IMG/VR virus record: IMGVR_UViG_3300019751_000007
Location: 1 to 29,901 of that record
Direction: 5' to 3' (one strand)
DNA from: a virus
Length of the DNA stretch: 29,901 nt
The notes below the pieces were generated by a model. That model had not been told where the DNA came from and searched no databases. It saw nothing but the letters and a program-made list of their open reading frames with translations. The position numbers were made by a program, and so were the translations under genes. This document shows, piece after piece, positions 1 to 29,901 of the stretch (its first letter is position 1; the number at the start of each line of letters is the position of its first letter).

Positions 1-360
1 ACTGATAGCGTTCACTTACCCGAGCGGGAGCGGTTCAAAAGTACTGAAGAGTACTACAATACGGCTTTCCATGAGTTAGCTCACGCCACGGGGCATAGTA
101 CCCGCTTAGACCGTGCATTGGATAAGGACCCAAAGCCCTTTGGAAGTGCAGACTATTCACGGGAGGAACTTGTCGCAGAACTGACCGCTTGTTTCCTGAT
201 GGCGGATTGCAAAATGGATCAGGCTACCTTTAACAACTCAGCATCTTACATTGAGTCATGGAGCAAAAAGCTCAAATCAGATAAGAAGCTATTTACAACG
301 GCATCCGCCCAAGCTAGTAAGGCTCACGCTTGGATCACGGGAACCTATCAAACCGTCTAA
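1..360 (+). CDS. ArdC / polyvalent-type zinc metallopeptidase (C-terminal part; 5' end outside window)
   Basis: The frame is open from the left edge, so only the last 119 residues are visible. They contain a zincin signature FHELAHATGH (visible residues 23-32: His24, Glu25, His28), followed by the acidic stretch SREELVAELTA that usually supplies the third metal ligand in this family. This arrangement is typical of the metallopeptidase domain of ArdC-like antirestriction proteins and of phage and plasmid polyvalent proteins, where an N-terminal ssDNA-binding domain is common; that part would lie outside the window. The probable role is cleavage or masking of host defence proteins on DNA entry (inference from the family). 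It is the first visible gene of a plus-strand early-type cluster that also has a Mom-like gene. The metallopeptidase call is firm and the antirestriction role is less certain. Confidence 0.85.
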   Translation, partial: TDSVHLPERERFKSTEEYYNTAFHELAHATGHSTRLDRALDKDPKPFGSADYSREELVAELTACFLMADCKMDQATFNNSASYIESWSKKLKSDKKLFTTASAQASKAHAWITGTYQTV

Positions 361-373
361 AGAGGAGAGCAAA

Positions 374-772
374 ATGTTAGAAGAAATTACAGACATCCAA
401 CAAGTTGAAATCAAAGCCCTTGAGGAGGAGCTTGCCCGCAAGGGTAAGCTCACCGTCAACGGGGTAGCCTATGACTTTGAAGTTGAGCCCATGTCAGGCT
501 CTTGGAGCTTTACCACTCCCAAGTCAATTCACGGCGGTATCTCATTCTACGCAACGGTAGGATGGGAGGACCTTAATGAGTTGCCCGTGCAAATTCAATA
601 CACGGCGGGAAAAAATTCTTATATGTGGGTAGAGAAGTATACCTTACCGCCGTATGCCTTGAGCTTATTATGGTATATCCAAACCATTGAAAAGGCTCTT
701 GTACAATTTCAGGAGGAGGCGGGTAGGTTTGGAATAAAGCCAACCCATTACCCTGAATTAGTATCTGTTTGA
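374..772 (+). CDS. Hypothetical protein, 132 aa
   Basis: The start chosen is ATG 374, because AGAGGAGAG lies 6-8 nt upstream and directly follows the stop of the preceding gene. The frame is open further upstream to 251, but that would overlap the metallopeptidase gene by more than 100 nt. The N-terminus is a short helical acidic/basic stretch (EIKALEEELARKGK), followed by what looks like a beta-rich domain with many aromatic residues (SGSWSFTTP, GGISFYATVGWEDL, SYMWVEKYTLPP). The last third is helical. No known family is recognised and there are no membrane segments. It is probably an early accessory protein, judged only from its position. Confidence 0.75.
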   Translation: MLEEITDIQQVEIKALEEELARKGKLTVNGVAYDFEVEPMSGSWSFTTPKSIHGGISFYATVGWEDLNELPVQIQYTAGKNSYMWVEKYTLPPYALSLLWYIQTIEKALVQFQEEAGRFGIKPTHYPELVSV

Positions 773-805
773 CAAATCAAATATAATAGAGGAGGATCAA
801 AAAAT

Positions 806-1099
806 ATGACCAAAGAAATAATAATTAACGGGGTTGTCCAAGATGACCCGCAATATTCACTAGAGAGCCTGATCTTCAGGGCGGGCGATCTCAATCTAAT
901 AGATGAGCTTTCAGTATGCAACGCCACTAAGGTAGGGCTAAAAAATGAGCGTATCCAAGCGTTCACCAATGAGCTTTTGCACTTCGCCTTAGACGAGGTA
1001 ATGCATATGAGGAAGCGACAAGATAAAATAATAGAGGACCATAACGAGGCTACCGCTAAACTTATGAAAATTCAGGATATATTGGAGGACCAAAAATGA
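806..1099 (+). CDS. Hypothetical protein, 97 aa
   Basis: ATG 806 follows a strong ribosome site (GAGGAGG, 790-796). The short beta-like N-terminus (KEIIINGVVQDDPQYSLE) is followed by a long charged helix rich in Glu, Lys, Met and His (roughly residues 45-95), which could form a coiled coil. The gene ends in an ATGA overlap with the next gene, so the two are probably translationally coupled. No family is recognised. The visible features fit a small DNA- or protein-binding early phage protein, but that is only a guess. Confidence 0.72.
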   Translation: MTKEIIINGVVQDDPQYSLESLIFRAGDLNLIDELSVCNATKVGLKNERIQAFTNELLHFALDEVMHMRKRQDKIIEDHNEATAKLMKIQDILEDQK

Positions 1100-1389
1100 A
1101 ATTGTTAATATCAGATACAACATCAGGGGATGCTATTGTTATATCCCTTAACGACAAACAAGAGGAGAGCCTACCCGATCACCAACTTATGGACGGCTCA
1201 CTATCTTTAGGAAGCATATTGAGGAGCCAAAAAGAAATCCTTTGGCATATCGAACAGACATGGCATTGCGTGTTTGATAATGTGGAGGCTACTATCTCAA
1301 AGGAAACCATAAAGCAAAGAGGATGGCCCACCCGTGAGCTAGAAGATTTCATTTGCCATGCATTTACAAGAGTGAGGACCTACGCATGA
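1096..1389 (+). CDS. Hypothetical protein, 97 aa
   Basis: The start overlaps the preceding stop (ATGA at 1096) and a GGAGGA ribosome site lies at 1084-1089. The first half looks beta-rich (KLLISDTTSGDAIVISL). The second half is amphipathic with several Trp residues (LWHIEQTWHCVF, QRGWPTRELEDFICHAF). It again ends in an ATGA overlap, with the Mom-like gene. No family is recognised. Tight coupling to a putative DNA-modification gene raises the possibility of a partner role, as with the com gene upstream of mom in phage Mu. The sequence shows no zinc-finger resemblance to Com, so that link is only positional. Confidence 0.7.
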   Translation: MKLLISDTTSGDAIVISLNDKQEESLPDHQLMDGSLSLGSILRSQKEILWHIEQTWHCVFDNVEATISKETIKQRGWPTRELEDFICHAFTRVRTYA

Positions 1390-2045
1390 GTCAGCTATCA
1401 TTACAATTAAACGGGAGCAATCCAACTTCAACCAAGATCAAAGACCGTTGCGAGTTGGTCCAAGTAACTAAGGAGGAGTGCAAAGATTTACTTCGCAAAT
1501 ACCATTACCTTAGTAATATATCAAAGGGCTTCAAGACTAAGTTCAATGTGGGCTTACGGTTGGACGGTGAACTTGTGGGAGTCTGTATTTTTACGGGCTT
1601 CCCCGTCCCTCAATTATGTGAGGGTATGCTAGGGCTAAAGAGGACCGAACAAGCGGGCTTGTGGGAGCTATCTAGATTATGCCTATCGCCATCAGTTCAG
1701 GGAGCAGAAAAGAATCTTACCTCTTGGTTTGTAGCTAGAGCCATGAAGATGTTACGAAAGGAGGAGTATGTCCGAGTAATCTTATCTTATGCAGATAGCA
1801 ACCACCATTCAGGTACCATCTACCGAGCTTGCAACTTTAAATATTATGGGCTGACTGATCGCAAGACTGACTTCTTCAAACGGGAGGAGGACGGTAGCTA
1901 TAACCAAGTACAAAGGGGACCCGTCAAACATTTAGAAGGTGAGTGGCGACCCCGTAGCCGTAAACATAGGTTCCTTTTAATCTATGATAGGAAATTAAAT
2001 TGTAAATGGGAGGAGCAATCTTATCCGAAACCAAAAGGAGAATAA
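1386..2045 (+). CDS. Mom-like GNAT-fold protein, probable DNA-modification/antirestriction enzyme (219 aa)
   Basis: ATG 1386 is chosen because it overlaps the upstream stop (ATGA) and follows GAGTGAGG. The longer frame from 1353 would overlap the previous gene by 37 nt. Conserved blocks match the Mom/GNAT-like phage family: KYHYLS (residues 38-43), a beta strand with GELVGVCIFTG (61-71), ELSRLCL (94-100), and the diagnostic SYADSNHHSGTIYRACNF (134-151) followed by YYGLTDRKTDFF. The length fits Mu Mom (about 230-240 aa). Mom converts adenine to a carbamoylmethyl derivative that blocks many restriction enzymes; members of the wider family are often of unknown chemistry. The family call is fairly firm, whereas the exact modification is inference. 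The basic C-terminus (RPRSRKHR) would suit DNA binding. Confidence 0.8.
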   Translation: MSQLSLQLNGSNPTSTKIKDRCELVQVTKEECKDLLRKYHYLSNISKGFKTKFNVGLRLDGELVGVCIFTGFPVPQLCEGMLGLKRTEQAGLWELSRLCLSPSVQGAEKNLTSWFVARAMKMLRKEEYVRVILSYADSNHHSGTIYRACNFKYYGLTDRKTDFFKREEDGSYNQVQRGPVKHLEGEWRPRSRKHRFLLIYDRKLNCKWEEQSYPKPKGE

Positions 2046-2049
2046 TTAT

Positions 2050-2358
2050 ATGAGTGCAGAAAATTTATATCCAAAGGGAGAGGCTGAAGACTTAGGTCAG
2101 GGTCTTGTTAAAGATAGTATAGCAGAGGTCAGGGAGAAGGTCCTTTCCAATGAGCTACCTAAGAACTTACCTATTCAAAGAGTGCTCTTAGGTATGGCAT
2201 CAGAGATTTTCACTTGTGTCTATGGCTTTGCCCCTGATAGAGACACCGCTGACAATCTTCTCAATGAGGCTCTAGTTAGGGGACAAGAGAACGGTGCCGT
2301 TTTACGGGAAGCCTTTGACCTTTTGAACAAGCACTTAAAGGAGGACAACGATGAGTAA
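2050..2358 (+). CDS. Hypothetical protein, 102 aa
   Basis: ATG 2050 follows AAAGGAGAA with good spacing and lies 4 nt after the Mom-like stop. The protein is acidic and mostly helical. A central hydrophobic helix (IQRVLLGMASEIFTCVYGF, residues about 42-60) and a conserved-looking TADNLLNEALVRGQENGAVLREAFDLLNKHL tail would suit a small helical bundle. No family is recognised. It overlaps the next gene by 8 nt. Confidence 0.72.
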   Translation: MSAENLYPKGEAEDLGQGLVKDSIAEVREKVLSNELPKNLPIQRVLLGMASEIFTCVYGFAPDRDTADNLLNEALVRGQENGAVLREAFDLLNKHLKEDNDE

Positions 2359-2659
2359 TAAATTTTATATACATGAAGGAGGAAGCTTGGGAGACTTTGA
2401 CTTCTTATATGATGTGATCGAAAAAGATAAACTTGTAACCCTTGCGAGTAGAAGCTACGGCTATTGGAGAAGGGAGAAGGTAGGACCTTTCTGTAAGAAC
2501 AAGAGGAACACACCAACCACTCACCTCTATGAACGATTGCAAGATCATAACATACGCCCCGGCTCCAAGCTAGATGATGCTCTCATCTCACTAGTCAATT
2601 GGGCTGAGAGGGAGATCAATAAACTAGGCTATGAACTTAAAATGAGGGACGAACTATGA
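2351..2659 (+). CDS. Hypothetical protein, 102 aa
   Basis: The start at 2351 has AAGGAGGA (2338-2345) upstream at normal spacing and overlaps the preceding stop by 8 nt. The protein is basic and aromatic in its first half (SYGYWRREKVGPFCKNKRN) and helical at the end (DDALISLVNWAEREINKLGYEL). No family or catalytic motif is recognised. It is coupled to a tiny membrane-protein gene by an ATGA overlap. Confidence 0.72.
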   Translation: MSNKFYIHEGGSLGDFDFLYDVIEKDKLVTLASRSYGYWRREKVGPFCKNKRNTPTTHLYERLQDHNIRPGSKLDDALISLVNWAEREINKLGYELKMRDEL

Positions 2660-2784
2660 CACCTTACGATATACAAGTTCTTATAATATTTTTATTTCAC
2701 TTCGTACTCTGCCCGATGTTGGTATGGTACGGATCAGAATACACCGCTAAGAAAAACTATGACAAAGATACTAATAATTCTTAA
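2656..2784 (+). CDS. Small single-pass membrane protein, 42 aa
   Basis: This short reading frame begins in an ATGA overlap with the upstream stop. The product has one hydrophobic segment (roughly residues 8-25, LIIFLFHFVLCPMLVWY) and then a charged, hydrophilic tail (EYTAKKNYDKDTNNS). Its last 26 nt overlap the start of a small lipoprotein gene in another frame. Coding status rests on the unbroken chain of overlapping start/stop signals, not on similarity. It could be an envelope-active early protein; no family is recognised. Confidence 0.5.
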   Translation: MTPYDIQVLIIFLFHFVLCPMLVWYGSEYTAKKNYDKDTNNS

Positions 2785-2929
2785 TATAATTATGGTCTGC
2801 CTGATTATATTATTCTATTCAAGTTGTGTCAGCTACGCTGAACACCCTATTGACACTTGTCCACATCCCGATGGCTACTCTTGTCCACTCGATGGTTCAC
2901 CATGTCCTTTTTGTGGAGGTGTAAAATGA
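2759..2929 (+). CDS. Tiny Cys-rich putative lipoprotein, 56 aa
   Basis: ATG 2759 lies inside the end of the 42-residue membrane-protein gene, and the stop forms an ATGA overlap with the next gene. The product has a hydrophobic N-terminal segment (residues 4-20, ILIILNIIMVCLIILFY) ending in SSC at Cys23, a plausible but imperfect lipobox. The rest is a short exported tail with four Cys-Pro or Cys-X-Gly turns (TCPHPDG, SCPLDG, PCPFCGG). A mature lipoprotein of about 34 residues with five Cys after the lipid-bearing one could be disulfide- or metal-bound. Possible roles are superinfection exclusion or envelope tethering, both inference. Overlapping placement supports it as real; similarity is unknown. 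Confidence 0.5.
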   Translation: MTKILIILNIIMVCLIILFYSSCVSYAEHPIDTCPHPDGYSCPLDGSPCPFCGGVK

Positions 2930-3120
2930 GAGGAGGAGCTAGAAAGTACACGGGTAGAAAACCATTACCTGAAGAGGAAAGAAGGGTACCATTTAATTGT
3001 ATGGTCACCCCTGAAACTAAGGAGTTTCTTGTCAAACGGAGTGAGGATAGAAAAACTTCTCTCGGTATGATATTGGATAATATGGTAGAGGGAATAATGA
3101 AAGCCCTTAAATATAAATAG
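2926..3120 (+). CDS. Ribbon-helix-helix DNA-binding regulator, 64 aa
   Basis: The start at ATG 2926 (ATGA overlap, GGAGGTG just upstream at 2915-2921) is preferred over the in-frame codon at 2857, which would overlap the lipoprotein gene. A basic N-terminal arm (RGGARKYTGRKP) is followed by a beta-strand-like VPFNCMV, helix A (TPETKEFLVKRSEDRKTS) and helix B (SLGMILDNMVEGIMKAL). This is the classic MetJ/Arc-type fold length and layout. Such proteins bind DNA as dimers, with the strand in the major groove. It is the last plus-strand gene before the bidirectional terminator, and a long inverted repeat 80-130 nt downstream could be its operator (inference). Confidence 0.75.
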   Translation: MRGGARKYTGRKPLPEEERRVPFNCMVTPETKEFLVKRSEDRKTSLGMILDNMVEGIMKALKYK

Positions 3121-3139
3121 TTTCCTACAGACTGATACA

Positions 3140-3171
3140 AAAAGAGAGGGGTCTAAAAGCCCCTCTTTTTT
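3140..3171. terminator. Bidirectional rho-independent terminator between convergent units
   Basis: The G/C-rich arms AGAGGGG (3145-3151) and CCCCTCT (3160-3166) enclose an 8-nt loop. They are flanked by an A tract (3139-3143) and a T tract (3166-3172), so each strand carries a U-run after the stem. The structure sits 20 nt after the last plus-strand stop and 80 nt after the last minus-strand stop, exactly where two converging transcripts should end. Confidence 0.88.
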
Positions 3172-3190
3172 TATCTTTCGGAATTGGTTG

Positions 3191-3248
3191 TTGACATTGA
3201 TCAGAATCTTTATATAACTTGCCATATGGGCAAGTTAATATTTCTGAT
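3191..3248 (+). promoter_or_regulatory. Promoter-like element overlapped by a long inverted repeat
   Basis: A perfect TTGACA (3191-3196) is followed after 16 nt by TATAAC (3213-3218). The -10 overlaps an inverted repeat TAACTTGCC (3215-3223) / GGCAAGTTA (3229-3237). An outer pair ATCAGAA (3200-3206) / TTCTGAT (3242-3248) extends it into a long imperfect hairpin. If active, the promoter would fire rightward into the 3' end of the opposing helicase gene and give an antisense transcript. Alternatively the repeat is a protein-binding or RNA-stability element at the 3' end of the minus-strand operon. Confidence 0.4.
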
Positions 3249-3251
3249 GAA

Positions 3252-4388
3252 TTATTTCTTTGTGTAAGTGGTAGCTCTTCCCTTTGTCTCATAAAAGAAA
3301 TACTTTTCTACCTCATCTTTATCTTTCAAAGCCTCATCGAAATCGTAACGGGTCCACTTTAATCTCTCGGCTATGATAAATAAATCAGATCGGGACATCG
3401 GTCTATCATTACAAGATAATGAAAGGTTCTCAATTGTTTTGGCGGTGGAAGCTTTAGCCTCGTCCAAATCTTTGAACGGTTGGCCGGGCTTGTGTAGCTT
3501 ATCAGGATCAAGGTCAGGTTCATGGACCATATGGAGGAGATCAAGATCAAACCTGACTACGAACGGGTCAATCGGTCTATCATTACGGACCTCTACATCT
3601 ACGGTAAGGGCGTGTTTTACTTCATGCCTAGTACAAGATAAGACGGCATCAGGATCACGGGCAAATGATCCCGCTCCCGCACATCTATCTATCGGATCAC
3701 GGCTTGCCATGTCACCCTTTGCAAAGTGGTGGGCAAATACCACGGCGGAAGTCTTGGCAAACTTTTCAATCTTTAGGAGGAGAGAGGTCACCTCCCCGTT
3801 CGCATTCTCGTCCCCTCCCGCATTCATCTTATAGAATGGGTCAATGATTATTAACTTGTACTCCTTAAACTTTTCCCATGATTGCATAACTTGTAGGAGG
3901 ACGGTAGGATTATACTCAACGCCTCGTAGATGCCACACATGGAGGTTGTCAGTAGCACCCAAGCCCTTAGCTTCAGCCACACTTCTCACCCTCTTCTTGA
4001 AGAAGGAAGGTATAAATTCTAGGTCAATATATAGTACCTTAGATCGCTCTGTAGTTAGCCCCATCCAAGGTACGCCATGAGCTACGCTCAACCCGAGATC
4101 AATTAACTGCCAAGTCTTAAATGATTTGGAACCACCACCTAAGATCATCTTCCCGCCAACGGGGAGGAGTCCTTGTATACAATAATCAGGTAGTCGTATT
4201 GTTACCGAAGGATCACCCCAATTTTGGAACGACTCGGGCTCGGGTATGGCTTGAAATTCAGGAACCTCATCCTCGATTTGCAAGGTAGACTCTTTGGTAA
4301 TAACCTTAGTCTCCTCCTTGTCTCTTGGTATGTCGTCCCAACTTTCTTCTTGTAGTGCTTTGACAAATGGTTGTAGTGGATCAGTCAT
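3252..4388 (-). CDS. AAA_25 / RepA-like RecA-fold ATPase, probable replicative helicase (378 aa)
   Basis: The core has a Walker A variant GGSKSFKT (residues 85-92; Phe90 replaces the usual Gly before Lys91), Walker B-like strands VLYIDLEF (119-126) and LIIIDPFYKM (169-178), the motif FAHHFAKGD (208-216), and GAGSFARDPDAVL. These are typical of the RecA-family ATPases (AAA_25) that act as hexameric helicases beside small primases in phages and plasmids. The C-terminal ~90 residues (MSRSDLFIIAERLKWTRYDFDEAL) look like a winged-helix domain. The start overlaps the dNMP kinase stop as TAATG and has an AAGGAG site. It would unwind the phage replication fork together with the primase-like gene two places upstream. 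It is the promoter-distal gene of the minus-strand unit. Confidence 0.8.
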   Translation of the reverse strand: MTDPLQPFVKALQEESWDDIPRDKEETKVITKESTLQIEDEVPEFQAIPEPESFQNWGDPSVTIRLPDYCIQGLLPVGGKMILGGGSKSFKTWQLIDLGLSVAHGVPWMGLTTERSKVLYIDLEFIPSFFKKRVRSVAEAKGLGATDNLHVWHLRGVEYNPTVLLQVMQSWEKFKEYKLIIIDPFYKMNAGGDENANGEVTSLLLKIEKFAKTSAVVFAHHFAKGDMASRDPIDRCAGAGSFARDPDAVLSCTRHEVKHALTVDVEVRNDRPIDPFVVRFDLDLLHMVHEPDLDPDKLHKPGQPFKDLDEAKASTAKTIENLSLSCNDRPMSRSDLFIIAERLKWTRYDFDEALKDKDEVEKYFFYETKGRATTYTKK

Positions 4389-4891
4389 TATAAATAAATC
4401 TCCTTGTCTATTAGATCGTTTTTAAGTGGTGCCTCGGAGGAGTGTGGGTCATTGGATTCTATACCATCCCGATGCAACCTCCATATTTTTCCTCCCTTTG
4501 ACTTAATATATTCTGCCTCGTTCGGAAACCTAACATCGTCTACCACACATAGCCCATCTACTTTTTCTATACGCTCCATTAAATGGTACACCCATATATC
4601 TTTCCATAGTTTCCTAAAGCATTCAGTACCAACTTGTTGTAGTAAAACTCTACCCGTCAAACCATCAGGCCAACCTTGTATTTGCATCTCCTTTTCTTCA
4701 TACAAATATATTTTTGGTACAATATTAGATAACAACTCTTTTAATGGAGTGGCTAAACTGAACACTTGCCCACCTAATTCATGTGCAAATGTAGTCTTAC
4801 CGACACCCTTGGGTCCCGCTAATCCTATGAGATTTAATCTTGTGCTCCCGTAACAACTTTCAGGGAGATATTCTATTGGTCTTTTTTTCAT
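4388..4891 (-). CDS. Deoxynucleoside monophosphate kinase-like protein (167 aa)
   Basis: A P-loop GPKGVGKTT lies at residues 26-34, and the phage dNMP kinase blocks follow: LLQQVGTECFRKLWKDIWV (83-101), VVDDVRFPNEAEYIKSKGGKIWRL (116-139) and a late DPHSSEAPL. This pattern is that of the T4 gp1-type family, which phosphorylates dNMPs to dNDPs to feed phage DNA synthesis. It is shorter than T4 gp1 (about 240 aa), like many phage homologues. It sits between primase and helicase genes with 4-nt and 1-nt overlaps, which supports a nucleotide-supply role at the fork. Substrate range cannot be read from the sequence. Confidence 0.82.
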   Translation of the reverse strand: MKKRPIEYLPESCYGSTRLNLIGLAGPKGVGKTTFAHELGGQVFSLATPLKELLSNIVPKIYLYEEKEMQIQGWPDGLTGRVLLQQVGTECFRKLWKDIWVYHLMERIEKVDGLCVVDDVRFPNEAEYIKSKGGKIWRLHRDGIESNDPHSSEAPLKNDLIDKEIYL

Positions 4892-5715
4892 CTGAAATAA
4901 ATAACTTCTTGTTTATTATTGGTCTTTGGATTGGTACCCCAAGGTAGCCTCACCAAGTGGTTTGATCTTAACGGTGCGGGGTCACCTGATAGGAGGAGAC
5001 AAGTATCCTCGAACTCCTCTATCTGTTTGGGCATGGCAAAACTAATTTCAAACCATGCGTGTAAGGAACTATTCCCCGAGGACACTACCATTCTAAGTGG
5101 CATCTTACTTTTTAAATGCATGATAACACTAGCTTGCATATCGTGAGTCATCCAAGGTTCGTCCGATTCATATATAATAAATATACGCTCCCTAACATAT
5201 GGACCCTTCCGAGCCGGCGGGTTAGGTTCAAACGGATTAGGCATGACCATGCTATATCTTGACAAGTCAAGTTGGTGCCATTCACCTACCGTTTTAGGCT
5301 CGACATTAGCGGGCGTGGTTCCTATATATAACCAATCATCTTTAGCATATAATCTTTTCAATGCTTCAGAGCTATCAATTGGTACCATCCCCGTATGTTT
5401 TTTCAACTCAGTTAAGTTTGATTTACGGGCAATAGTTTCGGTGAACGCACGGTTCTTGGTTGGCCTACTTCTACGCTTGTCTTCAGGTGTAGGGTCCGCC
5501 AACTTCTCACGGTGCATCTTGATTAGGTTCTCAACTTCCCGAGGTTGTAGCTCACGCTTACGGTTAAGCCTAGCCAATCGGTCTATCTTCCTAAGAATAT
5601 AATCATCATCCTTAGTCAAGACACATAACCGATATACGGCACGGCTTATTGTTCTATGTAAACTATCATGTTGCTCAGTTGTAAAACCCGTGAACGGGGT
5701 AATGAATTTAATCAT
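4888..5715 (-). CDS. AEP-superfamily (archaeo-eukaryotic type) primase-like protein (275 aa)
   Basis: The C-terminal half has the pattern of small AEP primases: a strand with an acidic pair IIYESDEP (residues 180-187), then VVSSGNSSLHAWF (200-212; Ser-Gly-x-Ser-x-His as in primase motif II) and the closing LVRLPWGTN...KQEVIYF. The N-terminal ~100 residues are basic and helical (RLARLNRKRELQPREVENLIKMHREKL) and may bind DNA. The start overlaps the upstream small gene by 8 nt and is preceded by an excellent GGAGG. The next genes encode a dNMP kinase and a RecA-fold helicase, the expected partners for priming. The primase call rests on motif and context, so a PolX-like or inactive relative remains possible. 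Confidence 0.7.
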   Translation of the reverse strand: MIKFITPFTGFTTEQHDSLHRTISRAVYRLCVLTKDDDYILRKIDRLARLNRKRELQPREVENLIKMHREKLADPTPEDKRRSRPTKNRAFTETIARKSNLTELKKHTGMVPIDSSEALKRLYAKDDWLYIGTTPANVEPKTVGEWHQLDLSRYSMVMPNPFEPNPPARKGPYVRERIFIIYESDEPWMTHDMQASVIMHLKSKMPLRMVVSSGNSSLHAWFEISFAMPKQIEEFEDTCLLLSGDPAPLRSNHLVRLPWGTNPKTNNKQEVIYFR

Positions 5716-5929
5716 CGTCCTCCTCCCCGTTCACCTCCTTGTCAAGATTAGGGTCCGCCTCAAAGCTGACATCATCGATACCGAACCGCTCACCCCTCTT
5801 GTCCAAAGTTTCATCCACTAACATATGAAGTTCATACTCAGGGTCTTCCTCTGCTTGTGGAATAAATTCTTTCTTAACATACTCCATCGCCTTATCTAAG
5901 TAGTCGTGTGCTTTCTCTCTATAGTCCAT
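5708..5929 (-). CDS. Small acidic hypothetical protein, 73 aa
   Basis: The gene is tightly wedged between polA (11-nt overlap) and the primase-like gene (8-nt overlap). The N-terminal half is a charged amphipathic helix (YREKAHDYLDKAMEYVKKEF) and the C-terminus is strongly acidic (EVNGEEDDD). The acidic tail and the position in the replication block suggest a replisome accessory or DNA-mimic-like factor; this is inference. No family is recognised. Confidence 0.7.
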   Translation of the reverse strand: MDYREKAHDYLDKAMEYVKKEFIPQAEEDPEYELHMLVDETLDKRGERFGIDDVSFEADPNLDKEVNGEEDDD

Positions 5930-7709
5930 AGTTCTTCCTTATATCTACTTCCAAAGGTAATTCAGGTAACCATGATGGAGCCTTTGTAACTACCTCTTTA
6001 ACGGATTTAATAATATCATTAGCTTTATCTTTAGGAACTTCTAACACTACAGAATCATGCACATGGAGGACAACATTTAAACCCATAGAATCTAGAGTGA
6101 CTAAGGTATCGGCTAAGACATCTCTCGCTATGGCTTGGATAACATTCTCACATAACTTAGAACCCCAAGTTCTTTGCTCGGGCTTACCTTTAATATATTG
6201 TACGGTCAATGGGTTGGTATTAGTTACGGTAAATCTTAGTGGCCTACCTGACGGGAGAGGGATTGTTCTATCCCCCTCCCTAGTGGTAGCGATCTTTTCC
6301 AAGTGGGCCCAATAGTTAACGATACCCTCGTTCATTGAACGGTAGTTGCTAACGATTGAGTGTGCCTCTTGTTCAGTTAGTTTCAGTTTGCCCGCAGTCA
6401 AAGACAAAGCCACATCCTTAAAAGTTTTGGAACCGCAACCATAGCCGAGTCCTAGAACCCGAGCTTTACATATCTGCCTTAACTCAGGGTCAGCTATTGC
6501 AAGTTTCTCCTTACCATCATAGAGCAGATTCATCCTAGCATGAGCTTCATAGATATCCATACCCGTGCGGATCATGTTTAAAGTTTCATGTTCACCCGCC
6601 ATCAATAATAAGATACGGGGTTCTATATTCGAGAAGTCAAAACTAATAAAACAATTATCCTCTTGCGGTACAAGAAAGCCCATGACATTAACTCCCATCA
6701 GTTCTTTCTTTGCCAAGCCTTGGAAGTTTACGCCTTGAGATCCGGCCCACCTTCCCGTATGTGCACCCCAATATTTTAGAGGTGTACTAACTCTACCGTC
6801 TGAACGAACCCGCAATTCAAGTGACTTCAAAGTCGCCACCATCTTACGAATCTTACGGACCATGCTCATGTTAGAAACAACAACCGCACCTTTAGGTTCT
6901 TTGGAGGACCACTCAAAATAAGACGGGTCCTTTGCGTTGGTAGTCTTGGGAACTGACACTCCATTTTTCTCACACCATACTTTAAATTGTTTTAAAGATA
7001 GTGACGGCTCAAATGGTATCTTGTTTTGTAGCCGTTTTAGTTCGTGCTCTAGTGCATCCACCGCACCCGCACCGCTTTCTTTGCTATAGGTAATACCATA
7101 CCTAGCAAACTTTCTAGTCAGACGACTAACCCTCTCCTCAAAAGCGGGGAACCTACTTGCAAGAGTTTGTGCAATCCAATAACAAGTAGATGCATCGTCT
7201 CTACAATAGGTAACAAAAGCTTCGTCCGCAAGGCAGTCAGCTTTCGTCCACCCCTTGGCTTGGTCCCTCATTTCCTTTGATAAGTCTTGACCTAGTATTA
7301 GGCTTGCCACCTCAGACAAGGCACCGGGGTAACCGCAGTACTTGGACATACCCATAGTGCATATCCATTGCTTGGGTTTAAAGGGCGGTAGTTGACCTAG
7401 TTCAATGGCTCTCTCGACACAAGCCTGATCGAACTCGGCGTTGTGTGCAAAGATAATTGCATCGTTTAGGTCCTCAACGGGAGCAGTCTTGGGATCACCC
7501 GAGTAATTAAACTTCTCATTAAAGAAAGCTATTACCGTCATCTCAAATTGAGGGTCGTTAATATAAGAATCAAGGCCATTAGTACTAGCCTTGTATGTGG
7601 AGGCATAGAAAGTTTCGCAGTCAAGTGCATAAACTTTTTCACCATTTAAGATTTCTCTTAGGGTTATGCCACGGTTAAAGAATAGATTTGCATCCATAGT
7701 ATTGGTCAT
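5919..7709 (-). CDS. polA: Family A DNA polymerase with 3'-5' exonuclease domain (596 aa)
   Basis: The exonuclease domain shows Exo I ALDCET (Asp30, Glu32), Exo II HNAEFD (Asp94) and Exo III YCRDD (Asp171), so proofreading is probably intact. The polymerase domain has motif A SFDFSNIEPR (Asp358, Glu363), O-helix RQICKARVLGLGYG (411-424; Lys415, Tyr423) and motif C VLHVHDSVVLE (Asp552). There is no 5'-3' exonuclease domain, as in T7-type phage enzymes. The residue aligned with E. coli Phe762 is Leu419, and Ser553 replaces the usual Glu of the His-Asp-Glu triplet. ATG 7709 lacks a clear ribosome site; an in-frame ATG at codon 5 is an alternative. This is the replicative polymerase of the phage, transcribed just after a strong hairpin. 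Confidence 0.95.
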   Translation of the reverse strand: MTNTMDANLFFNRGITLREILNGEKVYALDCETFYASTYKASTNGLDSYINDPQFEMTVIAFFNEKFNYSGDPKTAPVEDLNDAIIFAHNAEFDQACVERAIELGQLPPFKPKQWICTMGMSKYCGYPGALSEVASLILGQDLSKEMRDQAKGWTKADCLADEAFVTYCRDDASTCYWIAQTLASRFPAFEERVSRLTRKFARYGITYSKESGAGAVDALEHELKRLQNKIPFEPSLSLKQFKVWCEKNGVSVPKTTNAKDPSYFEWSSKEPKGAVVVSNMSMVRKIRKMVATLKSLELRVRSDGRVSTPLKYWGAHTGRWAGSQGVNFQGLAKKELMGVNVMGFLVPQEDNCFISFDFSNIEPRILLLMAGEHETLNMIRTGMDIYEAHARMNLLYDGKEKLAIADPELRQICKARVLGLGYGCGSKTFKDVALSLTAGKLKLTEQEAHSIVSNYRSMNEGIVNYWAHLEKIATTREGDRTIPLPSGRPLRFTVTNTNPLTVQYIKGKPEQRTWGSKLCENVIQAIARDVLADTLVTLDSMGLNVVLHVHDSVVLEVPKDKANDIIKSVKEVVTKAPSWLPELPLEVDIRKNYGL

Positions 7710-7735
7710 ATATGTATAGTGTTTTGATCAGTTAA

Positions 7736-7770
7736 AAGGGGGGTAACCTTTTTGGTCGGTTACCCCCCTT
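7736..7770 (-). terminator. Strong hairpin upstream of polA, possible (attenuating) terminator
   Basis: A 13-bp perfect stem, AAGGGGGGTAACC (7736-7748) with GGTTACCCCCCTT (7758-7770), encloses a 9-nt loop. On the minus strand only a short T run follows (TTTTAACT), so termination may be partial. It is nested in a wider inverted repeat GATCAGTT (7726-7733) / AACTGATC (7792-7799). It lies between the exonuclease stop (7802) and the polA start (7709), so it could reduce read-through into the replication genes or mark a processing or origin site. Confidence 0.55.
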
Positions 7771-7801
7771 ACCACCTCTCGGATAGTAGCAAACTGATCG
7801 G

Positions 7802-8602
7802 TTAGGATTTACGAGGGTCGTAGCTTTTCATGTATCTCCATACTCCACAAGCATGAAGAAAACAATTGTAAGCTTCGGCAAGTTGCTTGCCCGTATACTT
7901 ACAAACTACAAAACGACCCGGCTCGGTAGAAGATATGTAAGCGTTAGCTCCAAATACTTCGCCCGCAAGGACCCGTTCCTCTCCCCAATAAGCACCCGCA
8001 TAAGATGCTATCTGCATAATCTGACCGTCATATGGTTGGATTTTATCATCAGAAATATTAGGATATGTCTTCCTAGTTTTCCAATCAATGACTACGGGTT
8101 GACCGTCTTTCGTCTTAGCCCCGATGTCCATGGTTCCCGCATACCCTTGCTTGAGGTTTACGACAACTTTTTCCCGTTCGACAAATTCTAAACCGGCTTC
8201 CTTCTTCCAATCGAGCAACGGATTTATATACACCGCCCAATCTTCAGGTACGGGACCGCCGTTCAAAACATCTTCGGCCACCTCATGGAACTTGGTACCG
8301 AACTCAGCCGAGTCCCTAACTTGTTGGTAGGCTAATCTAACTAATCGCTTGGCATAAGCATCAGGCTCTTCACCTTCAGCGGGTCTGTTATCAAAAGCAG
8401 ACTTACCGACTTGCTCCTTTGCCCAATTATTAAGGAATGCTTTATCAAGTACCCCCGTAATAGAAGTTGGACTAGGTAGCAACCCGAGCTTACGGGCATC
8501 GCTTACATTTGTATTACGGTATCCCGTGCCCTTTGCGTTAGCGACTTCATGGCAAGGTCTGCCATCAGGAAAATACCAATGTCCTCCGCTTGTACCCGCC
8601 AT
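7802..8602 (-). CDS. PD-(D/E)XK (RecB/Cas4-like) exonuclease (266 aa)
   Basis: Motifs in order are EFGTKFHEVAE (residues 100-110, the conserved Gly-x-x-x-His), GYAGTMDIGA (153-162; Asp159), VVIDWKTRK (170-178; Asp173 and Lys175, the D-x-K core) and YDGQIMQIASYAGAY (191-205; the Gln-x-x-Gln-x-x-x-Tyr motif). This is the signature of RecB-family nucleases used by phages for recombination or DNA processing. The start overlaps the SSB-like gene as TGATG, with GAGGAGGTG about 10 nt upstream. Neighbouring SSB-like and RuvC-like genes complete a recombination set. No helicase domain or iron-sulfur Cys cluster is visible. Confidence 0.85.
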   Translation of the reverse strand: MAGTSGGHWYFPDGRPCHEVANAKGTGYRNTNVSDARKLGLLPSPTSITGVLDKAFLNNWAKEQVGKSAFDNRPAEGEEPDAYAKRLVRLAYQQVRDSAEFGTKFHEVAEDVLNGGPVPEDWAVYINPLLDWKKEAGLEFVEREKVVVNLKQGYAGTMDIGAKTKDGQPVVIDWKTRKTYPNISDDKIQPYDGQIMQIASYAGAYWGEERVLAGEVFGANAYISSTEPGRFVVCKYTGKQLAEAYNCFLHACGVWRYMKSYDPRKS

Positions 8603-9210
8603 CAGAAAGGCACCTCCTCATCGCCGTTAGTAGGTGTCTGAGGCTTTGGCTCAATAGCTTCTTCAACTTTTGGTTGAGGTGCTAGAGTAGGGTCAGCGGG
8701 TGGTTGTGCAATCTGCCCAACATCTGCACCCGCACCTATTAAGAGTTCATTAAACTCGGCAGACTCGGGGGCAAACTTTTCCATACCTGATGGTACGCCT
8801 GAAATATTTTTAATGGCACCATATGTAGTACCACCTTGGCTAGTCTGTTGCTCAATAGTTATATTGGCAATGGTCCCAATCATATCCCTTGGGTTAAACT
8901 CGTCAGGAAATTCTCCTATCCAAGCGGATATCATTTTAAATAGGGTAGACCGTGGTGAACCTGAACACCGTGTGCGTGGTGCAGTCATCACTAAGTAATG
9001 TTGGTCACCTTCTTTGACACCAAAAAGAAATCTTACGGCGGGGTAAGTTTCATACTGACCGGGCTTACCGTATTTCTCAGTAGTATATTTTTCGTTGATC
9101 GCCACATCTAAGCAACGAGCTACGAATATCCCCTTTGGTGCGGGCGTTTCTATCTTCCATCCATATATAGACATGGACGGGCTTTCTTCGTCTTGTTTTT
9201 TTATTATCAT
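8602..9210 (-). CDS. ssDNA-binding-like protein with SSB-type acidic tail (202 aa)
   Basis: Residues 15-145 look like a beta-rich OB-type domain (GWKIETPAPKGIFVARCLDV, YPAVRFLFGV, MIGTIANITIEQQTSQGGTTYGAIKNI). A long Pro/Ala/Glu-rich linker (PPADPTLAPQPKVEEAIEPKPQTPTN) follows and ends in GDEEVPF, very close to the DDDIPF tip of bacterial SSBs that recruits partner enzymes. That layout, with exonuclease and resolvase genes on either side, supports ssDNA binding and coating of replication intermediates. The start ATG 9210 is 1 nt after the upstream stop; an internal Met13 (MSIYGW) is an alternative. Direct family assignment is uncertain. Confidence 0.65.
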   Translation of the reverse strand: MIIKKQDEESPSMSIYGWKIETPAPKGIFVARCLDVAINEKYTTEKYGKPGQYETYPAVRFLFGVKEGDQHYLVMTAPRTRCSGSPRSTLFKMISAWIGEFPDEFNPRDMIGTIANITIEQQTSQGGTTYGAIKNISGVPSGMEKFAPESAEFNELLIGAGADVGQIAQPPADPTLAPQPKVEEAIEPKPQTPTNGDEEVPF

Positions 9211-9211
9211 T

Positions 9212-9667
9212 TTATGATTGGGTTAGTGCATAATTAAGAATCATATATGCATCGCTATTTTTTTGTGTTACTTTTGCGGGAAAAGGAAACAATCTCTTGG
9301 CCTCCTCCCAAATTAACTTCTTCCTGATTTTGTATTCTTTACCTTTTATTCCTACTATATTTGATTGCCATTCTTGGGGCCTAACTAAATGTAGCTTGAA
9401 GCCCTTTGCTTGAACGCAACCTTTGATAAAACCGAAGTTCTCTCCGAGAACAAAGCCGGTACTTTCAGGTCGTGACCTACCCGTTGTCTTGGGTGGATGC
9501 TCTAAGTACCATGTAACTTTATGGTCAACCGAACAGATTTTTATAAACTCTGCCAACTCTAAGAAGTCAGCATCGCCGTCCCAATTCCAAGTTTCATACT
9601 TACCGTCAGGCATCCTTGCAACGGTAGCACCTCCAACTCCGGGGTCTGTTGAGATAATAAGTTCCAT
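9212..9667 (-). CDS. RuvC-like Holliday-junction resolvase (151 aa)
   Basis: The protein has the RNase H-fold resolvase acidic residues: IISTDPGVGGATVA (Asp8 in the first strand), WYLEHPP (Glu55 after a strand), and TQKNSDAYMILNYAL (Asp139 in the last helix). The length is that of RuvC-type enzymes, which cut four-way junctions during phage recombination or before packaging. RSRPEST...GENFGFIKG and the basic KGKEYKIRKKLIWEEAKRLFP resemble the DNA-binding part. It lies 39 nt after the giant virion gene and 1 nt before the SSB-like gene, so it begins the replication/recombination block. No clear ribosome site precedes ATG 9667. Confidence 0.82.
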   Translation of the reverse strand: MELIISTDPGVGGATVARMPDGKYETWNWDGDADFLELAEFIKICSVDHKVTWYLEHPPKTTGRSRPESTGFVLGENFGFIKGCVQAKGFKLHLVRPQEWQSNIVGIKGKEYKIRKKLIWEEAKRLFPFPAKVTQKNSDAYMILNYALTQS

Positions 9668-9706
9668 GTTTAAGATCAGTCGATTAGACTTCTCTCAGAA
9701 ACTTTT

Positions 9707-12700
9707 TTACTTGTCAAATTCTTTTTTTATTTCGGCAATTCTTAGCCTAACTTCTTCACGGCTCATGTCTGCAACTCTGTACCGAGCAAACTTGGTAGCT
9801 GACGCACTTAGTTTTTGTGAGATAGCTTGCATATTTTCAGGGCTCTCTTTTAATATTTGAGATTCAAAATCTTCTCCGACAACTATTCTAGGTTGACCGG
9901 TTTCAGGGTCGGTGCCTCTATCAAACTCATCTAAAAGTTGTCGGTAAAATCTACCTTTGATTGACCTGAATACATATAAATCTTGGGCACGGTGCAAGGT
10001 GGAAAGTTCTTCATCCTCTTCTTTACCCCGTATGACTTGACCGTCATTGGCTTTAATAGGAATTATTTTTTTCTGAACCAACTTTTCTAATAACGGGTCC
10101 ATCTTTGCATCACGAAAAACTCTATCATATGTTCTTTCAAAATAATTTCCTGAATAAAGTTCAACCGGTTTACCAAATACATCTAAGTTAGGTGCTCCCA
10201 TTTGACGGATGAAAGGTACGGACGGTAAGATGTAGTGCCCAAAAAAAGAATCCATTTGACCCTCATCGTATTTTTCATTGGACATTGCCTTATCTATTTG
10301 TTGAAACAAATTAGGTATGGCAAATTGACCGGGCCCTTGTTGGACCAACCGCTTAAAAGTGCTTACACTTTTGTCATCCGCTTTGGCTATATCTACGAAG
10401 TCAGATACCCCCTTGAAGAAAGCTTGGTCAAAGATAAGTCTACCAAACGCTAGTGTCCCCGCTAACATTATGCCGGGCATGGTAGCGATATCATCACCGT
10501 ATTTTATATGATCTTTAATACCACCTAAAAATGCTAAGAAGCCACCGAAAGGAGTTTCTTTATATCCAATTTCTTTACCGGCTATCCTTACCGTGTAGGG
10601 ACGGTATCCGCCTTCCATTAAAGTTTTCTTCTTTTGGTAATTCTTAGGACCACCCGCAGTAACATCGAACAATCTATTTTCTTCGTCTTCTTCCTCGCTA
10701 AAAAACAAGTAAGCTAACACACCGGTCATAGCTACGCCAATGGCATGGCGAGTGTGTAGGTCCGCTACCATCTCATCACTAGCGGGTTTGGCGTTAGCTC
10801 TTACACGGTTGGTACCTCTTCGATGCATTTCTGCACGGACCCCACCGAGTATTGGAGTATAGTCAAACACCATGTTTTGCACATTGGCCACCACCCGTAT
10901 GAATGGAATAAAGAACTGACCAACCGCCGATAACATTTGCTTTGCGGGCGGGACTTCTTGACCCGCTACTACTGCGGGGTAGTTAGTCTGAGCTACGGCA
11001 GATGCCAAGGCACCTATAAAACCTTCAGGCACATTCTGAAAAGTGGACCGTAATCCGTACTGCTCGGATTCTTCTCTTAGCTCGGGGTTTCTACGGGACT
11101 CTAATATTTCATTGACCCTACGCTTATGATTTAATCCCGACAATCCTTCGGCACTTGCCTTTGCTTCAGCGGTTGAAACATTTTGCTGATCGTAAGCTAA
11201 TGCTTCGTCAATATAACGGCGAAGTTCTTTACCCTTGAGTCCCCGTCTCTTACCTTCCATGCCCGCCAACATGGTTGCCTTACCTTCAATGTTACTAAAC
11301 CTAAAGGCTAGGTCCATAGCTGACATAAAACGGTGTACATATTTTAAATAATTATATGGGTTGAATTTACCGCCGGCTAAAGTTTTTCTTTCCAAGATAG
11401 GATCAAACCCAAACTTATCCATCTCGTAACCGGTTCGTCCTCTTCCCGTTACCATGACTGAACCGGCCTCTTGCAAACCTTTCTTCAGGCCAATCAATTG
11501 ATTCATCGCAATCTTGTAGCCAATGTTCTTATCAAACTTTGTACGGATGAAATGAGTACCTACCATAGGTATAGCCGTTGAAAGGTTACCTGATAAGTTA
11601 ACTACTTGAGTACTGAAACCTGACACTAGGTTAGCTACCCTGATCGCCATCATTAAAGCTACTGCACCGTCTCCCGCCTTATTTTGTATAAGGTTCATCA
11701 GGTCTATAATTTTATTATTCTGTTGGAAACCTTCAGGTGCGTTCTCAATCTCTTGTGCAATCCTCTTGGCTTCGTCTAAGAATTTTTTATCAACGGTAGG
11801 AATATTTAGTTTCTTTGCAATTGCATCATACAAATCGGCTCTATCAAAGCCACCAAGGTTTGCCATCTCAATCACAAACTGCTCAGTATTTTTTGTAACC
11901 TTCTTTAACTTCGGTGCAAGAGTAGTCTTTTTAAATTTGTCTAGTTGTTTCTTAGCTTCGCCCGCTACCATTCTATTGAACTCACGGTTCATTTGTATGG
12001 CTAACTTATTCGCAATGTCTTTTGGTAAATCTAAATCTGATATCAAAGCTTCGTTAATTTTAGTTTTAATATCAGACTTATCTAAGAAACTTTTCTTTGC
12101 TATATCTTGTAGCTTTAAATTAAACTTATCCATCCTTTCTTTGATGGTAGATTGAACTAGCTTACCACTTGGGTCCCTTGGCATCTCGCCGAAGAATGAT
12201 TCAAGTTCTTCTATTTGTGCATCAGTTAAACTTTCATCGCTTAGAGTTCTCTTAGCTAGATCGTGCCAAACATCCGCATACTTCTCGGAGTTTAACAGAG
12301 CATCCCTAAGTATATCGGACCGACTTCGTTCACGGGTGGGTCCTCCTCCCGATTCAATTTCTTTTCTAGCTTTTATTTCTGCAACCAACTCGTTAACAAA
12401 CTGAGCTAATGGTGTACCCGTAGGTTTGGATGACTCTGACTCACTCTTGTTAAGAGCGGACATTATTTGAGCGTGTAACTTATTGACACTCTCTTTACGG
12501 TAAGCACCCCATAAAGACGGTGCGTATTTTTCTTCGATTAGTTTAATTAAGTTAGGGCTTTTCTTTCTAAAGAACTCTAACGACATTGCATCAAAGCCGG
12601 CTTGTTGGGCTACTTTAATTAAATCCTCTAAGACACTAGTTACCTTTTGCATTTCAGCATCTTTAGCATCTACCCGAGCTTGGGTAGCTTTTCTAATCTG

Positions 12701-15700
12701 CCTCTTAGCCAACCTTATTCTACCCGCAGTACTTAAAGAATTAAACGCTTGGAAAATAGATACGCCCCTACCTAATTCTCTTCCGTACTCCGCTAGTTTT
12801 TGAGCTAAGTCAATTGCTATATCATCTAATCTGTTGGTTTCAATTATTCCATCCAACTCTAATTGACCTTTGGTTTTTTTGTCTGCGAGTTTCTTACGCA
12901 AAGCATCTGCTCTAAGGCCAAGTCTTTTTATTAGAATCTGCCCGACTAAAACTTTTTGTTCGGGAGTTAAATCAGTACGGCTAAAGTTACCTAACTCTAG
13001 TGCCATCTGTTCATAGGATAATTTTTTTCTTTCACGGAACCAAGGTCGCAAAGACTCAAGCACTTCACGGTGACCTCTTACTCCGTATAAAATATCTAAG
13101 TTGTTTCTTATTTGTTCAGGTAACTCTTCGTCTTGTTGTAACCTAACTAAAAATTTACTTTCACCTAAGATAGGATCATCTGAATTTTCTTTCTTACTAA
13201 AATAAACTAGACTAGCGGGGTCTTGCCCCGTTGGTTCTATCGGTCTTGGGGCTACCGCATATCCCGCCTTACTAGATGCATTAAATGTTTGGGCGATCTG
13301 ATCTCTACCCATCCTTGGGAGCTTGTGTAGATCAGGGAACATAACTTCGTGAGGTTCTATTCTTTCACGAATCCTATCCCACAAGGTCCATTGAGCGGGG
13401 AACACGGGTATGCCTAACTCTTCCGCTTTTCTTTCGTTCACCTCAAGAGCTTTCTTATAAGCCTCCGACATTATGTTAAATGTTTTAGGCTCCTCTATAA
13501 ATTTAAGTAGTCTAGCTTCTTCCCGTACACTTGGGTTTACTCCATCTTTAGTACGGTAAGCGGGTTTATCTGAGGTCATTGTTGCAAACACCGCTTTGGA
13601 TAAAGCATCGGTACCCTTACCTTGCTCACCCCGATTGACTTGAGACATTACCCCGTCAAGAGTTTTTACTTCCCTCAAAGTTGGGTCTAATATTTTTTCT
13701 TGTTTTTCTTTCCAAGCCTTTTCTACTTTTTGTTTTGCCGTTTCGGTCTTTGCTTTTTTAAGGCTCTTGCGATAATCAGTCCTAGCTTTCCTTGCTTCTT
13801 TTAGTTCTTTATTAAAAGCTGAAACAATAACCGTAGAAAATCTTTTCTTTAAATCTTTGTCAGCTAATAAGTCTTTAGTAAAAGCTTTAGCCATATGCCT
13901 ATCGATAGCCGATATCATAGCATTGTATGGGTCTTGCCAAACGCCACCAAAGGTAGCGGTCTTTGTCCCGAAACCACCGACTTGTGTAGATACTTTGTCC
14001 ACATAGTCAGACCAACTTTCGTCAGCTTTCTTTATAAAGAAGTCAGGGTTCTTGACATACAACCTTGCAAAGTTTGCGAGTAATGAAAAGTCCTGAGTTA
14101 AGCCTATACCTATGCCACCTTCTTTACCTCTCGCACCTATGTCGAAAGCTTTCTTGACGGTCTTATTCCAATCTGATCTTGCCTTACTTAGTTTATCTTT
14201 TTCTTTCTGTAGTTTTATAGCTTCTGCTAAGGCTTTATTAGCGGGACCAATCTTCAATCTAAAATGAGCTTCGCCGTCAAACGCATCGTCAATTTCTAAA
14301 TCTTCTTGTTTTACTTTAAGTGCAATGGCGTTCTTACCATACCCTTCCGCCATACCTTTGTTCTTTGAAGATACAAAAATTTCCTTTGTATTTTCTTTAG
14401 ATATAAAACCTTGTTTGTTTATTTCTTTGGGGTCTACATTAGTTCTATGGTATACCGTTATAGTACCATCGGGATTAACTTTAATAGGTTTGTTTTTATT
14501 ATCCTTAAATATAGGTTTTGTTTTTACTACCGGTGGCTTGGGTAAGTCAGGTGGATAGGAGTCTGCCATGTCGGCAAGCCTTTGAATGTCATCCATGCTC
14601 TGACTAAATATTCGGGCCACCCCATATTCGTTGGGTAGAAGAGGTGCATTAGGTGAAAGGAACCCAAAAGCTAAACGGTTAAATTGTTGGACTTTATCGA
14701 CACTTTTAGGCGTAAGGCTTTCTGATAATTTCTTAGTGATCTTTGCGTGGGTCTGTTCACCTACATTATTTATTCCCGGTTGGTTGTTCTTAATCCATAA
14801 CATATCGTAGTAAGTAAACTTACCATCTAGCCCGCCGGGCATCTTGTAGGTCTTACCCGTTTCAGGGTCCTTAACTTCTACCAAGGGTGTCAGCGGACCT
14901 AAGTTTTCTACGCCGTAGATGTCGCCTACTTCTTTAAAATCTTCAGGGCTCCACTCCATTGGTGCACGGCCTTTGTAAAAAAGATTACCTCTTTCGTCTT
15001 TGACTATACCTTGTTGTAACTCTTTAGACTTTTTACTTAATAATATCTCGCTATTCTTTTTCTTGATAGCACCCATAACTTTAGGGTCCTTATGAACTAG
15101 AACGGCAGAGCCACTTATAGATCGGTTACTAGGCACCTTATTGACGGTAAAGCCTATTCCCAAAACTTGAGATACATATTGTTGTAACTCATCAGAACTA
15201 AAACCTTTTTGAAATGTTTCTCTCCCTTCGCTCTTAGCTATAACAGAGTTCTCTTCGGGTCCGGGTCTAGCGGTCTTAGCTCCCATTACCGCTGACACAT
15301 CTCTTGCTTGGATTACTGCTCTTCCGCCCACCTTTAAAACCCGTCCAATATCTTGTACAACTTTGTCCCGTTGACCTAGATCATTGCGAACTACATTCAA
15401 TACATTGGGTGAAATGATTTTATCGTAACTCTCGTCAGGGATTTCTTTTGACTGCTTATATTTAGGTTCACCAAAAAGTATGGGTTTGTAGTCTTCGTCC
15501 ATACTAGTAACAAAATTTTCTCTAGCGAAAGGCTCGAACGAGTCGGCCCCTATTGCTAAACTACCGTAACCTAAACCCGCCCCGTAGTCTAAAGTGTTAC
15601 CTCCCTTTTGTAATTCATCTAAATACTGCTTCGACTTAATGTAAGTAGGAATAGTATTTTTTCGTTGGGTAGCTTGAGCGTTTTCTTCAGGAGGTAAGGC

Positions 15701-18178
15701 TGAAGCTTCGTCCGCCCTTTGTTCGAGGATATCTAAATCTCGATTTACTTGGGGCCGGTCCATTTCTAAGCTTGCTAATGTCTGAGCGTATTGACCTCTA
15801 TCTTTCTTACTAAATAGAACATCATCTAAACTAGGGTCCTCCTCACTAAGATCGATCCTCCGATCCATGTCTTCGGATTCAGCAAAAGCTAACGCCTCAT
15901 CGAAGTCGGAGGTGCTAGTTTCAACCATGTCGTAAGCATTGTCTAAAGGTTGAAAGGCCCACACAAACTTGCGTGGAAAACCGTCTTTATCTAACGCCTC
16001 ACTATTTGAATCGGGGTCTTCGTATTTAGTAAATCCAAAATACTTTGGCTTTCTACTAGTTCTCTCCCCGGTGTCCGGATCATATATTGCATAGTCTACT
16101 ACCGAATGGAACTCTTGGTGTAAGGCATGAGTCTCGTCAAGCTTTACTAACTGACCGGGTTTACCCGCAGTTAAAGCTTCGGCTTCGGCCTCAAAGTCTT
16201 TTGGTATTCCGTACTTCCTGCCGGTCCCTTGGCTTGAGGAAAAATTTTTAACTGAAGCAGACTCCCTCACAAAATCCGAAAATCGACTAGCTAAAATATT
16301 ATCCACCTCGTCATCTTGTGCATCAGTTGAGCGAGAGGTTATTTGTTGGTTAACCTTATTTAAGGTTGGAGTTTTAATTAACTGATTTGCGAGACTAACT
16401 GCTTTTAATATTTGTCTATCGGTGTCAGGAGTAGGTTGAATTTTGTTACCCGTAACTTTATGGAAAGCATCTATAACAGACTGCTTCAAACCACCTTGTG
16501 AGTTTGGTTTCTCTGACACTCGGGCAACTATTTCTTTACCTAAAGTTATCTGATTAAAATTTGAATCGTTTGAGTAGTCTTTTATTATACGCCTACCCAA
16601 GGGTGTGTTAACATATTGCCTACCTACCTGATCATAAAAGGCATCTTGTAAGGGACCCGAAACTGCTTCGGTACCAAAGTGACCAATAGCTTCATGCCTT
16701 AAAACTCTTTGCACATCGCTTACAGAATTTAGTTCCGATGCAACTAGGATAACTTTCTTGTCCCCCTCCCGTCCTACATATAAGCCCTCTATACCGTCAC
16801 CCGTTTTGAACTTACCGTCTAGGCTAGGCTCAATACTACCTAGTCCCTCTGCGTTCTCTACTATGTGTATGGGTAAGTTATGAGAGATAGCCTTGGCTTC
16901 TTTTGCGATAGCCTTCTGAACATCTGCCACACTCATTCCACCGTCACTTACGCCCACGCTAACCGACTTTACCGTGTTAGAATTTTCAGATATTATAATT
17001 TGTTCAACCGCTTGCTCGTAATCTTTTAAAAATTTAGTTGCTTGCTCGTCCCCCTCAAGGCTTTCCTTCTTAGCCCTTGTTAGTACTTCTTTACGGAAAG
17101 CTTCTACATCTTTTATTAGAGCAGACTCCCCCTCACCTACGCCAAGAGATAGTGTGTTAGCACCCGCACCAAGTATGGTACCGATTGCAAAGTCTCTTAA
17201 TGTACCCTCTGTTATTTTTTGTTCGGGGTCTATGTTGCGTTGGATCATCCAATTCTGTAGACCCGAGCTTACCGCTTCACTACTACCCTCTGCTAAACTA
17301 CCCCATGTGTAAGTGAGTAACTTGTCCTTAGTGCTTCCCGCAGTACCACGAAACAACTTACCCGCACTACCCATAAAAATTTTATCTAGTGCAATCTCGG
17401 GTATAGCGGTCCACAAATTACCGTAAGCATCTGACTTAGCCTCTTCGTCAATCTTACTTTGCATGGCACCTATCTCTTCATCGGATAATAGAAGTGGGTT
17501 CTCCACTCCCTCCATGGCTTTTTCTAACCTAGCACTCTTAGATGCTTGGTAGTTACCCTCAAAGTTTTGCCCAACTACTTGTGCGGTAAGAGCTAGGAAA
17601 CCCGCTTTAGGTCCACCTAATAAAGTGGAACCACTTACCATTGAAATCTGACCGGTCAAACCTCCCGCACCTTGGGCCAAGTCACCTACAAAAGTTTGCT
17701 CTAATTCTTCTTTCAGATACGCACCGTAAAAATCACTCTGCTCATCTGCCATCTTCTGTAGATAATTCAAACGGCGTTGCCTATCGGGTCTATTTAATTG
17801 ATCTTGAATCTTATCCGCTTCCTCATCTTGACCCATCATCCGTAGGTAACCCGCTTCTGAGTTTAAGAATGATCCTTCCAAACCCGTCATAAACTTACGG
17901 CCGGTTTGGTACACATCCCGTTCACGGTTTACTTCTCTAGCTACGAACCTTTCTTTCTCTTCCCCGTCTAAATATTTATCAGCGGTCTGTAATCTTTCTA
18001 ATTCCCTATCTTCCGTATAAGCGGGTTCAAATAAGATATCACGGTTAGCCATTCCCTTTCCATCAGGAGAGGGAAGCTCATACGCAAACGCTTGTAAGGG
18101 TAAGGTACCACCGTCTCTTGAATCAGGAAACAAGTCGGCGGGGTTTGTATTATCAGCAAACCGTTTTATTTCACTCAT
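9707..18178 (-). CDS. Giant polyvalent internal-virion/ejection protein (2823 aa)
   Basis: The single uninterrupted frame has several regions. (a) Residues 160-350 are Gly/Ala-rich hydrophobic stretches typical of membrane-penetrating ejection proteins. (b) RVLRHEAIGHFG at 491-502 is a zincin HExxH (His495, Glu496, His500). (c) A class I SAM-methyltransferase-like domain spans about 840-1030 (LDYGAGLGYG 863-872, IGRVLKVGGRAVIQ 944-957). (d) An ADP-ribosyltransferase-like segment spans 1238-1310 (YHRT 1243, FVSS 1268, Glu1303). (e) GGFGTKTATF...AIDRHM at 1401-1429 resembles a helix-hairpin-helix glycosylase core. (f) Long charged coiled-coil stretches fill 1450-2170. (g) A C-terminal part (2170-2600) has several hydrophobic segments. 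It is the last of the ejection-type genes, corresponding in order to T7 gp16. The probable role is to travel with the DNA into the host and act on membrane, proteins and nucleic acid (inference). No RNA polymerase motifs were seen. Confidence 0.82.
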   Translation of the reverse strand: MSEIKRFADNTNPADLFPDSRDGGTLPLQAFAYELPSPDGKGMANRDILFEPAYTEDRELERLQTADKYLDGEEKERFVAREVNRERDVYQTGRKFMTGLEGSFLNSEAGYLRMMGQDEEADKIQDQLNRPDRQRRLNYLQKMADEQSDFYGAYLKEELEQTFVGDLAQGAGGLTGQISMVSGSTLLGGPKAGFLALTAQVVGQNFEGNYQASKSARLEKAMEGVENPLLLSDEEIGAMQSKIDEEAKSDAYGNLWTAIPEIALDKIFMGSAGKLFRGTAGSTKDKLLTYTWGSLAEGSSEAVSSGLQNWMIQRNIDPEQKITEGTLRDFAIGTILGAGANTLSLGVGEGESALIKDVEAFRKEVLTRAKKESLEGDEQATKFLKDYEQAVEQIIISENSNTVKSVSVGVSDGGMSVADVQKAIAKEAKAISHNLPIHIVENAEGLGSIEPSLDGKFKTGDGIEGLYVGREGDKKVILVASELNSVSDVQRVLRHEAIGHFGTEAVSGPLQDAFYDQVGRQYVNTPLGRRIIKDYSNDSNFNQITLGKEIVARVSEKPNSQGGLKQSVIDAFHKVTGNKIQPTPDTDRQILKAVSLANQLIKTPTLNKVNQQITSRSTDAQDDEVDNILASRFSDFVRESASVKNFSSSQGTGRKYGIPKDFEAEAEALTAGKPGQLVKLDETHALHQEFHSVVDYAIYDPDTGERTSRKPKYFGFTKYEDPDSNSEALDKDGFPRKFVWAFQPLDNAYDMVETSTSDFDEALAFAESEDMDRRIDLSEEDPSLDDVLFSKKDRGQYAQTLASLEMDRPQVNRDLDILEQRADEASALPPEENAQATQRKNTIPTYIKSKQYLDELQKGGNTLDYGAGLGYGSLAIGADSFEPFARENFVTSMDEDYKPILFGEPKYKQSKEIPDESYDKIISPNVLNVVRNDLGQRDKVVQDIGRVLKVGGRAVIQARDVSAVMGAKTARPGPEENSVIAKSEGRETFQKGFSSDELQQYVSQVLGIGFTVNKVPSNRSISGSAVLVHKDPKVMGAIKKKNSEILLSKKSKELQQGIVKDERGNLFYKGRAPMEWSPEDFKEVGDIYGVENLGPLTPLVEVKDPETGKTYKMPGGLDGKFTYYDMLWIKNNQPGINNVGEQTHAKITKKLSESLTPKSVDKVQQFNRLAFGFLSPNAPLLPNEYGVARIFSQSMDDIQRLADMADSYPPDLPKPPVVKTKPIFKDNKNKPIKVNPDGTITVYHRTNVDPKEINKQGFISKENTKEIFVSSKNKGMAEGYGKNAIALKVKQEDLEIDDAFDGEAHFRLKIGPANKALAEAIKLQKEKDKLSKARSDWNKTVKKAFDIGARGKEGGIGIGLTQDFSLLANFARLYVKNPDFFIKKADESWSDYVDKVSTQVGGFGTKTATFGGVWQDPYNAMISAIDRHMAKAFTKDLLADKDLKKRFSTVIVSAFNKELKEARKARTDYRKSLKKAKTETAKQKVEKAWKEKQEKILDPTLREVKTLDGVMSQVNRGEQGKGTDALSKAVFATMTSDKPAYRTKDGVNPSVREEARLLKFIEEPKTFNIMSEAYKKALEVNERKAEELGIPVFPAQWTLWDRIRERIEPHEVMFPDLHKLPRMGRDQIAQTFNASSKAGYAVAPRPIEPTGQDPASLVYFSKKENSDDPILGESKFLVRLQQDEELPEQIRNNLDILYGVRGHREVLESLRPWFRERKKLSYEQMALELGNFSRTDLTPEQKVLVGQILIKRLGLRADALRKKLADKKTKGQLELDGIIETNRLDDIAIDLAQKLAEYGRELGRGVSIFQAFNSLSTAGRIRLAKRQIRKATQARVDAKDAEMQKVTSVLEDLIKVAQQAGFDAMSLEFFRKKSPNLIKLIEEKYAPSLWGAYRKESVNKLHAQIMSALNKSESESSKPTGTPLAQFVNELVAEIKARKEIESGGGPTRERSRSDILRDALLNSEKYADVWHDLAKRTLSDESLTDAQIEELESFFGEMPRDPSGKLVQSTIKERMDKFNLKLQDIAKKSFLDKSDIKTKINEALISDLDLPKDIANKLAIQMNREFNRMVAGEAKKQLDKFKKTTLAPKLKKVTKNTEQFVIEMANLGGFDRADLYDAIAKKLNIPTVDKKFLDEAKRIAQEIENAPEGFQQNNKIIDLMNLIQNKAGDGAVALMMAIRVANLVSGFSTQVVNLSGNLSTAIPMVGTHFIRTKFDKNIGYKIAMNQLIGLKKGLQEAGSVMVTGRGRTGYEMDKFGFDPILERKTLAGGKFNPYNYLKYVHRFMSAMDLAFRFSNIEGKATMLAGMEGKRRGLKGKELRRYIDEALAYDQQNVSTAEAKASAEGLSGLNHKRRVNEILESRRNPELREESEQYGLRSTFQNVPEGFIGALASAVAQTNYPAVVAGQEVPPAKQMLSAVGQFFIPFIRVVANVQNMVFDYTPILGGVRAEMHRRGTNRVRANAKPASDEMVADLHTRHAIGVAMTGVLAYLFFSEEEDEENRLFDVTAGGPKNYQKKKTLMEGGYRPYTVRIAGKEIGYKETPFGGFLAFLGGIKDHIKYGDDIATMPGIMLAGTLAFGRLIFDQAFFKGVSDFVDIAKADDKSVSTFKRLVQQGPGQFAIPNLFQQIDKAMSNEKYDEGQMDSFFGHYILPSVPFIRQMGAPNLDVFGKPVELYSGNYFERTYDRVFRDAKMDPLLEKLVQKKIIPIKANDGQVIRGKEEDEELSTLHRAQDLYVFRSIKGRFYRQLLDEFDRGTDPETGQPRIVVGEDFESQILKESPENMQAISQKLSASATKFARYRVADMSREEVRLRIAEIKKEFDK

Positions 18179-18180
18179 AC

Positions 18181-19266
18181 TTATTGATTAGATTTACCTT
18201 CTAGGGCCTTGTACCTTCTTTGTAGGTCCGAAAGTGCGGTTCGGTAGAATGGTGACAAACCACTTTTTCCCGTTAACGGGTCAACCCGATCTTTATTAGA
18301 ATATAAACGCATAGCCATACGCATCTCTTGTAGGGTAGCGTTCGGCTTCAAAGCATTTTCCATTATATCGTTCTCGGCACGGAAAGTCGCCATCTTAACT
18401 CCCTCTTCATCGCCATCTTGAGGTAAGGTAGGTGCATCAAAATATCTAAACTCCCCGCCTCTTTTGTTAGGTAGTCCATAGACATCAGGGCTCCCGTCTT
18501 TGTTGAAGTCTATAGATATCGGTTCGGGGTTGAACGCTCCTTCTTCTAACCGCATACCTCCCTCCAAGAAGTTGTTAATATCACTAGGTTTACCGCCCGA
18601 CTTTATCCAAGTTGCTATTTCTGTTTTCTTTTCTTCCTCGCTACCACTAACTAACTTAGTAAAGTCACCGCCATTTTCCGTAAATACATCTTGGACATTC
18701 TCGGTAGCTTTTGAAAATCCATCGAGGTTCTTCATAAAAGCCCCGTAAAAACCGAAAGGCTTTTCACCGGTAGGAAATAACTCTTTAGGTATATTAGGGA
18801 ATTTTGTCTCAGCTAAAGTTACGCCATCATCATTTGCTTTATTAAAGAACTCGTGGTTTGCGACCTCCTCCATCTCCTCCTCTCTTTCGGCACGGATTTC
18901 AGAGGGACTTTTCTTCCCCATCTCAGCAGTCTTGGCCTCATAGAAATCTCCTAACTGCTCTGCTTTTTTTTCTTGAAGCTGAAAGTTTTTAAGACCTAAA
19001 GTACTAGTTATTACGGAGGGGTCCTTTGAACCCGCCTTTGCGATCTCGTCATCGAAGCCCGCTTGCTTCAAAGCGGTGTATGTAGTTTCTTGTTGCTCCT
19101 TCTTTTCTTTCTTAGCCCTATACTTTTCTATACCATTGGCAATTGCAGTACCGAAATTCTGCAACGCATTAGCATACATACGACCGGGAGCCGTAGCACT
19201 CTGCATATCCATTCTTGCTATTTGTGGTGCGGGACCACTCCCAAAAAAAGGTCTACCTCTTGCCAT
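18181..19266 (-). CDS. Internal virion-type structural protein (361 aa)
   Basis: The N-terminus (ARGRPFFGSGPAPQIARMD) and the repeated helical, Lys/Glu-rich stretches (GIEKYRAKKEKKEQQETTY; EIRAEREEEMEEVANHEFF) are like those of phage ejection proteins. The first 80 residues include an amphipathic helix (YANALQNFGTAIANGIEKY). No enzyme motif or membrane segment is visible. It lies between another long structural gene and the giant protein with 2-nt gaps, the position held by gp15 in T7-like phages. The structural role rests on context; the family is not recognised. Confidence 0.62.
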   Translation of the reverse strand: MARGRPFFGSGPAPQIARMDMQSATAPGRMYANALQNFGTAIANGIEKYRAKKEKKEQQETTYTALKQAGFDDEIAKAGSKDPSVITSTLGLKNFQLQEKKAEQLGDFYEAKTAEMGKKSPSEIRAEREEEMEEVANHEFFNKANDDGVTLAETKFPNIPKELFPTGEKPFGFYGAFMKNLDGFSKATENVQDVFTENGGDFTKLVSGSEEEKKTEIATWIKSGGKPSDINNFLEGGMRLEEGAFNPEPISIDFNKDGSPDVYGLPNKRGGEFRYFDAPTLPQDGDEEGVKMATFRAENDIMENALKPNATLQEMRMAMRLYSNKDRVDPLTGKSGLSPFYRTALSDLQRRYKALEGKSNQ

Positions 19267-19268
19267 AA

Positions 19269-20804
19269 TTAAGCCCTCCCCGCTAGATAGCCACCGCCAA
19301 GGCTTCCACCCAAACCTAACAACCCGCTAAACATACCGGCTCGGTTAGATGCAGTAGCCGTTCTAGCATTCATTTCGTTTTGTTGATTACTTGCGTGAAG
19401 TGCTCCGGCGTATGCACTTTCAGGATTAAATATAGTAGGTGCAGACTGCAAAGTAAATCCCGCAGTCCCGAACTGAGCGGATGCATCTCCGGGAACTCTG
19501 CTTGCTCTACCCGTCAACGCTAACAATGGGTCTTGAGCACCTAACTGATACGATGCAGATGCGTTCCTTAAACTTTGTCCGTAATTACTATAAGCTTGTT
19601 GGTTAGCCGTTTGATAATTAGCTAAGTTTTGTTGGCGTACTCCCATTAAATTGTTTAGCCTACTCTGCCTTACCTGACGGTCACCGTCTAACTTAGCTTT
19701 CATTCTTGCAAAGTCGGATGAAGATTGTCCAATCGTACCACGGCTACTTGCATAACCTAACATCTGTTGATCTAAGTCCCTAGACTCGCTCTCAGTTAGG
19801 CCACCCCCCGCCTGATACTCTTCCATTAAGTCGGCTTCTATACCTCCGCCTATCCTACCTCTCAGAGATTGCAGTAGGTCCCCGTCCATCGCATCCCGTG
19901 AACGGGATACCATATCTTGGGCACCACTTAAAACAGATTGTCTAAGTGCTTCCGCTTCAGGGTCAGCTTCCCGATTGGCTTTAATAAGTTCCTGACCTAA
20001 GTCACGAACCATGCTTATGTCACCCTCTACTGATTTTCTTTTTTGTGCTACCTGAGAGGGTATAATATAATCTTCATATGCTTCTAGTAACCCAACTGAT
20101 GGATCAATACCAAGGTTCTCCAACATGATCCCTCTCTCAAGGTTTGCATACTGAGGTCTGAACTGAGACTCTGATTCAAATAATAATGGAGCCATGTCTC
20201 GTTGACCCATGAGTGTGCCCAACATTTCTTGATAATAATCTCGGGGCGGAGGGGCTTCCACATCTCCTTTTTTGTAACTAGGTACACCTCCCGATGACGG
20301 CTTTCCTGATCCGCCTACTGCTTTTAGTAAAGCTTCCTCACTCGGATTAACATAAGCTAACCTTTCGCCGGGAGGGGCTACGGCGTTTAGCTCTTTGGCA
20401 GACTTCTTTAAATTCTTATCATTAGGGACGGCATTCTTCTTAGGCTTCTTGGGATCATAGCTTGGTATCTCAGCCGGTGTACCCTCCATCTCCATGTCAT
20501 CAATACTAACATCGTACTTACTTTTATCTATTCGGTTGGCGGGTCCGTATTTACCCCCACCCGAGAAAGCATCGTTTACGCTACCACCAATCGGCTCAAA
20601 GCCGGGCTCTGATATTCCTTTTTTATTAGGCTCCCCCCTCCGTAACTTTACTTGGCCTCCCGCCACACCCATGGGGGGCCTCGGGCTTACCGTACCCTTA
20701 GCATTAGCTTTAAACACGGGTTGGTTCTGACGAAACAATTGACCACTCGAATCCGCAAACACGGGCCTCGGTGGTGGCGGTCCACTTTGTGCTTTCTTAC
20801 TCAT
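19269..20804 (-). CDS. Internal virion-type structural protein, low-complexity N-terminus (511 aa)
   Basis: ATG 20804 (MSKKAQSG) is chosen because it overlaps the upstream stop as ATGAGTAA. The frame stays open to 20858, but that start would lie 62 nt inside the previous gene. Residues 1-190 are Pro/Gly/Lys-rich and probably disordered (GPPPPRP, KPKKNAVPNDKNLKK). Residues 200-420 are helical and Gln/Arg-rich (RQVRQSRLNNLMGVRQQNLANYQ). The C-terminus is a Gly-rich hydrophobic segment (MFSGLLGLGGSLGGGYLAGRA) suited to membrane insertion. Gene order matches T7 gp14, an ejection protein that reaches the outer membrane, but sequence similarity was not recognised. Confidence 0.6.
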   Translation of the reverse strand: MSKKAQSGPPPPRPVFADSSGQLFRQNQPVFKANAKGTVSPRPPMGVAGGQVKLRRGEPNKKGISEPGFEPIGGSVNDAFSGGGKYGPANRIDKSKYDVSIDDMEMEGTPAEIPSYDPKKPKKNAVPNDKNLKKSAKELNAVAPPGERLAYVNPSEEALLKAVGGSGKPSSGGVPSYKKGDVEAPPPRDYYQEMLGTLMGQRDMAPLLFESESQFRPQYANLERGIMLENLGIDPSVGLLEAYEDYIIPSQVAQKRKSVEGDISMVRDLGQELIKANREADPEAEALRQSVLSGAQDMVSRSRDAMDGDLLQSLRGRIGGGIEADLMEEYQAGGGLTESESRDLDQQMLGYASSRGTIGQSSSDFARMKAKLDGDRQVRQSRLNNLMGVRQQNLANYQTANQQAYSNYGQSLRNASASYQLGAQDPLLALTGRASRVPGDASAQFGTAGFTLQSAPTIFNPESAYAGALHASNQQNEMNARTATASNRAGMFSGLLGLGGSLGGGYLAGRA

Positions 20805-21180
20805 CTTTAACCTTATTGTACATTTTTTCCCAAGAGTATGTCCTGAGTTTAGTATCACCGTTTGGCGTTATCCGTCTAAACATAAGGTAAGGTAAGGGCT
20901 TCAACATATCCATCATGGCTTTGATCTTACCGATACCCGCAACCCAACGAATGTACCAAGTGTCAGGACACTCGGGGTACCATTGGCCTTGAGGCTCTAC
21001 GCTTTTGTTTATTGGTTTCACCATCATAAAAAATTCAGGATTAGATATTACTAGACCTCCTACTAGATAGTTATGCATCTCTTTAAAAAATTCATTCTTA
21101 TCCTCGTACAACGCTACCACTTGTTCAAAGGGTGGTAAATGTTGTAGCTTGTCTAATAACTCTACCTTTATGTTAGACAC
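20797..21180 (-). CDS. T7 gp13-like small virion/morphogenesis protein (127 aa)
   Basis: The layout recalls the gp13/DUF2833 type found next to internal virion genes: a helical N-terminus (EDKNEFFKEMHNYLVGG), a central ECPDTWYIRWVAGIGKIKAMMDMLKPLPYLMFRR and a closing YSWEKMYNKV. The protein is compact, with many aromatic residues and no membrane segment. It overlaps the 511-residue internal-protein gene by 8 nt and follows the fibre-like gene by 3 nt. In T7, gp13 is needed for assembly of the internal core. The assignment relies on both context and weak pattern resemblance; GNAT-like activity cannot be seen. Confidence 0.45.
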   Translation of the reverse strand: MSNIKVELLDKLQHLPPFEQVVALYEDKNEFFKEMHNYLVGGLVISNPEFFMMVKPINKSVEPQGQWYPECPDTWYIRWVAGIGKIKAMMDMLKPLPYLMFRRITPNGDTKLRTYSWEKMYNKVKDE

Positions 21181-21183
21181 GGT

Positions 21184-22011
21184 TTAAATATAACCCATGT
21201 ATTTCATTGTGTAACCAGTACCCCCGCCCCCATTGTCAACTCTAAGGTAGATGTTACCGTTGGATTGAATCGGGCATAAGAATTGAGCACACAACCCTTG
21301 AGCTTTATCGGAAAAGTTTGAGTATACTTTATGACCGTTAGCAAAGTTAGTAGTGTTGAAGACATATACATTACAACTAGGTACTACATTACCTACCAAT
21401 TCAAAAGTTACGATTGCAAACTTTGCATTAGCGGGAGCACCTTTAGTTGTTACACTATAGGTAATATTATTACCCGAGGCATTAGAAGCACTTATAACGG
21501 TATTATCAAACCCGCCCGAACCCGTGGCAACCCCGCCAACATTTGGTTTACTAGCCTCGGATACCGTACTTAAATCACTCGCAACAAGAAAGTCATTATC
21601 AATTTTAGACTTATCGGTCGCAGATAAAAAACCTGAATCAGTAGTTGTAGCATCAGCGTGTGTATGTGTGCTTAATGAATAAGTCTCAGCTAACTTGTCC
21701 GCCGTGACTGCATCATCTGCAATCTTATCCGTGGTAACCGCACCGTTTGCTAGTTCGGTTGTGCCTATATCGCCACTCGATATATTACTAGCATCAGAAG
21801 TCCGTTGTAGAACAAAGCCCCCCGCAGTTATCCCATCATGTAAACGAACCTTCTTCGTTTGATTGTCGTAAGTTATCTGACCGGGACTGCCGGTAAAAGC
21901 ATCGTTTGCCGAGGTGTTATCGCCTTGTATGATCTGCGTGTTGTTAAGTTTATCGGCGGTTACCAATTCACCGCTTTGAAACTTGTGAGTGTTACTATTT
22001 GTTAATGCCAT
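21184..22011 (-). CDS. Tail fibre / receptor-contact protein (275 aa)
   Basis: The N-terminus carries a small phage-fibre motif ITYDNQTKKVRLHDGITAGGFVL (residues 46-68), as in Mtd- and fibre-type N-domains. It is followed by the repeat-type shaft GTTELANGAVTTDKIADDAVTADKLAE (81-107), a form very common in phage fibres. Next are a His-Thr-His (SLSTHTHAD) segment and a beta-rich C-terminal knob (IYLRVDNGGGGTGYTMKYMGYI). The likely role is host-surface or glycan contact. It is unusual in lying between the nozzle-like and gp13-like genes instead of after the ejection proteins. It begins 1 nt before the nozzle-like gene stop. Confidence 0.75.
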   Translation of the reverse strand: MALTNSNTHKFQSGELVTADKLNNTQIIQGDNTSANDAFTGSPGQITYDNQTKKVRLHDGITAGGFVLQRTSDASNISSGDIGTTELANGAVTTDKIADDAVTADKLAETYSLSTHTHADATTTDSGFLSATDKSKIDNDFLVASDLSTVSEASKPNVGGVATGSGGFDNTVISASNASGNNITYSVTTKGAPANAKFAIVTFELVGNVVPSCNVYVFNTTNFANGHKVYSNFSDKAQGLCAQFLCPIQSNGNIYLRVDNGGGGTGYTMKYMGYI

Positions 22012-22012
22012 G

Positions 22013-23695
22013 TTACTTATAGGTTTGGATTAAATTTTCGTTTGATTCAATAAACTCAGCCCGACAATGTTTTAGTTTACTGCGACCCGTGCCCTTGAAA
22101 TTATATTGAAGCGAGTTGCCTCGTCTGCCAATAGAAAACCTTTGTATATAACTTTCAACCTCGGGCCTTTCTATTGGTATTGCAAAAGAACCGTCAGGCT
22201 CTTTTAAGTTTACCGTAAGATCAGTTGTACCCGTGCTATCTAAACTCTCGGATTTTATATAACCCCTACGGTAGTTTTTAATTTCTAAATTATCGTTGTC
22301 ATAAGAACGAGTAGATATCTCCCAATTGATGGTTTCACCTGAGTCGGTTTCACCGTCATCAAATTTATATAGGACACCAAATCGGTCCGCTACATATAGT
22401 TGTTCTTGACTATCTACCGTAGTTCTAGCCACCACAAAATCAGATATCCTAAAATTATATTCGTCACGACTTTCCCACGACCCCGTAAGAGTATTGTAGA
22501 TATAACATCTACTAGTTTGATCCGTGGAAAAACTTAGGTAATATCGGTTACGGTAAAAAGCTGAACGGCAATTCCTTTCAGCTAAACTGAAGTCTTCGGA
22601 TAATATTTGATCGTTTATTGGCTTGGATAATGGTTCATTTTGGAGATCGAACCTAGTTAAAACTGATCGGCCGGTAGCTCCGTCAATACCTACATCTATT
22701 AAGAATACTCCGTTGTCAGACAAAAAGAAAATGGCTGACCCTATAGTTTGTATACTATGCCTAGATACACACCCCGAGGATTTACTTATATGAAATATAT
22801 AAGCATCCGTTAACACACCCGTATTCAAACCGCCTATGCCCCATATAGAATTTCTTTTAAATACTACACAAGTAGATTCAGGCACGGGAGTTATACCCGT
22901 TATATTATCTCCGTCCCCCACCCCGATATAAAACTTACCAAAGATATCGTAGTTACTTTCATTTATTATATCAGAAAATTCTATGATATCAGGGGCGGTT
23001 ACAATAGCTAGGCGGTTGCTGACTACCACCCCGAAATCTCCGTTAGGGATATCGGGGTCCACTACAAATTGAGTGGAACTCCCGCCGTCCCATTTTTGTA
23101 CATCTTGCCGTAAAGTAAACTCTAAATTGACGGGAAGTATTGGCCCACTACCGCTAAGTAATATAAACTGATTGTTAAATTGAATGGGCTCTATGTCACC
23201 GCCTACCGTATATGGTTTAGGACTTGGGTTTTCTTTACCTAAGATAAAGTCTAGGGATAAGGGTAATACGGGGTCGGTTAAAAGGCTAGTCTGAAACTCT
23301 TTACTATATAATGTAGAACCGTTCCAAAAGGTAACATCCGATTCTCTTACCATTGCTATTTGATTCTTATCGGACAACCCTATGCCGGGGTATTTAGTCA
23401 CCGCAAAAAAGTCTCCTTGTAACGGATCAGCTACTTCAATCCCACCGCCTTGCTCTAAGTGTATCTCGTTACCTAATTCATCTGTAAGTAAAGCACCACT
23501 ACTAATGTCAACTTGACTACTGTACCCCAAACGGGTTGTTATTATACCGTCATCCATTCTAACATTCTTAGCCTCTGCAACTTCGCCCGGCTTTAGTCGG
23601 TTAGATTGATCTCTGCTATTCATACCGGTAAAAGCAATATCACCCGACTCTACGAGTTGGGTGTCTAGTCTACCGTATTTAGCATACCTAGTCAT
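22013..23695 (-). CDS. Tail nozzle-like protein (T7 gp12 type, 560 aa)
   Basis: The N-terminal region carries the signature often seen at the start of podovirus nozzle/hub proteins: PGEVAEAKNVRMDDGIITTRLGYS (residues 37-60). The body is beta-rich with repeated strand-turn units (GVVVSNRLAIVTAPDIIEFSD, CVVFKRNSIWGIGG, AIFFLSDNGVFLID, YYLSFSTDQTSRCYIYNTLTGSWESRD) that fit a beta-propeller nozzle. The start overlaps the upstream fibre-associated gene by ATGA. This protein would form the end of the short tail through which the ejection proteins and DNA leave. Coverage of the whole fold is inferred from pattern, not from alignment. Confidence 0.72.
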   Translation of the reverse strand: MTRYAKYGRLDTQLVESGDIAFTGMNSRDQSNRLKPGEVAEAKNVRMDDGIITTRLGYSSQVDISSGALLTDELGNEIHLEQGGGIEVADPLQGDFFAVTKYPGIGLSDKNQIAMVRESDVTFWNGSTLYSKEFQTSLLTDPVLPLSLDFILGKENPSPKPYTVGGDIEPIQFNNQFILLSGSGPILPVNLEFTLRQDVQKWDGGSSTQFVVDPDIPNGDFGVVVSNRLAIVTAPDIIEFSDIINESNYDIFGKFYIGVGDGDNITGITPVPESTCVVFKRNSIWGIGGLNTGVLTDAYIFHISKSSGCVSRHSIQTIGSAIFFLSDNGVFLIDVGIDGATGRSVLTRFDLQNEPLSKPINDQILSEDFSLAERNCRSAFYRNRYYLSFSTDQTSRCYIYNTLTGSWESRDEYNFRISDFVVARTTVDSQEQLYVADRFGVLYKFDDGETDSGETINWEISTRSYDNDNLEIKNYRRGYIKSESLDSTGTTDLTVNLKEPDGSFAIPIERPEVESYIQRFSIGRRGNSLQYNFKGTGRSKLKHCRAEFIESNENLIQTYK

Positions 23696-24078
23696 GGAAG
23701 CACGGGCTGACGAGCATTAGTTAATCTTGTGTCAGAACCCTTCACTACTTGGGTTGCCGTTGCATCACCAACTGCGGGGACATCTAATGAAGCTGATGTT
23801 CCCGAGTCTGTTATGTGGGCAAGTAAGTGTGTATGAGCCCCTAAGTTTGAATTAGTAGATTGAAGTTGGCTTTCAATAGTTTCAATATCCGCAGACAAAG
23901 TACTATTGATTGTTGATACCGTTGTGTTTAAAGTATTTAATTGATTAGTGAGGTCAGCTAAAAGACTTGTTACAGATACTCTCTTAGTAGTATCATCAGA
24001 GGTATCTACAATCGGAAGTACATCATCGCCTTGTACGGTTGTTAAATCGGGTAATTCTGTAATCTTACGGTTAGACAT
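23692..24078 (-). CDS. Fibre-associated / adaptor-like protein (128 aa)
   Basis: The N-terminus has the frequent phage fibre-base motif ITELPDLTTVQGDDVLPIVDTSDDTTKRVSVTSLLA (shown in part: GDDVLPIVD, residues 17-25). A Ser/Thr/Asn-rich coiled coil (LTNQLNTLNTTVSTINSTL, then IETIESQL) follows, then an AHTHLLAHITDSG segment and KGSDTRLTNARQP, common in phage fibre tips and collars. The coiled coil suggests a trimer. It overlaps the nozzle gene by 4 nt. It resembles the N-terminal part of longer fibres and may attach one to the tail. Confidence 0.65.
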   Translation of the reverse strand: MSNRKITELPDLTTVQGDDVLPIVDTSDDTTKRVSVTSLLADLTNQLNTLNTTVSTINSTLSADIETIESQLQSTNSNLGAHTHLLAHITDSGTSASLDVPAVGDATATQVVKGSDTRLTNARQPVLP

Positions 24079-24113
24079 TTAAGTAAGATACTAAAATTTT
24101 GTGTTTTATTAGA

Positions 24114-24263
24114 CTACCGTTTACGCAAAGTGTCCCTAATCTTTAATACCATGTATACCAAAGTTGCTAAACCCGCAAGTATACCAATTATAGTATGTAA
24201 GTTTGCAAGGCTGAAACTAGCAAATGTACCACCTAGACCCGCAAGAGAAACTCTATCAATCAT
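24114..24263 (-). CDS. Small membrane protein, holin-like (49 aa)
   Basis: The reading frame is short but lies in a chain of overlapping genes (ATGA with the upstream 38-residue gene, G-rich ribosome site just before it). The protein has a Gly/Ser-rich N-terminus (SLAGLGGTFASFS), one long hydrophobic segment (LHTIIGILAGLATLVYMVL, residues 22-40), and a basic tail KIRDTLRKR. This topology and size fit class II/III-like holins of podophages. It is adjacent to a second tiny membrane protein and a lipoprotein with a TM segment, which supports a lysis function. No endolysin is recognised nearby. Confidence 0.55.
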   Translation of the reverse strand: MIDRVSLAGLGGTFASFSLANLHTIIGILAGLATLVYMVLKIRDTLRKR

Positions 24264-24376
24264 TTACAACCCCCCACTATTACTAGAACCAACAAAGCAA
24301 GGGAAATCCAAACTAAAGCTTTACCCGGCGGAGTCAATGTTCTGTACTTTTCTTTTAATATATTTAAGTTCTTCAT
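24260..24376 (-). CDS. Very small membrane protein, 38 aa
   Basis: This 38-codon frame overlaps its upstream and downstream neighbours by ATGA. It has a basic N-terminus (NLNILKEKYRTLTPPGK) and a single hydrophobic segment (ALVWISLALLVLVIVGG) ending at CK. Such tiny cationic single-pass proteins are common beside phage holins, as holin partners or antiholins. Coding status is inferred from the coupled overlaps and the clean membrane segment; no similarity is known. Confidence 0.48.
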   Translation of the reverse strand: MKNLNILKEKYRTLTPPGKALVWISLALLVLVIVGGCK

Positions 24377-24798
24377 TTATTATCACTTGGCCTAAACGGT
24401 GCCTTAGTTAGACCCCGTTCTATTTCTGTTTTGGAACACCTCTTCGCTACGAATATAGGTATCGCTAAGTAACACCCTAACAGAATACCCGCAATCATTA
24501 GAATGCGTTTTATGGAGTCAGTAAATTCCGTGAAACCCGTCTTATGTTCAGCCATACCTTGGGCTACAAGTTCCTCTACATCTCCCTGACCTAAAAGCCG
24601 TATAGTGTCCGCTTGTTCTTTAATTTGTGCGTTGCCCTTAACCACTTCCCCGACAAGAGTTCCGGCCACACTACCGGCAACGGCTCCACCCGGACCGAGC
24701 ATAGAACCCGTACCACCGCCTACTCCCGCACCTATTGTCGGGTACCATTGTTTCATTGAACAAGAACTAAAAAGTAATATAATAAGTAAAAATCTCAT
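24373..24798 (-). CDS. Lipoprotein with C-terminal membrane segment; candidate unimolecular spanin (141 aa)
   Basis: The N-terminus MRFLLIILLFSSC looks like a lipoprotein signal peptide ending at Cys13. Next comes a Gly-zipper stretch (GAGVGGGTGSMLGPGGAVAG, residues 23-42), a helical charged part (QIKEQADTIRLLGQGDVEELVAQ), a transmembrane helix ILMIAGILLGCYLAIPIFVA (99-118) and a basic cytoplasmic tail (KRCSKTEIERGLTK). An outer-membrane lipid anchor plus an inner-membrane helix in one chain is the defining topology of u-spanins such as T1 gp11, which has similar length. The adjacent genes are small holin-like membrane proteins. The lipobox is not perfect, so a plain envelope lipoprotein is possible. 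Confidence 0.55.
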   Translation of the reverse strand: MRFLLIILLFSSCSMKQWYPTIGAGVGGGTGSMLGPGGAVAGSVAGTLVGEVVKGNAQIKEQADTIRLLGQGDVEELVAQGMAEHKTGFTEFTDSIKRILMIAGILLGCYLAIPIFVAKRCSKTEIERGLTKAPFRPSDNK

Positions 24799-25232
24799 AG
24801 TTCGGATATGTAGTCAGAACAGACTCCCGCTACCTTTAGATATGGATATAAAGAAATATCTGCTTCAGTTAATAATGGTACAATAGAATTAGGGTCGGCA
24901 CAAGCAAGGTTGTGACACCAAACCAAAGGAGTGTTTCTAATTGCTACATACGGTTCTTTACTATGGTAGAAAGTCCGTAGGCTCGTATCAGTTAGTTCAG
25001 ATAAAGAACCATAGTCTTTGCAATGAACCAATAACTTATCTGCCCTCTCGACTAACCATTGTTTGTCTACGAGATATTGACCAACATCGTGACCTAGTAA
25101 AAGCTGACCCCTACATAATCTTACATCTATCTCAACATGGTAACGCTCTAACGCTTTGTCTATGTAGTTAGGGTCGTTCTCCTGACTCGGGTCCACCCCA
25201 TTTGTATTGCCTCTATGAGATATTAACAACAT
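24795..25232 (-). CDS. GDPD-superfamily phosphodiesterase-like protein of surface-glycan loci (145 aa)
   Basis: The TIM-barrel phosphodiesterase residues are all visible: ISHRGN (His6, Arg7), VEIDVRL (Glu34, Asp36) and LLGHD (His48, Asp49). The ENDPNYIDKAL and VAGVCSDYI blocks are those of the short family often found in polysaccharide-biosynthesis gene clusters. At 145 aa it is shorter than glycerophosphodiester phosphodiesterases (about 250 aa), so it may hydrolyse or transfer a phosphodiester-linked group on a glycan; this is inference. It overlaps both neighbours (ATGA; 10 nt), and the next gene upstream is a nucleotidyltransferase, so the two may prepare an activated polyol or sugar. Confidence 0.7.
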   Translation of the reverse strand: MLLISHRGNTNGVDPSQENDPNYIDKALERYHVEIDVRLCRGQLLLGHDVGQYLVDKQWLVERADKLLVHCKDYGSLSELTDTSLRTFYHSKEPYVAIRNTPLVWCHNLACADPNSIVPLLTEADISLYPYLKVAGVCSDYISEL

Positions 25233-26032
25233 TTAAACCAACCCTTCCAAAATAAAAAGTCTTCAACATCTTCAGGTATACCAAAAGAAACATACGGACA
25301 ATCATAGGTCCTAACTTTTATCCCATCCCCAATCATTTCTTGATACAATTGAGTTACATAATACTCACCATTTACGGTTTTCTTTTTTCTGATTAGGTCA
25401 TCTGAGTACTCTTTAAATAAACGACCACTCTGAAAATAATAACTTCCGTTTGATCCCCTACAATTATTTAAATCGGTAGGTCTATGATACTCCTCACCCA
25501 AGCCCAACATCTCAAAAGGTGTGTCAACATCAAGAAATAAATTTCTAAAGTTATACTTCTCGATTACTTCCATGCAGTTATGCTCACCATCGTGCCTAAC
25601 AAAACAATAATATTGGTTGTGTCTCCAATGTGGATGCTTCAAACCGTGAGTAGTCAAACCGCCCCCATACCCCTTAAATGTTTTTTGAAGATGCCCTATA
25701 TTAAACTTTTGTATAGAATCAATGTATGTAATCAATAACTCATCATCGTCCGCTATAAAGTCATGTATGTTTCTTAAACTATATAACGGACCCAAAGAAT
25801 TAGGTTCAATACCTAGCACTAACCCACCTATACTTTCTAATTCTTTTTTTAAAGGTCCCTTTAAATCTTCGTTGCGACATAGAAAAATAGTTTCGTGCTC
25901 CCCAAAGTCTTCTATGTACTCCGTAAAAACTTTAGTAGAACTTTTTCCATCTATGTCTAGTATTGCTTTATGTGGGTAGCCCTTACTAATAAATCGGTTA
26001 CTACTACCTGATAATGTTATTATATGTTTCAT
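25223..26032 (-). CDS. Nucleotidyltransferase of the sugar-nucleotide type (269 aa)
   Basis: The N-terminus MKHIITLSGSSNRFISKGYPHKAILDIDG has the glycine-rich nucleotide loop (GSSNRF, residues 9-14) and the Lys22 that follows it in sugar-nucleotidyltransferases, with a later acidic ITYIDS (Asp105) at the metal-binding position. The closing GIPEDVEDF fits the usual last helix of the family. The loop is a variant of the GxGxR pattern. It probably makes NDP- or CDP-activated sugar or polyol for the glycosyltransferases encoded next to it. Substrate cannot be determined. It overlaps the GDPD-like gene by 10 nt and its other neighbour by 4 nt. Confidence 0.7.
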   Translation of the reverse strand: MKHIITLSGSSNRFISKGYPHKAILDIDGKSSTKVFTEYIEDFGEHETIFLCRNEDLKGPLKKELESIGGLVLGIEPNSLGPLYSLRNIHDFIADDDELLITYIDSIQKFNIGHLQKTFKGYGGGLTTHGLKHPHWRHNQYYCFVRHDGEHNCMEVIEKYNFRNLFLDVDTPFEMLGLGEEYHRPTDLNNCRGSNGSYYFQSGRLFKEYSDDLIRKKKTVNGEYYVTQLYQEMIGDGIKVRTYDCPYVSFGIPEDVEDFLFWKGWFKCC

Positions 26033-26940
26033 ACAGAATCAGGGTAAGGATACCGCCGTTGTGTCTTCGGAGGCCATTCTTTAGGGTGGGGCTCAAGCCA
26101 ACCTAACTTACGGTCTAGTATACTAGGAATAAGATGCACGGTTACACCACGCTCATACCAATATTGTATACGAGGGGATAGTCTTTTAAAGTCTATGTCG
26201 CTACCTCTAACTTGTTTACTACGACACGGAGTAAAAGCAGTACTAGCTTGTAATTTAGCGTAGTCTTCAACCTTACGCCCCGGAGTTTTATAGTCATAAA
26301 ATTGTTTAGCTAACTCAGGCGTTGCAATAATACCGTAATCTAAATCTGCGTGGTCGCATTTTGCACCCGCCTCATAGAAATGTTCATAGGTCCCCCTACC
26401 ATCAAACAAATATAGCCGACTCTCATCTAAGTGTACTTTTGAAAGTAGGTGTGCATCGAACCTAATACACACGGTCATATCATAGCCTTCCAATGCGATT
26501 GTCCTAGCATACCTTTTCGCTAATGCGTGTGGCCTATGGACATGACCATAATCTAGTTGAATTGCATCTTCACCCCTAGCCTCTCTAAACTTTTTATTAA
26601 CTTTTTCTATTTCTTCTCTAGGGGTTTTGGGGCATTCTTCTTTTAACCATTGATTCATATCTTCGCAACGGTGCTTTATAAAGTTAGGCTCCGAAAAATA
26701 TCCGGGGAATTTGTACGCATCATCAATGCTTGTCTCGGTGTACCTTGCTTTTATGTGATCAAATTGTTGGTTGGTTGGAGCCCAAGTACTATGGTCATAC
26801 TTTTCGTAATCAGTATATATATCAAATCGCCACTTCTTTGAGTTTGGTATAATTAGATTATAATACAAGGATTTAGCCGAACTCTTTGTAACTCTTGCGA
26901 TTCCGGCTAATACTATCTGACATTTCTTTTTATCGTTCAT
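26029..26940 (-). CDS. Probable glycosyltransferase-like protein of unknown family (303 aa)
   Basis: The N-terminal strand-turn pattern (CQIVLAGIARVTKSSAKSLYYNLI, WRFDIYTDYEKYD) and VCIRFDAHLL (residues about 155-164; an acidic strand end) resemble GT-A-type sugar transferases. The protein has many Tyr, His and Trp residues, and the C-terminus is Pro/basic (EPHPKEWPPKTQRRYPYP). It overlaps both neighbours by ATGA within the glycan cluster. No known family is recognised with confidence and no clear D-x-D is present, so the function is inferred from context. Confidence 0.55.
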   Translation of the reverse strand: MNDKKKCQIVLAGIARVTKSSAKSLYYNLIIPNSKKWRFDIYTDYEKYDHSTWAPTNQQFDHIKARYTETSIDDAYKFPGYFSEPNFIKHRCEDMNQWLKEECPKTPREEIEKVNKKFREARGEDAIQLDYGHVHRPHALAKRYARTIALEGYDMTVCIRFDAHLLSKVHLDESRLYLFDGRGTYEHFYEAGAKCDHADLDYGIIATPELAKQFYDYKTPGRKVEDYAKLQASTAFTPCRSKQVRGSDIDFKRLSPRIQYWYERGVTVHLIPSILDRKLGWLEPHPKEWPPKTQRRYPYPDSV

Positions 26941-27665
26941 AACACTACATTACCCGACCAAGCTTCTTCGTTAGGTGAATTAGATATTTTTATTAAATCA
27001 ATTTTGTGACCTCCTCCATAGTGTACAAAATTAGTATCTTCTTTAGCCATTGGTGGCATACAATGCCAATGCCTAGAGATTAAATCGGGTACTTTATTTA
27101 TCTTATAATTAAGATACCCACAACCGTGCATATCGAAAAATCCAAGTGTGTTTGCTTGAGCCGATATTAAGTCGTCATCAATATATTTAGCGTAAGCTTC
27201 AAAGACTTCTCGTGGATACATAGCCACCCCCGTGCAGAAAAAATAACCACTAGGCACCCTTACATTCAAAGAAGATTCTAAAACTTTTTCTTGATGTTCT
27301 TTTGCCTTCTTTGCATCTATACCGCCGGCTGAGAAATATAAAAGGTCCTCAAATATGTTACCCGCATTTTCACTAATAAGTATATCGCAATCTAAAAATA
27401 AAATTCTTTCGTAGTGAGACTTTGCAAAGTCTTTGAACATCGTAATATTCCTAAGACAAGCAGAGTGATATGGGTTACCTTCATACTCTTCAGGCTCATC
27501 TTTTAATTCTACATAGTCCACCCCGCATCTCTCAGCGTACCTCATTTGACTAGGGACCACAAAATCATTTACCGCTTTATACAAGCTACCGTGCTTAGAC
27601 CATCGTTTGTCTGCACCGACTCCCTCCTTATAAGTGTTTACTACATAGATTGCGTTAGAACTCAT
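26937..27665 (-). CDS. GT8-like glycosyltransferase (242 aa)
   Basis: The start chosen is ATG 27665 (MSSNAIYVVNTY), which overlaps the sulfotransferase stop by 11 nt and puts the first strand right after Met. The frame is open to 27692, so the start is uncertain. The GT-A signature LFLDCDILI carries the metal-binding D-x-D (Asp92, Asp94). HSACLRNITMFKDF and the later FFCTGVAMY fit GT8-type enzymes such as galactosyl- or glycogenin-like transferases. It would transfer a hexose from a nucleotide sugar; the sugar is unknown. Neighbours are a sulfotransferase and another transferase, so it probably helps build one decorated glycan. Confidence 0.72.
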   Translation of the reverse strand: MSSNAIYVVNTYKEGVGADKRWSKHGSLYKAVNDFVVPSQMRYAERCGVDYVELKDEPEEYEGNPYHSACLRNITMFKDFAKSHYERILFLDCDILISENAGNIFEDLLYFSAGGIDAKKAKEHQEKVLESSLNVRVPSGYFFCTGVAMYPREVFEAYAKYIDDDLISAQANTLGFFDMHGCGYLNYKINKVPDLISRHWHCMPPMAKEDTNFVHYGGGHKIDLIKISNSPNEEAWSGNVVL

Positions 27666-28245
27666 AGCCAAATTCTTTAATGTCATCTTCAAAAATTAAC
27701 TCAACTATTCGCTTAGTGCGTTCGTTGTAGTATTCCCTATACGGCTTATGCTTACTCCTATTTTTATGAGGTAACTCAACATTAAAATTATCCTCAAATA
27801 TTTGTATATCTTGCTCAAGCTTGTACACCCTATCTACATAAGATTTACCTCTATGTGTAAGCCACCTTGTTTGGGACCATTTCCATATATCATCGTGGCA
27901 TTGAAGAAGAGAATAAATAACTTCGTTAAAACATCTTTTCTCTATCCCTCTATCTATGTTATAATGATGTTCTGATACTAGCCTAGCCCAAGGGTTCCTA
28001 ACAAAAGTTATCCTTAAATTATGCCAATTGTTTTTAATTCTATCTAAATAACGGGTCGGCTTAAAGTCTTCACGCTCTTTGTATAAATCGAGTTGGGTAG
28101 CGTAGCTACTTCTAAAACTATCGTCTAGTATAGCTGACACGGGCGTATGTCTTTTTTGTGTAGACCCTAGTGCTTCTAGTACACTTTCCCCGCCGGTCTT
28201 AGTTAGATGAATAAATATAACTTTATGCTTTTCTATGTAGATCAT
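27655..28245 (-). CDS. PAPS-dependent sulfotransferase (196 aa)
   Basis: The start is set at ATG 28245 because a perfect AAGGAG lies 7 nt upstream. The in-frame ATG at 28278 would overlap the previous gene. The 5'-phosphosulfate loop is IFIHLTKTGGESV (residues 10-22; Lys16, Gly18, Gly19) and the 3'-phosphate-binding segment is RITFVRNPWARLVSEHHY (78-95; Arg83, Ser91). This is the pattern of carbohydrate sulfotransferases (Sulfotransfer_2 type). PAPS would come from the host. It should add sulfate to a sugar of a glycan made by the surrounding transferases. Finding it in a phage glycan cluster is notable; substrate is inference. Confidence 0.82.
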   Translation of the reverse strand: MIYIEKHKVIFIHLTKTGGESVLEALGSTQKRHTPVSAILDDSFRSSYATQLDLYKEREDFKPTRYLDRIKNNWHNLRITFVRNPWARLVSEHHYNIDRGIEKRCFNEVIYSLLQCHDDIWKWSQTRWLTHRGKSYVDRVYKLEQDIQIFEDNFNVELPHKNRSKHKPYREYYNERTKRIVELIFEDDIKEFGYEF

Positions 28246-28255
28246 GTCATACTCC

Positions 28256-29272
28256 TTAAAGAGAACTATATATTTCACTAGACTCCATGTTTTTTACAAA
28301 CGAAGATAAACTAAACTTAGAGCTTTCCTTGAGTGCTTTTAGATAGTTAGAGGCTTGAGTCAATGTGTTTGCATCTAATAAATAATACACTTCATGTAAG
28401 TCTTGGAAATATAATGGGTAATCGTTACCTAAGTATTCTCTAACTGCGGGATGGTCCTTTACCACAATAGGTACCTCTCGTTGTATACACTCTAGTATAG
28501 TGTTATTTGCACTAGTATCCCATAGGTCTAATAAGACTACAGAGTCGCATATAAACTTATCATACTCTTCATTACTTAAATGATATCTATGCTCGATCTC
28601 TGATAAGGTATACTGCAAATATTTATGCTCAAGTTTTAATCTATCCTCAACATATTCAATCGGTTTACTGCCTTCCGGATAGGGCCATAACTTTACACGG
28701 CTCCAATTGGTTGGAACCTCTACACGGTATATAGAAGTTTGCCTACGGAGCCACCACCCTACACTTACTAATCGATCCATCCTACCCGTCCAAGTAGGGG
28801 TAACTTCATTGGGGTAGGGATGTAGTATGGACTCAAACTTTGTGTTCGGATACAACGCACTCAATCCATCTGCGTGGTATTGAGACATAGTATATATCCC
28901 CTTGCAACTTTTCAGACTCGCCTCAAATAATTTATCACCCCTCCCATCCCAAGCGGGTTTGTACCACTTCGGCATATTGTGTGGGTTATGTATAAAACCT
29001 ACCCACGGTTCTTTAATCGGTATCTTGTTTTCTTTCTCGTTTTTAAATCTGAACCAATCAAATAAACTTTCAATGAATGTTTCACAATAAATGCCATCTA
29101 CATTATGCAAAGGTTGCATCGCCTCTAACACCTTCAGCCAACCGCCTCGATGTGTCTTCAAGGCCGGTTGCTTACCTAGATTTAGTTTCCCCTCTCCATT
29201 CGACTCAGAAAAAACTGCATGGCAGTTACCCCAATCGTCTAGAGTTTCAGTAGTCTTAATTTCCTTTACCAT
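28256..29272 (-). CDS. GT-B-type glycosyltransferase-like protein (338 aa)
   Basis: ATG 29272 (MVKEIKTTETLDDW) is chosen; the frame extends to 29344, but that would lie inside the preceding gene by 89 nt. The C-terminal half has the donor-site pattern of GT-B enzymes: SVGWWLRRQTSIYRV (a strand-turn), VVLLDLWDTSANNTILECIQ (Asn/Glu acidic helix) and VPIVVKDHPAVREYLGNDYPLYF. The N-terminal half contains PWVGFIHNPHNMPKWY and IYTMSQYHADGL, usual for acceptor domains. It lies 10 nt before the sulfotransferase gene. Donor and acceptor are unknown. Confidence 0.68.
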   Translation of the reverse strand: MVKEIKTTETLDDWGNCHAVFSESNGEGKLNLGKQPALKTHRGGWLKVLEAMQPLHNVDGIYCETFIESLFDWFRFKNEKENKIPIKEPWVGFIHNPHNMPKWYKPAWDGRGDKLFEASLKSCKGIYTMSQYHADGLSALYPNTKFESILHPYPNEVTPTWTGRMDRLVSVGWWLRRQTSIYRVEVPTNWSRVKLWPYPEGSKPIEYVEDRLKLEHKYLQYTLSEIEHRYHLSNEEYDKFICDSVVLLDLWDTSANNTILECIQREVPIVVKDHPAVREYLGNDYPLYFQDLHEVYYLLDANTLTQASNYLKALKESSKFSLSSFVKNMESSEIYSSL

Positions 29273-29901
29273 ATTGTACTTCAATTTGTTTCCTGAGTGT
29301 GTCAAAACCTTGTTGTAAACCTTCGTCCGCATGAGCGTAAGCATTTGGATCAGAGTGGTAGTGTATAGATTTAATCTCTTCCCAATCTACATCATGTATA
29401 TATAAGTTCAACCTTCCTTTTTCCTTACGCTTTAAGAAACGCCAAAAACCAAAATTATGTTTTTTATCAAAGCACCCAACATGGTATTTATTGTGCAATA
29501 AATACATACACTCTTGTTCGTAAAACTTTGACTTTGTTAAGAACAATTCTCTCCACTCATTAGGTACATCTAAATTATCGGACCATATATAACCGGCGTT
29601 GAAATAACCATAGTTTTTGCATTGGGTTACTCGGTCCTCAACATAGTAATGTGGCGACATCATTATATCCATACTATGGTCTATATCTTGATGTATCTCT
29701 TTTAATAATCTAACATCTGAATCAAGGAACAAAGTGTCGTTTGCTTCTGCCATAGCCCAACTCATGCAAGTCATCTTGCTTAGTATGATAGCGGGGTCGT
29801 GAAATAAATTATGTTGGTGTATGTGACGGGTTAGCCTTTTACTCTTAGATAAAACTTCATCTACTAAATCCACTCTAAAATGTAAGTTAGAGTACTTACC
29901 C
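29256..29901 (-). CDS. GT-A/GT8-type glycosyltransferase (N-terminus beyond right edge)
   Basis: The frame is open through the window edge (visible upstream residues GKYSNLHFRV), so the gene is incomplete at its 5' end; a GTG at 29873 is an internal option only. TLFLDSDVRL carries a metal-binding D-x-D, and GYFNAGYIWSDN plus NFGFWRFL are typical of GT8-like sugar transferases. The C-terminus (HYHSDPNAYAHADEGLQQGFDTLRKQI) is helical. It overlaps the next gene by 17 nt and is the first visible gene of the glycan cluster, which therefore continues to the right. Confidence 0.7.
   Translation of the reverse strand, partial: GKYSNLHFRVDLVDEVLSKSKRLTRHIHQHNLFHDPAIILSKMTCMSWAMAEANDTLFLDSDVRLLKEIHQDIDHSMDIMMSPHYYVEDRVTQCKNYGYFNAGYIWSDNLDVPNEWRELFLTKSKFYEQECMYLLHNKYHVGCFDKKHNFGFWRFLKRKEKGRLNLYIHDVDWEEIKSIHYHSDPNAYAHADEGLQQGFDTLRKQIEVQYGKGN

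Follow-up and report, generated by a model that had tools for sequence, protein, structure and literature searches.

What kind of protein is encoded by a viral gene of 2823 codons, and what might it do when infection begins? The window analysed here is a 29.9-kb fragment recorded from an uncultivated virus. Its minus strand contains an open reading frame that runs without interruption from 18178 to 9707, and stops are frequent throughout this interval on the plus strand. The start codon lies two bases past the stop of the preceding gene. Near full-length alignments were obtained with two collinear single ORFs, L001 (2869 aa) and L010 (2648 aa), on two other IMG/VR contigs of uncultivated phages, L010 being encoded on the 41.65-kb contig G001. 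The length of the ORF is unusual and the window is an uncultivated-virus fragment, which could point to fused or frameshifted ORFs or to misassembly. Since collinear single-chain homologues are present on two independent contigs, assembly fusion and a broken frame are excluded, and we give virtually no credence to an artefact. The single 2823-residue chain proposed in the original prediction, which was made from the sequence alone, is thus borne out. The features of the locus are listed in Table 1.

Table 1. Positions of the features of the giant gene and its upstream neighbours, in window coordinates
Feature	Residues	Position	Strand	Remarks
Giant polyvalent/ejection protein gene (probable), P0001	1-2823	9707..18178	-	2823 codons; homologues L001 2869 aa, L010 2648 aa
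Conserved N-terminal region, Gly-rich at 51-400	1-430	16889..18178	-	N-terminal block 47% and 45% identical to L001 and L010
Zincin-like metallopeptidase candidate	430-610	16349..16891	-	HEAIGH 495-500 (16679-16696), Glu549 (16532-16534)
Slot 1, variable effector slot	620-1047	15038..16321	-	blastp blocks; methyltransferase in window and L010, ART-PolyVal in L001
Linker motif FSKK	789-792	15803..15814	-	L010 homology resumes at 787
Class I SAM methyltransferase, [YF]QKGFxxxEL family	793-1046	15041..15802	-	Family profile
Linker motif LSKK	1047-1050	15029..15040	-	L001 homology resumes at 1048
HhH-GPD DNA-glycosylase-like core (predicted fold)	1051-1659	13202..15028	-	Lys1406 (13961-13963), Asp1426 (13901-13903)
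Slot 2, cassette inside core	1212-1334	14177..14545	-	ART-like by eye only; absent from 11 relatives
Linker motif FSKK	1660-1663	13190..13201	-	Homology to core-only relatives stops here
C-terminal ejection-type module	1975-2680	10139..12256	-	25% identity to MW202801 UOF82117 and L206
Gene directly upstream, probable smaller ejection protein	361 aa	18181..19266	-	Homologues in same place in G001 and L001
Probable second ejection protein gene	529 aa	19269..20858	-	Homologue in same place in G001

The genes on the minus strand are ordered as tail/internal-virion-like genes, the 529-aa gene, the 361-aa gene, the giant gene and then replication genes, which encode a Holliday-junction resolvase, a PD-(D/E)XK exonuclease, a family A DNA polymerase and a primase/helicase-like protein. 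The same order was found on G001, where TerL and the major capsid protein (MCP) are encoded in the upstream part of the block. Family searches with the 529-aa and 361-aa proteins gave no match. Podovirus ejection genes, as in the T7 series gp14-gp15-gp16, are arranged with two smaller genes before the largest. Given the gene order in the window and on G001, the giant gene is the last of the virion block and follows two smaller genes, like podovirus ejection genes. The C-terminal module recurs in a 1121-aa protein (UOF82117) of the complete podovirus genome MW202801, whose gene directly follows a four-helix-bundle gene and precedes an endolysin gene. This common block supports an ejection role at the level of sequence and is no proof of packaging.

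Both ends of the protein had been predicted to be Gly-rich and membrane-prone. Gly content is 11-14% at residues 51-400 and 10.7-12.7% at residues 2151-2350 and 2451-2650, against 7.6% overall, and the hydropathy peaks at these ends are only 1.3-1.5. The Gly enrichment and the membrane-prone character therefore stand, but clear transmembrane helices were not found. Domain content, synteny and the C-terminal block common to another podovirus all support the view that the protein is polyvalent and virion-associated and occupies a gp16-like position, and the gene very probably encodes a short-tailed phage's ejection (internal virion) protein of the polyvalent type.

Two known ejection proteins were compared with it. 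T7 gp16 is also the last and largest protein of a podovirus ejection block, but the giant protein is twice as long and carries extra enzyme-like domains. No lytic transglycosylase domain was recognised in it with Pfam, PHROGs or NCBIfam, and membership in the gp16 family was therefore not accepted. The virion RNA polymerase gp50 of coliphage N4 (PMC12633501) is a giant ejected protein, as the window protein would be, and the two resemble each other in a probable membrane N-terminus, a central enzyme, a zincin-motif domain and a large helical C-terminus. In the window protein, however, the zincin precedes rather than follows the other enzymes, and Pfam, PHROGs and NCBIfam identified no T7-like RNA polymerase domain, for which reason an N4-type virion RNA polymerase was rejected.

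We examined which parts of the chain are constant. Alignment with L001 by blastp gave three blocks, at residues 10-619, 1048-1210 and 1335-2823. Slot 1, between the first two blocks, contains a SAM methyltransferase in the window and in L010, and in L001 it contains ART-PolyVal (PF18760; Pfam E 6.5e-13) followed by other sequence. Slot 2 is a ~120-residue insert within the core, unique to the window and lacking in 11 of 11 aligned relatives. In L018 the core is followed by ART-PolyVal (E 2.2e-14), and in L020 the same methyltransferase as in the window is found at the C-terminus. The swap in slot 1, the window-only insert and these other orders indicate that the domain order is not fixed and that the protein is a chassis with exchangeable cassettes, the chassis carrying a methyltransferase or an ADP-ribosyltransferase as interchangeable effectors. 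The proposal that the domain order defines a distinct takeover system is thus not supported. Residues 620-788 (window 15815-16321), between the zincin block and the methyltransferase, correspond to a shorter, unalignable stretch in L010 and had no relative in the phages searched, and for these reasons may constitute a third cassette.

Three copies of the motif [FYL]S[KR]K are present in the window protein, each at most 2 residues from a block edge (787, 1048 and 1660); the edge at 1660 is where the blastp alignments with L014, L015, L019, L022, L185 and L186 stop. Random placement equalled this coincidence in 0 of 200,000 trials, the edges having been picked after the fact, and the count of three was reached in 11 of 2000 shuffles, a modest excess of a small count. 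The motif is missing from distant relatives. A role as a general phage linker was dropped, as it is absent from the other large methyltransferase proteins examined. Since the motifs coincide with the edges of exchangeable blocks, our hypothesis is that they are protease linkers.

The methyltransferase segment of the window (METHYLTRANSFERASE; residues 793-1046) belongs to a class I family with the motifs TQ..T..TY, LDYGAGLG, NVLNVV and [YF]QKGFxxxEL. The segment alone matched Methyltransf_31 (E 0.0085) and Methyltransf_11 (E 0.017) in Pfam, and the profile made from the family alignment matched solved methyltransferases (E 2.6e-4). Together with the many phage homologues, these matches confirm the predicted SAM-methyltransferase-like domain. 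The family signature was found in at least 453 viral contigs, and among the best 80 of these the methyltransferase was encoded in open frames of at least 500 residues in 64. Among isolated phages, Roseobacter CRP-738 and the Mycobacterium phages Bigswole and Myrna encode it inside large proteins beside portal/capsid genes. Pelagiphage HTVC103P has it, together with a lysozyme domain, in the final large protein of the virion block, and phage LS06-2018-MD07 has it in a protein of ~3100 aa. Members of the family (L025-L104; MJing1 and other phages) are poorly named and mostly reside in large multidomain proteins, at times with SAP, DUF7178, ART-PolyVal or metallopeptidase domains as companions.

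Neither the [NDS]PP[YFW] motif of DNA amino-methyltransferases nor the PC motif of C5 enzymes is present in residues 793-1046, in which motif IV reads NVLNV. Because these DNA-methyltransferase motifs are lacking, the acceptor is more likely RNA, protein or a small molecule than DNA. The methylases described in polyvalent proteins, in contrast, are mostly EcoKI/TaqI-like adenine methyltransferases with NPP(Y/F), fused to helicases (PMC5512222).

The insert in slot 2 had been read as ADP-ribosyltransferase-like. It had no match in Pfam even at E 10, ART-PolyVal (PF18760) included, and no relatives in the viral contigs searched; PDB gave a short match (E 0.025), and a match of residues 1238-1310 to phrog_6170 (E 0.0087) was too weak for use. 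The remaining match was a weak one, to a 116-aa mycobacteriophage protein (P0004; E 0.01) with YHRT...GF...GYG...H in common. The ADP-ribosyltransferase is thus unproven in the window, whereas slot 1 of L001 has a true ART-PolyVal. The 116-aa stand-alone protein gp129 of Mycobacterium phage DyoEdafos (L188:670-1020) resembles the insert in this motif, and its gene adjoins a tRNA-Cys gene and an annotated nuclease.

In the block preceding slot 1, HEAIGH and the downstream Glu549 are invariant in the window protein, L001 and L010. The original prediction had named an HExxH zincin; a conserved metallopeptidase-type motif with a downstream Glu is indeed present, but its spacing is HExxxH, and no HExxH occurs anywhere in the giant protein. 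Profile searches with this block gave no match, and the single match in PDB (E 0.17) lies outside the motif, so the assignment stays at the level of the motif. Metallopeptidases of the HEXXXH type have been described among polyvalent proteins, of which a zincin-like metallopeptidase is the commonest hub domain (PMC5512222), and the window motif fits this class. The polyvalent proteins of Iyer et al. 2017 (PMC5512222) further resemble the window protein in that a single chain combines several enzymatic domains of unrelated types and in their position among virion genes; ART-PolyVal they have in common with L001, not with the window. Polyvalent proteins are recognised by being encoded among virion structural genes and by having at least two biochemically unrelated domains. 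The former was found in the window, on G001 and for the gene neighbours of the core, and the latter in the methyltransferase, by family profile, and the HhH-GPD domain, by structure prediction.

We investigated the core, a conserved module of ~500 residues, by homology searches. At least 109 loci of uncultivated viruses encode it. The bacterial and archaeal genome set yielded no more than three, all of them in MAGs, and four different queries found none among 50,697 records of isolated phages. It had no match to PF00730 or PF22175 even at E 10, PHROGs did not recognise it, and hmmsearch of PDB with core-family profiles gave nothing significant. One uncharacterised protein in a viral structure library carries the whole module (E 2e-22). 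In other phages, the neighbours of the core match portal, terminase, scaffold and capsid families, which links the core to virion genes in general.

Structure prediction had been proposed beforehand as a check on the enzyme-like domains, and for the core it returned an enzyme-type fold, HhH-GPD. A first AlphaFold2 model, of the window core with its insert (12 sequences), had a pLDDT of 58.7 and an empty Foldseek search against PDB, and was discarded. The fold evidence comes from the L010 copy of the core (residues 998-1510), in which the insert is missing, modelled with 49 sequences at pLDDT 86.4 and pTM 0.84. VIA-align superimposed this model on TmOgg (3n0u) with Z 12.8, covering 195 of 208 residues at 3.2 A, and gave lower Z scores for MjOgg (12.7), hOGG1 (9.6), EndoIII (8.0), NTHL1 (7.3) and MutY (6.4). 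The best ten VIA rows were all OGG/EndoIII/NTH/MutY glycosylases (Z 12.8 to 6.2), with unrelated rows at 6.1 or below. The first rank in Foldseek was MjOgg, at probability 0.97 and E 0.2. The helix-hairpin-helix-like segment of the original prediction is thereby confirmed and widened to a whole DNA-glycosylase-like fold.

The hairpin of the core, G(F/L)(G/S)xKT followed by (I/M)DRHM, parallels GVGRKTAN...VDTHV of EndoIII homologues, the spacing from the GxxxKT hairpin to Asp-x-His being 20 residues in the core and 18 in EndoIII. The same hairpin register was picked by hhalign of the core against EndoIII, at a non-significant E of 0.15-0.32. The Lys and Asp (window Lys1406 and Asp1426; model Lys246 and Asp266) are shared by all 49 sequences, as is His268; invariance of the Asp and His of DRHM was partly imposed by the search pattern, whereas the Lys lies outside any search pattern. 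The core is thus predicted to have the HhH-GPD glycosylase fold with Lys and Asp at catalytic positions. Ogg2-type enzymes (TmOgg 3n0u, MjOgg 3knt/3fhf), OGG1 and EndoIII have in common with it the predicted fold over ~195 residues and the GxxxKT...Asp-x-His arrangement. In contrast to them, the core has an N-terminal beta region, a long helical insertion and a C-terminal QWxLWDRIRxRxEPHE motif, lacks a sequence match to their Pfam families and is part of a virion-region protein.

Whether the fold retains its chemistry was weighed on this evidence. The domain could be a DNA-binding or structural module that holds the genome end or anchors the ejection complex, as is suggested by the absence of a detectable sequence relationship to catalytic glycosylases (PF00730, PF22175, hhalign), by the large insertions and an additional, long hairpin of helices (model residues ~280-375), and by its location in a structural protein. 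A scaffold, however, needs none of the Lys, Asp and His that are invariant in 49 diverse sequences, and we regard this loss of chemistry as unlikely. On balance the evidence slightly favours a catalytically active glycosylase. More tentatively, the core may represent a family of HhH-GPD glycosylase/AP lyases that has not been described before and is confined almost entirely to viruses. Encoded within giant ejection proteins or next to the portal gene, these enzymes would be carried in the virion and would process incoming or host DNA at entry along with exchangeable effector cassettes. A layout like that of the core, SP..xxN...PK..xF...VTVD-[TS]-[HW], was observed in DUF7178 (L201:1462-2094, L100:4653-5252) and, by eye, in a stretch at L071:9018-9617. 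No significant link between the core and DUF7178 was found by hhalign; DUF7178 may be another HhH-GPD-like phage family.

These domains could also be decayed passengers of a purely structural ejection protein, analogous to gp16 or N4 gp50. The most conserved parts of the chain include the N- and C-terminal blocks, and neither the zincin nor the ART-like insert has a profile match. Nevertheless, homologues that are ~50% identical have all kept an intact SAM-binding motif, HExxxH and Lys/Asp pair, which makes decay improbable. The reading that best accounts for the whole, and that we consider likely, is a polyvalent ejection protein with a peptidase, an effector slot and an HhH-GPD domain acting on DNA at entry. 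The giant protein would be packaged in the head and exit together with the DNA or ahead of it, and the conserved blocks at its two ends would serve in packaging, in an envelope channel or in both. The HExxxH metallopeptidase would work in the virion or in the new host and may free domains at the [FYL]S[KR]K linkers. The cassette slot would deliver an effector, a SAM methyltransferase of non-DNA type in the window and an ADP-ribosyltransferase in a relative. The HhH-GPD domain, with the Lys and Asp of bifunctional glycosylase/AP lyases, would act on DNA at the entry point, and we favour a role in clearing the incoming genome of bases that are damaged or host-marked. That the incoming genome is its substrate is our best single guess, preferred over attack on host DNA, and itself a doubtful one.

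In the alternative of an anti-host weapon, the protease, methyltransferase, ADP-ribosyltransferase and glycosylase would hit host proteins and the chromosome and cause immediate shutdown. The domain types fit known take-over effectors (T4 Alt and polyvalent ADP-ribosyltransferases; PMC5512222), glycosylases serve as weapons in phage-host conflict (Brig1, PMC11078745), and the cassettes are exchanged rapidly. Against this, a chromosome-damaging glycosylase would also strike phage DNA unless that DNA were modified, and the 29.9-kb fragment has no recognised gene for base modification. We consider a weapon of this kind not very likely. Brig1 and the restriction glycosylases (PMC11078745, PMC10273834) are DNA glycosylases in phage-host conflict, as may be the case here, but they are host defences, whereas the window domain is phage-borne and probably injected.

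Polyvalent and injected giant proteins are known already; the glycosylase-like domain family and the architecture of the window protein were absent from the sources searched. A term search of PMC5512222 found no mention of glycosylases, and searches of the openly available literature turned up no polyvalent or ejection protein described as having a glycosylase domain. The first minutes of an infection are decided by the proteins that a phage injects, most of which remain unread. If the glycosylase-like domain is active, one of the first proteins that the incoming genome meets would be a base-excision enzyme, and the machinery of entry would include base excision, used to mend or unmark that genome or to attack that of the host. 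The conserved Lys1406 and Asp1426 make this idea directly testable.

Several neighbouring genes were also noted. The product of window 27655-28278 (minus strand), which adjoins the virion genes, matched galactose-3-O-sulfotransferase (phrog_3347, E 3.2e-9), and the virion block of MW202801 also houses sugar-modifying genes. A 560-aa protein encoded at window 22013-23695 (minus strand) matched, at residues ~260-465, parts of PHROGs for internal virion protein, amidase and head closure. On G001, an integrase gene (2809-3873; phrog_1, E 1.3e-13) lies directly downstream of the giant gene; its place is taken in L001 by a 346-aa ORF (9588-10628) and in the window by 40 bases (9667-9707). The integrase beside the giant gene may indicate that one lineage is temperate and that the phage of the window is not.
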